From Acidobacteriota bacterium (lineage in GTDB: Bacteria; Acidobacteriota; Terriglobia; Terriglobales; Acidobacteriaceae), in NCBI GenBank assembly GCA_003225055.1, contig QIAU01000142.1, forward strand, positions 1 through 59,658: a stretch of DNA of 59,658 nucleotides. Direction: 5' to 3'. This document shows positions 1 through 59,658 of this stretch, piece by piece (positions within the stretch are counted from its first letter, which is position 1; the number at the start of each line of letters is the position of its first letter). The position numbers and the translations under genes were made by a program. The notes under the pieces were generated by a model. That model made no database searches. It had not been told where the DNA came from and saw only the letters and a list, made by a program, of their open reading frames with translations.

Positions 1-205
1 TTAACCGGTGCCGAAGCCGTACTCCGTTTACGCGCGCTGCGCTCCAGTGATGACTTCGATGCTTATTTGGCAGTTTCACGAACAGCAGGAATACAAACGC
101 AACCACGCGGCGCACTACGCCAACCATGACGTGCCAAAGGTTGTCTCCGCAGCCCTCTTATCCCAGCCCAGTCGTCGCGGTACTCTGAAAATCGTCAAGA
201 AATAA
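1..205 (+). pseudogene. ISKra4-type transposase, C-terminal remnant (frameshifted, cut by window edge)
   Basis: Frame 1 from base 1 reads LTGAEAVLRLRALRSSDDFDAY, and frame 2 from about base 66 continues as WQFHEQQEYKRNHAAHYA to a stop at 203-205. Joined, these match my memory of the C-terminus of ISKra4-family transposases (LTGAEA..LRLRALR.SGDFD.Y..FH...E..RNH..RYA). A single frameshift near 66-70 separates the halves, so the copy is inactive. The 5' part lies outside the window. No terminal inverted repeat could be placed downstream. Family assignment is from recognition of the motif, not from a search. Confidence 0.6.
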
Positions 206-427
206 GGAGAATCGTAAGGGCGCTCGCATCAGCGAGGCTGCCTCATTCCCGCAGAAATAAGAAAATCTAAAAGAGCCGCAATAGAAATCGGGGCAACGAT
301 GGGTCGGCTCTAGGTGCAAGAAATTAAAGCAGTAGCTTTCGACCCAAGGGGGTTCCTCACTTCTCCGCCCGTGACTTAGGCAGACCCAGAATTTCCAGAT
401 TCAGAACAGGCGCAAGGGGCGCGCCGG

Positions 428-1807
428 TTGGTACTTGGTTCTCGCGCGTTATATCCTCGCCTGGTGCCACGCTCGGCTGCCCTAGAACGCTCGCCCACCG
501 CGGGGCTAATCCTGGGACTCGTCATCACGCTGGGAGCAGTGGTGGCCTATTCCTCCTACATTACCGTGCAGATCTCCGGACTGCGCGAGCTGCAGCACGA
601 TCTTGCCGACCGCAACCGCAAAGACTCACTGCAGCTTCTGCGTATTCAGAACGATTTGAATTTATTGGCGCTGGCCATGCGAGACATGCTGGATAACGAC
701 GAGCCCTATCCGCTCACCGCGTGGTCGGCGCAGTTCCAACGAATCCGGGAGGACCTTGACGATGCTCTTCATCGCGAGGAGCAGGTTGCGGTCGCCCACC
801 GCACACCCGAGCAGCGGGAATTTCTTGGCAAGGCTCTGGCTCAGTTCTGGGATGCCGTCGATCGCATCTTTGCTCTGGCGCGCGAGGGCAAGCCGAAAAA
901 GGCACAAACCGAGATCAGGGACTCATTGCAGGCCCGGCAAGCAGGGCTGAGCACCGCGGTGGCCCGCCTGCTGGTCGAGAACAACGAGAGTGAGGAACAG
1001 GCGGCACTCCGTATCGGCGGGATTTACGATCGGGTGCAGCGGCAGGTTTACATCTTCCTCATGGCCATTCTACTGGCAATTCTGTTCACGAGCTTGTACC
1101 TGATCCGCTCCAATCGGCGGCTATTTGCGCAACTGGCCGCCTTGTCCGAGCAACGCAGCGAACTGGCGCAGACGCTGATTTCGAGCCAGGAGTCTACGCT
1201 GCTTTACATCTCCAGGGAGTTGCACGATGAATTCGGCCAGATTCTCACTGCCGTAGGCTCCATGCTGAGCCGGGCGGGGAATCACGCAGCGGAGGGCTCG
1301 CCCTTGCGCGCGGAAATCCGCGAGGTCACCGAGATCGCGCAATCGACTCTGGAGAAGGTTCGCAGCCTGTCGCAGGCACTGCATCCGGTCATGCTGGACG
1401 AGGCGGGCCTGGAGAGCACCATTGACTGGTATATTCCCGTGGTGGAAAGGCAAACGGGGGTTGACATATCCTATGAGAAATCCGGGAACTCCCGTCCCGT
1501 GGATGGCAGCGTTGGAGTTCACATTTATCGGGTCTTGCAGGAAGCGCTGAACAACGTCGCGCGCCACTCCGGGGCCCATGGCGCGTGGGTGCGGCTACGG
1601 TTTTTGCCGAATGGCCTCGAACTCGAAGTGGAAGATCATGGGAGAGGTTTTGTATCGCAACCGGCAAAGGCGGGCATTGGACTGGTAGCCATGCGGGAGA
1701 GAGCCGAACTGCTCGGCGGAAAAATTGAATTTCTCGAGCCACCGGAGGGCGGGACCCTGGTTCGCTTAAAGGTTCCCCTGGAGAAGTCAGAGCCGCATGT
1801 CCAATAA
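428..1807 (+). CDS. Membrane sensor histidine kinase, NarX/DegS-like (HisKA_3)
   Basis: 459-residue two-component kinase. A transmembrane helix at about 26-47 and another at 206-226 enclose a ~155-residue periplasmic sensor region that I cannot assign to a family. The HisKA_3 dimerisation box ISRELHDEFGQIL contains the phospho-acceptor His266. The HATPase_c domain follows, with an N box (EALNNVARH, 372-380), G1 (DHGRGF, 403-408) and G2 (GIGL, 416-419). The start is TTG preceded by AAGGGG nine bases upstream; GTG at 464 is an alternative. Its last 11 bases overlap the start of the response regulator, so the two are translationally coupled and form a cognate pair. The signal sensed is unknown. 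Confidence 0.9.
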   Translation: MVLGSRALYPRLVPRSAALERSPTAGLILGLVITLGAVVAYSSYITVQISGLRELQHDLADRNRKDSLQLLRIQNDLNLLALAMRDMLDNDEPYPLTAWSAQFQRIREDLDDALHREEQVAVAHRTPEQREFLGKALAQFWDAVDRIFALAREGKPKKAQTEIRDSLQARQAGLSTAVARLLVENNESEEQAALRIGGIYDRVQRQVYIFLMAILLAILFTSLYLIRSNRRLFAQLAALSEQRSELAQTLISSQESTLLYISRELHDEFGQILTAVGSMLSRAGNHAAEGSPLRAEIREVTEIAQSTLEKVRSLSQALHPVMLDEAGLESTIDWYIPVVERQTGVDISYEKSGNSRPVDGSVGVHIYRVLQEALNNVARHSGAHGAWVRLRFLPNGLELEVEDHGRGFVSQPAKAGIGLVAMRERAELLGGKIEFLEPPEGGTLVRLKVPLEKSEPHVQ

Positions 1808-2426
1808 GATTTCCGTCCTGCTCGTGGATGATCACAGCCTGGTGCGCCGGGGGTTTCGCCGCATTCTTGAGGACGCGCCCGATATTACTGTCGTCGGCGA
1901 GGCGGGGGACGGAGAAGAGGCGGTCCGGCTGGCGCAGCAACTGAAACCTCGTCTGATTGTAATGGACTGTGCCCTGCCCGGCATCAATGGATTGGTCGCC
2001 ACCCGGCGCATTCTCGAGAAATCTCCCGACATTGCCGTTCTCATGTTGAGCATGCATTCGGAAGACACCTGGGTGCGCCAGGCACTCGATGCCGGGGCGC
2101 GGGGTTACATTCTGAAAAGCGCGGTGGATATGGAATTGGTGACCGCGATCCGGCGCGTGGCGGAAGGCGAGACGGTGCTTGATCCCCAGGTGGCGCGTCC
2201 CGCTGCGCTAAAAGGCGAGCGGAATTACGGCCTGACGGTTCGCGAGCTGGAAATCCTGCAACTCATCGTGGACGGAAAGTCGAACAAGGAGATTGCCGCG
2301 CAACTCGCTCTCAGCGCCAACACCGTCGCCGTGCACCGCGCCAATATTATGGATGCGCTTGGCATTCACAAGACCGCTGAACTGGTGGTGTATGCCATCC
2401 GCAACGGGTTGGTGAACATTCCGTGA
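1797..2426 (+). CDS. NarL/FixJ-family response regulator
   Basis: 209-residue transcription factor. The receiver domain occupies 1-120, with the acidic pair D11/D12, phospho-acceptor D57 (IVMDCALPG) and K107 (YILKSA). A LuxR-type helix-turn-helix lies at about 143-205 (LTVRELEILQLI.DGKSNKEIA...SANTVAVHRANIM). It is the expected partner of the kinase whose 3' end it overlaps. Its own stop codon overlaps the GTG start of the secreted CRTAC1 protein, so all three are one transcription unit. Whether the last gene is a target or a sensor accessory is not visible. No operator was identified. Confidence 0.92.
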   Translation: MSNKISVLLVDDHSLVRRGFRRILEDAPDITVVGEAGDGEEAVRLAQQLKPRLIVMDCALPGINGLVATRRILEKSPDIAVLMLSMHSEDTWVRQALDAGARGYILKSAVDMELVTAIRRVAEGETVLDPQVARPAALKGERNYGLTVRELEILQLIVDGKSNKEIAAQLALSANTVAVHRANIMDALGIHKTAELVVYAIRNGLVNIP

Positions 2427-4120
2427 ATCGCAGGTCCTTCCTCCTGGGGCTGGCTGGACTGGCTTCCGCTTCCGCACTGCCACTTGAGCTATTCAGCGCA
2501 CCCCAAACCTCGCCCCTCGGATTTCGGCTGGCAGACGTCACGGGTGCGGCTGGGATCCGGTTTCAACATAATAGCGGTGCTTACGGCGGCAAGTTCCTGC
2601 CCGAGACCCTTGGTGCCGGCTGCGCATTTCTCGATTACGACCAGGATGGCTGGCTGGACATTCTCCTGATCAACGGCATGGACTGGCCCGGCCACAAGCG
2701 GGGGCGGACGACGCTCAAGCTGTATCGCAACAACCGCAACGGCACGTTCACCGATGTGACGCGAAAGGCCGGTCTCGATGCCGAAATGTACGGTATGGGC
2801 GTCGCGGTCGGCGATTACAACAACGACGGCTTTCCCGATCTCCTGATTACATGCGTGGGACAGAATCGCCTGTTCAAGAACACCGGCCAGGGCAGCTTTG
2901 TCGACGTGACTCAGTCCAGTGGCCTGGCGGGGCGCCAGGCGCTCAGCACTTCAGCTTTGTGGTTCGACTTCGATCGCGATGGCCTGCTCGATCTATTCGT
3001 CTGCAACTACGTGAAGTGGTCGCCCAATCACGATGTGTTTTGCAGCCTTGATGGCAAGCACAAGTCCTACTGCACGCCCGAAGCGTATCGTGGCGAGACT
3101 TGCTGGCTCTTCCATAATCGCGGCAACGGAACGTTCGAGGACGTGACGGCTTCGAGCGGCATTTTCGATAGCAGTTCAAAGTCGCTCGGCGTCGCCCTGT
3201 TCGACTACGACCAGGATGGCTGGCCCGACCTCGTCGTCGCCAACGACACTCAGCCGAACAAACTCTACCGCAACCGGCATAACGGCGCCTTCCAGGATGT
3301 GGCCGTGGAAGCGGGGATCGCCTTCAGCGCTGATGGGAAAGCCCGCGCCGGGATGGGAGTGGATGCAGGCGACTTCGATAACTCCGGCGTTCCGGGGGTG
3401 GCAATCACCAATTTCGATAACGAGATGATCGGGCTTTACCGCGCCCAGGCCAAGGGTGGGTATGAAGACATCGCCACAAAGTCTGGAGTCGGGTTGCCTT
3501 CCAAGACGACTCTGGGATTTGGTTGCCTGTTTTTCGATGCTGACCTGGATGGCAATCTCGACCTGGCCGCGGCCAATGGGCACATTGACGACACGGTGCG
3601 CAACATCCGCGGCAACGTGGGCTACGCGCAGCCGCCCCAGTTTTTCCTAAACACCGGAGGTCGCACCTTTCGCGACGTGAGTTCAGAGATCGGCGACGAC
3701 TTCCGCCAGCCGAAGGTCGGGCGCGGGCTGGCGTATGGTGACTTCGATCGCGATGGCGATCTGGATCTACTTATGACCACCAATCAAGGGCCGGCGTTTC
3801 TTTATCGCAACGACCAACTCGCGGGCCATCGCAGCATTCGGTTCCGGCTGGTGGGGACGCAATCTAATCGCGACGCCATTGGCGGGGTAGTACGCATTTA
3901 TCACAGCGGCGCAACCCAGTCGCGATTGGTTAAGAGTGGATCGAGCTACCTGTCGCAGTCCGAGCTGCCGCTTACGTTCGGGGTGGGACAGCGCGACCGA
4001 ATCGATCGGGTCGTTATTCAATGGCCGAACGGCAGAACTGAGGAGTACAGGAATCTGGCGGCAGGCCGGGCGTACAAGTGTGTTGAGGGTGAGGGGATCA
4101 GTTCGGAGAGCGGGTTCTAG
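2423..4120 (+). CDS. Secreted CRTAC1-family protein (FG-GAP/VCBS repeats plus ASPIC/UnbV domain)
   Basis: 565 residues. The N-terminus (MNRRSFLLGLAGLASASALP) resembles a Tat or Sec signal with an RR pair and an AxA-like site near residue 26. Several FG-GAP/VCBS blades follow, marked by Asp-rich calcium-loop motifs such as DYDQDGWLD, DYNNDGFPD, DFDRDGLLD and DFDRDGDLD, which suggest a beta-propeller. The C-terminal ~85 residues carry the ASPIC/UnbV signature (NRDAIGGVVRIYHSG ... QSELPLTFGVG ... VVIQWPNGRTEEY). GTG start within GTGA, overlapping the regulator stop by 4 nt. Such proteins are extracytoplasmic with unclear function. The operon with a two-component system hints at envelope sensing, which is inference only. 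Confidence 0.88.
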   Translation: MNRRSFLLGLAGLASASALPLELFSAPQTSPLGFRLADVTGAAGIRFQHNSGAYGGKFLPETLGAGCAFLDYDQDGWLDILLINGMDWPGHKRGRTTLKLYRNNRNGTFTDVTRKAGLDAEMYGMGVAVGDYNNDGFPDLLITCVGQNRLFKNTGQGSFVDVTQSSGLAGRQALSTSALWFDFDRDGLLDLFVCNYVKWSPNHDVFCSLDGKHKSYCTPEAYRGETCWLFHNRGNGTFEDVTASSGIFDSSSKSLGVALFDYDQDGWPDLVVANDTQPNKLYRNRHNGAFQDVAVEAGIAFSADGKARAGMGVDAGDFDNSGVPGVAITNFDNEMIGLYRAQAKGGYEDIATKSGVGLPSKTTLGFGCLFFDADLDGNLDLAAANGHIDDTVRNIRGNVGYAQPPQFFLNTGGRTFRDVSSEIGDDFRQPKVGRGLAYGDFDRDGDLDLLMTTNQGPAFLYRNDQLAGHRSIRFRLVGTQSNRDAIGGVVRIYHSGATQSRLVKSGSSYLSQSELPLTFGVGQRDRIDRVVIQWPNGRTEEYRNLAAGRAYKCVEGEGISSESGF

Positions 4121-4608
4121 AGGAGCCTCCGACCGCGTAGCTGAAGCGTGCCGGTGAAAACTTCTGTCGTCGCTCGGAAACAGCAGGTCCCTCGACTCGC
4201 GCAAAGTACGCGCTCGCCGGGGGTGACAAGCGTGCGGTGGCCTAACGCCTCTAGTACTTTTTCACCATTGTCCCGATCGGCGAGGACCTCTAGATTCCTT
4301 CCCATCATCGTCCTCATGCAGCGCATCGGAACCGCCACCTGACGGACCCCACGATGCGAGTACACTGCCGGGAGCAGCCGGTGGCAGACAGCTAAACGCT
4401 GATCTGGGCTGCAACCGGTAGTGAGCTGAAGAATTTTGGGCCAAATCCCAGTTCTCCGCTTCCAAACCCGCACCATTTTTGTTGCACAATTTTTGTTGCT
4501 GCATTCGCCAGGCAATTTGCGCTACCATGCCACCCTTGCTTACGACATTTTTGCGTGGCAGCCTGGGAAAACCGGGCCCGATGGTGTGATTGGACTTGAG
4601 GGGGTGCG
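4121..4608 (+). other. Intergenic region with a REP-like fragment
   Basis: No convincing gene on either strand. Around 4181-4232 the text GCAGGTCCCTCGACTCGC ... GGGGGTGACAAGCG resembles the common soil-bacterial intergenic element of the type TCCCTCGACTCGC..CGGGATGACA. Similar fragments occur near 33307, 35626 and 47990. The stretch 4440-4560 has no clear hairpin or promoter that I can defend. Confidence 0.4.
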
Positions 4609-4854
4609 ATGGCGGACCAGGCAACAAATCACTGGCGGGCACTCTACGTCGCTGCTTACATGGAGCGAGATCCGGGAAAAGTCATGGGGCGGATTGAAGA
4701 GGCCGAGCAGGCCATGACCCAATGGCAAAAAGAAATGGGAAGTAATCTCCGCAGCCGGAATGTTGAGGCCGAACGCCGAACCCTGGCTCTCTGCCGGCAA
4801 GATCTGCGCATGCTCCGGCAAAGAGGTTCCTGTCGTGGCCGAGCCAGCAAATAG
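4609..4854 (+). CDS. Small hypothetical protein (81 aa)
   Basis: Short charged protein with an alternating acidic/basic helical look (MERDPGKVMGRIEEAEQAMT). The ATG at 4609 has a good ribosome-binding sequence (GAGGGGG, 5 nt upstream), which is the main reason to believe it. The C-terminus (MLRQRGSCRGRASK) is less gene-like, so the true frame could end earlier through a frameshift. No family recognised. It stands alone between the CRTAC1 gene and the TonB-dependent receptor. I see no transmembrane segment or signal peptide; it would be cytoplasmic. Confidence 0.5.
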   Translation: MADQATNHWRALYVAAYMERDPGKVMGRIEEAEQAMTQWQKEMGSNLRSRNVEAERRTLALCRQDLRMLRQRGSCRGRASK

Positions 4855-5063
4855 TCGCCCAGATTTCGAGTTAGGAAGACCTCAGTGGCCACCTGATTCA
4901 TCCGCCGGAGGACTCAGGCGGGTCAAAGGGCACCCAACCCGCTCGCTAATACTTTTCTACTATTGTTGCCTGCCTGGTTGATCACTAGATTGCTCACCAT
5001 CTTTTGGCTCGACTCTTGGCCGGGATCGGGCCAAGCGGGTTCCCGTCGCAAATCTGAAATCTA

Positions 5064-8000
5064 ATGTTCTATGGGGGGGATTTGAAACGCTTACTGCTGC
5101 TGTTTCTCCTGTCATTCGGGTTCTCGGCTTTGGCTCAAAGTCATTACGCGGTGCTGAGCGGCAGTGTCAGCGATCCCGCGCAACGTGCTATCGCTGGGGC
5201 GGCCGTCCAACTGAAAGCGGTCAATACGGGCGCGACTCGGCACGTGGTCACGAATGAGCAAGGGCTTTTCGAGGTTCCGGGGCTTCCGCCGGGAGACTAC
5301 CAGCTCACCACGCAGGCCCAAGGATTTGCCCCGGCCCACGAAGCGCTGGGTTTGGAGGTCGGACAGCGGTTAACGGTCGCGATCCGGCTGAAGCTGGCTT
5401 CGGTCACCGAGACGGTAGAAGTGGGTGCCCCGGTTGAAGTCCTGCGCAGCCAGGATGCCAGCGTTGGCGAAGTCATCGAGCCGCAATCGATCCGCGAGCT
5501 TCCGCTCAATGGCCGCATGTTGATTGACCTGGTGCTGACCGTACCTGGCGCGCATGTGGGTCACGGGGCGCAGACCGGTGACAGGAATCCTCTATATTGG
5601 CGGCCAGGACAACGCTCCGCGGTGAGTATTGCGGGCAGCCGTCCCAACGGAAATTACTTTCTGCTCGACGGCGCTACCAACACCGATCCGACGTTCAACA
5701 CCCTGAATCTAAGCCCCTCGCCGGACGCGGTCGAGGAATTCAAGGTTCAGACGGGCAGCTACTCGGCCGAGATGGGCGGCGCCGGTGGCGGTCAGATCAA
5801 CATTGTCACGCGGTCCGGCTCGAACCAGTTCCACGGCACAGCCTACGAATTTCTGCGCAACGGGGCGATGGATGCCACGCCGTTTGCCGCCATGGGCAAC
5901 AATCATCTCGCCCAGAACAATTTCGGCGCCTCCTTGGGGGGACCCATGGTTCACAACAAGACTTTCTTTTTCGTGAACTATGAGGGCTTCCGTCACGCCA
6001 TGGCGGACGCCATGATTGACACTGTCCCTTCGGCCATGGAAGCGATGGGCGACTTCAGCCTGAGCGGGACAAATATCTATAACCCGTTCAGCGCGTATCC
6101 CAACCCGAACTTCGATCCCAGCAAGCCGGTCGGCCCCAAGAACCCCGAGATCATTCGCGATCCCTTTCCCGGCAACGTGATCCCTCAGAAGCTGATCAAC
6201 CCGGCCGCCCAACTATTCCTCAAGAAGAACGTGCCCTTGCCGAATGCAGGTATGGGAATGGGCATGAGTGCTATTGGGTGCGGCATGACGATGATGGGCT
6301 CGCCCACCGTGCTCGGCGCGGGCCCAGACTGCAACAACTACCTTGATGATGGCAACGAACTCCACAGCAACAACCAGGGCACGGTACGGATGGATCACAC
6401 CTTTGCCAATTCGGACAGTCTGACTGGGCGTTACTCTCTGAGTAGCGAAAATGGGTTCATGCCGGAGAACCTGCCGGGCTTCGGTTCTTTTCACGACAAT
6501 TTCTCCCAGCATGGCAGCGTCGCCTGGACACGCGTGGTCGGCCCGCGCATGGTCAATGTCGCCAGCATCACCCTTTCCCGGCTGGTGATGCGCCGGAACC
6601 AACAGAATGCCAACCTCAACGACATTGTCGGCCAGCTTGGCATTCAGGGCATCGGGTTCGGCGGTCCGGGAGCGTGGGGAGCTCCCTGGTTTAACGTGCA
6701 GGGCTACTCCGGGATGGGCGACACCTTTGCTGCCACTCCCATGCACGCCTGGGACACGCTGCTGGAAGGGCGCGACCACCTGAGCTGGCAGCGCGGCCGG
6801 CACAGCCTTAAATTCGGCGGCAGCTATCGCCGGTTCATCTGGCCGATGTGGGGTTTCTTCCAGAACCGCGGCTATTATCAGTTCACGAACGGTTTCACCA
6901 CGCAAACGGCTACGGCCGACGGCACAGGCTCGGCGCTGGCCAGCTTTCTGCTGGGATTACCAGCTGTGAAACAGCGCCAGGCCGGCATTCCGCAGATGCA
7001 ACTGCGGCAGTGGTACGCGGACGGTTTCGTCCAGGACAGTTTTCAACTGACGCACACCACCACGGTGGAGATGGGCGTTCGTTACGATTACATGAATCCG
7101 CTGGTGGACATCAGTTACACCAACTCCAATCTTATTTTTCAAAACGGCGTGCCATCGGTCTTCATCGGCGGAAAAAATGGCTATCCGAAAGGCTTGAAGT
7201 ATCCCAACCCTCGCAACATCGCCCCCCGGTTCGGCATATCTCAGGCGATTCCGAAATACGGCGTGGTGGTCCACAGTGCCTTTGGCATCTTCTATACGCC
7301 GGTGGACATGAATACGTGGTGCAATCAGCGCCACAATGTGCCGTTCGTTTTCCCCGAAACACAGCAGAGCGACAACTTCACTCCGTCGGCCTCTCTGATC
7401 TCGTCAGGTTTCAACTTCGGACAACCGGTGCTGGGCGAGACCACGGTCAGCTTCACGGCCATGGATCCGCATGCGCCGTCGCAGTACATCGAGCAGTGGA
7501 GCCTTTCGGCGGAGAAGAGCCTGGATCGGGTAACTGCGCTGGAACTGGGATATCTCGGTTCGCATGGCGTGCACCTGCAGCGGGCGCACCTGATGAATAA
7601 CGCTCCTCCGGGTCCGGGCCCCATCGGTCCGCGCCGTCCGTTCAAAACCATCGGCTTCGTGCCGAATACGGTCCTGCCGGCCAACCTCAACCTGGTAAGC
7701 ACAATCTTCCCGGTCAGTACCATCAACCTGCTGGAGAACACGGCACAAAGCTGGTACGACGCCGGGTACGTCAATGTCCGCCGCCGCTTCACGCATGGTT
7801 TGACCTTCCTCGGCAACTACACCTGGTCGAAGAACCTGAGCAACGCGCCTGATTTCCGGTCGCCTATGTTTGAGGCTTCCATTCCGCAAAACAATAACGA
7901 CCTGGCCGCGGAAAAAGGCCCCGGGTGCGACGTTCGTCATCGCTTTGTACTCAGCGCGGTGTATTCGTTGCCTGCTCTTCCCTACGCCGGTCGTCTGCGC

Positions 8001-8465
8001 GCTGCGACGAAAGATTGGAGCATCTCGAGCGTTTACCAGATCCAGACCGGCTTTCCGTTCACGATCTCGGTATTCGGCGACACGGCGAACTCCGGGACGG
8101 TGCTCGGCGAGAATCCCATTCGCGCCAACTACACCGGTCAGCCGATCTTCCCCTCCGGCACGCACACTCGGAATCGCTGGTTTAACACCTCTGCCTTCCG
8201 AGCCCCTGCAGCATTCACTTTCGGGGACGTCGGGCGCAATTCGATTTACGGCCCCGGCATCGAGACCCTCGACCTCGCATTAGTGCGCGATTTTGGGTTG
8301 ACGGAGCGGATGAAATTCCAATTCCGCGGAGAGTTCTTCAACGTGCTCAACCACACCAACCTGGGCACGCCTGACCGCTTCGTGAACACGCCCCAGTTCG
8401 GCACGATCGCCCAAGCTACCACTCCCGGCCGTGAGGTCCAGTTGAGCGCGCGGCTGTCTTTTTAG
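5064..8465 (+). CDS. TonB-dependent receptor, Oar-like, with carboxypeptidase-regulatory domain
   Basis: 1133-residue outer-membrane protein. Signal peptide KRLLLLFLLSFGFSALAQ, ending near residue 25. A carboxypeptidase regulatory-like beta-sandwich spans about 28-118 (LSGSVSDPAQRAIAGAAVQL ... PPGDYQLTTQAQGF). The plug domain follows (IAGSRPNGNYFLLDGATN ... GGAGGGQINIVTRSGSN), then a large beta-barrel ending in the aromatic C-terminus RLSF. Acidobacteria carry many such paralogues, probably for uptake of glycans or peptides; the substrate here is unknown. A loop near residue 395-415 is very rich in Met (NAGMGMGMSAIGCGMTMM), unusual for the family. Start ATG 5064 has a weak ribosome site; a TTG 18 bases downstream, after GGGGGGGA, is possible. 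Confidence 0.9.
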   Translation: MFYGGDLKRLLLLFLLSFGFSALAQSHYAVLSGSVSDPAQRAIAGAAVQLKAVNTGATRHVVTNEQGLFEVPGLPPGDYQLTTQAQGFAPAHEALGLEVGQRLTVAIRLKLASVTETVEVGAPVEVLRSQDASVGEVIEPQSIRELPLNGRMLIDLVLTVPGAHVGHGAQTGDRNPLYWRPGQRSAVSIAGSRPNGNYFLLDGATNTDPTFNTLNLSPSPDAVEEFKVQTGSYSAEMGGAGGGQINIVTRSGSNQFHGTAYEFLRNGAMDATPFAAMGNNHLAQNNFGASLGGPMVHNKTFFFVNYEGFRHAMADAMIDTVPSAMEAMGDFSLSGTNIYNPFSAYPNPNFDPSKPVGPKNPEIIRDPFPGNVIPQKLINPAAQLFLKKNVPLPNAGMGMGMSAIGCGMTMMGSPTVLGAGPDCNNYLDDGNELHSNNQGTVRMDHTFANSDSLTGRYSLSSENGFMPENLPGFGSFHDNFSQHGSVAWTRVVGPRMVNVASITLSRLVMRRNQQNANLNDIVGQLGIQGIGFGGPGAWGAPWFNVQGYSGMGDTFAATPMHAWDTLLEGRDHLSWQRGRHSLKFGGSYRRFIWPMWGFFQNRGYYQFTNGFTTQTATADGTGSALASFLLGLPAVKQRQAGIPQMQLRQWYADGFVQDSFQLTHTTTVEMGVRYDYMNPLVDISYTNSNLIFQNGVPSVFIGGKNGYPKGLKYPNPRNIAPRFGISQAIPKYGVVVHSAFGIFYTPVDMNTWCNQRHNVPFVFPETQQSDNFTPSASLISSGFNFGQPVLGETTVSFTAMDPHAPSQYIEQWSLSAEKSLDRVTALELGYLGSHGVHLQRAHLMNNAPPGPGPIGPRRPFKTIGFVPNTVLPANLNLVSTIFPVSTINLLENTAQSWYDAGYVNVRRRFTHGLTFLGNYTWSKNLSNAPDFRSPMFEASIPQNNNDLAAEKGPGCDVRHRFVLSAVYSLPALPYAGRLRAATKDWSISSVYQIQTGFPFTISVFGDTANSGTVLGENPIRANYTGQPIFPSGTHTRNRWFNTSAFRAPAAFTFGDVGRNSIYGPGIETLDLALVRDFGLTERMKFQFRGEFFNVLNHTNLGTPDRFVNTPQFGTIAQATTPGREVQLSARLSF

Positions 8466-8488
8466 GGGGCCGGAGCAGCGCCGGTTTC

Positions 8489-8640
8489 AGGTGTTAGGCC
8501 TCAACTATCAGGTCTCAGCTCGCAGGAGCCTTGGGGCAGCCCGCGGGGAAGAGGTGGGCGGGTGGCATGACGACAGCCCGCGTTACAAATACCCATTCGA
8601 CATGCCTGAGACCTCGGACCTAACGTTGGGGAGCTGAGGC
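8489..8640 (+). repeat. Heptad-period repeats forming an imperfect hairpin
   Basis: From 8489 to 8530 the sequence divides into 7-nt units AGGTGTT/AGGCCTC/AACTATC/AGGTCTC/AGCTCGC/AGGAGCC. A partly complementary arm (CTGAGACCTCGGACCTAACG, 8606-8625) lies about 80 nt downstream. It sits just after the receptor gene and may act as a transcription-end structure. See the heptad-repeat finding for sister loci. Confidence 0.55.
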
Positions 8641-8691
8641 ACTGCCCTGCGACCTGCTCCCGGCCACCTGCCTTTCAATTACACTGAACAG

Positions 8692-10974
8692 GTGCGTCTT
8701 AACATTCCCTACTTACGGCGCTGGTTTGCCACGGGTGCGATCCTAATCGCGGTGGTCGTGCTGGGCGCTTACCTGCTTGCGCGTTGGCGTTTCCGTCACA
8801 CGGCAAAAAGCATTCCACAGAAGCTCAATTTCCAAGTCCAGCAGACGGCGGAAGGGTTCACGATTTCGAAATCCGAGGAAGGCCGAACCCTCTTTACCGT
8901 CCGGGCCGGAAAAGCAATCCAATATAAGGAAGGGGGGCAGGCTGAACTCCACGATGTAAGCGTCACGATCTACGGCCGCGACTCGAGCCGTTTCGATCAG
9001 ATCTATGGTTCCGATTTCGATTACAACCCGCAGTCGGGAACCATAACGGCTAAGGGCGAAGTCCAAATTGACCTGCAATCAAATCCTGCCGGCGCCGTCC
9101 AACCGGACCAGGCGAGCCCGAGAGAACTCAAGAACCCAGTGCACATTAAGACCAGCGGGCTGATCTTTAATCAGAAGACCGGGGACGCCTACACCCCGGA
9201 AAAGGTTCAATTCGGCGTGCCCCAGGCTGCCGGGTCGGCGATTGGGGCGACTTACACCGCTAAAGACGGGCAGCTCGACATGCATTCCGAGGTCAATCTT
9301 GTCCTGACTGGGCCGACACCAGGCACCTTGACCGCGAGACGCGGAACCATTCGCAAAGAGCCCCGGCAGATCGATCTCGATCAGCCTCACATGGTGCACG
9401 GTCCCGAGCAGTATGAATCGGATCATGTGACGGTTTTCCTGCGCGAGGACGACACGGTAGACCACATGCTCGGTACGGAGAACGTGCGTATCCAAGTGGC
9501 AGGCCGTTCTCCGCTGCAGGCGCGCTCGGAGCGCGCCGAGCTGTTCATGAGCGACCAGCAGGGCAACATTCGCACGGCGGTGCTCTCCGGCAAGGTGCAG
9601 ATGGAGAGCTCGGGTGTGCAGCCAGTGCATGGCAGCGCGGGGCGGGTCACCCTGAATTTTTCCGGCAAGAATCTACTGACTATGGCTCGGGCAGAAGAAA
9701 ATGTGAAGCTGGTCCAGGAACAGGTTCATGGAACGCAGGTTGTGCAGAACAGTTCTGGCCAGCCGAGCAACGCTCAGGACATTGAAATCACCGCGCCGAT
9801 TATTAATTTCTTTGTCGACCAGGGCCGGCGGCTTAAACGTGCGATAACCTCAGGCGCGGCTCAGATCGCGATACTCCCAGCCGGGGGTCAGCGTACCTGG
9901 GTGACGGCGGGGAAGTTTGACGCGAAGTTCGACCAGCGCAGCCGGCTGCACTCCGTGCACGGCGAACCTGATGCCAAAATCGTGAACAACGCTCCCGGCG
10001 AAGCTGACCGGGTAAGCACCAGCCGCATGCTGGATGCGGTCTTCTGGCCGACGGGCGGAATTGAGTCCCTTGTACAACTTGGAACCGTCGCTTACGTTGA
10101 CGCTAACCTCAAAGCCTGGGGGGAGCGCGCCCGCTACACCCCTTCCGACCAGATGCTGTACGTGACCGGCTCGCCGCGCGTGATCGACGGCGGCATGACC
10201 ACCACGGCTCGCACCATGCGCATGAACCGGGCAACGGGAGACGCTTTCGCGGACGGCGACGTCAAGAGCACGTATAGCGATCTCCAACCGCAACCGAACG
10301 GGGCGCTGCTGGCATCCTCCAGCCCGGTCCATGTTACGGCGCGGAACATGGTTACGCATCAAAATCCGGGAGTGGCCAGCTACACCGGGAAGGCACGCCT
10401 CTGGCAGGATGCGAACATCGTTGAGGCTCCCGGCATCGTATTCGATCGCGAGCGCCGGTCGGTGACCGCCTATGGAAGCGCCACCACCCCGGTGTCAACT
10501 GCCCTGGTCCAAACCGACAAGAATGGCAAGCAGACTCCGGTCAACATTACTTCCAAGAACCTCATTTATGTCGACAGCGAACGGAAGGCACACTTCGAAG
10601 GCACCGTGGTGGCGAAAAGCGCTGATGCCACGATGACCGGCAACCAGGTGGATGTCTATCTTCAAGCACGAGGCGAAGGTGCTAGCCCTCCAAAATCAGC
10701 ACCGCCGGTTCGAGGCGCGAGTCAGATCGAAAAGATCATTGCTGATAGCCAGGTTGTAATCGTGCAACCTACCCGCCGGGCGCAAGGGGATCACCTGGTC
10801 TACACGGCCGCGGACGACAAATTTGTGCTCACCGGCGGCCCGCCTAGCATTTTTGATGCCGAACGCGGCAAAGTTACCGGGGATTCGTTGACTTTCTTTA
10901 GACGCGATGATAGGGTGCTGGTGGAAGGCGAAGCGAAGTCCCCCACGGTGACCCAAACGCGAGTGGCAAGATAA
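8692..10974 (+). CDS. LptC-LptA fusion, periplasmic lipopolysaccharide transport protein
   Basis: 760 residues, far longer than stand-alone LptC (~190) or LptA (~180). One N-terminal transmembrane helix (about 15-35) is followed by an LptC-like domain (PQKLNFQVQQTAEGFTISKSE ... ELHDVSVTIYGRDSS) and repeated OstA/LptA-like beta-jellyroll segments up to the C-terminus (for example DGQLDMHSEVNLVLTGP, RARYTPSDQMLYVTGSPRVID, GDHLVYTAADDKFVLTGGP). These domains form the periplasmic bridge for LPS. The start is GTG at 8692. The downstream ATP-binding gene begins at the next base after the stop codon, and is LptB, which fixes the role. Internal repeats suggest the fusion spans a long stretch of the bridge, which is inference. 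Confidence 0.85.
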   Translation: MRLNIPYLRRWFATGAILIAVVVLGAYLLARWRFRHTAKSIPQKLNFQVQQTAEGFTISKSEEGRTLFTVRAGKAIQYKEGGQAELHDVSVTIYGRDSSRFDQIYGSDFDYNPQSGTITAKGEVQIDLQSNPAGAVQPDQASPRELKNPVHIKTSGLIFNQKTGDAYTPEKVQFGVPQAAGSAIGATYTAKDGQLDMHSEVNLVLTGPTPGTLTARRGTIRKEPRQIDLDQPHMVHGPEQYESDHVTVFLREDDTVDHMLGTENVRIQVAGRSPLQARSERAELFMSDQQGNIRTAVLSGKVQMESSGVQPVHGSAGRVTLNFSGKNLLTMARAEENVKLVQEQVHGTQVVQNSSGQPSNAQDIEITAPIINFFVDQGRRLKRAITSGAAQIAILPAGGQRTWVTAGKFDAKFDQRSRLHSVHGEPDAKIVNNAPGEADRVSTSRMLDAVFWPTGGIESLVQLGTVAYVDANLKAWGERARYTPSDQMLYVTGSPRVIDGGMTTTARTMRMNRATGDAFADGDVKSTYSDLQPQPNGALLASSSPVHVTARNMVTHQNPGVASYTGKARLWQDANIVEAPGIVFDRERRSVTAYGSATTPVSTALVQTDKNGKQTPVNITSKNLIYVDSERKAHFEGTVVAKSADATMTGNQVDVYLQARGEGASPPKSAPPVRGASQIEKIIADSQVVIVQPTRRAQGDHLVYTAADDKFVLTGGPPSIFDAERGKVTGDSLTFFRRDDRVLVEGEAKSPTVTQTRVAR

Positions 10975-11703
10975 ATGCACACGCTGGCAACCGACGGAAT
11001 TGGAAAGACTTATCGTGGGCGCCGGGTTGTAAATGGGGTGAGCCTTCAGGTTCTGCAAGGTGAAGTCGTTGGCCTGCTTGGCCCTAATGGCGCGGGCAAA
11101 ACCACATCGTTTTACGCCATAGTCGGCCTGATACCCCCCGACACAGGCCGGGTGCTAATCGACGACGAGGATATTACCGATGTGCCCATGTATCTGCGGG
11201 CACGAGAGTACGGGATCAGTTATCTCCCGCAGGAGCCGTCGGTGTTTCGCAAGCTGACGGTGGAGGAGAACATCCTGGCCGTGCTGGAGGCGCAGCCCAT
11301 CTCCTGGCACGAGCGCCGGGAGAAAATGGAGAAGCTGATCGAACAGCTCGGTTTGCAGCACATCCGCAAAAACCGCGGGTGGGCCTTGTCCGGGGGTGAA
11401 CGCCGGCGTGTGGAAATTGCCCGCTGCTTGTGCATCAACCCGAAATTTATCTTGCTCGACGAGCCGTTCTCGGGAATTGACCCGATTGCCGTGCTCGACT
11501 TGCAAAAGATCATTTCGGATTTAAAGGCGAGCGGGATCGGACTGCTGATCACCGATCACAACGTTCGCGAGACGCTTTCCGTCACCGACCGGGCATACAT
11601 CATTAATGAAGGACGAATCTTCCGCGCCGGTACGCCGGAAGAACTGGGCAGCGACCCGGAAGTCCGGCGGGTGTACCTGGGCGAGAGTTTTTCGCTGGTG
11701 TAA
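10975..11703 (+). CDS. lptB: LPS export ABC transporter ATP-binding protein LptB
   Basis: 242-residue ABC ATPase that powers LPS extraction from the inner membrane with LptF/G, which are not in the window. Walker A is GPNGAGKTT (36-44), the Q-loop is [10 protein letters not shown], the signature is [14 protein letters not shown], Walker B is [13 protein letters not shown] and the switch His is in [10 protein letters not shown]. Length and the SGGERRR signature are typical of LptB rather than LivF-type ATPases. It starts directly after the stop of the LptC-LptA fusion (TAA ATG). rpoN and hpf follow at 157 nt, the same order as lptB-rpoN-hpf in many Gram-negative bacteria. Confidence 0.95.
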
Positions 11704-11706
11704 GAA

Positions 11707-11792
11707 GAGTTCTCAGTTGAAGCGGGACAGATGGTTGGCCATCTTCAACGAAGAACTGAGAACTAGTAACTAAGAACTAGTAACTAAGAGCT
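11707..11792 (+). repeat. Heptad tandem repeat with inverted arm after lptB
   Basis: 11751-11792 reads as six 7-nt units: AAGAACT/GAGAACT/AGTAACT/AAGAACT/AGTAACT/AAGAGCT. The left arm AGTTCTCAGTTGAAG (11708-11722) can pair with CTTCAA...AACTGAGAACT further right. It lies between the lptB stop and rpoN, so it may attenuate or end the lpt transcript. Confidence 0.7.
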
Positions 11793-11859
11793 CGCCAAAA
11801 AGAGCTATGACCGAAGTCACATTCGTCTTGTCTAGGTACGAGAGATAATTGAGACGGCC

Positions 11860-13623
11860 ATGGTCTTGCTGCAACACAGATTGAGCCTGAAGGTCTCGCA
11901 AAGACAGATCCTGACCCCAGGCCTCGTGCAGATGGTCAGCGTGCTTGCGCTCAACAAACTTGAGCTCAAGGACATGATCAACTCCGAGATGGTGGAAAAT
12001 CCGGTTCTGGAAGAACTGGAAGATAGCGTCCCGCTGGTCGACGACGTTAGCCGCCGTGAAGAAGAACGCGAACATCCCGCTGCCGCCGAAGAGAACCCGA
12101 TCACGGCCGTCGAAAAGAAAGACCCGTTCGAAGAGATTGATTTCGGCTCTTTCTTCCAGGAGTATCTGGATCCGGGCTACCGCAGCCCGGGAGAAATGGA
12201 AGAAATCGAACGGCCTTCGTTCGAGAATTTCCTCTCCAAGCCCAGCAACCTGACCGACCACCTGATGTGGCAGCTAGGTTCCATTGCTACCCGGCCTGAT
12301 GTACGGGAGGCTGCCGAACAAGTCATAGGCAACTTGAATGAGGACGGGTATCTGATCGCAACCGATGAGGAATTGCTGGGAGTCCTGCCTCCGTCTTCTC
12401 CGGAAGCCGATGCGGCCAAATCCGGCAGCCTGGTTGCCGAGGCCGCTGCCCTGGGTCTGGGAGGAGCCGAGGAGTCGGGTGAAACTGGCGAGCCCGCCGA
12501 TCCCTCGGGGGCGGAGAATTCAAGGGATTGGAGCCTGCCTGGGGGAACGGGTATGGCTTCAGCAACTGCGGTTGCCACCGCTCCTGTCGTCACGGCGCGT
12601 TCCAGCGTCGAAGCGCCGGCGCCGCCAGCGGCGCATGCTCCCATTAAGCCTAATTTCGATCGGACAGCCCTCGAGGAAAGCATCGAGATTGTTCGCCAGA
12701 TGGATCCGCCGGGCGTCGCCTGTCGAGACCTCCGCGAGTGCCTGCTCTACCAACTGCGGTTCCATGAGCGGAACCTCGAGCAGCACAAGAATGGCATTCA
12801 CAACGGAAACACCGCGCAACTGATCGCGGACGCGATCGCAGTCGTTGACCAGCACCTCAGGGCGCTTCAACTAAAGCAGTACAAGGAAATCGGCAAGGCT
12901 CTGGGGCGTCCCATTGAAGCCGTCACCGGCGCGCTGGAATTCATCAAGACGCTCGATCCGCGACCCGGCCTCCGCTACAACAAGGTCCAGCCGCGCCTGA
13001 TCGAGCCGGATGTGGCTTTCGTGAAGCACGGCGACGAGTGGCTGGTCGTGATGAACGACGATGACCTACCTACGCTGCGGCTCAATCCGGCGTATCGGCG
13101 TCTGCTCAGTAAGGACACCAACGACAAGGACACACGTAATTACGTAAAGGAGCGCTACAAGAGCGCCATCCAGCTCATCAAGAATATCGAGCAGCGGAAG
13201 CAGACCATCATGAAAGTCTGCTACGCCATTGTGGGGCGGCAGCAGGATTTCCTGGAAAAAGGTATTGATCAGTTAAAACCCATGATGATCAAGGAGGTGG
13301 CCGAAGAAATCGGCGTGCATCCATCCACCGTCAGCCGTGCAGTGGCCAACAAGTACGCTCACACTCCCCAGGGGGTATTTGAGTTGCGTTACTTCTTCAG
13401 CGAGAGCGTGAACGGGCCGGAAGGCGGCGCGACTTCGTTGCTGATCCTGAAACGGCGCGTCAAGAAGCTCATCGAGGAAGAAGACCCCACCCGGCCGTTA
13501 ACCGACGAGCAGATCACCCGCATCCTCCAGTCGCAGGGTATCCAGGTCACTCGCCGAACGGTTGCGAAGTACCGGGAAGACATGCGCATCCCCAGCACCC
13601 ACCAGCGCAGAGTGAAAAAATGA
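11860..13623 (+). CDS. rpoN: RNA polymerase sigma-54 factor RpoN
   Basis: 587 residues, longer than the usual ~480. Region I is Leu/Gln-rich (LLQHRLSLKVSQRQILTPGL...MVENPVLEE), as required for interaction with AAA+ enhancer-binding proteins. An acidic stretch and an Ala/Pro/Gly-rich linker at about 170-265 account for the extra length. The core-binding domain is followed by the DNA-binding helix-turn-helix (HPSTVSRAVANKYAHTPQG). The C-terminal RpoN box reads TRRTVAKYREDMRIPST (the family usually has ARRTVAKYRE). Start ATG 11860. No activator or obvious -24/-12 promoter was identified in this window. Neighbours lptB and hpf match the conserved arrangement. Confidence 0.95.
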   Translation: MVLLQHRLSLKVSQRQILTPGLVQMVSVLALNKLELKDMINSEMVENPVLEELEDSVPLVDDVSRREEEREHPAAAEENPITAVEKKDPFEEIDFGSFFQEYLDPGYRSPGEMEEIERPSFENFLSKPSNLTDHLMWQLGSIATRPDVREAAEQVIGNLNEDGYLIATDEELLGVLPPSSPEADAAKSGSLVAEAAALGLGGAEESGETGEPADPSGAENSRDWSLPGGTGMASATAVATAPVVTARSSVEAPAPPAAHAPIKPNFDRTALEESIEIVRQMDPPGVACRDLRECLLYQLRFHERNLEQHKNGIHNGNTAQLIADAIAVVDQHLRALQLKQYKEIGKALGRPIEAVTGALEFIKTLDPRPGLRYNKVQPRLIEPDVAFVKHGDEWLVVMNDDDLPTLRLNPAYRRLLSKDTNDKDTRNYVKERYKSAIQLIKNIEQRKQTIMKVCYAIVGRQQDFLEKGIDQLKPMMIKEVAEEIGVHPSTVSRAVANKYAHTPQGVFELRYFFSESVNGPEGGATSLLILKRRVKKLIEEEDPTRPLTDEQITRILQSQGIQVTRRTVAKYREDMRIPSTHQRRVKK

Positions 13624-13625
13624 AA

Positions 13626-13657
13626 TTTCTGATGGTTGATTTCTGATTGTTGATTGG
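13626..13657 (+). repeat. Heptad tandem repeat after rpoN
   Basis: Units TTTCTGA/TGGTTGA/TTTCTGA/TTGTTGA/TTGG follow three bases after the rpoN stop codon. The period is 7 nt, with alternation between two unit variants. Confidence 0.65.
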
Positions 13658-13747
13658 AGCTTACCACCAGGGATCGGACGGTCAGCAAACCAACGATTAA
13701 CCGGTTGTGCCCAAGCAGTTCAGTTTAGGACCCCGGGAGGGCGCACG

Positions 13748-14341
13748 ATGAACGTCGAATACACCGGAAGACAGTATGAAATCATTCCTGCCATTCGTAA
13801 GCAAGTTGAAACCGGCCTTACTAAAATCAAAAAAATATTAGGCGACAAGTTCGATACCAAGGTCATTCTTGCCGTAGAGAAGCATCGGCACAAGGCAGAA
13901 ATCACCGTCAGCCCGCGGAAGGGACCCATTGTTGGTCTAGCCCAGGCCGGCGACATGCTATCGGCTGTCAACGAGGCTCTTGAGCACCTGGAAAAACAGA
14001 CGGTGAAATACAAGACTCGCTGGCGGACCAAGAAGCGCCAGCCGCGCAAGGGCTGGGACGGCGAAGGCAAAGAGGTGGCGCGGCAGGCAGCGGTGGGCAC
14101 GACGGGAACAATCGCGGTTCCCATCGTCGCGCGCAAATTCCTACAAGTCTCGCGGACGACCGAAGCTCATCTGGTGCGCTCCACGGAGTCGGTTGCGCTG
14201 CGTCCTCTGACCCTGGAAGAGGCAATCAAGGAAGCGCAGTTCCGTGACCGCGACGTTTTCGTCTTCCGCGATCCCGAAGGCAGTGTGATGGTTCTACACC
14301 GCACCCGCGAGGGGAAGATGGAATTGATCGAAGCGCCGTAA
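13748..14341 (+). CDS. hpf: Long-form ribosome hibernation promoting factor
   Basis: 197 residues. The N-terminal S30AE/YfiA domain (about 1-100; MNVEYTGRQYEIIPAIRKQV ... EAEITV-like KAEITVSPRKG ... AVNEALEHLEKQ) binds the decoding centre of idle ribosomes. A basic linker (RWRTKKRQPRKGW) joins the C-terminal S30AE_C dimerisation domain (about 135-195; LRPLTLEEAIKEAQFRDRDVFVFRDPE...VLHRTREGKMELIEAP), which makes 100S dimers in long HPFs. A ribosome site GGGAGG lies 7 nt before ATG 13748. It follows rpoN by 124 nt, as in proteobacterial rpoN operons. Confidence 0.95.
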   Translation: MNVEYTGRQYEIIPAIRKQVETGLTKIKKILGDKFDTKVILAVEKHRHKAEITVSPRKGPIVGLAQAGDMLSAVNEALEHLEKQTVKYKTRWRTKKRQPRKGWDGEGKEVARQAAVGTTGTIAVPIVARKFLQVSRTTEAHLVRSTESVALRPLTLEEAIKEAQFRDRDVFVFRDPEGSVMVLHRTREGKMELIEAP

Positions 14342-14361
14342 TAGTCCAAAAGTAAATCGGA

Positions 14362-14386
14362 AAAAGGGGCACCCCGAGTGCCCTTT
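14362..14386 (+). terminator. Possible hairpin terminator after hpf
   Basis: AAAAGGGGCA and TGCCCTTT flank a 7-nt loop about 20 nt after the hpf stop. One base is unpaired in the stem and there is no long T-run, so termination is uncertain. Confidence 0.35.
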
Positions 14387-14508
14387 GTCGACCTTCCATT
14401 TAACCCGCGCACGCCGGGACAGGCAGGCACAATGGCTGCATTGGAAGGCGGAATTCCCAAAACTGACGGAAGCTGGAACTCGGCATCTATCTGGACGACG
14501 CTTACTGA

Positions 14509-14703
14509 CCGAGTAGGCATGGGCGAAGGCCTAAGGTCAGCGATGGCTGGTGTTTCTCTAAGGAGTCGGACACGGGCAGGCGATTGGGCGCGACCATCAC
14601 CCATAGCGGCGGCACGATTTTCTATTGTGACACGAGCCTGAACACGCCCGGATGGAACAACAACTCCTATTACAAAATCAGCATGCAGGAATTGAGTTAT
14701 TAG
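14509..14703 (+). pseudogene. Possible decayed coding remnant
   Basis: An open stretch without a start codon, beginning just after an in-frame TGA at 14506-14508. It contains natural-looking protein text (HSGGTIFYCDTSLNTPGWNN ... ISMQELSY) before a TAG at 14701. The same frame upstream has more stops. No family recognised. It may be the C-terminus of a lost secreted protein or chance. Confidence 0.25.
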
Positions 14704-14780
14704 GCTCGAAGCCAAGCAACCTGCCCTTCCGCCACGATTCGCATCGTGTCGCGTTATCATGCATTCCGTGGGAGGGCGCG

Positions 14781-15266
14781 ATGCTCGAGCTTGAATCCGT
14801 GCGCATGGAATTCCCTTCGGACACCAACATCATTGTTGGACAATCCCACTTCATCAAGACGGTAGAAGACCTCTACGAAGCGGTTGTCGCGGCGGTTCCC
14901 CAGCCGAGGTTTGGCCTCGCTTTCAACGAAGCTTCCGGTCCGTGCCTGGTGCGGTCCGACGGCAACGATGACGAACTCACAGGGGTAGCGATCCGCAATG
15001 CGCAAGCCGTGGGCGCGGGACATGTATTTGTGCTGGTGGTCCGCAACGCCTATCCCATTAACCTTCTGAAAGCCATCCGCAACGTGGACGAGGTCTGTTC
15101 CATCTTCTGCGCAACCGCCAATCCGCTCGAGGTGGTGGTCGCTCGCAGTGAGCAGGGCCGCGGGGTCATGGGGGTGATCGACGGCAACTCGCCCAAGGGA
15201 ATCGAGTCAGCCGCCGACGTCAACGCGCGCAGGGAACTGCTGCGGAAATTCGGCTATAAGCGCTAG
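14781..15266 (+). CDS. Adenosine-specific kinase (PF04008 family)
   Basis: 161 residues beginning MLELESVRMEFPSDTNIIVGQSHFI. The ATG at 14781 is preceded by GGGAGGG, which decides this start over an upstream in-frame ATG at 14652. The text VGQSHFIKTVEDLYEAVV, FGLAFNEASGPCLVRSDGND and ATANPLEVVVARSEQGRGVMGVIDG is characteristic of the small archaeal/bacterial family annotated as adenosine-specific kinase. That activity label comes from limited family knowledge, so the physiological role (possibly nucleoside salvage) is uncertain. It converges on the MarR gene, with a 16-bp palindrome between the two stop codons. Confidence 0.8.
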   Translation: MLELESVRMEFPSDTNIIVGQSHFIKTVEDLYEAVVAAVPQPRFGLAFNEASGPCLVRSDGNDDELTGVAIRNAQAVGAGHVFVLVVRNAYPINLLKAIRNVDEVCSIFCATANPLEVVVARSEQGRGVMGVIDGNSPKGIESAADVNARRELLRKFGYKR

Positions 15267-15272
15267 GACTGG

Positions 15273-15288
15273 CTTGCGGCGCCGCAAG
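15273..15288. terminator. 16-bp perfect palindrome between convergent genes
   Basis: CTTGCGGCGCCGCAAG is a perfect palindrome in the 24-nt gap between two convergent genes. It could serve as a bidirectional terminator stem, but it lacks a loop and T-runs. Confidence 0.3.
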
Positions 15289-15290
15289 AG

Positions 15291-15767
15291 TCATGCGGCC
15301 GCCTGCCTCACCTCTTCGAGGAGGCGCAGCAGGGAACGTAAGCCCGAGGGGCCCACAGGGCCCAGCATTTTCACGTTCAGTTGTTCAACCGGGCGGTCCA
15401 GTTTCTTTAGCAGCTCCAGCCCCTTCGGAGTGATGCGAGCAACAATCACCCGGCGATCATCGGGATCTCCGCTGCGGCTGCACCAGCCTGCCCCTTCCGT
15501 GCGGTCCAATAAACGGGTGATATCCGGGTCGCGCTTGATCATGCGGGCGGCGATTTCGCGGCAGGCCAGACCTGCTTTTCCAGCTCCGCGCAGGATGCGA
15601 AGTACGTTGTATTGCGTGGCCGTCAGTCCGTGAGCCTTGAAGAGTTCGTCGCAATGACGCGCCAGCTGATCCGCCGTACGCGCCAGGGCAATCGCGGTCT
15701 CTTCTTCCAAGCCAGTGAACGGTTGGGTCTGCTTGATCTCGGTTTGGATGCCCTTGGGCACAGCCAT
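15291..15767 (-). CDS. MarR-family transcriptional regulator
   Basis: 158 residues from ATG 15767; an upstream ATG at 15773 lies inside the predicted -10 box and is therefore unlikely. The winged helix-turn-helix reads HGLTATQYNVLRILRGAG ... CREIAARMIKRDPDITRLLDRTEGAGWCSRSGDPDDRRVIVARITPKG, the standard MarR recognition helix and wing (usual R.....DRR motif present). A near-perfect promoter built into a 26-bp palindrome sits directly upstream, indicating autorepression. The ligand is unknown; the single Cys in the wing (GWCSR) is not in the usual OhrR position. It converges with the kinase gene, and larB lies divergently behind the promoter but reads the same way. Confidence 0.9.
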   Translation of the reverse strand: MAVPKGIQTEIKQTQPFTGLEEETAIALARTADQLARHCDELFKAHGLTATQYNVLRILRGAGKAGLACREIAARMIKRDPDITRLLDRTEGAGWCSRSGDPDDRRVIVARITPKGLELLKKLDRPVEQLNVKMLGPVGPSGLRSLLRLLEEVRQAAA

Positions 15768-15769
15768 CA

Positions 15770-15798
15770 ACATTAGTCGTTATAACGACTAATGTCAA
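15770..15798 (-). promoter_or_regulatory. marR promoter with 26-bp palindromic operator
   Basis: On the minus strand, TTGACA (15798-15793) and TAATGT (15775-15770) are separated by 17 nt. A perfect 26-bp inverted repeat (15770-15795, half-site ACATTAGTCGTTA) fills the spacer and the -10 box. A dimeric MarR protein bound here would block RNA polymerase. The predicted transcript start falls at or after the ATG, so the mRNA would be leaderless, or translation may begin at GTG 15761. Confidence 0.8.
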
Positions 15799-15828
15799 TT
15801 TTCCTGCATCGCAAAACTGAACGGCAAT

Positions 15829-16575
15829 CTACAGGCGGTTGATCAGAGAAGCCACATATCCCGCGCCAAAGCCATTGTCAATGTTGACCACGCTGACATT
15901 GGAGGCACACGAGTTCATCATTCCCAGCAAGGCTGCGACACCTTTGAACGCCGCGCCGTAGCCAACGCTGGTGGGAACTGCGATGACGGGGACGCCGACC
16001 AATCCCCCCACGACGCTGGGGAGCGCCCCTTCCATGCCCGCGCAGACAATCACGACGCGCGCGGCAGTCAGAGAGTTGCGGTTGGCCAGCAGACGGTGAA
16101 TGCCGGCTACGCCGACATCGGAGAGGTGTTCGACATCGTTGCCCATAACCTCAGCCGTGACCACAGCCTCTTCGGCAACAGGGATGTCGCTCGTGCCCGC
16201 CGAGACCACCGCGATTTTTCCCTTGCCGTACTTTTTGCGGTCGCGTTTCAGCAGGATGGCGCGGGCCAGGGCGCGGTACTCGACTTTTGGCGCCTCTTTC
16301 TTAACCGAGGCAAGTTGTTGCTCGTCGGCGCGCGTGACCAGGACGTTGCCATTATGTTGAGCCAGCCGGGCAAAGATTCCGGCAACCTGCGCGGGGGTCT
16401 TCCCTTGCCCAAAGATGACCTCCGGCATGCCCGCGCGCAGCACGCGATGGTGATCGACCTTGGCGTAACCGAGGTCTTCGAACGGCAGGTGGCGCAGGCG
16501 ATCGACGGCATCATCGGGAGAGAGCCTCCCGTTGCGAACTTCGTCGAAGAGTTTGCGGATGGAATGGGCGTTCAA
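15829..16575 (-). CDS. larB: Nickel-pincer cofactor biosynthesis protein LarB
   Basis: 248 residues. The C-terminal two thirds has the AIR-carboxylase (PurE-like) fold seen in Lar[53 protein letters not shown] and [44 protein letters not shown]. In the Lar pathway, LarB carboxylates nicotinic acid adenine dinucleotide and cleaves it as the first step toward the Ni-pincer cofactor. LarC and LarE are not in this window. The start is a TTG at 16575 with a distant GGGAG; it is tentative. It lies 55 nt upstream of the MarR promoter on the same strand. Confidence 0.92.
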
Positions 16576-16722
16576 GAATATAGATTAGCTCCCGGTGTCG
16601 TCCCTGGCGGGACTCGATTTCCTATTACTCTGCTTACCCCGGCACCGACGTGCAGGGCTTCCCCATGATGTGCCCTCGGCACTAAGCACGGCCATGCCCC
16701 GGTTTAACGCTCGCTTCTTACC

Positions 16723-17934
16723 TTATCGCGAGAAACTGACGGAAACTACATCATCGCCGAGGAAGCTGAAGGTAATTCGCGTTTCCGCCTCGACCGCATG
16801 ACCATTGAGTTCGTAAGGACGATATCGCCAAAGCTTCACGGCTCGCGCGGCGGCCCCGGCGAGGGCGCGATTACCGCTTAGAATATTGACTTCTCTTACA
16901 GCACCATCTTCGCCGATCACTGCTTCGAGGCTGACTTTGCCAGTCAGGGTTCTATTCGCTGCCACCGGATACTTGAGGCCGCTCTCCGGCGCCTCTGCAA
17001 TGTGCAGGCGTTCCGGCGGAGCCGGGGGAGCAGCGGTTGGGGCAGCAGTTGGGGCAGCAGCAGTTGAGACAGGAGTAGTCGAATCAGCAGCAGGAACTGC
17101 CGGCAGCACATGAATAACCGAGGAAGAGGGCTGGCTTTCCAGCTGTTTGGCGGCAGCCAGCTGCAAAGGCGGCCTCGGAGCAGGCCTCACTGCGGGTGTC
17201 TTGGCGGCCAACCTAGGGGATGGCAGAACGGTTTCCGGCGGAGCGGGCAGCCGGGTCGGGACAGGAGCTTCGTGAACCGCCGCCATTGCCGGCGCAACCA
17301 TTGCAGCCGGCACATGCCGGACGCTGCGAAAATGGACCAAAAGACCCAGGGCTGCCATGGTGCATCCGGCAACCAGCACCCACCCCACCGTTCTTCGACC
17401 TACAGGTGTCGCGGTTTCTGGATCCGAGAGTGCCAGACGCGTTTCCTCGTCATTACTCGGCTCCCTAGGCTCTTCCTTGGCCGATGGCAGGTCCACCACG
17501 TTGGCGACGTATCGGGCCAAAGTCCCAAGAAACGGTTGATTCTGAGCCGGGCTGGCCGCGCGAAGCGAAATCTCTCCGGCAGCAACAGCTCGCGGCATGT
17601 CTAGCTCGGCCCTGGTTGCAGCCATCTCGACTACGTTGCTCGCGGCTGGCAGGGCCTGCGTTTTCGCAATTAGTACCGGGGCGGCATTTTCGATGACTCC
17701 GATAATGGGAAACCGGATGATCGGCCCCCTCACCGTGAAATCGACGCTGTGACACAACTTGTCGGCCAGTCGCCTTTGGCGGGAATTCAGCACTTCTTTA
17801 GGCAGTGCGTGAAAATTACGGAACGTCCAAACCAAATAGAGTCGTTCCCAAGGGGATGGTCTAGCGTAAAACGAGCCGGCCTTGCTTCTTAACTCTACGA
17901 TACCTGTGCGGATCATCTGCGACACTGCTGCCAT
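16723..17934 (-). CDS. TonB-family protein with long Ala/Pro linker
   Basis: 403 residues. The cytoplasmic N-terminal ~180 residues match no family I recognise (PWERLYLVWTFRNFHALPKE...). A single transmembrane helix lies at about 182-201 (VGWVLVAGCTMAALGLLVHF). The periplasmic linker is rich in Ala, Pro and Thr (about 205-310). The C-terminal TonB domain is clear: GKVSLEAVIGEDGAVREVNI, SGNRALAGAAARAVKLWRYRP and the closing beta-strand VEAETRITFSF. The long cytoplasmic N-domain is unlike classical TonB, whose N-terminus is itself the transmembrane anchor. It may be a dedicated transducer for one of the many outer-membrane receptors. ExbB/ExbD are not in the window. Confidence 0.8.
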   Translation of the reverse strand: MAAVSQMIRTGIVELRSKAGSFYARPSPWERLYLVWTFRNFHALPKEVLNSRQRRLADKLCHSVDFTVRGPIIRFPIIGVIENAAPVLIAKTQALPAASNVVEMAATRAELDMPRAVAAGEISLRAASPAQNQPFLGTLARYVANVVDLPSAKEEPREPSNDEETRLALSDPETATPVGRRTVGWVLVAGCTMAALGLLVHFRSVRHVPAAMVAPAMAAVHEAPVPTRLPAPPETVLPSPRLAAKTPAVRPAPRPPLQLAAAKQLESQPSSSVIHVLPAVPAADSTTPVSTAAAPTAAPTAAPPAPPERLHIAEAPESGLKYPVAANRTLTGKVSLEAVIGEDGAVREVNILSGNRALAGAAARAVKLWRYRPYELNGHAVEAETRITFSFLGDDVVSVSFSR

Positions 17935-18637
17935 AGTTGCTTCACCGAGGAGTGGTTTGAAGGGCCTGATACCTTCCGGGGGGAGGAAGGCATTATACCC
18001 CGAAACCGCCTCATTTTATCAGCCTCTCAACGCCGCCAGCTCAACTTGTTTGGACCGCCTGATTGGGGACAATCTGAATCCGTCACGACGCATGACAGAT
18101 CCCTGAATACCGGTAAAGACATGGCATCGGCCATATGGAGCTCCTAACCGGGACCCAGACCGTCGCTTTCAGGATTCTCGGCAACTACTTCAACCAGCAC
18201 ACCCTTCTGTCGCGAAGGCGGCCAGACTCGGGCCAGGAAAATGGGTCTCCAAACCGCGCCGGATATTCGCCCCCCGTAGTAGAGTCCGAGCTTCAGGATG
18301 GCACCAAAGCCAGCACTACAGCCAGAGAAACTGACATCCCTCTGCCGGGCCAGGATGGCTTTGGGAAGGCGAAAAAGCACCTGGGCCTGATATTGAATGC
18401 CTATCCTAAGGTGATGCCCAAGCCGCCAAGGAGCTGGGTTTTGCAGAAACGTGCCCCCCGCAGAAGGACAAAGCTCAACCCGCCGAAAAGGGTTCCCTCG
18501 TCCTCTGCACCGGCAGCCAGACCCATTTCGAGCCGGAGATCAGTCAAAAGGATTCGTCCTCCTGAAGTTAACCTGACTTTCGCGCTGGTTACGGTGCGGG
18601 ATTTCGTGGTCATGACCTGAGGCTTGCTGCCCTGCTT
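17935..18637. other. Intergenic region with a possible decayed coding tail
   Basis: About 700 nt without a convincing gene. From 18410 to 18565 one plus-strand frame reads plausible protein (GDAQAAKELGFAETCPPQKD ... GSLVLCTGSQTHFEPEISQK) after an in-frame stop, ending at TGA 18563-18565. It has no start and no recognised family. The rest shows no promoter or RNA structure I can support. Confidence 0.3.
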
Positions 18638-20863
18638 TCACACGCCGGCAGCGCCTTCTTCTCCGAGCATCGCGTAGATGGCGGGATTGGAGCACACCTC
18701 GTAATACGCGCGGTCGGTCCAGCCCTTAAAGGAGGAATTGCGAGGATCGATTTGCGGTATCTGACTTTCCCGCACCACGATTTTGCGGAAGATATCGCTG
18801 CCCACCGCAACCAGCCCGCTATGCAGGCGATAGCGCTCGCTGCCCCACAACGCGGGCGCATCCAGGTGGCGCGGCTCCAGGGAAATCTCTTTCTGCAGCT
18901 TAGCGAAAGCGGCCGGGCTGATGCGTATCCCGTTCAGGTTGTAACTCATCATGAAATCGTCGGCGTTCTCGCCGGCATCGGCGTCGCTGACCGTCTGGAA
19001 TGCATAGACGTTGAACAGGCTCTCCAGCCGTTCCACCGCCTTGCGCGCCCGTTTGTTGCACGACGACAGGCGATCGCTTTCATTCAGCGCATCGGAGATC
19101 ATGATGCGTTGCTCGCCAGCCATCAGATACAGCGGCGCAGAATCCTGATAAGAAATCCCAATGCCCAGCTCCAGCGGCGGCAACCCGGCGCGCTCGAGGA
19201 GATGGTTGTACCCGCGGACGATGTCGAGCATTTCCCGCGCCAGCACACAAGCGCGGCTGACCGCGAGTTCCGGCTCGCCTTCCTTCTCAAGCAGCGCAAG
19301 AATCATGGCGTCCCCTTCGAGGAAGACCTTCATCGCTTTATACTTGGGCAACAGCTTGTAGACAGGCTCGAAGAAGTTGAGGCTGAAGTAAGAAGCCGGA
19401 TTCAGACCTCGGTCCATTAGCGAGCGCGTCAGGCGAGTAGAATCGCGGATGTCCGCCTTGATGATCACGTGGTGAAGAACTTTTTCTTCCGTAGGCCGCT
19501 GTTCATCCGGCAGGAGAAATTCGTAGAGAGTACCATTGACCGAAGACAGCTCCCGCAATTTCTCGTTGCCGATAAGGTTGACGCTATCGAGCGCCGAGTT
19601 GAGGGCCTCCAGGCGGCGCAGGTCGCGATGATAGCGCAGGAAGTCGCGCAGAAAGCGTCCCGCAATTTTTGCCCGGTCCGGACCGTGGCAGCCGGAAACG
19701 CGTCCCACGGCGGCAAACAGGCTGTCGGCGGAAAGACGTCCGTGCTGCCGGATGAGCTTCTCGACACGATTGCACTCTTCGCGCGAGACCAAGCCGTTCT
19801 TCAACTGCTGCGCATTGATGCGCGGCGAGTACTCCGACAAAAGCGGCATCACTTCGTAAGAAGCGATGACGTGTTCCATTACCCTGGCCTCTTCCAACAA
19901 TTTCACCCAGAGCGCTAATCGTGCCTCCTGCGCAAGTCCGTGGCCGGTAGAGGGGTCAGGCGCTCCCCCGGCAACCAATTCCTGGGCGTTGTCCGGGGAA
20001 TTGAGCCAGCCGTCGACGGCGCCAGGATCTTTGGCGGCTGGACCGAGGTCGAGCGACTGCAGGAAGCTGCCGGCGACCTCACGCATTTGGGGGAAGCGGT
20101 CGGGGTCGCGATCCCAGTTACCCAGCATTACGTAATGATCGGCGTTGATGTAATCATCGCGCCCGTCGTCGGTGAAAACCAGGCGATTGATAAACAGCCG
20201 GTAGTCCGTACCGGGCGTGTCCCCAAACAGAGAGCGCCTCATGCGGGCCAGAGTTTCCTTTTCGATCTCCTGCAAACTTTGGAACAGGTCCTGTCCAGCC
20301 TTGCGCAAAACAGCTTTTTTGCCGACCTGGAAAGCTGCCACGCGCTCGCGAAGCTCAAGCCCAGTATGCTGGCGTATCCCTTCATAACTCCTCAGCGTGA
20401 TGCGACAACGTTCCAGCACTTGCGCGAATTGGCCGACCAACTCGGCCCGCAGGAACTTAATCACGGCCAGGCGTGCCAGCAGGTCTACAGAAATATTGTG
20501 TTCCGCCTTGGCGCGGCTCAGAGCAGCTACCTGCAACTTAGTCAAAAGGGTTTTTATTTCCGCGGGCTCTGACTTCATGCGTGCCTGCGCAGGCTTGAGG
20601 TTGCCGAAGGCCCTGCCCGCCGTCGCGAACGTAGGTGTATCGCTCGTAAGCACACGTTCGACGTCGCCATGACGCGCAATTAGACGCGCAATCTGGAGGC
20701 GCATCTGCTCAACAAACTTGGGGCTGAGGTACACATCGTGGCGCAGATTGTCGACGCCGGCAGACAAGCCCTCCAGCGTGAGCTGGGGCGTGTAACTTGA
20801 GAGCACAGGCCGGTCAAACTGATCGGGACCATGTCCGAGTTTGAAGATAGGAATCCGTGGCAT
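18638..20863 (-). CDS. Large protein with C-terminal class III nucleotidyl cyclase-like domain
   Basis: 741 residues from ATG 20863 (a TTG at 20905 would add 14). Residues 1-460 belong to no family I recognise; they are alpha-helical and charged, with no signal peptide or transmembrane helix. The segment from about 465 resembles a class III adenylate/guanylate cyclase. The first metal Asp is in IIKADIRDSTRLT (D471), the second in KVFLEGDAMILALLE (D518, after a Lys that could read the base), followed by LELGIGISYQDSAPLYL. The transition-state pair Asn-x3-Arg is in DALNESDRLS (N594, R598). All core residues seem present, so cyclase activity is plausible but unproven. It is followed on the same strand by nothing closer than the TonB gene. 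Confidence 0.65.
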   Translation of the reverse strand: MPRIPIFKLGHGPDQFDRPVLSSYTPQLTLEGLSAGVDNLRHDVYLSPKFVEQMRLQIARLIARHGDVERVLTSDTPTFATAGRAFGNLKPAQARMKSEPAEIKTLLTKLQVAALSRAKAEHNISVDLLARLAVIKFLRAELVGQFAQVLERCRITLRSYEGIRQHTGLELRERVAAFQVGKKAVLRKAGQDLFQSLQEIEKETLARMRRSLFGDTPGTDYRLFINRLVFTDDGRDDYINADHYVMLGNWDRDPDRFPQMREVAGSFLQSLDLGPAAKDPGAVDGWLNSPDNAQELVAGGAPDPSTGHGLAQEARLALWVKLLEEARVMEHVIASYEVMPLLSEYSPRINAQQLKNGLVSREECNRVEKLIRQHGRLSADSLFAAVGRVSGCHGPDRAKIAGRFLRDFLRYHRDLRRLEALNSALDSVNLIGNEKLRELSSVNGTLYEFLLPDEQRPTEEKVLHHVIIKADIRDSTRLTRSLMDRGLNPASYFSLNFFEPVYKLLPKYKAMKVFLEGDAMILALLEKEGEPELAVSRACVLAREMLDIVRGYNHLLERAGLPPLELGIGISYQDSAPLYLMAGEQRIMISDALNESDRLSSCNKRARKAVERLESLFNVYAFQTVSDADAGENADDFMMSYNLNGIRISPAAFAKLQKEISLEPRHLDAPALWGSERYRLHSGLVAVGSDIFRKIVVRESQIPQIDPRNSSFKGWTDRAYYEVCSNPAIYAMLGEEGAAGV

Positions 20864-21064
20864 GCGGGCTCGTTGCGGCGTACCTTGCAAGCGCTCGATT
20901 TCCAAAGAAAAAACATGGCGGCAGGGTGGCGCCAGGCATGCACTCTCTTCGGAAGCTGCTGATTTAGCAGCCGATAGGTCGAGCGTAGCACCCGGGGTGG
21001 GAGGACAAAAGGTTACTCAAGTTACCGGCGGAGAAGTAAGCAAAGACCGAAATGCGGGTTTCTG

Positions 21065-22750
21065 CTAGGGCCCGCTCTGGCTCTTGAGCCGTGCCGGTTC
21101 GAACTCGTCGCCGCGTTCCCAGCCAACTTCCTGCGGCCAGCTGGCAGCCTTCCATCCGAGGGCGAAGCCGAAGCGAGCGATTACCGCATCGCCCATGAAA
21201 TCCATGCCGGGGTGATATTCATCACTGGGCTGGTGATAACGCTTGGCCGTAAAGTCCTCGGCTTGCTGAATCCCCCAGGCCGCGTCATGCCCTTTGTACT
21301 TCATGCCTTCATTGATCGAGAACGATGGGATGCCTACTCGGGCCAGGCTGAAATGATCGGAACGATAGTAATGCCCTGCCTCCGGGCGCGCGTCAGGACG
21401 GATAGCCAGCCTGAAGTCCTTGGCAGTGGATTCAACTACCGGATAAAACGTGGTCCTTTCCGAGCCGGAGACTTCTGTTTCTTCGGGAGCGCCTAGGGGC
21501 GGAACATCGTCGAAGTTTAGATCCAGGGTGATCTTCCCTGCCGGAATCGGTGGGTGTTGGCCCAGATACTCGGAGCCCAGCAAGCCTCTTTCTTCTCCGG
21601 TGACGGAAGCGAAAATGATCGAGCGGGGAGGCTTCTGGACGGCGCTGGCGTAGGCTCGGGCGATCTCCAGCAGGATGCCGCATCCCGTGGCATTGTCATC
21701 GGCGCCGTTATAGATGTTGTCGCCGGGGCGCCCCGAAACGATGCCCAGGTGGTCGTAATGGGCGGTATAAATCACCGCCTGCTCCTTCAGCCTGGGATGC
21801 GACCCGGGAATGATTCCGACCACATTGTTGGAATCGAACGGCCGAACCTGGCTCACGATACGCGCTTCCAACCTCACCGGAAGAGGAACGGGGCGGAAGT
21901 CGCGCGCCTGGGCGTCGGCCATCATCTTGTCCATATCCATGCCCACGCTGCTGGCCAGCTTGCGGGCGACGTCCAATTGAATCCAGGAAGCGGCGGTGAG
22001 CTTGGGGCTGCCCTCCGATCTCAAATAAGCCTGCTCGCCCGACCAGGAATTGCGCACCACCTCCCAGCCGTAGCTTGCCATGTCGGTTTTGTGGACCAAG
22101 ATGACCCCCGAGGCTCCTTGGCGGGCTGCCTCTTCATATTTGTAGGTCCATCGCCCGTAGTAGGTCAGCGCCTTGCCTTTGAAAAAATTCGGATTATCCG
22201 AGGGTGGCTCGTTCACCAGCATGAGCAGAACCTTGCCCTTGACATCGGCGCCCTTGTAGTCGTCCCAATGGTACTCCGGGGCCACAATGCCGTAGCCGAC
22301 GTAGACAATTTCGGCAATCAGATCGGACTGCGTCTGCTCCGTCTGGTTGGAGACAACGTAGTCATCGAGGAGCCGCAGATTGAGGGCTTGCCCATTCTCC
22401 GGAACCAGAGAAAAAGTACTATCCGGTTGAGTCGCAACACCCACCATCGGAACCCTTTGCATGTAAGTCCCGCCGTCCCCAGCCGGGTTCAGACCGTACA
22501 GCGCGAACTGCGTGGCCATGTATTCCGCGGCCAGATCACCGCCCCGCTGCCCGGTCCCGCGTCCCTCCAGCAGATCGCTAGCTAAAAATCGTACATGCGC
22601 GCGGATGTGCTCGGGATTGATGCTTTCCAAAGCAGCAAAAGCCGCCCCGGGCAGGCGCGGCGAAGCCACCTGAAGGTTCCTGCGGGCCGGGGCCGCATAC
22701 AGAAAACCACACACTAAAGACAACACCAACAGAACGTTAGCCGTGCGCAT
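21065..22750 (-). CDS. Secreted M28-family metallopeptidase with PA domain
   Basis: 561 residues from ATG 22750, chosen because GGAGTG precedes it and a signal peptide follows (MRTANVLLVLSLVCGFLYAAPA). The pre-protease part includes a PA-like insertion (about 150-330). The di-zinc M28 catalytic motifs are visible: IYTAHYDHLGI, NGADDNATGCGILLEIARA, ASVTGEERGLLGSEYLG (catalytic Glu plus ligand), LNFDDVPP and the last His ligand in YRSDHFSLARVGIPSFSI. It should be an aminopeptidase acting in the periplasm or outside. Family members in soil bacteria release amino acids from peptides; substrate preference cannot be read. Confidence 0.93.
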   Translation of the reverse strand: MRTANVLLVLSLVCGFLYAAPARRNLQVASPRLPGAAFAALESINPEHIRAHVRFLASDLLEGRGTGQRGGDLAAEYMATQFALYGLNPAGDGGTYMQRVPMVGVATQPDSTFSLVPENGQALNLRLLDDYVVSNQTEQTQSDLIAEIVYVGYGIVAPEYHWDDYKGADVKGKVLLMLVNEPPSDNPNFFKGKALTYYGRWTYKYEEAARQGASGVILVHKTDMASYGWEVVRNSWSGEQAYLRSEGSPKLTAASWIQLDVARKLASSVGMDMDKMMADAQARDFRPVPLPVRLEARIVSQVRPFDSNNVVGIIPGSHPRLKEQAVIYTAHYDHLGIVSGRPGDNIYNGADDNATGCGILLEIARAYASAVQKPPRSIIFASVTGEERGLLGSEYLGQHPPIPAGKITLDLNFDDVPPLGAPEETEVSGSERTTFYPVVESTAKDFRLAIRPDARPEAGHYYRSDHFSLARVGIPSFSINEGMKYKGHDAAWGIQQAEDFTAKRYHQPSDEYHPGMDFMGDAVIARFGFALGWKAASWPQEVGWERGDEFEPARLKSQSGP

Positions 22751-22899
22751 GATCACTCCTGAAGGGATTTGGGCACTATTGTACGCAAAGCCGACGGATG
22801 GGGGGAGAAGGCGAGCCCGGGCGGGGACGCGCCGGGCCCCCGGCTGACGACACGATTCGATGTTTTCGTCCCGCGACCGCGGGATCAGTTCTTCGATCC

Positions 22900-23433
22900 T
22901 CAACCCGCGCGAAAGTCGCGCACGTCCTCGCCGGGCTTGAACAGAGGCACGACGCCGGCGCCAATCTCCTCAGCCGCCTTGCGGTGAATCCCCTCCACAT
23001 CCTTGCGCGACCAGCCCACACTGGAGATTTCAATTTCGCCGTCCTCGGCAATCCAGAAAATGGTGGGTACGTTGGTGAGGCCGAAAGCGTTGGAAACCGG
23101 GTAGGAAACGGTGTCGTCGAGCAGCACCGGAAACGTTATTCCGTACTCCTGAATAAATGCCAGAGTATCGCGCTGCTGGTCCTGCGAGACGCCAACGATG
23201 GCCACCTTCTTGTTGCCATATGCCTTGTAAATGCGCTCCAAGTAAGGCAAGGCGTACTGGCAAACCGGACAGGAAATCTTGAAGAATGCAAGCACAACTG
23301 GACCCCGCGCCAATCCGTCCTTCAAAGTAAACTGCTTGCCTTCGGTGTTCCGCAACGTGAAATCGGGAGCCGCAGTTCCGGCAGCTAAAGCAGCCATCTG
23401 TTTCCCTCCGAAGATTTTACGAAGCCAATTCAT
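22900..23433 (-). CDS. TlpA/peroxiredoxin-like thiol-disulfide protein
   Basis: 177 residues from ATG 23433. Thioredoxin fold of the AhpC/TSA-Redoxin type: GTAAPDFTLRNTEGKQFTLK, then FFKISCPVCQYALPYLERIY with a CPVC redox pair (C55, C58), KVAIVGVSQDQQRDTLAFIQE and the cis-Pro strand NVPTIFWIAEDGEI. No clear signal peptide is present, so it probably works in the cytoplasm. It lies 17 nt downstream of mutY on the same strand and is probably cotranscribed. The reductant and substrate are unknown; the thioredoxin reductase at 46.2 kb is one possible partner system. Confidence 0.88.
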   Translation of the reverse strand: MNWLRKIFGGKQMAALAAGTAAPDFTLRNTEGKQFTLKDGLARGPVVLAFFKISCPVCQYALPYLERIYKAYGNKKVAIVGVSQDQQRDTLAFIQEYGITFPVLLDDTVSYPVSNAFGLTNVPTIFWIAEDGEIEISSVGWSRKDVEGIHRKAAEEIGAGVVPLFKPGEDVRDFRAG

Positions 23434-23450
23434 GGGCTTCAAAAGCCTTT

Positions 23451-24431
23451 CTATTGGATGACCTGAATCGCCTGAAGGATTTTCCGGGCCAACCCGGTGA
23501 GCGGGAGGGCCGCCAATCGGGAACGGCGTACCCACCGCCCCTGAACCGAATCTGACACCGGCCCCCGGGCTACCCGTACCGTGTAATCGGTAATTGTGAT
23601 CGAGTGTTTGAGGGTCAGCGCAGTTTGGTGATTGCCATTGGGCTCTCGTATCTCGGGAAGTTCCCACATTCCCGGCATCAGCGATGAGCTTTTCGGACGA
23701 TACACCAACCATACGGCATCATCGCGCAGATTGAGTCCATAGCAAATTTCGCGTTTGTGCCGAACTTCAACTTTTGCGCGAGACAACTCGCCACGGGTCG
23801 TGCAGTGCTTCGAGACTGGGCAGAGCAGGCACTGCGGCTGGCGGGGCAGGCAGATCGTAGCCCCCAGTTCCATCATGGCCTGATTGAAATCTCCCGGGCG
23901 CTTCCGGCTCAACAAGCTATGCGCCGACTCCCACCGTTCTTGGTTCGAGAGATTCTTCCCGGTTACGCGCTGGAGCACGCGTTCGACATTCCCGTCCACA
24001 ACAGCGATCGGCTCGCCGAACGCGATGCTGGCGACCGCTGCGGCGGTGTATCGTCCAATTCCCGGCAAACTTCGCAATTGGTCGGCGGTGGAGGGAAACG
24101 CGCCGTCCTTCACAATCTTTTTTGCAGCTTGATGCAGTGCTCGCGCCCGCCGGTAATATCCCAATCCGCTCCACGCCGCCAACACCGACGAGAGCCGTGC
24201 CGCTGCCAGCGCCTGCACGGTAGGAAAGCGCCTTAAGAATTTCGCATAGTACTCCACCACGGCGGCCACGCGCGTCTGTTGCAACATGATTTCGGCCAGC
24301 CACACGCGGTAGGGGTCGTAATTCGTGCGCCACGGCAAATCACGCTTATGGGTGTCGTACCAGCGTAGAACCCGCTGACGAAACCAGCGGACATCGAACG
24401 TCGCCGTGTGGACTAGCCGGGAAGACATCAT
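23451..24431 (-). CDS. mutY: A/G-specific adenine DNA glycosylase MutY
   Basis: 326 residues. MutY removes adenine mispaired with 8-oxoguanine. The glycosylase core has the catalytic Glu47 (WLAEIMLQQT), the helix-hairpin-helix LPGIGRYTA with Asp146 (VVDGNVERV), and the [4Fe-4S] ligands C194-x6-C201-x2-C204-x5-C210 (CLPRQPQCLLCPVSKHC). A NUDIX-like C-terminal domain for 8-oxoG recognition follows (YRPKSSSLMPGMWELPE). The iron-sulfur cluster makes this protein depend on cluster assembly, relevant to the damaged ISC locus at 27.4 kb. It precedes the thioredoxin-like gene by 17 nt. Confidence 0.96.
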   Translation of the reverse strand: MMSSRLVHTATFDVRWFRQRVLRWYDTHKRDLPWRTNYDPYRVWLAEIMLQQTRVAAVVEYYAKFLRRFPTVQALAAARLSSVLAAWSGLGYYRRARALHQAAKKIVKDGAFPSTADQLRSLPGIGRYTAAAVASIAFGEPIAVVDGNVERVLQRVTGKNLSNQERWESAHSLLSRKRPGDFNQAMMELGATICLPRQPQCLLCPVSKHCTTRGELSRAKVEVRHKREICYGLNLRDDAVWLVYRPKSSSLMPGMWELPEIREPNGNHQTALTLKHSITITDYTVRVARGPVSDSVQGRWVRRSRLAALPLTGLARKILQAIQVIQ

Positions 24432-24608
24432 TGGACGGGCATTCTACGTGAGTCATGGAAGGTCATTCAATCACGGTCAACTTATCCGGCAGCGATTCAG
24501 ACATGGACTGGGAAATAACCTTCAATCAGTCCATATTCACAGGCTTCACCCCACGCGGGCACTAATTCGGTCGCCGCAATTTCGGCGGCTAGTGTTTGGG
24601 CCTAATAA

Positions 24609-25079
24609 CTACTTGGGTTGAGTCGAGCTGGTCGCAGGAGCCGCGGAATGAGCAATTGCGTACCAGTCGCGCGCCAAATGTTGCCAGACAGTCATGGCCC
24701 GCATGGGTGTGTTAGGCAGAGGCTGCCCCGCCAGTTTCCCGCGAAGGATAAGGGTGTAAGCAACCACATAGGTGTTGCCATTCGGTTGTACGTTGAAGTC
24801 GCCCAGCGAGTACTCGCGGACGTCGAGTTGCTTCCAATGTTCGAGCGCGGCCGCGCGCTCGAAACTTCTCTCCGGGGTAACTAGAACATACGTAGCGGCC
24901 AGGTGCGGCTCCAGTTCCGTCCACTTCTTGTTCTTCACTTGCTCCCAAAAAACTCGTTCCAGGGATTCGCCGCCCGTGACTTCGGTCCAGGCGTGAGGCT
25001 TGTGTTCGCCCCAGATGGTGCAGCCCGCCAACCACAGCATCAATGACAACACCAGAGTTGTCAAGCGTTTGCGCACCAT
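24609..25079 (-). CDS. Putative lipoprotein, SnoaL/DUF4440-like
   Basis: 156 residues. The lipobox LWLAGC (Cys19-20) after a short hydrophobic signal predicts a lipid-anchored protein. The mature part has an NTF2-like pattern often labelled DUF4440 (ERVFWEQVKNKKWTELEPHL ... YVLVTPERSFERAAALEHWKQ ... VVAYTLILRGK ... MTVWQHLARDWYAIAHS). These usually bind a small molecule or support an enzyme; no catalytic residues are evident. It stands alone, divergent from the 73-residue gene and rlpA to its right. Confidence 0.75.
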   Translation of the reverse strand: MVRKRLTTLVLSLMLWLAGCTIWGEHKPHAWTEVTGGESLERVFWEQVKNKKWTELEPHLAATYVLVTPERSFERAAALEHWKQLDVREYSLGDFNVQPNGNTYVVAYTLILRGKLAGQPLPNTPMRAMTVWQHLARDWYAIAHSAAPATSSTQPK

Positions 25080-25246
25080 GGCGCGATTCTACAGCAAACC
25101 TTCCGGCAGATACTTGCGTCCTACTACCGCGCCCCGTGGCAGTCTGGATGCGACGGGCTTGACCCTCGTCCTGGAGCAGGAAATAATGAGCGAGCCTGGT
25201 ATCCGCGACGCAGAAGTGCACGTGTTTAGGTTCCCACATCGAATCC

Positions 25247-25468
25247 ATGAGGGACTTCAACCGCAAGGTCGAAGAAGCCGGTGCGCGAGTGAACAAATCA
25301 GTAGCCGACTTCGCCGCGCGCCTGGAAAAGGACAGCGCGGAGGTTATCGCCTACCTGAACAACGAAGTGGTGCCGGCGGTTCGCTCTCGCTCGACCAAGG
25401 CCATCCGCGCGGCTGCCGAGAAGCTGTCCAAACTCGCCGATTATCTCGATCAACACAAGCCGACGTGA
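25247..25468 (+). CDS. Small helical protein (73 aa) coupled to rlpA
   Basis: Highly charged alpha-helical protein (MRDFNRKVEEAGARVNKSVA ... LNNEVVPAVRSRSTKAIRAA). It lacks a signal peptide. Its TGA stop overlaps the GTG start of rlpA by 4 nt, so the two are translationally coupled, which is the strongest evidence that it is real. Heptad-like spacing of Val/Leu/Ala suggests a coiled coil. No named family recognised. Confidence 0.7.
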   Translation: MRDFNRKVEEAGARVNKSVADFAARLEKDSAEVIAYLNNEVVPAVRSRSTKAIRAAAEKLSKLADYLDQHKPT

Positions 25469-26226
25469 TCGCCCGCTTTTTCCCGGTCTTCATTCTGGGG
25501 GCCGCTTTGGTTCTAACCGGCTGCGGCGGCCGCAAGCAAGCAAGGGTGGTCGTACCTCCGCCGCCTCCCATCGTGCAACCGGAACCTGAGCCTGTTCCCC
25601 TGCCCCCAGTGACCCAGCCGAAAATCAAAGCTCCGGAGGAAGATCGGGAGGTCATCAGCCTCCCACCGGATGCCAAACCGATCTACACAGAAACCGGAAT
25701 CGCGAGCTGGTATGGAGCCCCGTACCATAACCGGCGCGGCTCGAATGGCGAAGTCTACAATATGAACGCCTTCACGGCGGCGCATCGCACCTTGCCGTTG
25801 GGGTCGATTGTGCGGGTGACGAACGTAAAGACCGGCAACTGCACGTTGGTGCGCGTCACCGATCGCGGGCCGTTCATTGAAGGCCGAATTCTGGATCTTT
25901 CTCTGGCCGCCGCCAAGAAACTGGATGTCTGGCAACCGGGCCTCGCGACGGTAAAAATCGAGTTGATGCAAACTCCCGCTCCGCTCGATTCCGGCGGACG
26001 CTGGGCGGTGCAGATTGGGGCTTTTGACGACAAGCAGGCGGCTGGCGACTTGGCCGGGCACCTCTCCCGCCGTTATCACACCGCCAAAGTGGTCCAGTTC
26101 CTCAGCCCCACAGGCGCCTGGTGGGTGCAAGTACGAGTCAAAGATGACGACCGCCACCGCGCCGAAGAGCTTGCCCACGCAACCCAGACCAGCGAAGGAG
26201 CGGTTTTCGTGGTTAGGCTTGATTGA
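25465..26226 (+). CDS. rlpA: RlpA-like septal ring lytic transglycosylase with SPOR domain
   Basis: 253 residues from GTG 25465, selected for the 4-nt GTGA overlap and the lipobox LVLTGC that follows the start closely. A Pro-rich linker precedes the double-psi beta-barrel: ETGIASWYGAPYHNRRGSNGE, MNAFTAAHRTLPLGSIVRV and VRVTDRGPFIEGRILDLSLAAA, with the catalytic Asp in TDRGPF. The C-terminal SPOR domain (RWAVQIGAFDDKQAAGDLAG ... WWVQVRVKD) binds denuded septal glycan. It is anchored in the outer membrane and helps separate daughter cells. Confidence 0.93.
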   Translation: MIARFFPVFILGAALVLTGCGGRKQARVVVPPPPPIVQPEPEPVPLPPVTQPKIKAPEEDREVISLPPDAKPIYTETGIASWYGAPYHNRRGSNGEVYNMNAFTAAHRTLPLGSIVRVTNVKTGNCTLVRVTDRGPFIEGRILDLSLAAAKKLDVWQPGLATVKIELMQTPAPLDSGGRWAVQIGAFDDKQAAGDLAGHLSRRYHTAKVVQFLSPTGAWWVQVRVKDDDRHRAEELAHATQTSEGAVFVVRLD

Positions 26227-26247
26227 AGCGTTCTATCTTTCTTGCTC

Positions 26248-26301
26248 GAAACTAGAAACTTGAAACGGCTCTTGAAACTCGAAACCGGAAACTAGAAACT
26301 G
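26248..26301 (+). repeat. Heptad tandem repeat (GAAACTN) abutting HIT start
   Basis: Seven units: GAAACTA/GAAACTT/GAAACGG, a 5-nt break CTCTT, then GAAACTC/GAAACCG/GAAACTA/GAAACTG. The repeat ends 6 nt before the ATG of the HIT gene, so it occupies the place of a ribosome-binding site. Confidence 0.8.
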
Positions 26302-26307
26302 TTTTTC

Positions 26308-26661
26308 ATGCCCGACTACGAACCCGGCTGTCTTTTTTGCCGCATTATTCGAGGTGAGGCTCCGTCCAAGAAAGTCTACGAGGACGAGCACACCTTCGCC
26401 TTTGAAGACATCAGGCCGCAAGCGCCTACGCACGTGCTGGTTGTCCCCAAGAGGCACATTCGAGGATTAAAAGAAGCCAAGCCAGAAGATTCCGAGACCA
26501 TCGGCCATTGCCACCTAGCGGCAGCGCAAATCGCCCGCGAGCGCGCCATCGAAGACGGATACCGGACGGTGCTAAACGTCGGCCCGGGCGCCGGCCAGAG
26601 CGTCTTCCATCTCCACGTTCACCTGATCGGTGGCAGACACCTGAAGTGGCCGCCGGGATGA
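26308..26661 (+). CDS. HIT-family nucleotide-binding hydrolase
   Basis: 117 residues, the usual HINT length. The N-terminal zinc-type motif CLFCRIIRGEAPSKKVYEDE and the histidine triad HLHVHLIGG with its nucleophilic central His identify it. Hint proteins cleave AMP-lysine or other phosphoramidates. The start region lacks a Shine-Dalgarno sequence; a GAAACT heptad repeat and a T5 run occupy that position. rlpA lies upstream on the same strand 82 nt away. Confidence 0.93.
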   Translation: MPDYEPGCLFCRIIRGEAPSKKVYEDEHTFAFEDIRPQAPTHVLVVPKRHIRGLKEAKPEDSETIGHCHLAAAQIARERAIEDGYRTVLNVGPGAGQSVFHLHVHLIGGRHLKWPPG

Positions 26662-27071
26662 GACGTTCTCTGTCGTGGAGGCGCATCGGCACGAGAGAGG
26701 GCACGACTTGGTTTCGTGACCCACCTGAGAGCACCTCGGTCGCGCCGAGAGGCGTCGAATAGAGGAACTCTCTTTAGTCCCGAGAGGAATTTTCGCCGCC
26801 CAAGCGAGCCCGGAGCTATGCACTCAAGTTAGGTGGTAGGGCCTTGGCCCTGCATAAGTCATCCCCTAAAGGAACCGGCTTTAGCCGCTAAGGGACTTTA
26901 CTTTATGAGCTCCCAGCGACCAAAGCATGTTTCCCATTATTGAGCGCAAGGCAGGGCCGAAGGCCCTGCGCCACCCAAAATCAGACTGTTCCCGCAGGCT
27001 GTGAAGTCAAGCCCTCCCGGGAGAACTACCGCAATAGGTCTGGGACAACCGAACATCGACAACGTGCCAAG
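26662..27071. repeat. Intergenic region with REP-like hairpins
   Basis: No gene seen. Two short inverted repeats of the same family are present: AGGGCC-TT-GGCCCT (26838-26851) and GCAGGGCC-GAA-GGCCCTGC (26951-26969), about 100 nt apart. A related but weaker stem (GGCTTTAGCC) sits at 26877. They look like a two-copy REP/BIME-type element between convergent transcription units. Confidence 0.5.
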
Positions 27072-27293
27072 CTATCCCCGCGTGCGATCTAGGAATTCGG
27101 TATGCCATGCCATCTGGATCGCCTCCAGCTTGCCCTCATTGGACTTTTTGGGATCGTCCTTGAAGCCGGGCAACTGAATGACGTAGCGGTGCAGGTCGGT
27201 GAAGCGCACTTCAAGAGGATTGATCTCAGGATGGGTCTCGGAGAGCAGGATGCCGATATCGTCGGCGTCGTCCCAGGTCAGGTTTTTGGGCAT
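27072..27293 (-). CDS. iscX: Fe-S assembly protein IscX
   Basis: 73 residues from ATG 27293, preceded by GGGAGC. The full family signature is present: LTWDDADDIGILLSETHPEI, PLEVRFTDLHRYVIQLPGF and KLEAIQMAWHTEFLDR. IscX is a small acidic adaptor that binds IscS and acts as an iron-dependent regulator of cluster assembly. It is the intact distal member of the iscR-iscS-(iscU-fdx remnant) locus. With its normal partner scaffold broken upstream, its role here is unclear. Confidence 0.95.
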   Translation of the reverse strand: MPKNLTWDDADDIGILLSETHPEINPLEVRFTDLHRYVIQLPGFKDDPKKSNEGKLEAIQMAWHTEFLDRTRG

Positions 27294-27308
27294 AGCGTGC
27301 TCCCAGGC

Positions 27309-27398
27309 AGTTAGGTAGCATTTACGAGCTGGCATTTGGCCCCTGAGCGAGAGTACCGACAGTGGATGGCCAAATGCCAAGTGCTAATTGCTAAGAGC
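27309..27398 (-). repeat. Heptad repeats forming a hairpin upstream of iscX
   Basis: A perfect 11-bp inverted repeat (GGCATTTGGCC 27331-27341 and GGCCAAATGCC 27368-27378) is flanked by 7-nt units on the right arm: GCCAAAT/GCCAAGT/GCTAATT/GCTAAGA (27369-27396). It lies between the ferredoxin remnant stop and the iscX start. Confidence 0.65.
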
Positions 27399-27672
27399 TG
27401 CTTTCTGAAACGTAGTTCCGATTCCAGGACGGAATTTCCACTACAACTTTACCTGGTTTGGTAATCACCGTTTGGCAGCCGAGACGGGAGTTTAGCTGGA
27501 GGTCGGCAGCCAATCACGTTGGTCTGCGGCTTGACCTTGATCTCTAGCTTCATGACGTCGCCGCACTCCCGGCGCGCCCACCAGTCCCACGCCCACGTCG
27601 GGGCTCTTTTTTATCCAGCAAACCTACGTTTCGTGGACTTGAGTAATGGTCAACCTTGTCGGTGTAAGCCAT
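27391..27672 (-). pseudogene. iscU-fdx remnant: scaffold start fused to ferredoxin end, frameshifted
   Basis: Reading leftward from ATG 27672: MAYTDKVDHYSSPRNVGLLD, then after a 1-nt frameshift near 27600 DVGVGLVGAP, then after another near 27570 ECGDVMKLEIKVKPQTN. These are IscU residues about 1-50 including the first cluster Cys region. At about 27511 the text jumps to AADLQLNSRLGCQTVI...KVVVEIPSWNRNYVSE, the C-terminus of ISC-type [2Fe-2S] ferredoxin with its fourth Cys, stopping at 27391. The rest of iscU, any iscA/hscB/hscA, and the first two thirds of fdx are absent. Matches are to remembered E. coli sequences. Both frameshifts are single extra bases in short C or G runs, so sequencing error is possible for those, but not for the large deletion. 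Confidence 0.85.
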
Positions 27673-27691
27673 AATCGACGAGCTCCAAACC

Positions 27692-27777
27692 CTCAGGTTC
27701 GAAAGTTCCAGGTTTCAACGTTTCAAAAGCCGCGTCTTCTATAAGACTTCCCACTGAAACCTTGGCATCTTGAAACC
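27692..27777 (-). repeat. Inverted repeat with 7-8-nt units between iscS and the iscU remnant
   Basis: Left arm AGGTTCGAAAGTTCCAGGTTTC and right arm GAAACCTTGGCATCTTGAAACC can pair over much of their length. Units of 7-8 nt (AGGTTTC, AACGTTTC) recur. It begins directly after the iscS stop. Confidence 0.5.
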
Positions 27778-29046
27778 TTACTTTGCTGCCCACTTCACGT
27801 TCTTCAAATCGACACCGTCTTTGGCCATCTCGTAGAGCGGCGAAAGCTCTCTCAGACGCTCCACTGTCTCGCATACGCGATCGGCCACGTAATCGACCTC
27901 GGCTTCGGTATTGAACCGTCCCAGGCCGAAGCGGATCGAGCTATGCGCCAACTCGTCTCCCGTGCCCAGGGCCTTTAGCACGTAGGACGGCTCCAGTGTT
28001 GCCGAGGTGCAGGCCGATCCACTGGACACCGCCACGTCGTGAATACCCATTAGCAGCGATTCGCCTTCTACATAAGCGAAGCTGATGTTCAGATTGCCGG
28101 GCAGGCGATGCTCCATCGACCCGTTGATGTACACCTGATCGAGGCGAGCCACAATCTTGTCCTTCAGCCGATTGCGCAATCCCGCCAAGTGACAGGCTTC
28201 CTTCGGCATATCGTCTGTGGCGATCGCACACGCCTTACCGAGGCCAACAATTCCAGGCACGTTCAGCGTTCCCGAGCGCATGCCGCGCTCGTGGCCGCCG
28301 CCATCGATGACGGGCGCCAACTGGACTCGTGGATTCCTGCGCCGGACGTAAAGTGCTCCCACGCCCTTCGGCCCATACATTTTGTGCGCCGAAATCGACA
28401 TGAGATCGATGCCCTGCTGGTTGACATCAACCGGCATTTTGCCCACCGCTTGAGTAGCATCGCTATGCAAGATCACGCCGCGCTCCCGGCACAGCTGGCC
28501 GATTTCTTCCATCGGCTGCAGCACGCCAATCTCGTTGTTGGCGGCCATGACCGTCACCAGAATCGTCTTGTCATCGAAGGCGCGCTTCAGATCATCAAGA
28601 TCAAGCAAGCCATCCTTCTCGACCGGCAGATAGGTCACGCGGCACCCGTACTTCTCCAGCCGCTTGCAGGTATCGAGCACCGCCTTGTGCTCAGTCACCG
28701 CGGTGATGATGTGGTTGCCCTTCTCCCTGTACATCTCGGCGACACCTTTAATGGCCAGGTTGTTGCTCTCGGTAGCGCCTGAGGTAAAGATGATCTCCTT
28801 GCTGGTAGCCCCGATCAGTTTGGCGATGCGTTCGCGCGCCGTTTCCACTGCCTCTTCTGCCACCCAGCCGAAGGCATGGTTGCGGCTGGCCGCATTGCCG
28901 AACCTGTCGGCGAAGTACGGCATCATCTCTTCGAGCACCCGTGGATCGACCGGAGTGGTGGCATGGTTATCCATGTAAATGGGCAGCTTGATTCCGTTGG
29001 GTCCTTCGCGCACTTCCCAAGCTGCAGCCTTCGCCTTGGTGCTCAT
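27778..29046 (-). CDS. iscS: Cysteine desulfurase IscS
   Basis: 422 residues from ATG 29046 (AGGAGAG upstream), overlapping the iscR stop by 4 nt (ATGA). PLP enzyme supplying persulfide sulfur for Fe-S clusters and tRNA thiolation. Visible: [35 protein letters not shown], the His-Lys PLP site [16 protein letters not shown], and the catalytic-loop Cys in [17 protein letters not shown]. The C-terminal segment [20 protein letters not shown] is typical. A short N-terminal extension ([18 protein letters not shown]) precedes the usual start. Its own scaffold partner gene downstream is destroyed, so sulfur presumably goes to other acceptors. Confidence 0.96.
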
Positions 29047-29525
29047 AATTGCTCTCCTGCTTCGATCACAACCCTCCGAGCGTGCCCAGCTGGAGCGGCT
29101 TCTTTCGAGTTCCACCCCGTCGGACTTCGTTCAACTGTGAAATCCTGGTGTTCTTTTAGGAGGTCTTCGATGCTGCTGCTGACTTTGCGCAGCGGCTGGC
29201 GCACGGTGCAGCGCTCGGTCTGCCCGCAGGTGCCACGCACCGTGGCGCAAGAGGTGACAAACAGCGGCCCGTCAATGGCTCGGATTACCCCGAAAGCAGA
29301 AATCGTGCGCGCATCCGGCGCCAGCCGGTAGCCGCCATTGATCCCATGCCGGGCGGGCAGCAAGCCGGACTTCACCAATCGCTGCGGGATCTTGGCTAAA
29401 GCTTCCTGAGGCAGGCCGTAGCTGTCGGCGACGTCCTTGGCACGGCAGGCACCTGCGTGAGTGCGCTCGGCCAGATGCTTCATGGCCATCAGCCGGTAAT
29501 CGGCTTTCTTGGTGAGCTTCAGCAT
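29043..29525 (-). CDS. iscR: Rrf2-family Fe-S regulator, IscR-like
   Basis: 160 residues. The N-terminal winged helix is typical of Rrf2 ([20 protein letters not shown] ... [20 protein letters not shown] ... [21 protein letters not shown]). Three Cys in [21 protein letters not shown], spaced Cys-x6-Cys-x5-Cys, correspond to the [2Fe-2S] ligands of IscR (usual x5, x5). It heads the operon, overlaps iscS by 4 nt, and has a palindromic site over its own promoter, which points to autoregulation by cluster status. Confidence 0.92.
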
Positions 29526-29543
29526 GGCTGGCGGGATTGCGCT

Positions 29544-29599
29544 AAATCCGACCTTCTCAGTCGTATTTCATTGTAGTTAGCCGGAAGAGGCAAAAGCAA
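29544..29599 (-). promoter_or_regulatory. iscR promoter and imperfect palindromic operator
   Basis: On the minus strand TTGCTT (29599-29594) and TACAAT (29575-29570) are 18 nt apart. Overlapping the expected transcript start is a 25-nt imperfect palindrome (29544-29568) of the form AAATnCGAC-n7-GTCGnATTT. This resembles Rrf2-type IscR sites. Expected role: repression by holo-IscR. Confidence 0.6.
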
Positions 29600-29769
29600 T
29601 GAAAACGAGCCAACCACGGGAGGTGCCAAGACATATGTAAGTTACGGTTTGTTAACAGCTTGGATTCGCTCACCGGCCCGCAGGCGTGGGCTAGCATGCG
29701 CGCCCGAGCTTTTGTCCATCAGGTCTCCCCGGGGGGAACAGGTGACATTGGAGGGTGACTTCTGAGCAC

Positions 29770-29797
29770 TTGACAAGCCCATCGGCGGGGCTACAAT
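29770..29797 (+). promoter_or_regulatory. Sigma-70-type promoter for the 49-aa zinc-ribbon gene
   Basis: TTGACA (29770-29775), 16-nt spacer and TACAAT (29792-29797). The transcript would start near 29804 and carry a ~90-100-nt leader before the small gene. Confidence 0.65.
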
Positions 29798-29904
29798 ACC
29801 CGCAATTCGGGAGCAAAAAGTCCCTCACCCGCCCCGGGTAGGGTTCGTGACCGGATTTATGAAGCCAACCTGCGTCCTCACCAGTTCCCGACATGAGATC
29901 GATC

Positions 29905-30054
29905 ATGGATCAGTGTAAGCATCCGCGCGTGCAGATCGTGGCCCGTGAAGCCGACGCCGAATTCGTGGAATGCCTCGAATGCGGCGAAATCTTTGAGTCC
30001 AGTGAATTCAAAGACATGGCCATCGAAGACGGCTCTGCCACCGCCGACTCCTGA
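29905..30054 (+). CDS. Small zinc-ribbon-like protein (49 aa)
   Basis: Reads MDQCKHPRVQIVAREADAEF ... ECLECGEIFESSEFKDMAIE and ends at TGA 30052. One C-x-H and one CLEC pair could bind a zinc ion (Cys4/His as CxH...CxxC). An in-frame ATG at 29893 would add four residues (MRSI). A strong promoter lies about 100 nt upstream. No named family recognised. The length, composition and promoter make it likely real. It stands next to, but on the opposite strand from, the ISC locus. Confidence 0.7.
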   Translation: MDQCKHPRVQIVAREADAEFVECLECGEIFESSEFKDMAIEDGSATADS

Positions 30055-30207
30055 AACCCCCTCGACATCGCCTGCAGGTGAGAGTTCACGCTTTAGTGTG
30101 TCACGACCGCACTAAGGTAACCCGCGCCGGCATTAGTCCTATAGCGGACCCAGCAGGAACTCTGCTATCTTGCGCGCGGGGACTACTTTTCTTTGAGGGG
30201 CTTTGCC

Positions 30208-30579
30208 GTGACGCGATCGGCTCTAGTCGTTGATGATTCCATGCTCGCACGGCACTCTGTCTCCCGCCTGCTTGAAACCCGTGGCTTCAAAGTGGAGTCG
30301 GTCTCCAGTGGACAGGAGGCCTTAGACCGGCTGGAGAATTACCGCCCCAGCCTCATCGTCACCGACATGAAAATGCCCGGCATGAGCGGCAACGAGTTGA
30401 TTGCAGCTTTGAAAGCCAACCGGCGAACTGCGGGTATCCCCATTATCATCGTGGCCGCTCGCCAGAGCGGCATGGATGTTGACTCCGAGGCACGCGCCGA
30501 CTACGCGATCTACAAGGACATCGATGTCGAATCGCAGCTGGACAAAGCCCTGAAGGCGTTGTTCGGAAGCGGCAGATAG
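30208..30579 (+). CDS. Stand-alone receiver-domain protein, CheY-like
   Basis: 123 residues from GTG 30208, with GAGGGG 7 nt upstream. Receiver fold: ALVVDDSMLARHSVSRLLET (acidic pair), phospho-acceptor Asp in LIVTDMKMPGMSG, and IIVAARQ for the switch Ser/Thr position (an Ala here). The usual conserved Lys is found in YAIYKDID. No output domain. No kinase gene is adjacent, so its partner lies elsewhere. The loss of the Thr switch residue (Ala) may change signalling. Confidence 0.88.
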   Translation: MTRSALVVDDSMLARHSVSRLLETRGFKVESVSSGQEALDRLENYRPSLIVTDMKMPGMSGNELIAALKANRRTAGIPIIIVAARQSGMDVDSEARADYAIYKDIDVESQLDKALKALFGSGR

Positions 30580-30662
30580 AATTGCGGATTCCGAATTTCC
30601 AATCGCACAAACTTTGTATCGAGATAGGGGCTTTTAATGGCCAATTGAAGATCGCCATTGTC

Positions 30663-31814
30663 TTAAGCTTCCTTTAGCGCCAACCCAGCCTCAGCCGAGA
30701 AGTCTGCCGGCGCGAAGTCTCCCGCAAGAAATTTCGGATACGCCGCCGCGGCGATCATAGCGGCGTTGTCTGTAGACAGGGAGCGAGAGGGAAAAAATAC
30801 CGGCAGTCCTTCCATGGCGGCATCGCGTTCGAAACGCTGCCGCAACTCGTTATTGGCCGCGACGCCACCCGTCACGAACAGCGTGGCCACATCGTAAGCA
30901 CGAGCTGCCGCCAGGGTTTTGCTCACCAGGTCCTCAACCATGGCCCGCTGAAAGGACGCCACCAGGTCTAGCGTGTCCCTGTCGCATAGGCGCACGTGGT
31001 CCTCCAGCTTGGGCCTCACAATGGCAGCTAGGGCCTTTCGCCGAGCCTCAATGTGCTCTTGCATCTTGTGAGTCTCTACATAGCGCAGCGCTGCGGTCTT
31101 GATTCCGCTGTACGAAAAGTCAAAGCGCGGGCGCTCTTCTTGCGGCTGGTCGCGATCCTTGCGGTCGCGGTGCTTGATCTGTAGAGGAGGAAACTTCACC
31201 TTATCCGAATCACCGTGAGTGGAAAGCCGGTCGATGATCGGCCCGCCTGGATAACCGAGACCCAGCAACTTGGCCACCTTGTCGAAGGCTTCGCCGGCCG
31301 CATCATCCCGTGTGTGCCCGACATTCTGGTAAGACCAGCCCTGCCCTTTTTGCTCCGCCAAATAGAGGTGGGTGTGTCCACCCGAGACCACTAACGCCAG
31401 GACCGGAAATCCAACTTCGTGATGGCCTTTTTGTCGCTCCTCCAGCAGCACCGCATGGATGTGACCTTCCAGGTGATTGACGGCTATCAGCGGTTTGTCG
31501 AGCGCAAACCCCAGCGCCTTGGCGTAGCTGATGCCAACCAGCAGCGCACCCGCCAGACCCGGTCCCTGTGTGACGGCCAGTGCATCCAGGGACTGGTAGC
31601 TCTGTCCGGCATCTGCCAACGCCTTTCGCACTACGGGAACGATTGCCCGCAGATGCTCTCGCGAGGCCAGTTCCGGAACTACGCCGCCGTAAGGCTGGTG
31701 GGTGGCGATCTGCGAGAAGACTACGTTCGAGACCACCTGCTCTCCCGAGCGGACCACGGCTGCCCCGGTTTCGTCGCAGGAACTCTCGATGCCCAGGATG
31801 TGAACAGACGACAT
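30663..31814 (-). CDS. tsaD: tRNA N6-adenosine threonylcarbamoyltransferase TsaD
   Basis: 383 residues. Makes t6A37 in tRNAs reading ANN codons, with TsaB/E/C (not seen here). ASKHA-fold ATPase: HILGIESSCDETGAAVV, the iron-binding His pair in AVNHLEGHIHAVLLE, LVVSGGHTHLYL, GEAFDKVAKLLGLGYPGG, VTGGVAANNELRQ and STDNAAMIAAAA. Two inserts relative to E. coli: a charged one near 210-230 (KHRDRKDRDQPQEERPR) and one near 270-285. Divergent from the CCA-adding gene with only 34 nt between starts, so both promoters overlap. Confidence 0.96.
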   Translation of the reverse strand: MSSVHILGIESSCDETGAAVVRSGEQVVSNVVFSQIATHQPYGGVVPELASREHLRAIVPVVRKALADAGQSYQSLDALAVTQGPGLAGALLVGISYAKALGFALDKPLIAVNHLEGHIHAVLLEERQKGHHEVGFPVLALVVSGGHTHLYLAEQKGQGWSYQNVGHTRDDAAGEAFDKVAKLLGLGYPGGPIIDRLSTHGDSDKVKFPPLQIKHRDRKDRDQPQEERPRFDFSYSGIKTAALRYVETHKMQEHIEARRKALAAIVRPKLEDHVRLCDRDTLDLVASFQRAMVEDLVSKTLAAARAYDVATLFVTGGVAANNELRQRFERDAAMEGLPVFFPSRSLSTDNAAMIAAAAYPKFLAGDFAPADFSAEAGLALKEA

Positions 31815-31848
31815 ATGCTTATATTATCTGAGCAACATCTAAACCGTT

Positions 31849-33237
31849 TTGCTGAAAGACTACGCCATCTCGATCGTGCGCAAGTTGCGCGACTCCGGGC
31901 ACCAGGCCTATCTGGTGGGCGGGTGTGTGCGCGATCTGTTGCTCGGCCGCGAACCGGCCGACTACGACGTGACCACCGACGCTAAGCCCGACCAGGTCAT
32001 GCGGCTTTTTTCGGAAACCTATGCCGTGGGCGCGCAATTTGGAGTAGTGCTGGTACCACTCCCGAAAAAAAATGGTGGAGGCCCGGCTCGACCCGTCTCC
32101 TCACCCGAACCAGACGCGGGAAGGCGCGTCTCCACTGAGCATCCCGGCGTCGTTGAGGTGGCAACTTTCCGCAGCGACATTGGCTACAGCGACGGCCGCC
32201 ATCCCGACCAAGTTCGCTATAGCCGAGATCCCCGCGAAGACGTCGAGCGCCGGGATTTCACCATCAACGGCCTTCTTTTCGATCCCGTGAAGAATGAGGT
32301 GCTTGATTTTGTCGGCGGACGCAAGGACCTTGATGCGGGAATCATTCGCACCATCGGCGACCCGGAACGCCGTTTTGCCGAAGACAAGCTGCGTATGTTG
32401 CGAGCCCTGCGCTTCGCCGCTCGTTTCGGCTACTCCGTTGAGCCGGTCACGTTCGCTGCAATTGAGGAGTTCGCGCACGAAATTGGGCAGGTTTCCCGCG
32501 AGCGTGTACGCGACGAACTGACCAAGATGCTCACCGAAGGCCGTGCTGGTAGCGCTCTTCTGCTCCTTGACCAGAGCGGACTCCTGCCGGAAGTTTTACC
32601 TGAAATTTCCGCCCTGAAGGGCGTGGAGCAACCGCCTCAATTTCATCCTGAGGGCGACGTTTTCGTGCACACGCTGCTGCTGCTCGAAAAACTCCCGCAG
32701 CCCTGTCCGCGAACGCTCGCCTGGGGTGCATTGTTACACGACGTGGGGAAGCCTCCCACGTTCCGCGTCGCGCCCGACCGCATCCGTTTTGACGGTCACG
32801 TTGAGGTAGGCGTCAGAATGGCGCAGGAGATTTGCCATCGCCTGCGTTTTTCCAACCAAGATACCGAGCAGATCCTTGCCCTGATCGCCAACCACATGCG
32901 CTTTGCCCAGGTCGATCGGATGAAGGAATCCACCCTCAAAAGATTCATGCGTCTGCCCCGCTTTGAGGAGCACCTGGAACTGCATCGCATTGATTGCCAG
33001 TCCAGTCACGGTGATCTGACCTCCTACCACTTCACGCGTGAAAAGCTGGCGGCCACGCCACCAGAAACCATGCGCCCCAAGCCGCTTTTGACCGGACACG
33101 ATTTGATCGCCACCGGCTACGTCCCGGGCCCGCGTTTCAAAGAAATTCTTTCTGCGGTCGAAGATTCCCAGCTGGAGGGAAGACTGCGGAATAAAGATGA
33201 CGCGTTGGAGTTTGTCCGGCGCGAGTTTCCGCAGTAG
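31849..33237 (+). CDS. CCA tRNA nucleotidyltransferase / poly(A) polymerase family with HD domain
   Basis: 462 residues. The class II nucleotidyltransferase head reads AYLVGGCVRDLLLGREPADYDVTTDAKP with the catalytic DxD. RRDFTINGLLFDP, FVGGRKDLDAGIIRTIGDPERRFAEDKLRMLRALRFAARF and the helical body are typical. The C-terminal HD domain (WGALLHDVGKPPTF ... IANHMRFAQ) suggests phosphohydrolase activity as in bifunctional enzymes. A ~30-residue insert (about 74-105, KKNGGGPARPVSSPEPDAGR) interrupts the catalytic domain. TTG start at 31849 with weak ribosome site. Whether it adds CCA, only A, or makes poly(A) cannot be told; the tRNA-Val here already encodes CCA. Confidence 0.9.
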   Translation: MLKDYAISIVRKLRDSGHQAYLVGGCVRDLLLGREPADYDVTTDAKPDQVMRLFSETYAVGAQFGVVLVPLPKKNGGGPARPVSSPEPDAGRRVSTEHPGVVEVATFRSDIGYSDGRHPDQVRYSRDPREDVERRDFTINGLLFDPVKNEVLDFVGGRKDLDAGIIRTIGDPERRFAEDKLRMLRALRFAARFGYSVEPVTFAAIEEFAHEIGQVSRERVRDELTKMLTEGRAGSALLLLDQSGLLPEVLPEISALKGVEQPPQFHPEGDVFVHTLLLLEKLPQPCPRTLAWGALLHDVGKPPTFRVAPDRIRFDGHVEVGVRMAQEICHRLRFSNQDTEQILALIANHMRFAQVDRMKESTLKRFMRLPRFEEHLELHRIDCQSSHGDLTSYHFTREKLAATPPETMRPKPLLTGHDLIATGYVPGPRFKEILSAVEDSQLEGRLRNKDDALEFVRREFPQ

Positions 33238-33306
33238 TTGTTCACCGTCGAGAGCCCCGAGTTCGCCGAGTATTTCAAAAATGTCGTCTCCTGGGCAGCC
33301 GGCAGG

Positions 33307-33400
33307 CGGCGAAGGATCTCGGGCGCAGAACTGGCGGCCCTAAAGACTACCGTCGACAGGCAAGATCCTTCGGGAACCGCGGTCCCTCCCGATGACGACC
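33307..33400 (+). repeat. REP-like intergenic element
   Basis: GCGAAGGATCTCGGG and AAGATCCTTCGGGAACCGCG are partly complementary and end in CCTCCCGATGACGACC. This matches the common intergenic motif built on GATCCTTCG...GGATGACA. The frame open across it has no recognisable protein. Confidence 0.45.
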
Positions 33401-33494
33401 CTGTGACATGGCCGGCGTGCCCGGCGGTCTCAGCGATCTCAGCAGTGAAATCGGTGTTAGAATCTGTGCTTCAGCAAAATCCTGGAGGAGCATT

Positions 33495-33788
33495 ATGGAG
33501 CACGCAGCCGCTGGCCTTCAGAAGATTGTCGCCGACGCTTTGCGGCGCACGCCTCCCGGTCAGGCCCCGATCCTGGCGTGGCCGCTGGCCTGCGGCACCG
33601 CGGTTGCCGAACGCACCCGCGTTCTCGATTTCACACAGGGGGTGTTGCGCGTGGAAGTCCCGGATTCCGGCTGGCGAACCGAGCTCCAGGCTCTCGCGTC
33701 CCAATATTTGGCGGTCATCAATCGCTATAGCGGTGAGAGCGTGCAGCGAATCCAGTTTGTGGTCGGCGAAAGAGCTGGGCCGCGCTGA
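33495..33788 (+). CDS. DUF721 / DciA-like protein
   Basis: 97 residues from ATG 33495, with GGAGGAG upstream. The DUF721 pattern is clear: LACGTAVAERTRVLDFTQGV, LRVEVPDSGWRTELQALASQ and INRYSGESVQRIQFVVG. DciA proteins load the replicative helicase DnaB in bacteria lacking DnaC. The short length matches the compact form with only the KH-like domain. gatC and gatA follow on the same strand, 35 nt downstream. Confidence 0.85.
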   Translation: MEHAAAGLQKIVADALRRTPPGQAPILAWPLACGTAVAERTRVLDFTQGVLRVEVPDSGWRTELQALASQYLAVINRYSGESVQRIQFVVGERAGPR

Positions 33789-33823
33789 TCCATCCGCGGG
33801 CGTGGGCGCCGCGCCACACGACC

Positions 33824-34162
33824 ATGAAAGTTGCAGAAAAAGACGTCCTATATGTCGCCGACCTGGCCAACCTTGAGCTCAGCCCGGATGAGCGCCCCCG
33901 CATGGTGCGCGATTTGAACTCGATTCTCGATTACATCGACCGGCTCAACCAGCTCGATACCTCCGACGTGGCGGCGATGGCGCAGACTTCCGATCGCTTT
34001 GGGGTTGACCAATCCAAGCGGGGCAGCGAGCGATTTGCTTATGCCAGCCGCGACGATATCCATAATGGCCTGCGCGAGTCTTTGCCGCGCGACGAAGCGC
34101 TCGCCAACGCACCGGAGTCGGACGGAAACTTCTTCCAAGTTCCGAAAGTGATTGAGCGCTGA
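33824..34162 (+). CDS. gatC: Asp-tRNA(Asn)/Glu-tRNA(Gln) amidotransferase subunit C
   Basis: 112 residues. The GatC signature is present: VADLANLELSPDERPRMVRD, LNSILDYIDRLNQLDTSDV and the C-terminal LPRDEALANAPESDGNFFQVPKVI. GatC wraps the A and B subunits and helps fold GatA. It is followed by gatA after 15 nt. gatB is not in the window. Confidence 0.96.
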   Translation: MKVAEKDVLYVADLANLELSPDERPRMVRDLNSILDYIDRLNQLDTSDVAAMAQTSDRFGVDQSKRGSERFAYASRDDIHNGLRESLPRDEALANAPESDGNFFQVPKVIER

Positions 34163-34177
34163 TCGCCCAAGACCAAC

Positions 34178-35617
34178 GTGGACTTGAACACCCTCACCAT
34201 CGATGCTGTCCGTTGCGCCATCGCGGAGGGCAAGACGACTGCGACTCGGCTGGCGGAATCCTTCTACGCCAAGATAGAGAAGGAAGACCAGGCCATCGGC
34301 GCTTACCTGACGATCTCCAAAGACCGCGCCATGGCAAAGGCGGCGCAGATTGACGCGATGGCTGCCAAGGGAGAAAAACTTCAACCGCTGGGCGGCGTTC
34401 CCGTGGGCATCAAGGACGTGATGGTTACACGCGGCGTGCGCACCACGGCCGGCTCGAAGGTTCTCAAGAATTTCGTCCCCCCTTATGACTGCACCGCGGT
34501 TGCCCGCATGGAAGCCGCAGGAGCAGTCGTGCTCGGCAAGATGAATTGCGACGAGTTCGCCATGGGCTCGTCCAACGAAAACTCCGCGTACAAGCCAGTG
34601 CATAACCCGCGAGATTTGACCCGCGTGCCGGGAGGTTCCTCCGGAGGGTCGGCTGCGGCCGTGGCATCCGGCATGGCCGTGGTCACACTCGGCTCCGATA
34701 CTGGAGGCTCCATTCGCCAGCCGGCTTCCTTCTGCGGCGTTGTCGGATTGATGCCCACCTACGGCCGCGTTTCCCGGTACGGCTTGATTGCCTTCGCGTC
34801 CTCGCTCGACCACATTGGTCCGCTGGCCAAGACCGTGAAAGACGCCGCCATCGTGCTCGGCACCATTGCCGGCCGCGACCCGATGGATTCGACCTCTGCC
34901 GATCTTCCGGTTCCCGATTATGTTGCGGAACTCGAAAAACCGGTGCGCAGCCTGAAGCTGGGTGTAGCCAAAGAATATTTCGGCGAAGGTCTCGACCGAG
35001 AAGTACGTGCAGCGATCGAATTTGCTATCCAGAAACTGGCCACCCTGGGATGCGAGATCGTACCGGTTTCTCTTCCTCATACCGAGTACGCGATTCCAAC
35101 TTATTATTTGGTGGCGACCGCGGAGGCTTCTTCCAACCTGGCTCGTTACGACGGCGTGCGCTATGGCCACCGTGCGCAGAGTGTGCGCTCACTTTCCGAC
35201 ATGTACGAACGCACGCGCGATCAAGGTTTCGGGGCGGAGGTGAAGCGCCGCATCATGCTGGGAACGTATGCCCTGAGTGCCGGCTATTACGATGCCTACT
35301 ACCTCAAGGCGCAGCGGGTAAGAACGCTGCTGACTCGAGACTTCGAAGAGGCCTTCAAGATGGTGGATGCGATTGTCACGCCCACGAGTCCTACCGCCGC
35401 GTTCAAGCTGGGAGAGAAAACCGGCAACCCCCTGGCCATGTACCTGGCTGACATCTACACGGTGACCGCTGACCTGGTGGGTGTTCCCGGTATTTCAATT
35501 CCGTGTGGAGAGACTCGCGAAAAGCTGCCAATTGGTTTGCAGATTCTCGGCCGCCACTTCGACGAGGCGACCATCCTGCGCCTGGCTCACGCCTACGAAC
35601 AAGCGCGCAAGAACTGA
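34178..35617 (+). CDS. gatA: Asp-tRNA(Asn)/Glu-tRNA(Gln) amidotransferase subunit A
   Basis: 479 residues, GTG start. Amidase-signature enzyme that makes ammonia from glutamine for tRNA-dependent amidation. The Ser-cisSer-Lys triad is intact: K79 ([10 protein letters not shown]), S154 ([15 protein letters not shown]) and S178 ([17 protein letters not shown]). The C-terminal [18 protein letters not shown] and [20 protein letters not shown] segments are typical GatA. Cotranscribed with gatC and probably the DciA-like gene. Confidence 0.97.
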
Positions 35618-35625
35618 GTTCCCAT

Positions 35626-35690
35626 TCTTGTCATTCCCAGGAGGAATTCCCCTCCGACCAGGAATCGGCTGTTGACAACCGACGGATTCC
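35626..35690. repeat. REP-like fragment between convergent genes
   Basis: CATTCTTGTCATTCCCAGGA and GGAATTCC...GGAATCGG follow the pattern TGTCATTCCGAGGAGGAATC seen in many soil-bacterial intergenic elements. It fills the 74-nt gap between the gatA stop and the convergent receiver-like gene. Confidence 0.45.
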
Positions 35691-35691
35691 C

Positions 35692-36378
35692 TTACTCCGC
35701 CCCGAAGCTAGCCTCTTCCGGCGCGCCGTGACGTCGTAGCAACTGCGGTAGATTCTGGGAAAAAGCCGAGCGCGGCAACACCATGTCGCAGCCCGCTTCA
35801 TGAGCTTTCTGCTTCAAGTCACCCTGCACATGCGACAGGAACCCGATGATGGAGGTCCCTTTCTTCAGCTTGGCTTTTAGCTTAGGAATGATAGTGAGCG
35901 GCTTGGCACTGGCGTTGTTCAGATCGAAGATCAACAAGGAAGGTGGCCCCTCGCCGTTCTCCTTCATACGCTCCGCCAAGTCCTTTTCGTTCTTCATGAA
36001 TTCGACCTTGACGTTGAGCTTGCGCGCGGTTTCCTGAATTTTGGCCAGAAAGAAAAGGTCGTCGACAAAAGCAAAAATGCGCGGCGCTGCCTCCAGATGC
36101 TCAGGCGGCAACGGCTCCGGTTCGGCCGGGCGGTAAGGGGCAGCGAAACCGGGACGCCCTCCGCGCGCGTTTCTCCCGCCATGCTTGCCGTTCTGGCCAT
36201 CCATTGCAGCACGGTAGCTATGGTCCATCGGGGCGGTGTAGATACCGTCTTTGTTGTGGTGATCGCGGCCGCCATGGCCGCGTCCGTGTTGCTGTCCACG
36301 GTGGTTGGACGGACGCCGTCCACGACGTCGCCTGCCTCTCCCTCCCTGGCCGGAGGGACGATCGGGTCCTGCGTTCAT
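35692..36378 (-). CDS. Gly/Arg/His-rich N-terminus fused to receiver-like domain
   Basis: 228 residues. Residues 1-75 are disordered and extremely rich in Gly, Arg, His and Asn (GQGGRGRRRRGRRPSNHRG, QQHGRGHGGRDHHNKDG), like RGG-type RNA-binding tails. After a Pro-rich bridge, residues about 100-225 look like a degenerate response-regulator receiver (RIFAFVDDLFFLAKIQETAR ... LLIFDLNNASAKPLTIIPKL ... TSIIGFLSHVQGDLKQKAHE ... AGCDMVLPRSAF). The phospho-Asp candidate is in LIFDLNN and the family Lys position is Arg or absent. A similar receiver-like domain without the tail is common in Acidobacteria as far as I recall. RNA binding is inference from composition only. Confidence 0.75.
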   Translation of the reverse strand: MNAGPDRPSGQGGRGRRRRGRRPSNHRGQQHGRGHGGRDHHNKDGIYTAPMDHSYRAAMDGQNGKHGGRNARGGRPGFAAPYRPAEPEPLPPEHLEAAPRIFAFVDDLFFLAKIQETARKLNVKVEFMKNEKDLAERMKENGEGPPSLLIFDLNNASAKPLTIIPKLKAKLKKGTSIIGFLSHVQGDLKQKAHEAGCDMVLPRSAFSQNLPQLLRRHGAPEEASFGAE

Positions 36379-37458
36379 AGGTCTCTTTTCTGGCAGTCTG
36401 GCTTTTCCGTTGGGGAAGGTGACTGCTCGCTTCTTGCTTAGTTCACTGTTCTTCGGGTAGCACTCGCGTCGCGCACTTGACCCAGCGTGTGGAAAACCCG
36501 GTGCGGCTAAAACTTCACTCGTGAATGATCTTTGCCATCAAAGCGCCTGGAGCTAGTCGGCGCGGGAGCCTGCGCAGGAGCGCGGCCGCTAAGAACATGT
36601 TCGATGTTACCTAGGTCCGCCGCGAAGCGCAAGTACCAAGTGGCCGGGTTTTTACACAGGACCAAAGTACTCCCCCGCCCGTTATCAGAAAGCGGGAGGG
36701 GCCGAGGCCCGCCCTCACACCAACGACTTGTCATCATCAGAAGGACCGGCCTTTTCTTCAGCCGTAGTCGCCTCGAACTCAGTCCAATTTCGAAAAAACC
36801 AGTCCTAAACCCAGGCCGCTTCCACCATGTCAGACGACGCTCAACATGGATCCCGAGAACCTCCGCATGAGTCTGGTTCCGGAACCTCAGCGGACTCCGG
36901 CCCGCAAGTTGACTGCGCATCCTGTTGGATGGGAGGCAGCGGCCTTTGAAGTCGATTCCGATCATCGTGCTGGGCGTTTTGATCGGGCTCACGGTTGGAC
37001 TCGGTCTTTATGCCTGCGTCTAGGCCAAAGGTTCGGGATAGAACTCCGGCGCGCCGGCTGTAGGTGGAGGGTTACCAAGCCCGTTCATTCGATTGCGAGT
37101 TGGGTTCACAATTCCACCATGGCCGCGTTTCCGGAGGCCACCCAATAATCCCGGACGGCCGGATTTCCCGGTTCGACGCCTGGGAAAAATCCGGGCAGCG
37201 TTGAGTAGCATTTCCCGGACTCAGAGAACTCGATGGGATTCCACGGGACCAATACAGTAAAGTCGCTGGAGGAGGCCATCAACTTCTGCCGCGAGGGACA
37301 CCTGGCTTTGCGCCGAAACATCGATGTGAAGAGAGCCGGGCTGAAGCCGGTTTCACCAGCATTGCTGGTCGCAAGTTCGTGCGACCGCGTGATGTGATTG
37401 CAGCCCTGAATCGGCCCCCACGGCTCCCGCTTTGTTAGAATAAAAGCGCTCCTCGGAA
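36379..37458. other. Long intergenic region with possible small or decayed genes
   Basis: About 1.1 kb without a firm gene. Two weak candidates. From ATG 36846, MDPENLRMSLVPEPQRTPARK is followed, one frame over, by a hydrophobic segment KSIPIIVLGVLIGLTVGLGL ending at TAG 37021, as if one frameshift split a small membrane protein. From ATG 37233 to 37397, 54 residues read MGFHGTNTVKSLEEAINFCR.... Neither has a known family. No RNA or repeat was identified apart from the tRNA that follows. Confidence 0.35.
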
Positions 37459-37535
37459 GGGCGCTTAGCTCAGTTGGTTAGAGCGCGTGCTTCACACGCA
37501 CGAGGTCGCAGGTTCGAGTCCTGCAGTGCCCACCA
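37459..37535 (+). tRNA. tRNA-Val (anticodon CAC), CCA encoded
   Basis: Full cloverleaf. Acceptor GGGCGCT pairs with AGTGCCC, the D-arm contains AGCTCAGTTGGTTAGAGC, the anticodon stem CGTGC/GCACG encloses loop TTCACAC with CAC at 34-36, and the T-arm is GCAGGTTCGAGTCCTGC. The 3' CCA is encoded at 37533-37535. It reads GUG codons. Confidence 0.97.
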
Positions 37536-37711
37536 TTCAATCTTTTGCCCTTGGGACTATGCCGTCTATTCTCAGGTACCGGCAGGTCCCGAAGAATATC
37601 GGGTGCAGTACCGAGCCTGTTTCTCGGTCCCTGCTTTTGGACTCGTGGCCGTCGTGTTAGCCTTCTCAGTGACGGCTTAAGGCATCTGTTTTATAAGAGC
37701 CGTTCACGGCG

Positions 37712-38470
37712 ATGATAAAGCCTCCCAATACCCCGGCAAATCGTTCTGCTGACGAGAGTTCCAAGGACAGGCCCGGGCCTCGCCAACCGCAACTTTCTGC
37801 TCCGCAAAGGGTTCAATCCGATGTGAGCAGTGTAGCCCTAGATCAGGGTCTCCTCTCTATGGCTGGCGTTCCGCCTGCGCGGGCGGGAATGTCGCCGAGC
37901 GGGTTGACCGATGCCGAGGTCATGCTGCGGGTCAAGGCGGGCGATGAGCCGGCCTTCGATTACCTGGTACAGAAATACCGCCGCCCGATGGTGAGTTTCA
38001 TGTACCGTATGGCCCACAACGCAGCCGCTGCAGAAGATCTGGCACAGGAAGTTTTCCTGAGGGTCTACCGTTCACGGGCGAGCTACGAGGCGAGCGCGAA
38101 GTTCACGACTTGGCTGTATCGCATCGCGACTAACCTGGCGGTGAATCACGCGCGTGACACGCGCCATGAGCGCCCGGAGAACATGGCCAGCCTGGACGAG
38201 CCAGACGAACAAACCGGCACTACGATGGATGTGGCCGACACTTCTCCGAATGTGGAGGAGAGGTTGGTAAGGCAGGAGCGCCTGAAAGCGATCCGCCAGA
38301 GTGTGGAGAACCTGCCCGAACGGCAGCGTCTGGCGGTGCTCATGCATAAATATCAGCAAATGGATTACAAGCAGATTGGCGAGGTTCTGAAGCTGAGCGA
38401 GTCGGCGACCAAGTCGTTGCTCTTCCGCGCCTATGAGACTTTGCGCCAGCAGCTGAAAGAGTTTATCTAG
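37712..38470 (+). CDS. ECF-type sigma-70 family factor
   Basis: 252 residues. A disordered Pro/Ser-rich N-terminus of about 60 residues precedes sigma region 2 (DEPAFDYLVQKYRRPMVSFM ... AEDLAQEVFLRVYRSRASYE ... FTTWLYRIATNLAVNHARD) and region 4 (LPERQRLAVLMHKYQQMDYKQIGEVLKLSESATKSLLFRAYETLR). Regions 1 and 3 are missing, as in ECF factors. The zinc-binding anti-sigma gene starts 10 nt after its stop, and the two envelope-related genes that follow complete the unit. ATG 37712 has a weak ribosome site; ATG 37859 is possible. Confidence 0.92.
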   Translation: MIKPPNTPANRSADESSKDRPGPRQPQLSAPQRVQSDVSSVALDQGLLSMAGVPPARAGMSPSGLTDAEVMLRVKAGDEPAFDYLVQKYRRPMVSFMYRMAHNAAAAEDLAQEVFLRVYRSRASYEASAKFTTWLYRIATNLAVNHARDTRHERPENMASLDEPDEQTGTTMDVADTSPNVEERLVRQERLKAIRQSVENLPERQRLAVLMHKYQQMDYKQIGEVLKLSESATKSLLFRAYETLRQQLKEFI

Positions 38471-38480
38471 GGGACGCTTT

Positions 38481-38954
38481 ATGACGTGCAAGGAATTTGG
38501 CGAGTTGATGCCGGATCTTACGTTGGGGTTGAGCCCGCCCTCGTCCGCGGCAGGCGAGCATCTCCTCAGTTGCGCAAGCTGCGCGAGGAAGCTGGATGAG
38601 ATCCGCAAAACGATGTCGCTATTGGACGAGTGGCAGGCTCCTGAACCCTCAGCCTATTTCGACACGCGGCTGCAGGCACGCCTCCGCGAGGAGAAGGCCA
38701 AGGCGCCGGCTGGGTGGCTGGTGTGGATCCGCCGCCCTGCCATCGCGCTGGTGGCAACGATCCTGCTGGCAGTTGGCGTTACGATGTTCCGAGGCGATTT
38801 CAACAAGAAAGATTCAGGACAGATTGCAGCGCTTCCGGGTACAGCGGTAGGCGACCTGCAGCAGTTGGACAAGAACCACGATTTGTATTCCGATTTTGAC
38901 GTACTCGATGATCTGGCAGCGCAACAACAAGAAGACCAGACAGCGAATCCGTAG
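38481..38954 (+). CDS. Membrane anti-sigma factor with HxxxCxxC zinc motif
   Basis: 157 residues. The N-terminus has Cys3 and the zinc motif HLLSCASC (His27, Cys31, Cys34) of the ZAS domain that sequesters ECF sigma factors. One transmembrane helix lies at about 85-102 (PAIALVATILLAVGVTMF). The C-terminal ~50 residues, periplasmic, are acidic and end in DDLAAQQQEDQ. It starts 10 nt after the sigma gene with a GGGGA ribosome site. Release would follow a periplasmic or redox cue. Confidence 0.88.
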   Translation: MTCKEFGELMPDLTLGLSPPSSAAGEHLLSCASCARKLDEIRKTMSLLDEWQAPEPSAYFDTRLQARLREEKAKAPAGWLVWIRRPAIALVATILLAVGVTMFRGDFNKKDSGQIAALPGTAVGDLQQLDKNHDLYSDFDVLDDLAAQQQEDQTANP

Positions 38955-38957
38955 TGG

Positions 38958-39614
38958 ATGTTTGGCGAGTGGCCGGGGAATAGAGCGTTGCAGGGACAAT
39001 CCAAATCGTTGCGGGCGCTGGCTGTCGGCCTGGTTCTGGCAGCTAGCGTTCCCCTCTCCTATTCGCAAGCGCGCCGTCAGGCCCCGAAAAAAGTTGAAAA
39101 CCGTCGCCCGGAAGCTCGCCCCAATCGCCCCGCGGAGACTCAGGAAGAACGGCGCAGCGGACAGCATGCCGGGGCCTGGCTGCGGGAACACAAAAACTTG
39201 TCTCCCGACCAACAGCAGCGCTCCCTGGAGAGCGATCCTCAGTTCCGTAAGCTGCCGCCGGAGCGTCAGGAGCAACTACGCAAGCGGCTGCAGCACTTCA
39301 GCACCCTGCCGCCGCAACAGCAGGATCGCATTCTTAACCGGATGGATGCCTGGGAGCACCTGACTCTCGAGCAGCGCCAGCAGGCTCGTGGCCTTGCCCA
39401 GCAGATGCGGCAACTTGCTCCCGACCGCCGCCGGATGATGCAGACCGCGATCCTCAATCTGCGTCAGATGCCTCCCGACCAGCGCCAGCAGGTTCTTGAT
39501 TCGCCCCGCTTCAAGAGCATGTTCTCGCCACAAGAACAGGACATGCTGAAGGGCATCACTCAGCTTCCGCTCGCGCCCGCCGAACCCGGAGAAGACGGCG
39601 AGCAGCCAAAGTAA
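38958..39614 (+). CDS. Secreted DUF3106 protein
   Basis: 218 residues. Signal peptide LRALAVGLVLAASVPLSYSQA. The mature protein is almost all charged helices with repeating text such as LREHKNLSPDQQQRSLESDP, FRKLPPERQEQLRKRLQHFS and LTLEQRQQARGLAQQMRQL, each built on the pattern LPP-x-QR (DUF3106). It begins 3 nt after the anti-sigma stop and is surely cotranscribed. The Gln/Arg-rich repeats resemble LTXXQ/CpxP-type periplasmic chaperones that sense misfolded protein. A role as a stress sensor for the sigma factor is inference. Confidence 0.85.
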   Translation: MFGEWPGNRALQGQSKSLRALAVGLVLAASVPLSYSQARRQAPKKVENRRPEARPNRPAETQEERRSGQHAGAWLREHKNLSPDQQQRSLESDPQFRKLPPERQEQLRKRLQHFSTLPPQQQDRILNRMDAWEHLTLEQRQQARGLAQQMRQLAPDRRRMMQTAILNLRQMPPDQRQQVLDSPRFKSMFSPQEQDMLKGITQLPLAPAEPGEDGEQPK

Positions 39615-39760
39615 GTTTGTAACCTTCGACCAGTTTTCCCTCAAGCCGCTTCCGCGTGAGCTTCGGACCAGCTGCAACAAAATTCTACCGGATTTTCGTG
39701 TCCTCCCCGATAACGGACAACTCGGCGCCTTTGCGCGGCAACCAACTGCAAGGGTGATTC

Positions 39761-40489
39761 ATGCAGAACCCATCCGCAGTCTTGGCGACAACCAGTTTGC
39801 TTCCCGCTCTGCTTTGCTCCCTAGCCCTTAGCCAGACTGACGCTCCCGAACTCACTTCCATCGTGCAGCAGGTGGAAAAAGCCCAGCCGGAAAATCGGCC
39901 GAAAGCTTCCTACCAGGTCATTCGCCGATATCGCGCATTCGGGTCCAACAATGGCAAAATCACTTCCGAGGTCGTTGCCGAAGTCGATTTCCAGCCCCCC
40001 AGCAGCAAGTCCTATGTCATCCAGCAGTGGACCGGCAGCCGTCACGGCGAAAATGTGGTCCGCCATATCCTGGACCACGAAGTGGAATCGCAAACTAAGG
40101 CGGCCGGCTCCGTCGCGGTGACGCACGACAATTATCAGTTCACCTACCTGGGCGAGAGCGCGGCCGAAGGCCAGCCCTGCTTTCTGCTCGGCCTGACCCC
40201 GAAGCGGAAAGACAAGGGTTTGGTTTCGGGCCGAGCCTGGGTCGACAAGTCCTCCTACCTGATACGCCAGATTGAGGGCGAACTGGTCAAGAGTCCTTCA
40301 TTCTGGATCAAGAAAGTCCACGTGACGCTGGATTTTGGAGACGTTAGAGGGACATGGCTGCAAACCGCGATGGAAGCTGTCGCGGACATCCGCCTCCTGG
40401 GCAGTCAGACTCTGAAGTCGGAACTGGTGGACTATCGCAGCGATGCGGTTGTCGCGGAGCGAACACCGACACTGTCCCGCATCCGATAA
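39761..40489 (+). CDS. LolA-like periplasmic protein (DUF, lipoprotein-sorting type fold)
   Basis: 242 residues. Signal peptide MQNPSAVLATTSLLPALLCSLALS. The body suggests the LolA/LppX half-barrel: SYQVIRRYRAFGSNNGKITS, EVVAEVDFQPPSSKSYVIQQ, YLGESAAEGQPCFLLGLTPK, GRAWVDKSSYLIRQIEGELV and VHVTLDFGDVRG. This is the lineage-specific form seen in Acidobacteria, distinct from LolA of proteobacteria. It follows the DUF3106 gene by 146 nt and is probably part of the same envelope-stress regulon. Ligand unknown. Confidence 0.7.
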   Translation: MQNPSAVLATTSLLPALLCSLALSQTDAPELTSIVQQVEKAQPENRPKASYQVIRRYRAFGSNNGKITSEVVAEVDFQPPSSKSYVIQQWTGSRHGENVVRHILDHEVESQTKAAGSVAVTHDNYQFTYLGESAAEGQPCFLLGLTPKRKDKGLVSGRAWVDKSSYLIRQIEGELVKSPSFWIKKVHVTLDFGDVRGTWLQTAMEAVADIRLLGSQTLKSELVDYRSDAVVAERTPTLSRIR

Positions 40490-40905
40490 TCCTTCCAATC
40501 CTTCATGAATAGAAGGACGACATGGATCAGGATAACGATATGAAGTGATGAGACTCCCACCTAAGTAAACTAATTTCAGGTAGTGTCGTCAGCAGCATTC
40601 TTTTCAAGAACCCCTGAAAAGCCGCGCTCCAGGCCGGAAACGCCTGGTTCACGAAGGTTGATTACCTTGGTCCAGCCCTGGACCCACATGCTGTTCATGT
40701 ACCGATGAGACTTGCCACTGATACTGTCTTCCCGGTACTTTGCCTTCAACGTATTTCCACTCGTCACTCTGGCAAGCAACAACAAAGCAAATGCTAGGAA
40801 GATGTGTGTGTCGCTCCGGTCGGTCCGCCCGTCCGGAAATCATCCACCTCCTTCGTCCCCCTCGGCCTCGTGTGCGCCAAGCGATGCCGAAGAAAGGAAG
40901 CCACC
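40490..40905. other. Intergenic region with a possible minus-strand relic
   Basis: Two overlapping minus-strand frames look partly protein-like. One begins at ATG 40840 after AAGGAGGTGG, the other reads IFLAFALLLLARVTSGNTLK like a signal peptide but has no start codon. Neither gives a clean gene, and no family is recognised. No plus-strand gene before GTG 40906. Confidence 0.3.
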
Positions 40906-42939
40906 GTGGAGAATCCAATAAAGTATCTTTCCGCACCGTTGTTCGCGGTCGGATGTAATGGAATACCAACCCCGTCCCGTCTGTCCAAAAAACAATCGAG
41001 AGCCAAGAGCCGGTTTCAATTATTTCTGGGCCTGATCGCGTTGGCCATTATTTATCTGCCGCATTCAGCGAACGCCACCGGCAATGGCATCGCAGGTTAT
41101 TCAGGAAAAAGCGTGTCAACATGCACCAAGTGCCACAGCACGGGTGCCAATCCCACGGTCACGCTCAGCGGCCCGACCTCGGTTACATCTGGTTCGACCA
41201 ATACCTACACCCTGACGGTCGGTGGCACGGGCAACAGCGGAATGGACGTCGCCTCAGGCGCGGGAACTTTCACCGCCGGTACTGGTTCAAAAGTTCTGAA
41301 CGGCGAAGTCGTGCATAGTTCGCCCAGCAGCAGTCACAGCTGGACCTTCACCTGGACCGCGCCCACTGTGACCGGGAATACCAGCGCAATCCTCTACGGC
41401 GCAGCGATCAATAGCTTCAATGGCGGAACTGGCACTGCCACACTGACAGCGACTGTCATGGCGACGGCGCCGCCCCCGCCCGCGCATCCAAACCTGACAG
41501 CCAGCCCTAGCTCCCTGGCTTTCTCATCCACCATGGGTGGAGCTAGTCCCACGGCCAAGACGATCTCGGTAGGATCCAGCGGGTCGGCCATCAGTTACAC
41601 CGTCGCCTCCTCGGGCAGCTGGTTGTCTGCTACCGGCAGCGGCAACACGCCGGGAAGCGTAAGTGTCTCGGTGAATCCCGCGAGTCTGGCGGCCGGCACT
41701 TACAATGGCAGTGTCAGCATCAGTTCTTCCGGCGCAGCTAACAGTCCGCTGACCGTGCCGGTGACGCTAACGGTGGCTGCGGCACCGCCGCCGACAACTG
41801 CGAATCTGACCGCTACTCCCGCCTCCTTGGCCTTCTCGTATACGGCCGGCGGTGCCAGTCCTGCGGGCAAGACGATCTCGGTCGGATCAAGTGGCGGGGC
41901 TCTCACCTACACGGTCGCGTCCACCGGCACCTGGCTGTCCGCTAGCGGCGGGGGAAGCACGCCGGGTAACGTGAACCTCTCGGTGAATCCCGCCAACATG
42001 GCTGCCGGCACCTACAACGGCTCGGTCACCCTCTCTGCCTCCGGCGCGTCGAACAGCCCGCTGATGGTACCGGTCACATTGACCGTAACTTCGACGACGC
42101 CTCCACCTCCGCCGCCTACCACCGGTGGCACTCTGTCGGTCAGCCCGACACGCCTGGTGTTCTACGCGGAAGGCACGGATACGCCCTCGCCGCAGAACCT
42201 CTCCGTCACTGGCAGCAGTGCGGCGATGAGCTTCACTGCGGAAGCATTTGGCGGCTCGTGGATCTCGGTCACTCCGTCGGCCAGCACCACGCCGGGGAAG
42301 GTCAGCGTCTCCGCGTATTCGACCGGATTACCGGCAGGCACGTACTCCTGCGTTGTACAAATCAAGTCCGGCAGTTCGGCCCGGAACCTGGAAGTCGTCC
42401 TCGTAGTGGGCAGGAGCGGCTGGGGTGGTGAGCGTAACGACTCCGTGGTACGGCCGTTCAGCTTTGAACCCAGCGGCAGCGACACCACCAGCGCTAGCTG
42501 GCGCAGGGGCGCGGGCGCCATGCGCACCAGCACCGACCCTGCCAACCAAGGCTTAGTGCTGGTGAAGAACCGCTTGGGTTCCCGGACCGCCATCGCTGGT
42601 GTTGTGGTCACCGGCGCCGCCGGCTCGCCACTCAGCCAGCTGAGCTTCGATCTGCGCACCGACAGCGAGTGTTCCGCACAAGCCCCTCAATTCGTGGTCA
42701 TCACGAACGACAACGTGGTCCACTCGGCAGGTTGTGCGAGTGGCCGCGCTCGCGCTCTGACCGCGACCGGCTGGAAGCGGGTCAGTTTCAACCCCGGGGA
42801 CGGCTCTCAGATTACCCCTGCAGTCAAGCCTGGGACGACGGTGAAAACCATCGCCCTGGTCATGGACAAAATTGCCGGGAACGGTTACGCCGTCCTCGAC
42901 AATATCAACCTCAACGGCACATTCATCGGCAAGCAGTAG
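40906..42939 (+). CDS. Secreted multidomain protein: CxxCH N-domain plus BACON-like repeats
   Basis: 677 residues from GTG 40906 (AAGGAAG upstream). Signal region LGLIALAIIYLPHSANA, then a domain with one heme-type CTKCH (Cys73, Cys76, His77) and beta-sandwich VTLSGPTSVTSGSTNTYTLT ... GNSGMDVASGAGTF, as in choice-of-anchor/Reelin-like proteins. Three BACON-like repeats of ~95 residues follow (LTASPSSLAFS ... SSGSWLSATGSG ... LAAGTYNGSVSISSSGA), separated by Pro-rich linkers. The C-terminal ~150 residues form another beta-rich domain. It is probably exported or surface displayed; a single CxxCH could bind heme c or be structural. A strong terminator follows. Confidence 0.82.
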   Translation: MENPIKYLSAPLFAVGCNGIPTPSRLSKKQSRAKSRFQLFLGLIALAIIYLPHSANATGNGIAGYSGKSVSTCTKCHSTGANPTVTLSGPTSVTSGSTNTYTLTVGGTGNSGMDVASGAGTFTAGTGSKVLNGEVVHSSPSSSHSWTFTWTAPTVTGNTSAILYGAAINSFNGGTGTATLTATVMATAPPPPAHPNLTASPSSLAFSSTMGGASPTAKTISVGSSGSAISYTVASSGSWLSATGSGNTPGSVSVSVNPASLAAGTYNGSVSISSSGAANSPLTVPVTLTVAAAPPPTTANLTATPASLAFSYTAGGASPAGKTISVGSSGGALTYTVASTGTWLSASGGGSTPGNVNLSVNPANMAAGTYNGSVTLSASGASNSPLMVPVTLTVTSTTPPPPPPTTGGTLSVSPTRLVFYAEGTDTPSPQNLSVTGSSAAMSFTAEAFGGSWISVTPSASTTPGKVSVSAYSTGLPAGTYSCVVQIKSGSSARNLEVVLVVGRSGWGGERNDSVVRPFSFEPSGSDTTSASWRRGAGAMRTSTDPANQGLVLVKNRLGSRTAIAGVVVTGAAGSPLSQLSFDLRTDSECSAQAPQFVVITNDNVVHSAGCASGRARALTATGWKRVSFNPGDGSQITPAVKPGTTVKTIALVMDKIAGNGYAVLDNINLNGTFIGKQ

Positions 42940-42956
42940 CCGAGCGACTGCCACCC

Positions 42957-42997
42957 CCAGGCTGGCCTGCGCCCCCCCAGGCCAGCCTGGTTTCTTT
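42957..42997 (+). terminator. Rho-independent terminator
   Basis: A perfect 13-bp stem CCAGGCTGGCCTG / CAGGCCAGCCTGG, 8-nt C-rich loop, followed by TTTCTTT. It lies 18 nt after the stop of the BACON-repeat gene and is the clearest terminator in the window. Confidence 0.92.
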
Positions 42998-43426
42998 AGG
43001 GGAAGTGCGGGCGTCCGCGCCCATACGGATCGCGCCCGCGCCGGTAAAAATCTGAAATCACCCAGCTTTTTTTACCTTTTCCCAAAGACCGAAGCTCTCA
43101 CCTTGAACTGTGACCCACGTCACCATGGTTCGCGCTAACCCAGCTACTCTGGCACTGAGCAGTTCTTGGGGAAAAGCTGTTCCACCGAGCGTCCTCCATC
43201 TCGTCCAGAGTCAGGACGCTTTTGCTGTTATGCCAATTCGAGAGTAGTGAGGCGTCATTCCAGTTCTTACTGTAAGTTGGCCCATGAGGCTCGCCCAAGT
43301 CCACCTTTTGTCTTCTTGTCTTCTTGAGAGAGACATGGGCCGGAAGGTTCAAGCCTCGCGAGAACTCATGCAGCGCGACGGTCTCGATTGGCATCTATTT
43401 GCTGAATGCCAGGAAAGGAGACCCCC
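42998..43426. other. Gene-free leader region before the rhodanese
   Basis: No gene on either strand that I can defend. A T-rich stretch (GCTTTTTTTACCTTTTCCC, near 43064) could end minus-strand transcription. The ribosome site AAAGGAG for the rhodanese gene is at 43414-43420. No clear -35/-10 pair was found. Confidence 0.4.
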
Positions 43427-43774
43427 ATGGCTGACGATCAGAGAATTACAGTGGACGAGTTGCGCAAGCGCCTTGACGCTGGTGAACCGTTTCTGTTCCT
43501 CGACACGCGCAACCCGAAAGCCTGGGGCGAATCGGACGTGAAGGTGCCCGGCGCCATCCGCGTTCCGGTGGGCCATTTCGAGGACTACCTTGCCGAGCTT
43601 CCCAAGGACCGCCCGATCGTCACCTACTGCACCTGACCGAACGAAGCATCCAGCGCCAGTTTGGCGCAAAAGCTTCGCCAGCGCGGCTACCAGCAGGTCT
43701 GGGCACTCAAGGACGGACTCGACGCCTGGAAGAATGCCGGTCTGCCGCTGGAACGAAAACAGAAGGCGGCGTGA
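43427..43774 (+). CDS. Rhodanese-family protein, candidate selenoprotein (in-frame TGA codon 70)
   Basis: 115 residues if TGA at 43634-43636 is read through. The first part (ITVDELRKRLDAGEPFLFLD, TRNPKAWGESDVKVPGAIRV, LPKDRPIVTYCT) and the part after TGA (PNEASSARLAQKLRQRGYQQ, VWALKDGLDAWKNAGLPLE) together form one complete single-domain rhodanese. Active-site Cys68 in VTYC is retained. Relatives, as I recall, have Cys at the TGA position (YCTCPNEASSAR), the usual Sec-for-Cys exchange. A hairpin that meets the bacterial SECIS rules lies right downstream. ATG 43427 is chosen for AAAGGAG 6 nt upstream. Alternatives are a nonsense mutation or a base error (TGC/TGT to TGA). Confidence 0.75.
43642..43677 (+). 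promoter_or_regulatory. Candidate bacterial SECIS element
   Basis: Two-tier hairpin inside the coding frame. Lower stem CGAAGC (43642-43647) pairs with GCTTCG (43672-43677). Internal loop ATCCA/AAAA. Upper stem GCGCCA (43653-43658) pairs with TGGCGC (43662-43667). Apical loop GTT (43659-43661) begins 22 nt after the TGA. This meets the bacterial SECIS consensus as I know it: apical loop 16-37 nt after UGA with a G in its first two positions. Confidence 0.7.
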
Positions 43775-43876
43775 GGTGGATTATCCCTCCCCTCGGCCAT
43801 CCCCGGAGTCAAAGACTTAGAAACAAGTCCAGCAAATCGAATGTTCAACGTGCCCTGATGCGAAGGCCTCTCCCAA

Positions 43877-44797
43877 TCAGGCTCGCAACAAATTTTTCAG
43901 AATGAAGAACACATTGGCGGGGCGCTCGGCTAAGCGGCGCATCAAGTAAGGATACCACTCGGTGCCGAACGGGATGTAAACCCTCATGCGCCAGCCCTCC
44001 CGCACCAGGCTTTGTTGCAGATCGCGGCGGATGCCGTGCAGCATCTGGAATTCAAAGGCGTCACGGGCAATGTTTTCGCGCAGAGCAAACCTCTTGGCCT
44101 CGTTGATGATGCTTTCGTCATGCGTAGCCAGGCCGTGATAGATCCCGCTCTTCACCAGGATCTTCATCAGCTTGACATAGTTGCCATCCACATCCGACTT
44201 TTTTTGAAAGGCGATTTCAGGCGGCTCCTGGTAGGCTCCCTTGCAGAGTCGAATGCGGATACCGTCACCGAGCAGGTTATATACGTCGGCTTCGCTGCGG
44301 TACAGGTAAGACTGGATCACGGTTCCCACCACGCCCCGGTTCCCCGGCTGACCATGAAGTTTGCGAACAAAATCCAGCGTGCGTTGGGTGTAGGGCGAGC
44401 CTTCCATGTCGACGCGCACGAAACTCTTCAGCGCGGCTGCCTTTGCCACCAGGCCGCTGACCAGTTCGCGGGCAAGGCTTTCGTCGACGTCTAGACCCAT
44501 GTGGGTCAGCTTCAGACTGATGTTGCCGTTGAGCCCTTGCGACGCGATGTCATCGAGCAGACGGTGGTAGAGTGCGGCGCTGGCGCGAGCTTCTTCAGCA
44601 TTGGTGACGTTCTCGCCCAGGTTGTCGATCGAGACGCTCTGGCCCAGCTGGTTGACGGCCCGGGTGGCGCGCAACACATCTTCCACTTGCGTGCCGGCTA
44701 CAAAACGGGCGGAAACGCGCTGTCCGAGGGACGATCTTTCGGCAACGGCGCGCAAAGAGCGGCTCTCCGACAAATAAATGAGGAGCGCTCTCAGCAC
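43877..44797 (-). CDS. Proline dehydrogenase (monofunctional)
   Basis: 306 residues, the size of stand-alone bacterial ProDH (PutA-PRODH domain only). FAD-binding TIM barrel with SIDNLGENVTNAEEARASAA, NISLKLTHMGLDVDESLARE, VRVDMEGSPYTQRTLDFVRK, VIQSYLYRSEADVYNLL, RIRLCKGAYQEPPEIAFQKK and the C-terminal RVYIPFGTEWYPYLMRRLAE, whose Arg pair binds the substrate carboxylate. It oxidises proline to pyrroline-5-carboxylate at the membrane. The partner P5C dehydrogenase is not in the window. Confidence 0.95.
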   Translation of the reverse strand: MLRALLIYLSESRSLRAVAERSSLGQRVSARFVAGTQVEDVLRATRAVNQLGQSVSIDNLGENVTNAEEARASAALYHRLLDDIASQGLNGNISLKLTHMGLDVDESLARELVSGLVAKAAALKSFVRVDMEGSPYTQRTLDFVRKLHGQPGNRGVVGTVIQSYLYRSEADVYNLLGDGIRIRLCKGAYQEPPEIAFQKKSDVDGNYVKLMKILVKSGIYHGLATHDESIINEAKRFALRENIARDAFEFQMLHGIRRDLQQSLVREGWRMRVYIPFGTEWYPYLMRRLAERPANVFFILKNLLRA

Positions 44798-44897
44798 AAG
44801 TATCCTTGCAGGACGCTAGCAGTGCGCAGCATGAGAACGCTATGTTTTATCACATGGAGCGATGGCGGCGGATATGACGGCGCGGTCACAGAAGAGA

Positions 44898-44990
44898 GTG
44901 GGCAGCGGCCCGTGGCCAGTGGTCAGTCGGAAAGCATTTTTGATTGCTGCTTTCCGGTTTTCATGACCTGCAACTCTTCTCCCCGAACGC
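44898..44990. repeat. Heptad repeats forming a hairpin
   Basis: Units GTGGGCA/GCGGCCC/GTGGCCA/GTGGTCA/GTCGGAA (44898-44932). The right arm TGCTTTCCGGTTTTCATGACC pairs with GGTCAGTCGGAAAGCA. Located between the divergent-to-left proline dehydrogenase start and the aldo/keto reductase stop. Confidence 0.65.
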
Positions 44991-45015
44991 CGCGATCTCT
45001 GCGGTAAAACTCGCG

Positions 45016-46011
45016 TTATAGCCCAGTCCGCAGCGCGCGGAGATACGGATCATCCCTCCAGAGCTTACGAACCGCATCTGCTTGCTCTTTCGGGATTGGC
45101 GCACTTTCCGCCGCGGAGGTGTTCTTCTCCGCCTGCTGCGCGTTGCGGGCCCCGGGAATCACGGTCGAAATCGCGGGGTGCGAAAGGATGAATTTGAGTG
45201 ACCATTGCGCGAAGGCATTGGAGTCGCCGGACGCGATGCCCGCCAGTTCACGCAAGCGCTCCGCGCGCGGAACCAGTTCGCGCATGGTTGGCGCGGGGAG
45301 CGTATGCGAGCGGTGGTCGTCTTTGGGAAACGTGGTGTCGGCGCGGAATTTGCCGGCCAGAATGCCGTAGTACAACGGCACCCGGGCAATGATGCCGAGG
45401 TTCTTCTTCTGGGCAAGCGGCAGAACCTGCTCCTCCATCTCCAGCCGCAGCGGATTATAGGCAAGCTGAATGCTGTATCCCTTGCCGCGGGCAAGCACCG
45501 CCATAGCCTCTTCGGGCAAGAACACGGAAACCCCGTAATAGCGGATTTTGCCGTGCTTCTGCAGCAGTTCCATGGTCTCGGGCCAGTCGGCGTGGCGAAT
45601 GTCGTAGACGTCGGGATTGTGGAGCTGGTAGAGATCGATGACATCCTTCTTCAGCCGCTTGAGGCTGGCTTCGCAGGAACGCACGAGGTGCTCGCGGCTC
45701 CAGTCCTTCGCGGCACGCTCGTGACGAATGACATTGCCGACCTTGGAGGCGACAAAGACGTCCTTCCATTCAGGGCCGAGCGCCTTGCCGAGAATTTCCT
45801 CGCTTCGGCCGTTGCCATAGACGTCGGCTGTATCGAAGAAGTTGACGCCCAACTCGCGGGCACGCTGGACAGCGGCGATGGCATCGGCCTCGGGCGCTGC
45901 GCCCCAGCCCCAGTGCGTTCCGGCAGCCTCGCTGGTGCCGCCAATCGCCCACGCGCCAAAGCCGATCTCGCTGACCTGGAGGCCCGTGGAGCCTAGCGTG
46001 CGGCAGTTCAT
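45016..46011 (-). CDS. Aldo/keto reductase
   Basis: 331 residues. NADPH-dependent TIM-barrel oxidoreductase. Catalytic tetrad region: GVNFFDTADVYGNGRSEEIL (Asp, Tyr), FVASKVGNVIRHE (Lys), LYQLHNPD (His). Cofactor segment: LSHPAISTVIPGARNAQQAEKNTSA. The region YGVSVFLPEEAMAVLARGKG is typical of the YdhF/Tas-like subgroup. The natural substrate is not deducible. It is monocistronic, with heptad repeats on both sides. Confidence 0.94.
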   Translation of the reverse strand: MNCRTLGSTGLQVSEIGFGAWAIGGTSEAAGTHWGWGAAPEADAIAAVQRARELGVNFFDTADVYGNGRSEEILGKALGPEWKDVFVASKVGNVIRHERAAKDWSREHLVRSCEASLKRLKKDVIDLYQLHNPDVYDIRHADWPETMELLQKHGKIRYYGVSVFLPEEAMAVLARGKGYSIQLAYNPLRLEMEEQVLPLAQKKNLGIIARVPLYYGILAGKFRADTTFPKDDHRSHTLPAPTMRELVPRAERLRELAGIASGDSNAFAQWSLKFILSHPAISTVIPGARNAQQAEKNTSAAESAPIPKEQADAVRKLWRDDPYLRALRTGL

Positions 46012-46016
46012 GAGTC

Positions 46017-46170
46017 AGTTCCCAGTCGGCAGTTCTCAGTTTCTCGGTTGCCGGTAGGCTAGTCTAATCTATCGAGCGAGTTCGTGGTGGGGAAAGCAGA
46101 CAGGGCGTCGCGGGCGAGGGCGCCACACCCTCAGGTTTGATGGGAACTGAAAAATGACAACCGGGAACTA
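46017..46170. repeat. Heptad repeats between aldo/keto reductase and trxB
   Basis: 46017-46059 divides as AGTTCCC/AGTCGGC/AGTTCTC/AGTTTCTC/GGTTGCC/GGTAGGC. The distal end 46142-46170 contains GGGAACTGA and CCGGGAACTA, complementary to AGTTCCC. This gives a long imperfect hairpin immediately after the trxB stop. Confidence 0.65.
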
Positions 46171-47103
46171 CCCTCCGTGCTCTTCCAGGAACTTCTCAGC
46201 TTCCAGCGCTGCCATGCAACCGGTTCCGGCGGCGGTGATGGCTTGGCGGTAGCGGCGATCTTGAACGTCACCGCAGGCATAGACGCCCGGCACTTGCGTG
46301 AAGACGTAGTGAGTCGTCTTCAGGTAACCGTCCTGGTCCATGTCAAGCTGTCCTTCGAACATCTTGGCGTTGGGGATGTGGCCGATTCCGAGGAACATAG
46401 CGCTGGTGGGGAAATCCCAGATCTTGCTGTTCTTCAGGTTGCGCAGCTTCAGAGCCGTGACTTCCTTCTTCTCAGCGTCGAGCACGTCTTCCACAATCGT
46501 GTCGGTCAGGAACTTGATCCTCTCGTTCTTCTGGGCGCGCTCCAGCATGATCTTGGAGGCACGGAACTCGGAGCGCCGATGAATGATCGTGACCTTGGTG
46601 GCAAAGCGCGTCAGGAAGGTGGCCTCCTCCATGGCGGAATCGCCGCCGCCGATTACAGTGATCTCCTTCCCCGAGAAGAAGAAGCCGTCACAGGTGGCGC
46701 ACGAGGAAACCCCGTGCCCAATCAGGGCCTGTTCATTCGGGAGGCCGAGCCAGCGGGCTGAGGCTCCACTGGCGATAATCAGCGTGCGGGCCTGCACGGT
46801 GTCTTTGCCCAGGCTCAGTGTGAAAGGACGTCTGGTGAGATCGGCTTCGTTGACGTGACCCATTATGTATTCGGCGCCAAAGCGCGTCGCCTGCTTGCGC
46901 ATGTTTTCGACCAGCTCGGGCCCCTGAACGCCTTCCGGGAACCCGGGGAAGTTCTCGACTAGAGTGGTAAGCGAAAGCTGGCCGCCGGGCTCATGACCTT
47001 CGATCACTAACGGATTCAGTTTGGCGCGGGCGGTGTAGAGAGCGGCGGTGTGGCCGGCGCATCCGGAGCCCACCACGACCACGTTGCGAATCGAATCGTT
47101 CAT
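46168..47103 (-). CDS. trxB: Thioredoxin-disulfide reductase
   Basis: 311 residues from ATG 47103. FAD motif VVVVGSGCAGHTAALYTARA, redox pair CATC in GVSSCATCDGFFFSGKE, NADPH motif VIGGGDSAMEEATFLTRFA with HRRSEFRA, and C-terminal FAD motif GVYACGDVQDRRYRQAITAAGTGC. Low-molecular-weight TrxR; the reductant for thioredoxins such as the CPVC protein at 22.9 kb (inference). The FAD glycine motif reads GSGCAG, with Cys in place of the usual Pro or Ala. Confidence 0.96.
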   Translation of the reverse strand: MNDSIRNVVVVGSGCAGHTAALYTARAKLNPLVIEGHEPGGQLSLTTLVENFPGFPEGVQGPELVENMRKQATRFGAEYIMGHVNEADLTRRPFTLSLGKDTVQARTLIIASGASARWLGLPNEQALIGHGVSSCATCDGFFFSGKEITVIGGGDSAMEEATFLTRFATKVTIIHRRSEFRASKIMLERAQKNERIKFLTDTIVEDVLDAEKKEVTALKLRNLKNSKIWDFPTSAMFLGIGHIPNAKMFEGQLDMDQDGYLKTTHYVFTQVPGVYACGDVQDRRYRQAITAAGTGCMAALEAEKFLEEHGG

Positions 47104-47181
47104 AGGATACGAGTTTAGATTGCTGGCGGCTGATTTGGGTTCAAGAGCATGGCTCACCGCCGAGATCGCCGAGAAAACAGG

Positions 47182-47937
47182 TCATTTGCTTTTGGGGACG
47201 AGTTTCTTACCGGTGGGCTTCCGGATAGACCGGGATTTCGCGGGACTCTGAGCGACCACTTTCGCCAACTCGTCGGGAACCGTGCGGCGCGCTCCCAGCA
47301 GTTCGCGATAGCGGCCAAGCACAGCAGAGGCATCGCGAAAGAGCGGTTCGTAGGCACTCTGGTCGGGCGGCGGTCCGCCTTCGGCGCGCTTGCAGCGAGC
47401 TAGTACCACCGAAGACTTACCGAAGCGCTCCAGCTTGATACGATCCACCGGGGTATTCGTGGCCAACATGCCGGCCGGATTGGTCACGGCGGAGGCACTG
47501 TCCTCGATGGAAAGTTGTATCAGATCCTTGGGCTCGCGCGCGTGCAGGACTAAGGTCTCGATCATGCGCTTGGTATCCGCGCTGAAGGAATACTGCACGT
47601 TGCTGTAAAGAGACTGCACCGAGAACTCGCGGCGGATTCGAACCCAGGCAGCGGTTATGGGCTCGGAAGACAGTTCGGACCCTTGTCCTGCCTGGATAAG
47701 CTGCGCCTTGTCGGAAAGGCTGGAGCGACCGCGGGCAACTTCGAAGTCCGGGCTAAACAGCGGCTGCTGGGGAACGTGGGATAACGCGGAGGCGATCTCC
47801 TTCTGTTCGTCCGCGGAGGGGGTGCACACGTTCAGAACATTGACCTTAACCGGGGGGCCGCCTTGTTGCGGCTCCCGCGCAAGCGAGGAAGCCACTAACA
47901 GTGTAATGGTCAGAATTTTGGGAAACACGGCGGCCAT
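47182..47937 (-). CDS. Secreted protein of unknown function (251 aa)
   Basis: Start ATG 47937, chosen because a signal peptide follows (KILTITLLVASSLARE); a longer frame to 48129 would run through a REP-like element and is rejected. The mature region includes VKVNVLNVCTPSADEQKEIA, FSVQSLYSNVQYSFSADTKR and a basic tail (SRSIRKPTGKKLVPKSK). I do not recognise a family. Its divergent neighbour is the RsbU-like phosphatase, with 190 nt between starts. Confidence 0.7.
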   Translation of the reverse strand: MAAVFPKILTITLLVASSLAREPQQGGPPVKVNVLNVCTPSADEQKEIASALSHVPQQPLFSPDFEVARGRSSLSDKAQLIQAGQGSELSSEPITAAWVRIRREFSVQSLYSNVQYSFSADTKRMIETLVLHAREPKDLIQLSIEDSASAVTNPAGMLATNTPVDRIKLERFGKSSVVLARCKRAEGGPPPDQSAYEPLFRDASAVLGRYRELLGARRTVPDELAKVVAQSPAKSRSIRKPTGKKLVPKSK

Positions 47938-47989
47938 TCTAAATGACGCAGGAGTGGATTTCGAAAAAGATTCACCCCCCAGAGCGCAG

Positions 47990-48060
47990 AGTAGCGCGCG
48001 CGGGATCGCTTCGACTCCCCTGGCTGGGCCCGGATCGCTCAGGATGACACGCATCTGCGT
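47990..48060. repeat. REP-like element
   Basis: Contains GCGGGATCGCTTCGACTCCC and CCGGATCGCTCAGGATGACA, an inverted-repeat pair of the GATC.CTTCG...CAGGATGACA type. It sits between divergent genes. Confidence 0.5.
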
Positions 48061-48127
48061 ACGACAGACATCCTGGGACGAGCATCTTGGGCCAGGATTT
48101 GGGCGGTTATAATCGGGACTGGAGTTC

Positions 48128-50290
48128 ATGGACCGCCTCCTTTATTTACGTGCCCGGTTGACGCATGCCGGATGGCCGCCTCGTACGCGGGTCGGACGCG
48201 TGGCCTTCTTCGTTCTCGGTCTCGACATCCTCCTTTTTGCACTCCAGAAGTTGGCCGTACTGCTGAGGATTTCGTCGGGAGAGACCTTGGGCGGCTGGGT
48301 CAGCTTTCTGGCATTTGTCTGTTTTGTCTTGTTCAGTTGGCTTCTGTTTCGCTGGTTGCGTAACCAGCTGCTGTGGCGTCTGCGTAACCGCCTGATTGTC
48401 ACCTATGTTTTTATCGGAGTGATCCCGGTCGTTCTGCTGGTCACGCTGGCGGGGACGGCGTTTTATCTGTTCGCAGGACAGTTCGCAACGTTTATCGTGA
48501 CCAGCGGCTTGAATTCGGACTTGAAAAGCTTGGGGGCAGCCAATTCAGCCATCGCGCATGAACTTGCGGCCAGCTTCCAGCGCGGCGGCCCTGCGGACTC
48601 CTCGGCGCTGGAAGGCTTGCGGAAATCCGACCAGGCGTGGGCGGACCGGCAAATCTGCGTTTGGATGGATTCGAAGCTGGTCTTGAACAGCGTGCCTCCG
48701 GGCGTCACATCGGAGCCGCCCAGGTGGCCCAGCTTTGTGAAACCACCTTTGAGAGATGTGGTGCGAGATCACGATCGCCTCTTCTTGCGCGCCGCAGATA
48801 CGGTCCAGGCGGGTGGGGCAAAATTGAATATGCTTTCCAGTGAGCCTCTCGACCAGCATCTGCTGGAGAACCTGGCCGTCAACCTGGGAGAGATCACGCT
48901 GTATGCCAAAGGGTTGACCCTGCGCAAAGTCGACCAGCAAAGCACCAAAGCGACTCCTGAAGGCGACAGTTCTGTTCGGGTTCGCAAGCCGGATGGCCAA
49001 TATGTGCTCGACACCGGTAAAGAGCCGCTGGTGCCGACTTTCAGTGCGGGCACAGTTCCTCCCGCGCAACGGACTGGCGACCGCTTGGTGACGTTCGCGA
49101 CGTCTCTGTTCGTGGTGAATTGGGAGTCGGGCGACATGAACAGCCCGGCGGCGGTCAGCGTTCAAACGCGATTGTCCGTGCTGTACGACCGCTTGTTTGC
49201 GGCGCTTGGCGAATTTGCTCCCGCGATTGAGTTTGCGCTGGTGGCCATGGTGATCGTGTTCGCGGTCATTGAGCTATTTGCGCTGATGATCGGCGTGGGA
49301 TTGACGCGCACAATCACCCGGGCCGTGGCAAATCTGTACCACGCCACCCAACGGGTGAACCGCGGTGACTTTTCTCATCGCATCGCCGTGAAGTCGAAAG
49401 ACCAGCTGGCTGCTCTGGAGACTTCGTTCAATTCCATGACTGAGTCTCTGCAAAAGCTGCTGGCGGAGCAGAAAGAGAAGCAGCGCCTCGAGAGCGAGCT
49501 AGCCATCGCTCAGGAAGTACAGGCGCAGTTGTTCCCGAAAGAAATTTCACAGTTGGAGTCGCTCGAGGTCCATGGCTTCTGCCGTCCGGCGCGAACCGTT
49601 AGTGGCGACTACTACGACTTTCTTACCCTGAACTCGCATAGGCTGACGCTTGCGGTGGGCGACATCAGCGGGAAGGGTATTTCGGCGGCCTTGCTGATGG
49701 CAACCATTCACTCGGCGGTGCGAGCCTATAGCCTGGAAAGCATCCCGGTGCAGAGTATGCCGGCGGCCGTGGGAGCGGTTGTTGGATCAGGAATGATGTT
49801 GGGATCCAGTTTGACGGGGCCCGAGGTTTCGCCGGGAGCGCTGCTGTCGCTGTTGAACCACCAGTTGTACGAGAGCACGCCATCGGAAAAATACGCGACG
49901 CTATTCCTCGGCATCTATGACGGTGAATCGCGCACAATTACCTACAGCAACGGCGGGCACCTGCCGCCGATCATCATCGGTGAAAATGGCGGGATCAGGC
50001 GATTGGAGGCGGGGGGCACGGTTGTCGGTCTGTTCGACAACATGGCGTACGACGAGGGCTCTGCCCAGCTCAAGGCAGGAGATATTTTTCTGGCTTACAG
50101 CGACGGTGTGACCGAGCCAGAGAATGATTTTGGCGAGTTTGGCGAGCAGCGCTTGATTGAGTTGGTGCGCGAGAACCAGCATCTCTCGCTGGTGCGGATC
50201 AGCGAGATTGTCACCGCGGCGGTGGATGATTGGATCGGGGCGAATGAGCAGCCGGACGACATCACGCTGGTGCTGGCAAGGGCGCGTTGA
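48128..50290 (+). CDS. RsbU-like PP2C phosphatase with HAMP domain
   Basis: 720 residues. Transmembrane helices at about 24-46, 58-78, 92-116 and 365-390. A periplasmic sensor region (about 120-360) lies between the third and fourth. A HAMP linker follows (ARAVANLYHATQRVNRGDFS, ... SMTESLQKLLAEQKEKQRLESELAIAQEVQ). The C-terminal SpoIIE/PP2C domain includes TVSGDYYDFLTL, LAVGDISGKGISAALLMATI, YSNGGHLPPIIIGENGG and DIFLAYSDGVTEPEN with Mg-binding Asp residues intact. It likely dephosphorylates an anti-anti-sigma factor in partner switching. No partner is adjacent. Confidence 0.93.
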   Translation: MDRLLYLRARLTHAGWPPRTRVGRVAFFVLGLDILLFALQKLAVLLRISSGETLGGWVSFLAFVCFVLFSWLLFRWLRNQLLWRLRNRLIVTYVFIGVIPVVLLVTLAGTAFYLFAGQFATFIVTSGLNSDLKSLGAANSAIAHELAASFQRGGPADSSALEGLRKSDQAWADRQICVWMDSKLVLNSVPPGVTSEPPRWPSFVKPPLRDVVRDHDRLFLRAADTVQAGGAKLNMLSSEPLDQHLLENLAVNLGEITLYAKGLTLRKVDQQSTKATPEGDSSVRVRKPDGQYVLDTGKEPLVPTFSAGTVPPAQRTGDRLVTFATSLFVVNWESGDMNSPAAVSVQTRLSVLYDRLFAALGEFAPAIEFALVAMVIVFAVIELFALMIGVGLTRTITRAVANLYHATQRVNRGDFSHRIAVKSKDQLAALETSFNSMTESLQKLLAEQKEKQRLESELAIAQEVQAQLFPKEISQLESLEVHGFCRPARTVSGDYYDFLTLNSHRLTLAVGDISGKGISAALLMATIHSAVRAYSLESIPVQSMPAAVGAVVGSGMMLGSSLTGPEVSPGALLSLLNHQLYESTPSEKYATLFLGIYDGESRTITYSNGGHLPPIIIGENGGIRRLEAGGTVVGLFDNMAYDEGSAQLKAGDIFLAYSDGVTEPENDFGEFGEQRLIELVRENQHLSLVRISEIVTAAVDDWIGANEQPDDITLVLARAR

Positions 50291-50643
50291 TTTTTTTTAC
50301 TCGTAAACGTGCGTCGTCCCCCCGGGACTCGGCTCCAATTTTGGCCGACACTCCCAGCGCTTACCTGCCGGGCTAATGAATCTCGCCGCTAACGCGGCTT
50401 TAACCACAAACTCTGTTGTACTGGGGGGCGTGTTCTCGTGTGGTGGCCAGTCCAGGCGATGGATACAAAAATTGCCGCCTCGCAATTCCAAAACAAATGC
50501 CGATCCCACTTTGGCAGCCGATAACTAACGAGAACTACGCGAAGGAATCTTTACAGACTCATGAACGCGCCATAGCTCAGTTGCATAGGCTAACCATGGC
50601 AATGGGGGAGGGTGACCAAATCTTCTTGCGCGGAGGACGTTTT
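50291..50643 (+). other. Intergenic region with tRNA D-arm-like text
   Basis: No gene. Near 50572-50592 GCCATAGCTCAGTTGCATAG looks like a tRNA 5' end plus D-arm, but no anticodon stem or T-arm follows. A T8 run (50291-50298) directly after the phosphatase stop could help termination. Confidence 0.3.
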
Positions 50644-50866
50644 ATGGAGGCAACCATCGAAGAACTCAAAAGAGCTGAAGTTTACCCATCTGCGCAGCGC
50701 ATTTCTTTGCATCAACCCGGAGATCATCGCGAATGAAACCCGGCACGGCTGCTGTGCGGCGTGCGGCAGCACCGCCGTAATAATAATAAGCCTTACGCGT
50801 CTTCTCGGCGGAACTGTCATGCCGATGCCCGGAGAGGAGATGGTTTCGCAGGCTGCGCGACACTGA
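50644..50866 (+). pseudogene. Small zinc-ribbon-like gene split by a 1-nt frameshift
   Basis: From ATG 50644 (GGAGG 5 nt upstream) the frame gives MEATIEELK. If one A is dropped from the AAAA run at about 50668-50671, the reading continues ELKFTHLRSAFLCINPEIIA, NETRHGCCAACGSTAVIIIS, LTRLLGGTVMPMPGEEMVSQ to TGA 50864. The joined protein is 73 residues with a CxxC pair (CCAAC) that could belong to a zinc ribbon. A trinucleotide run (TAATAATAA, near 50779) codes IIIS. The disruption may be natural or a homopolymer sequence error. Confidence 0.55.
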
Positions 50867-50919
50867 GGGATTTGCGCCCCTGGCCACCGGAAGCAGGCAA
50901 TTGCTTCGCTAGGTTGAAA

Positions 50920-51504
50920 TTAGTCTTTTGTGGATCCGAGTAGAACGTCCCAGAGAGGAAGAAAGATGTTGTATCTCGAGTTGGGACGCTCGTGGTGCGC
51001 GAGGTGATAGGCCCTTGCCGGATCGCAGATCGCCGGCAGCCATTCGCCGAGGTGAAGCCGCCAATGAACCTCTTCGACCACGATGAAGTAGACCGCAAAG
51101 GCAGCGAATAGCCCGGACACGACGGCGAGATGAAGCAGCCGGTCGAGAATCACTAGCGGGCCTCCATTAATCACAAACAGAAGAACTACCCACATGGGCG
51201 AGCCGCCAAGGTTAAGATGTTCGGCTTCGCTTGGCGTGTTCACCGACATGTGATGGCGCAGGTGTTCTTTGGCAAAGAAGGTTCCGGGCCAGTGCAGCAG
51301 GTATCGGTGATAGGCGTATTCAAACCAGTTGGCCCAGATCAGGCCGAAGAGGAACCCGAGCAGCCATCTTGCCGGGGTGGTCGGAAATATCAGGAGGAAC
51401 AAGGCAGCCGGTAGGCCGCCGCAGGCCGCCGCGGCGAGTGCGTTCAGTTTCTTGATTTCGCGGCCGCGAACTATGGCTGGTAGCGCTCCCGTGCTCGTCC
51501 CCAT
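50920..51504 (-). CDS. Sterol desaturase / fatty acid hydroxylase family membrane protein
   Basis: 194 residues. Four or five hydrophobic segments and the di-iron His motifs: HRYLLH (HxxxxH), HLRHH (HxxHH), EEVHWRLH and HLAHHERPNSRYNIFLPLWDVLLG (HxxHH with a following Asn). This is the FA_hydroxylase arrangement, in which an Fe-O-Fe centre hydroxylates or desaturates a lipid. The short length is that of the bacterial minimal form. The substrate may be a fatty acid, carotenoid or sphingolipid; nothing nearby tells. It lies among decayed genes but is intact. Confidence 0.88.
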   Translation of the reverse strand: MGTSTGALPAIVRGREIKKLNALAAAACGGLPAALFLLIFPTTPARWLLGFLFGLIWANWFEYAYHRYLLHWPGTFFAKEHLRHHMSVNTPSEAEHLNLGGSPMWVVLLFVINGGPLVILDRLLHLAVVSGLFAAFAVYFIVVEEVHWRLHLGEWLPAICDPARAYHLAHHERPNSRYNIFLPLWDVLLGSTKD

Positions 51505-51539
51505 GGGCCTGCTCTCCGCTACTGTAGGATGTAAAGATC

Positions 51540-52426
51540 GCCGCCCAGGTTATCCGGAGGAGGCTCAAAACCGCGTCCGGCAGTCGAGGCCGGATTCTTC
51601 GGGACCTGTCGGCCCCTCCGAAGCAGGTTGTGATCGAGGCCTTTAAGACAAGGTGCTTTCCACGAGTTCGAGCGGCATTCGCGTGTGGGCATGGTCCACG
51701 GAAGGTGGATTCCCTGAAACGCGTTGAAGAACTGTGTAAGGCAGGCGCTCGCTGGATCACCCTCAAGACAGGGGCTTACCGGCCGGTCGACCTAAGCTTG
51801 CCAGCGCGGGCGGTGACGTTGGCGTCAGCTGGCCAAGCTTGATCTGCTCACTGTAGACGCAGTTGGCGGCGGCACCGCCCTGAGCCCGGGGCGCAGGATG
51901 AAAGAGGGGGCATCCCGTTGCGGCGGTATTTGGATAAGCTGGCCGCCCAGGGCGAGTACATTCCTGCGATTGCTCTGGGGGGAGGGTTCACCTTCAAAGA
52001 TCAGATCTTCAAGGGCTTCGCGCTTTGCGCGTCTTATGTCAAGCTGATGGCCGGGCACGCAGTCCGCTGGCTGCGGCGAGGGTTGCCAAGAACCTGGGCA
52101 AAGCGATCGGGGCTCAGATCTGCCCATCTTGGTCGAGCGTTTCGGAACGACGGTGGATGAGATCTTTGTGACCTCGACCGAGTTGCGGGAAAAGTAAGGC
52201 GATCGCCTCAACAAGCTTCCGCTAGGCGCGATCAGCTTCTACACTTACTACCAGCGCGTGGCGCAGGGCCTGCGGCAGTTGATGGCCGGAGCGCGGAAGG
52301 TTTTCGACTAAATACATTGACCGAACGGATATCGCGGCGTTGACGGCAGAGGCGCACCGCATCAGGGATATCGAATTGGTCAACGATGTTGCCAGGGACG
52401 AAGCCCAAGCAATCCTGGCTCAGTAG
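51540..52426 (+). pseudogene. FMN-binding glutamate synthase-like protein, multiply frameshifted
   Basis: Several plus-strand frames in turn spell one protein: KQVVIEAFKTRCF, VDSLKRVEELCKAGARWITL (SLKTG-type FMN loop), VDAVGGGTALSPG (Gly-rich FMN motif), LRRYLDKLAAQGEYIPAIAL, GGGFTFKDQIFKGFALCASY, VERFGTTVDEIFVTSTELRE, KLPLGAISFYTYYQRVAQGL and IDRTDIAALTAEAHRI, ending at TAG 52424. At least four frame changes and one TAA replacing a Tyr codon (REK*GDRLNKL at about 52195) break it. The family reading is from GxxxGGGT and the GG(G/A)F.(F/R).D blocks. The cluster of indels argues for true decay. Confidence 0.8.
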
Positions 52427-52629
52427 TTCCCTATAATAGAATTGCCCCGCTAGTCACGGCGGGTGGACTTAAACCAGGACCCCGCCCTTCGATCTATTTT
52501 TTAAGTTCCAGAACGGGAGGGTTGAATTGTTAAGTCGTCACTGCTAAGGTATCGCGCATCGGAAGAATCAAGAGTCATGAGATCGATTTGAAGACTTAAA
52601 GTTTGAAAACCCACCTGACGAGGTGTGCC

Positions 52630-52935
52630 ATGAACGACAGCGTCTTCTTTGGTACCTTCGATCCACTTTGCGTAGATGCTCCGGATGTATGCAACCTGTG
52701 CATCGCCGAACCGCCCATGTACGAATTTGAGAGTTGCCTGGAAGGAGAAAAAGGCCGTCAAGTTCAAAAAGGTTTCTGCTGTGCCTCGTGTGCACGCACA
52801 CTATTGAAGAACCTGGAGGGTAAAGAAGCTAAGGAATGGGCCGAAGAGGAGGCTGAGTTGGAAGCCGAGCATGTGGACGTAACCGAATATCAGAAACGCC
52901 GGCTGGCCACGTTTGGTGATCTGAGAGGGCCGTAA
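52630..52935 (+). CDS. Small Cys-rich, probably zinc-binding protein (101 aa)
   Basis: Start ATG 52630 with GAGGTG upstream; TTG 52603 is unlikely. Cys pairs in VCNLCIAEPP and GFCCASCARTL are spaced like a zinc knuckle or treble clef. The C-terminal half is an acidic helix (KEAKEWAEEEAELEAEHVDV). No family recognised. The high Glu content and length suggest a cytoplasmic regulator or adaptor. A heptad hairpin follows its stop. Confidence 0.72.
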   Translation: MNDSVFFGTFDPLCVDAPDVCNLCIAEPPMYEFESCLEGEKGRQVQKGFCCASCARTLLKNLEGKEAKEWAEEEAELEAEHVDVTEYQKRRLATFGDLRGP

Positions 52936-52941
52936 GAAGAA

Positions 52942-53002
52942 AGTTCCCAGTTCTCGGTTCTCAGCCTGTTGGACTGAGAACGGGGAACGGAGAACTGACA
53001 GC
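52942..53002. terminator. Heptad-repeat hairpin between convergent genes
   Basis: Units AGTTCCC/AGTTCTC/GGTTCTC/AGCCTGT on the left (52942-52969) face ACTGAGAACGGGGAACGGAG and AGAACTGAC on the right (52972-53000). Arms of 23 nt match at 19 positions, with a perfect inner stem GTTCTCAG/CTGAGAAC. It separates the Cys-rich gene from the convergent kelch gene and is a likely bidirectional terminator. Confidence 0.75.
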
Positions 53003-53034
53003 TATTAAGAGGCGGGCTATGTCGGACCGCCCTC

Positions 53035-54090
53035 TTATTTTTTCTCTTTGAGCGGCATGACTGCGACTCGCGCTGTCACCTTCTGCCCAGCTTCCATTCC
53101 CCCGATTCTGACCAGACCGTCGGAGGTGACCAGCAGGCCACGATTGTCCAACGTTGGATTCGGGGTTTTGTCGTTGACGACCTCCCATTTGCTGGTGCGC
53201 AGGTTCCAGGCGAAGGTCACCGGAGACGGTTGGGCGGCGTGGCCGTCGGAGCCAAGCCCCTGGTAGTCGTGCAATTCCTCAGCACCACCGGAAAAATATA
53301 TTTTCTGATCGTGTTCGGACCCGCCCGCTGCCATGCGATAGCGGGGCTTGCCGGGATGAGTGGCGATCTTCGTCCACTGGATCTTGGTGGGGTCGTGATG
53401 GTCGATCTTTCCCCTCCAGCACTCCCCGGAAAGCAGGTATTGCGGGTTGTCGGCGGACGTGCTCTTGAGCGCGCCGTCAGCGTAGATAATGGTGTCGCCA
53501 ACTATTGACCCCGCGTGGCCGAAAACTGGCGGGCCGGCAAGGGGCGTAGCTTGTTTCCAGACATTCTTCTCACTGTCATATAGCTGGACACTCTTGACCG
53601 CCTGAGTCTGTGACCAGCCGCTGATCGCATAGATGTAGCGGTCGTGGTAAACACCGATCACGGAGTTGTCCAGCGGGACTGGCATGTCGGTGCCGCGGTA
53701 CCAGATGCCTCGGCTGGGAAGCAGAACTTCCACGCTGTGCACAGATGTTTCCTCTCCCCGGGAATCGACGGTGTATCCGCCGAGCAAGTAGATGACGCCC
53801 TTCACGGTTGCGGCCGAGGCAGCAAGGCGTCCGGCCGGGCCCGGAACCGGACGTATCTCGCTCCATTTGCCTGTCTCCGTATTTAGGGCAAAGGCGCGAT
53901 TGGTGATCGCGTCCCAGGTCTTCTTCTCGCCGATCCCCATGAAGGAATAGAGAAAGAGACGCTTATCAACCTTCGCGGCGGCCACTACATTGTTGGAGAT
54001 TGAGAGTGGCAGCCTGTCCCATTTGTGCTCGGCCGCAGGCAGGGCGAGAGAAAAAAGTATCAGAAACATTAGCGCGGATGTTTTCTTCAT
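53035..54090 (-). CDS. Secreted kelch-repeat protein
   Basis: 351 residues. Signal peptide KKTSALMFLILFSLALPAAE. Kelch blades are seen as repeats of GG/SG followed by a spaced Trp: AAAKVDKRLFLYSFMGIGE, AASAATVKGVIYLLGGYTVD, GVYHDRYIYAISGWSQTQAV and GSIVGDTIIYADGALKS, predicting a six- or seven-bladed propeller. It resembles N-acetylneuraminate epimerase-type kelch proteins, but without a sialic-acid locus this label is not safe. Its ATG overlaps the stop of the upstream gene by one base (TGATG), so they are coupled. Confidence 0.82.
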   Translation of the reverse strand: MKKTSALMFLILFSLALPAAEHKWDRLPLSISNNVVAAAKVDKRLFLYSFMGIGEKKTWDAITNRAFALNTETGKWSEIRPVPGPAGRLAASAATVKGVIYLLGGYTVDSRGEETSVHSVEVLLPSRGIWYRGTDMPVPLDNSVIGVYHDRYIYAISGWSQTQAVKSVQLYDSEKNVWKQATPLAGPPVFGHAGSIVGDTIIYADGALKSTSADNPQYLLSGECWRGKIDHHDPTKIQWTKIATHPGKPRYRMAAGGSEHDQKIYFSGGAEELHDYQGLGSDGHAAQPSPVTFAWNLRTSKWEVVNDKTPNPTLDNRGLLVTSDGLVRIGGMEAGQKVTARVAVMPLKEKK

Positions 54091-54995
54091 CAGTTCTTTG
54101 GAAGAGAGTCCATCGGGGATTCCGGTGGGGGTGCGGTTTCAACAACAGGGGCAGCTGCAGGTACAGCAAGCGCACGGCGCTGATACCAGGCCATTTCGGA
54201 AGCGCGCTGCCAAAGACGAGTGCCGATCCACCCCAGCAGCACAAGTTCGCATACTAGAAAAGATAATCCCGAGTGCTGGCCGGGAATCTGCGTCCATAGC
54301 CACACGCCCAGGGCCAAGCCGACCCACGCCCGGAGGCTGATGCGGAGATACAGCCAGAACAGAAGGCCGAAGTTGGAGGAGGTGAGGCGGAACGCCTGCG
54401 CCGCCGGGCGGCGCATGACCCATTCATCTTCGACTGCCGTCCGGACTTGCGCCATATCGAACCAGAGGCAGGGGGACATCAAGACGAACGTTGTCGGCAA
54501 AAGCGCGCCGAACCTCAACCAGTAGCCCGTCTTTTCTGGACCACCTCTGTCCAAAACCACCCGGAGCTTGACCTGGAAGACAGTGCGATCATCAGGGTTG
54601 CCATCATCGGGCGAGATAAATTGGACCTGCGAGCTCAGATCGCCGACCACTTCCAGGGAGTTGATTTCGCTAGACGCCCGGTACTTTTCCTTCCACTCGA
54701 AAGATGGGCGGCTTCCCCGCATCTCGGTCATGAAAGTGGACTTCGGTTGAAAGGCATTCTGATAAAGGGGAAAGGGGAATGTGTTCTGGGATTTTCCGGT
54801 CAGGTTGCGATAGGTGAGCGTTTCGAAGCCGTCGATGGTGTGGTGCCGGGTATCAACGCGGGCGTCGATGTCATGGGCAACCAGACGTTCGGACAGAGGC
54901 TTGTCAGAGTTTGTGGCGCCGAGGGGAATAGAAGATTGATGACTGGCTGAGAGCGCGAGGCACAGTACAGGCGAAACCGGCGACCAGCTGGGCAT
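54090..54995 (-). CDS. Chimeric protein: M1-peptidase-like N-domain joined to a membrane segment
   Basis: 301 residues. Residues about 30-165 read like the N-terminal beta-domain of acidobacterial M1-type aminopeptidases (VAHDIDARVDTRHHTIDGFE, LTYRNLTGKSQNTFPFPLYQ, NAFQPKSTFMTEMRG, VQFISPDDGNPDDRTVFQVK). The HExxH catalytic domain that should follow is absent. Instead the text turns at about 168 into TGYWLRFGALLPTTFVLMSP and two or three hydrophobic helices (about 225-280). This looks like an internal deletion that joined two genes in frame. The downstream kelch gene is coupled by TGATG. It may be expressed but probably has no peptidase activity. Confidence 0.55.
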   Translation of the reverse strand: MPSWSPVSPVLCLALSASHQSSIPLGATNSDKPLSERLVAHDIDARVDTRHHTIDGFETLTYRNLTGKSQNTFPFPLYQNAFQPKSTFMTEMRGSRPSFEWKEKYRASSEINSLEVVGDLSSQVQFISPDDGNPDDRTVFQVKLRVVLDRGGPEKTGYWLRFGALLPTTFVLMSPCLWFDMAQVRTAVEDEWVMRRPAAQAFRLTSSNFGLLFWLYLRISLRAWVGLALGVWLWTQIPGQHSGLSFLVCELVLLGWIGTRLWQRASEMAWYQRRALAVPAAAPVVETAPPPESPMDSLPKN

Positions 54996-55096
54996 GAGGG
55001 CATTCTCGGCGCGAGGTAAGGAGGAAGCTTACACCGTCGGGGTGGAATTGGGAAAGTTCGCGGGCAAGAGGGGCAAGAGGGCCCGCGGCATACCGG

Positions 55097-55522
55097 TCAG
55101 AACCAGGTTTTGCTCCGGTATTCGCGGTAGGCGTCGCCGAATTTCTGTTCGAGAACCCGGGCTTCCTGATGAGCGCGCATTATCTGGATCGGTAGCAAGA
55201 CTAGCAGCAGGAGAAGAAGATATGGCTTTTGCAGTGCCAGGAGAAAACCGAAGACCAGCAGGAAGCTGAACACGTACATAGGGTTGCGGATTTTCAAGTA
55301 GAGACCGGTGGTGACTAATTTCCGGGCCTGCGGCGTCACTGAGAACGAACGTCCAAGGTGAAAACGCGCGATGAAAAGCAAGATGAAAGAGGGCAGGGCG
55401 ACGATGAGGCCTACGACTCGTAGCGTAGTCCACGGACCAATGTAAACGATGATGAACAGGAGCAGCGCGAGAGCCGCCGAAAGCTGCAGGGTGCAGAGGA
55501 TTCGGAATTTCAGCTTATCCAA
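55097..55522 (-). CDS. Isoprenylcysteine carboxyl methyltransferase-family membrane protein
   Basis: 141 residues from TTG 55522 (GGTGGG upstream; a longer frame starts inside the DinB gene). Hydrophobic helices at the N-terminus, then the ICMT/PEMT signature RNPMYVFSFLLVFGFLLALQ ... EARVLEQKFGDAYREYRSKTWF, where the RxP(M/Y) and E...FG..Y..Y motifs bind S-adenosylmethionine. Substrate unknown; in bacteria some members methylate lipids or act on phospholipid heads. It begins 2 nt after the DinB-gene stop and shares its transcript. Confidence 0.85.
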   Translation of the reverse strand: MDKLKFRILCTLQLSAALALLLFIIVYIGPWTTLRVVGLIVALPSFILLFIARFHLGRSFSVTPQARKLVTTGLYLKIRNPMYVFSFLLVFGFLLALQKPYLLLLLLVLLPIQIMRAHQEARVLEQKFGDAYREYRSKTWF

Positions 55523-55523
55523 T

Positions 55524-55994
55524 CTAGCCCACCAATTTTTGCCTGACACCGTGAATGAAGTCAGTGTAGGCGGGAGTATAACCGGCGGCGCGCATGTCGG
55601 CGGCAATTTGGCCGCGGTGATAGGCAGAGTGCATCACCACGTGCACGAGGATGTCCTCGACTGAACTCGTCCAGCGTTCCCCTTTACTATTGGTGTATGT
55701 CGCTGGACGGGAGAGTTGTTCTAGCGTTAAGTTGTCGAGGTAGCCCGACCAGACTTGGGAAAGCCGGCCGGCGTATTCTTCGCAATGTGACAAGTCCAGA
55801 TCCGGCCAAACCGCGAGAGGAGACTTTCCGCCTTCGATTCGAGAGAACCAGACACATTCTGTCCCGAGTACATGGGCGATTAATTTCAGCGATCGCGGGA
55901 GTGGGTTTGAGGCTGCCTTGAATGAGGCAAGAACTTCGCGGTTGGCCCATTGGTCATAGCGAAACAGGCGCCGAAGATGATCGAGCATGGTCAT
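55524..55994 (-). CDS. DinB-family protein
   Basis: 156 residues from ATG 55994 (GGGAGA upstream). Four-helix DinB/YfiT fold: MLDHLRRLFRYDQWANREVL, AHVLGTECVWFSRIEGG (first metal His), and VVMHSAYHRGQIAADMRAAG (two more His), giving the His3 metal site. Family members include thiol S-transferases using bacillithiol or mycothiol. The particular substrate is unknown. It is followed closely by the ICMT-like gene. Confidence 0.9.
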   Translation of the reverse strand: MTMLDHLRRLFRYDQWANREVLASFKAASNPLPRSLKLIAHVLGTECVWFSRIEGGKSPLAVWPDLDLSHCEEYAGRLSQVWSGYLDNLTLEQLSRPATYTNSKGERWTSSVEDILVHVVMHSAYHRGQIAADMRAAGYTPAYTDFIHGVRQKLVG

Positions 55995-56169
55995 GATTTG
56001 TTCTCCCAAGGAAAACCCATAATTGGCGTTGGCACAATCGCGCTGCGCCGTCCTTCCTTGGTTACGTTATACAATTTCTCCCCAAGAGGCGTAGAGCTGG
56101 TTTATGAATGTATCCGGCGGGTTGCGAGAGACCTTGGCGACGAAAGCCGCCGGTTTTAGCGACCTCATG

Positions 56170-56189
56170 GGCACGGCTGAAGCCGTGCC
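56170..56189. repeat. REP-like hairpin
   Basis: GGCACGGCT-GA-AGCCGTGCC is a perfect 9-bp stem with a 2-nt centre. It lies 58 nt upstream of the lipoprotein start. Same style as hairpins at 26951 and 58932. Confidence 0.75.
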
Positions 56190-56247
56190 TCCCCCAAAAC
56201 TCCTTTTGAAACCAGTTCTAGGTGATCGACGTCCGTGGAGGCATTCG

Positions 56248-56598
56248 GTGTTCATACTACGAAATAGAATTTTGCAAGCCTCGTTGCTTGCGGCTGCGAT
56301 TCTCTGGCTGACGGGATGTCCTCCTCGCGCCTCGATTGCCGAAATCAATCGCGATCGCGGGCGTTATCTGGGCAAAGAATTGACCATAGCCGGACGCGTC
56401 TCTGACTCTTTCGGAGCACTCAGCACGGGCGTCTTTCAAGTGGACGACGGCACCGGAACGATGTGGGTGTACAGCCAGAACTACGGCGTACCAAGTAACG
56501 GAGCCAAAGTGTCGGTTACGGGCAAGCTTGAGCAGGGATTCAATTTTGGCGGGCGCACGTTTGCCGCGATCCTGCGCGAAACGCAGGCTCGGCATTGA
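56248..56598 (+). CDS. OB-fold lipoprotein (BOF-like)
   Basis: 116 residues from GTG 56248, chosen for GTGGAGG 6 nt before it and because a signal with lipobox (LWLTGC) follows. The mature part is a small OB-fold: IAEINRDRGRYLGKELTIAG, RVSDSFGALSTGVFQVDDGT, GTMWVYSQNYGVPSNGAKVS and VTGKLEQGFNFGGRTFAAIL. Similar domains bind nucleic acids or small ligands, and in periplasmic BOF proteins, envelope components. Upstream of it lies a REP-like hairpin that would be in the 5' leader. Confidence 0.8.
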   Translation: MFILRNRILQASLLAAAILWLTGCPPRASIAEINRDRGRYLGKELTIAGRVSDSFGALSTGVFQVDDGTGTMWVYSQNYGVPSNGAKVSVTGKLEQGFNFGGRTFAAILRETQARH

Positions 56599-56626
56599 TG
56601 GTGGCCTGTTCTGGCCTTACGGGATC

Positions 56627-58642
56627 TCAGCGGGCCTGGGTAATCGCTCGCCGGTATTCGTCTGCCGTCGTGCGATAGCAAGGCAACAGACTGTTTCGAT
56701 CGGCGGTGGAAGGCACGGGTGGTGTCGCCGGGGACTGCGCTCCTGAGGGATCCTGGTCCGGCCAGGTCATTTGCATCAGGCTTTCGTCACAAGACTCGTC
56801 CCGCGTGACGCGAAGCTTGTAAACTTTGGCTTTCTTGTCCTGGACATACTCGGAAAGCCGCTTCTGATAAGGAAGAAATTTATAAACCAGCTTGATGAGC
56901 TGGAACTCACCTTTTCGCAGCCGCCTTTCGGCGAGATAGACCTCGTAGTTGGAAAAATAGGAAGAACCCGGCAAGGCCAAGGGGACGCCAATCAGGCGGA
57001 GCGGCACATCTTCGCTAGGCGGGGCGGCAGGCGTTTCGACTGTAGGTGGAACCGACGGCGGAGGGTTAGGTGGAATGTCCATGGGGGGCAGGGAAACGCC
57101 CGCCAGAGAGTTTTTTGCGCTCAGAACTGGTGAAGGAGAAGCCGCGGTTGGTGCGCCGAGTCCGGCCGATGCCATGCCCCCATTCCCTCGAGAATCGCCC
57201 AGTCCCTGAACGGACGGAGGCGGCGGAATAACGGATGAACCAGCGCCGGACAACGTGCCCGCGCGTCCGCTTCCGCCAGAACCGCCTGCCGACTGAACCG
57301 TTGGAGGAGGCGGCACCACCTGGGAACCGGCGCCGGCTAGCGAACTTATGCGTCCGGTTCCCGCAGCACTACCCATCCCCCGACCTGACGGGGGCGGTGG
57401 CACAATCTGTGCACCTGCGCCGGACAGCGAGCCTGCCCGTCGACCTCCACTCGAATTTCCCATACCCTCGACAGATGGAGGAGGAGGCACGATCTCGGAA
57501 CCTGTACCGGAGAGTGAGCCTACACGTCGGCCGCTGGCGGAATTGCCCACACCGTCAAACGACGGAGGCGGTGGCACAACCTGTGAACCGGTGCCGGACA
57601 CCGGGCCAAACCGTCGGGTGATAGCCGAGTTGCCGACGCCCTGAAACGATGGAGGGGGCGGCACAACCTGCGAGCCTGTGCCGGACAGCGAGCCTGTGCG
57701 TCGACTGGCGATGGTTCCCGAGTGGGCGAAAGATGGCGGAGGAGGTACAATCGATGCGCCCACGCCACTTACTGCCGACTGCACTCCCGAGCCTCCCCGC
57801 CCCTCATGCATGGGTAATGCCGGTGGCGGAGTGACGACCTCGGATTGAGCCCCGTCCAGGTCCCCAAACTTGCGCATCGAGCCCTGTACGGTGGGGGGCG
57901 GAGCGACCACGCCTGCTCCGGGGCCACTCATCGCACGTTGTCCGTATAGTGATGGGGCGTCCGGAGGAGGAGCAACGACAGGAGCCTGGGGCAATCCCCC
58001 GCGGCGAGCGGTGGTCTGATAGACCTCAGGAGGTGGAGCCACGATCGACGTCGGGCTCCCCGGCACCGTGAGTTGAGAGCGCGCTGTAGCGGATAACGGC
58101 ATCGCGGGATCGGGCGAATTCGCGGCCGCCAGGTTGGGCGCCGACATGCCGGACTTGATATTCGGCGGCACAACGACGCTGGGTGCGCGCTCACGCGCTA
58201 CCGACCACGCCTGACGCGCCGATCCGGACGGAGCTTTCTGCCGTGCTTGAACACGTGGCGGACTGGACTTCCTGGCCGGGAAAGATTCTGAAGGCGTGTA
58301 ATACACGACGTACGAACCCTGGAAGCCGTGCCGCTGCGGAAAGGTTTGCAACTTCGGCCCTTGGTTTAAGCTCCAGACGGCCACCACAACCACTACATGC
58401 CAGAGGATTGACTCGGCAAATGATCGCCACGGAACCCCGGAATCGATAAACACATCCTGCCAGAACGGCGCCAGCCTGGACGTGGCAGGAACCCGAGGAG
58501 CTGACCGGAACAGCAAGGTATCAACCAGGTTACGGAAAAAGACGCGGTGGGCAGGCTCTACTTCCAGCAGGAGTTGGAGGCGGGGCTCGGCCGCGACGTG
58601 AGCACCTGTTTTCGAAAGTAAAAAGGCTGCGCCTTTGTCCAT
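56627..58642 (-). CDS. Large Pro-rich tandem-repeat membrane protein (671 aa)
   Basis: A cytoplasmic N-terminus (1-78), one transmembrane helix at about 79-93 (ESILWHVVVVVAVWSLN), then a periplasm-spanning region. Seven 29-residue repeats between about 275 and 480 follow the pattern GxGSxVVPPPPSxxGxGNSxxxRRxGSLS, preceded by about four degenerate copies with VAPPP or VTPPP. A conserved C-terminal domain (about 545-630: FSNYEVYLAERRLRKGEFQL, IKLVYKFLPYQKRLSEYVQD) follows. The layout resembles TonB (anchor, Pro-rich spacer, C-terminal domain) but the C-terminal domain is not the TonB fold I know. Repeat copies are near identical in DNA, so length may vary. Confidence 0.75.
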   Translation of the reverse strand: MDKGAAFLLSKTGAHVAAEPRLQLLLEVEPAHRVFFRNLVDTLLFRSAPRVPATSRLAPFWQDVFIDSGVPWRSFAESILWHVVVVVAVWSLNQGPKLQTFPQRHGFQGSYVVYYTPSESFPARKSSPPRVQARQKAPSGSARQAWSVARERAPSVVVPPNIKSGMSAPNLAAANSPDPAMPLSATARSQLTVPGSPTSIVAPPPEVYQTTARRGGLPQAPVVAPPPDAPSLYGQRAMSGPGAGVVAPPPTVQGSMRKFGDLDGAQSEVVTPPPALPMHEGRGGSGVQSAVSGVGASIVPPPPSFAHSGTIASRRTGSLSGTGSQVVPPPPSFQGVGNSAITRRFGPVSGTGSQVVPPPPSFDGVGNSASGRRVGSLSGTGSEIVPPPPSVEGMGNSSGGRRAGSLSGAGAQIVPPPPSGRGMGSAAGTGRISSLAGAGSQVVPPPPTVQSAGGSGGSGRAGTLSGAGSSVIPPPPSVQGLGDSRGNGGMASAGLGAPTAASPSPVLSAKNSLAGVSLPPMDIPPNPPPSVPPTVETPAAPPSEDVPLRLIGVPLALPGSSYFSNYEVYLAERRLRKGEFQLIKLVYKFLPYQKRLSEYVQDKKAKVYKLRVTRDESCDESLMQMTWPDQDPSGAQSPATPPVPSTADRNSLLPCYRTTADEYRRAITQAR

Positions 58643-59054
58643 GGATCTACGCCGGAAGGGGGAGAGAAAAGTGCCCTCATTATAGCCCAGACCGGCATAA
58701 ATGTGGCGAGCTCCCTGAACTTTAAATCGAACTTAAATGCCGTCCCGGAACGCGTCTCCACATCATACCTCTCATCGGGCTTTTTCCCATTCGGAATCTT
58801 AGCCTTAGCGTTACGTCGGTCGCAAGGTCCCGGTTGGCCCGCAATAAGGCATGTGATTCTAGAGACGCGGCTTGCCGCGCCTCGGCATAGTTTGCAAGGG
58901 TACGGAGAGGCGCTTTGCCTTGCCGCCCGAGGACGGGGCAAGCCCCGTCTCTGCCTTGCCGGTTGCGCCGGCTGGCGTGCTTACCGTCCACGCCCCAGCA
59001 ACCCGGTGTAGAATGACGCCCCGTGGGCTTTCCGCCCAAGCGGAATTCTGAGTT
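58643..59054. repeat. Intergenic region with two REP-like hairpins
   Basis: GCGGC-TT-GCCGC (58867-58878) and GACGGGGC-AA-GCCCCGTC (58932-58949), 60 nt apart, with flanking complementary AGAGACG (58861) and CGTCTCT (58946). No gene seen. Confidence 0.6.
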
Positions 59055-59483
59055 ATGGGGAAGACCTTTGCTCTCGTATTTTTCGTCTCGATTGCGCTCG
59101 GATTCAGTCAAGCCGAAGTTTGCCAAGGCAAGGGTCACCCGGGAGTGGCGGCTCTATATCTGGCTGAATCAACCGGCGGCTACAGCTCCGCCAAGGAATG
59201 GGCGTCGCATTTCCGCGACCTGATTCAAAAATCGCCGTCCTACTGCCTGGTCAGTCAAAAAGAAAATGCGGTTGTGATTGTGAGCATGCTAGGCACGGAT
59301 GCGGACCTTAACGGCGTCAGCACAGCCATCAGCATTGCGGTGTATAGCACGAAAGAATCGATATTTCTTGCCCACTGGCTGTATGTCTCGGGAAAAGAGT
59401 CGCTGGACTCTTCTGCCGAGAAAGCGGTTGCCGCCCTGGAGCACGAAGTAAGAGAACTCAAGAGATTGCGGCTGGTCAGGTGA
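59055..59483 (+). CDS. Small secreted protein of unknown function (142 aa)
   Basis: Signal peptide KTFALVFFVSIALGFSQA with a likely cleavage before EVCQ. The mature part has two Cys (VCQGKG and SYCLVSQK) that may form a disulfide. Text AVVIVSMLGTDADLNGVSTA ... AISIAVYSTKESIFLAHWLY has alternating strand and helix. No family recognised. Its stop codon (59481-59483) lies directly against the end of the IS605-type element; the last residues could have been affected by the insertion. Confidence 0.65.
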   Translation: MGKTFALVFFVSIALGFSQAEVCQGKGHPGVAALYLAESTGGYSSAKEWASHFRDLIQKSPSYCLVSQKENAVVIVSMLGTDADLNGVSTAISIAVYSTKESIFLAHWLYVSGKESLDSSAEKAVAALEHEVRELKRLRLVR

Positions 59484-59484
59484 C

Positions 59485-59658
59485 TTACGCCCCATAGCTA
59501 AAGCTAGGGGCTTCAAGGGCCACGCCAGCTATCGCAGGCGTTTCGGTCCTTAGGCGCAGTCCGCGCCTTAAAATCTCCAATGCCGAGGCGTGGTCGCGGA
59601 TGGTCTTGAAACCGCAAGCCGAACAATGGTGCTTCCTGTCCCACAACGTCTTGGGCAC
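59485..59658 (-). mobile_element. tnpB: TnpB (IS200/IS605-family nuclease), C-terminal 57 residues, cut by window edge
   Basis: Reads PKTLWDRKHHCSACGFKTIR, DHASALEILRRGLRLRTETP to TAA at 59485-59487. The CxxC of the C-terminal zinc ribbon is visible (HHCSACGF); the two other Cys lie beyond the window. RDxxSALEIL matches the TnpB RuvC-III segment (RDxNAAxNIL), with the catalytic Asp as RD here. TnpB is an RNA-guided nuclease related to Cas12. The rest of the element, including any tnpA, is to the right. The hairpin at its end is annotated separately. Confidence 0.85.
59489..59511 (-). ncRNA. IS605-type right-end hairpin, probable 3' part of omega RNA
   Basis: GCCCC (59489-59493), bulged A, TAGC, loop TAAA, GCTA, GGGGC (59507-59511). 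It overlaps the last codons of tnpB, the place where TnpB omega RNA ends in known systems. The guide would then be taken from DNA just left of it, about 59460-59485, which is the 3' end of the secreted-protein gene. Confidence 0.55.

Follow-up and report, generated by a model that had tools for sequence, protein, structure and literature searches.

When iscU is deleted from an iron-sulfur cluster (ISC) operon, what becomes of the cysteine desulfurase gene iscS and of the small gene iscX that remain on either side? The window analyzed here, a stretch of 59,658 nucleotides, poses this question in contig 18 of a 7.4-Mb genome (G000; 301 contigs, 98.7% complete) from a soil acidobacterium that originally had two Fe-S cluster machines, ISC and SUF. 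An earlier note on this DNA had described iscR, iscS and iscX as intact and in order, with iscU and the ferredoxin gene fdx reduced to one joined remnant, and this was confirmed by protein family assignment, tblastn and alignment (Table 1). The interval given there, 27391-29525, has to be extended, as iscX falls outside it. The product of iscX matches the PF04384 profile with 101.9 bits (cut-off 25) and is changed at none of 29 conserved columns. The best PDB matches of the window IscS are IscS/NFS1 cysteine desulfurases, its named relatives are found in Candidatus Sulfotelmatobacter and further group-1 acidobacterial metagenome genomes, and it keeps both the PLP lysine K206 and the active-site cysteine C328 (E. 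coli numbering). The last ~35 residues of IscR (29043-29160) are unlike those of relatives and extend to the iscS start, with an old iscR frameshift possibly behind the divergent C-terminus.

Table 1. Features of the ISC locus, with positions in the window.
Feature	Position	Strand	Description
iscR, Rrf2-family regulator	29043..29525	-	160 aa, intact; PF02082
iscS, cysteine desulfurase	27778..29046	-	422 aa, intact; IscU-docking C-terminal tail retained; PF00266
iscU remnant, first 54 codons	27512..27672	-	one 3-nt deletion and two 1-nt insertions
Deletion junction	27511..27513	-	out-of-frame fusion of iscU codon 54 with fdx ~codon 98
fdx remnant (ISC ferredoxin), residues 98-141, ~last 44 codons	27382..27513	-	found by tblastn
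Imperfect inverted repeat	27316..27393	.	26-nt arms, 81% complementary; between fdx remnant and iscX
iscX	27075..27293	-	73 aa, intact

The gap between iscS and iscX measures 484 nt, ~270 nt of which are recognizable as remnant; the earlier figure of ~280 nt thus suits the recognizable part and not the whole gap. With proteins of an intact operon as tblastn queries, IscU residues 1-25 matched 27601-27672 and residues 36-54 matched 27512-27568, while Fdx residues 98-141 matched 27382-27513. A whole-genome search returned the Fdx piece at 27400-27516 (E 3.4e-15, 82% identity). Alignment of the iscU part with L104, L118 and L082 revealed two 1-nt insertions and a 3-nt deletion. When aligned with the iscU and fdx genes of close relatives, the two parts join near 27512, out of frame, and ~2 bp at the junction fit either side (by eye). 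Relatives carry an intact iscU-iscA-hscB-hscA-fdx at this place. Synteny with their iscRSUA-hscB-hscA-fdx-iscX order and the junction itself bear out the internal deletion that had been proposed. The deletion is firmly established, as is the present state of the locus. Part of the repeat at 27316-27393 (TTAGCAATTAGCA-like) is also found 3' of fdx in L118.

Compared with five relatives, the remnant has 40-48 differences at third codon positions and 14-25 at first and second positions (the maximum of 25 coming from the L082 alignment, which overran the junction), versus 30-48 and 6-12, respectively, in ten intact-intact control pairs. As the differences are still mostly at third positions, the loss of iscU and fdx in the window is recent, with most of the divergence predating it and little accrued afterwards. 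Consistent with this, of the invariant IscS columns only 1 of 167 in the core and none of the seven in the tail are altered in the window.

The window locus fails as a functional ISC system, given that the scaffold, the chaperones at the locus (both HscB and HscA genes are absent there) and the ferredoxin are all without an intact gene. Elsewhere in G000, the whole-genome search found no ISC-type iscU besides the 54-codon remnant, and a joint IscA/HscB/Fdx query returned, besides the Fdx remnant, an A-type carrier (45%) and a match to the HscB part that was weak and partial, so that neither hscB nor a second ISC ferredoxin was found; with the same query, the positive controls G076, G049 and G077, whose ISC genes are intact, yielded all three. 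The view that the bacterium relies on SUF for its clusters is supported by the lack of a second ISC-type iscU, of hscB and of an ISC ferredoxin in these searches, and by contig 24, where two SufBD-type genes (PF01458), a SufS-like ORF and a SufU-like gene (PF01592) cluster within ~5 kb. Two further genes deserve mention. Contig 231 encodes a stand-alone NifU_N-type protein of 119 aa (C231:56911-57270, locus L001), and contig 54 a second cysteine desulfurase (C54:14040-15966, locus L289) that is ~50% identical and adjoins mnmA.

By searching 398 genomes of the family, we counted by hand 38 iscU-less genomes of at least 90% completeness, i.e. without any IscU match better than E 1e-25; genomes below 90% completeness were excluded, and G291 (best IscU match E 4e-33) was not classed as iscU-less. 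IscX (PF04384) was found in 85 out of 100 family genomes. Among 61 fetched pieces holding both iscS and iscX (L039-L118; counted by eye), 58 had iscU in between, the other three being L039, L100 and L106. IscX without IscU is thus unusual, as the earlier note had remarked, but not unique to the window: iscX was kept in 10 of the 38 iscU-less genomes (G000, G059, G004, G011, G048, G053, G060, G086, G092 and G344). This number becomes nine without G060, whose contig ends inside iscA; it was kept in both counts, and its IscS was treated as intact-type. The remaining 28 have lost iscX too. An ISC-type IscS (at least 64% identity) was present in 23 out of the 30 iscU-less genomes searched from among the 38, and the other seven had only a 45-50% identical IscS. 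One genome, G014, of the same genus as G086, retains iscS without iscX.

Various stages of loss were encountered in these genomes. L039, from the window's genus, has a gap of 464 nt between iscS and iscX with a Fdx remnant (alignment score 21-22, where shuffles reached at most 16-20); it lacks an iscU piece, and iscR is missing from its place. In L282 (3586-8416; genome G344), the iscS tail is shortened, iscU and iscA are gone, hscA is left with ~60 residues from its beginning and ~30 from its end, and hscB and fdx are open; G344 is an independent, fresh loss in which CyaY is still there. The 213 nt between iscS and iscX in L100 hold no recognizable content, the gap is 85 nt in L121, and in L106 iscX begins 18 nt after iscS. 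An iscA-like gene separates iscS and iscX in L120, while in G004 and G092 the two genes are on different contigs. The IscX of G004 and that of the G012-type genus g12 have diverged motifs in common (L119, L120), and an iscA-like gene is situated near iscS in both.

On a TsaD tree, nine iscU-less rows together with 25 others need nine label changes (7-9 in bootstraps), in a tree of weak resolution, with 18 out of 31 inner branches open, on which the label counts do not outperform those of shuffled labels. A single loss for all nine iscU-less rows, tested as their grouping in one clade, is rejected on this tree (p-AU 0.0254). Clades of the window with L039 and L106 (p-AU 0.128), or with L039 alone (p-AU 0.329), were not rejected. 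In an IscS tree, built by a quick method and with long iscU-less branches, the window falls amid ten rows with intact operons (SH-aLRT 95) and has a terminal branch of 0.15 vs 0.01-0.09 for its neighbors there. By comparison across the family, iscU has been lost several times, and the window represents an early stage.

For E. coli, PMC2854127 places the IscU contacts at IscS residues 309-316, 347 and 379-391, and describes an IscS without ~374-404 as not binding IscU. In our alignment, ten IscS tail columns were at least 90% conserved in 69 rows, where changes averaged 0.06 per row. Three to ten of these columns were changed in 20 out of 22 iscU-less IscS rows, and a single one in the window and in L100. 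K206, C328, H104, D180 and Q183 were invariant across all IscS rows shown. The IscU-docking tail of IscS thus decays after iscU loss, while the catalytic residues that were checked stay. Relative to TsaD, the dN of the window IscS is 0.65-0.79 vs 0.25-0.52 for intact pairs. The corresponding ranges for IscX overlap (0.90-1.20 and 0.54-1.18, respectively), and the window IscX is therefore not clearly changed.

With IscX conserved columns defined on 85 other IscX rows, L039, L100 and L106 together had 4 of 87 IscX cells changed, while for the IscS core the figure was 50 of 753 and for the tail 13 of 30 (IscX vs freed tail, p 2e-6). The older losses L120 and L121 had 19 of 58, 77 of 502 and 16 of 20 such cells changed, and G004 and G092 had 19 of 58, 90 of 502 and 19 of 20, respectively. 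In old losses, the IscX changes cluster around columns 30-35 and 51-53. By these column counts, IscX is held better than the freed surface, but where the loss is old its drift outpaces that of the IscS core.

In PMC5801593, IscX is a protein of unknown function whose occurrence seems tied to IscS, and it is proposed to counter CyaY (frataxin) on IscS in cluster assembly, the leading explanation of its role. The dependence of IscX on IscS, as worded there, fits the genomes studied here. CyaY was found in six out of eight intact genomes tested and in one out of 12 iscU-less genomes (G344); it is absent from the window genome and the other ten. As CyaY is missing in 11 of the 12, its silencing cannot explain the retention of IscX in those. 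Loss of CyaY need not follow loss of iscU, because the intact-operon relative G076 (82% complete) is likewise without it. A 2015 survey states that every genome with cyaY had iscU too (PMC4440780); G344, with cyaY and without iscU, would be an exception to this statement.

The IscX binding site on IscS is known from E. coli (PMC2854127). Its residues Arg220/223/237 were no better preserved where IscX is present (12 of 24) than where it is absent (16 of 39; p 0.60). An effect on the IscX footprint, when comparing iscX-linked genomes to the rest (p 0.048), became null once G004 and G092, with iscX on another contig, were regrouped. As for possible remaining clients of IscS, ThiI searches gave matches in 16 out of 30 genomes, all of them weak, with E values no better than 7e-6 over 57-160 of 197 positions, and none was accepted as ThiI, intact-operon genomes included. 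MnmA was set aside as a client as well, with the second desulfurase lying within ~1 kb of mnmA in 14 out of the 19 genomes found by both searches (distances calculated by hand).

A recent deletion of ~4 kb took all of iscA, hscB and hscA, together with the greater part of iscU and fdx. Judging by gene content, SUF would then be left to make clusters, and IscS and the adjoining IscX may persist beside it as an IscU-free sulfur-donor module, in which IscS would still form persulfide and hand the sulfur to non-IscU acceptors, with IscX binding IscS and tuning its activity. Comparison within the family shows a series, in which iscU is lost, the docking tail of IscS decays, and IscS persists with or without IscX. 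That IscS, with IscX, serves as such a sulfur-donor remnant, newly formed in the window, is in our judgment reasonably probable. Counted against it are the 28 of 38 genomes that also lost iscX, the null IscX-footprint test and the failure to find a client; moreover, the window loss is too recent for post-loss selection to show. As a more tentative extension, which we hold possible though short of probable, IscX might act with IscS in the absence of both IscU and CyaY, e.g. by setting the rate of sulfur hand-over to non-cluster acceptors. The iscS-iscX pairs in iscU-less acidobacteria might then be selected minimal sulfur-donor units, and the tail freed in IscS might naturally mark out the region that is needed by IscU alone.

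The main rival to the sulfur-donor reading is plain decay in progress. In this view ISC became superfluous beside SUF, the deletion would be the opening step, and the iscS and iscX of this genome would be the next to go, having no retained function. The absence of iscX from 28 of the 38 genomes, and of ISC-type iscS from 7 of 30, is what such decay would give, as are the roughly doubled non-synonymous change in the window IscS and the drift of IscX in older losses. Yet the 23 out of 30 genomes that keep an ISC-type IscS, with all checked catalytic residues present, the far lesser decay of IscX than of the freed tail in three iscU-less genomes, and the closeness of iscX to iscS in L106 all speak for something being retained, and we consider plain decay rather unlikely. 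It could also be that a replacement scaffold, namely the contig-231 protein or SufU, takes the sulfur of IscS, with IscX. In favor of this, the contig-231 protein is a PF01592 member (120 bits), but it is present in 12 out of 12 genomes tested (as two pieces in G076), including three with intact ISC, and is hence not specific to the loss; by eye, it has Ala in place of the third scaffold cysteine, and the IscU-docking tail of IscS decays once iscU is lost. This makes a replacement very unlikely. An artifact, with the operon gap as a mis-join and the frameshifts as sequencing errors, has the 301-contig draft and the position of two indels at short homopolymers in its favor. Against these stand the surplus of first- and second-position change in the remnant, the lack of hscB and a second fdx elsewhere in the genome, and the related remnants in other genomes (the Fdx piece in L039 and the hscA ends in L282). 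The occurrence of the same loss in further genomes, at different stages of decay, makes a collapse of the assembly at the locus unlikely, and an error of the kind just described is scarcely credible.

Genomes with iscX and iscS and with neither iscU nor cyaY separate the roles of IscX without laboratory mutants, making the iscU-less relatives a natural experiment on what this companion protein does. With iscU lost repeatedly, nature has likewise run a deletion experiment in replicate, on the question of what in IscS, a hub with multiple partners, is held by IscU only. Our literature searches brought up no earlier account of an iscS-iscX pair lacking iscU, although one may exist all the same.

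Compared to the E. coli-type operon iscRSUA-hscBA-fdx-iscX, intact in e.g. L047 and L104, the window shares the order and strand of iscR, iscS and iscX, and has the iscU and fdx remnants at their usual places; unlike it, the window lacks scaffold, chaperones, IscA and ferredoxin, and thus cluster assembly by the ISC route. Stand-alone cysteine desulfurases also act as sulfur donors, e.g. in YrvO-MnmA pairs, and as in these a desulfurase is kept in the window without an adjoining scaffold gene. Unlike YrvO, the window IscS is of the ISC type and linked to iscX, and the mnmA-linked desulfurase is a separate gene on contig 54. Finally, as in the modulation of CyaY on IscS by IscX proposed in PMC5801593, the window has IscX and IscS side by side, but here without either IscU or CyaY.
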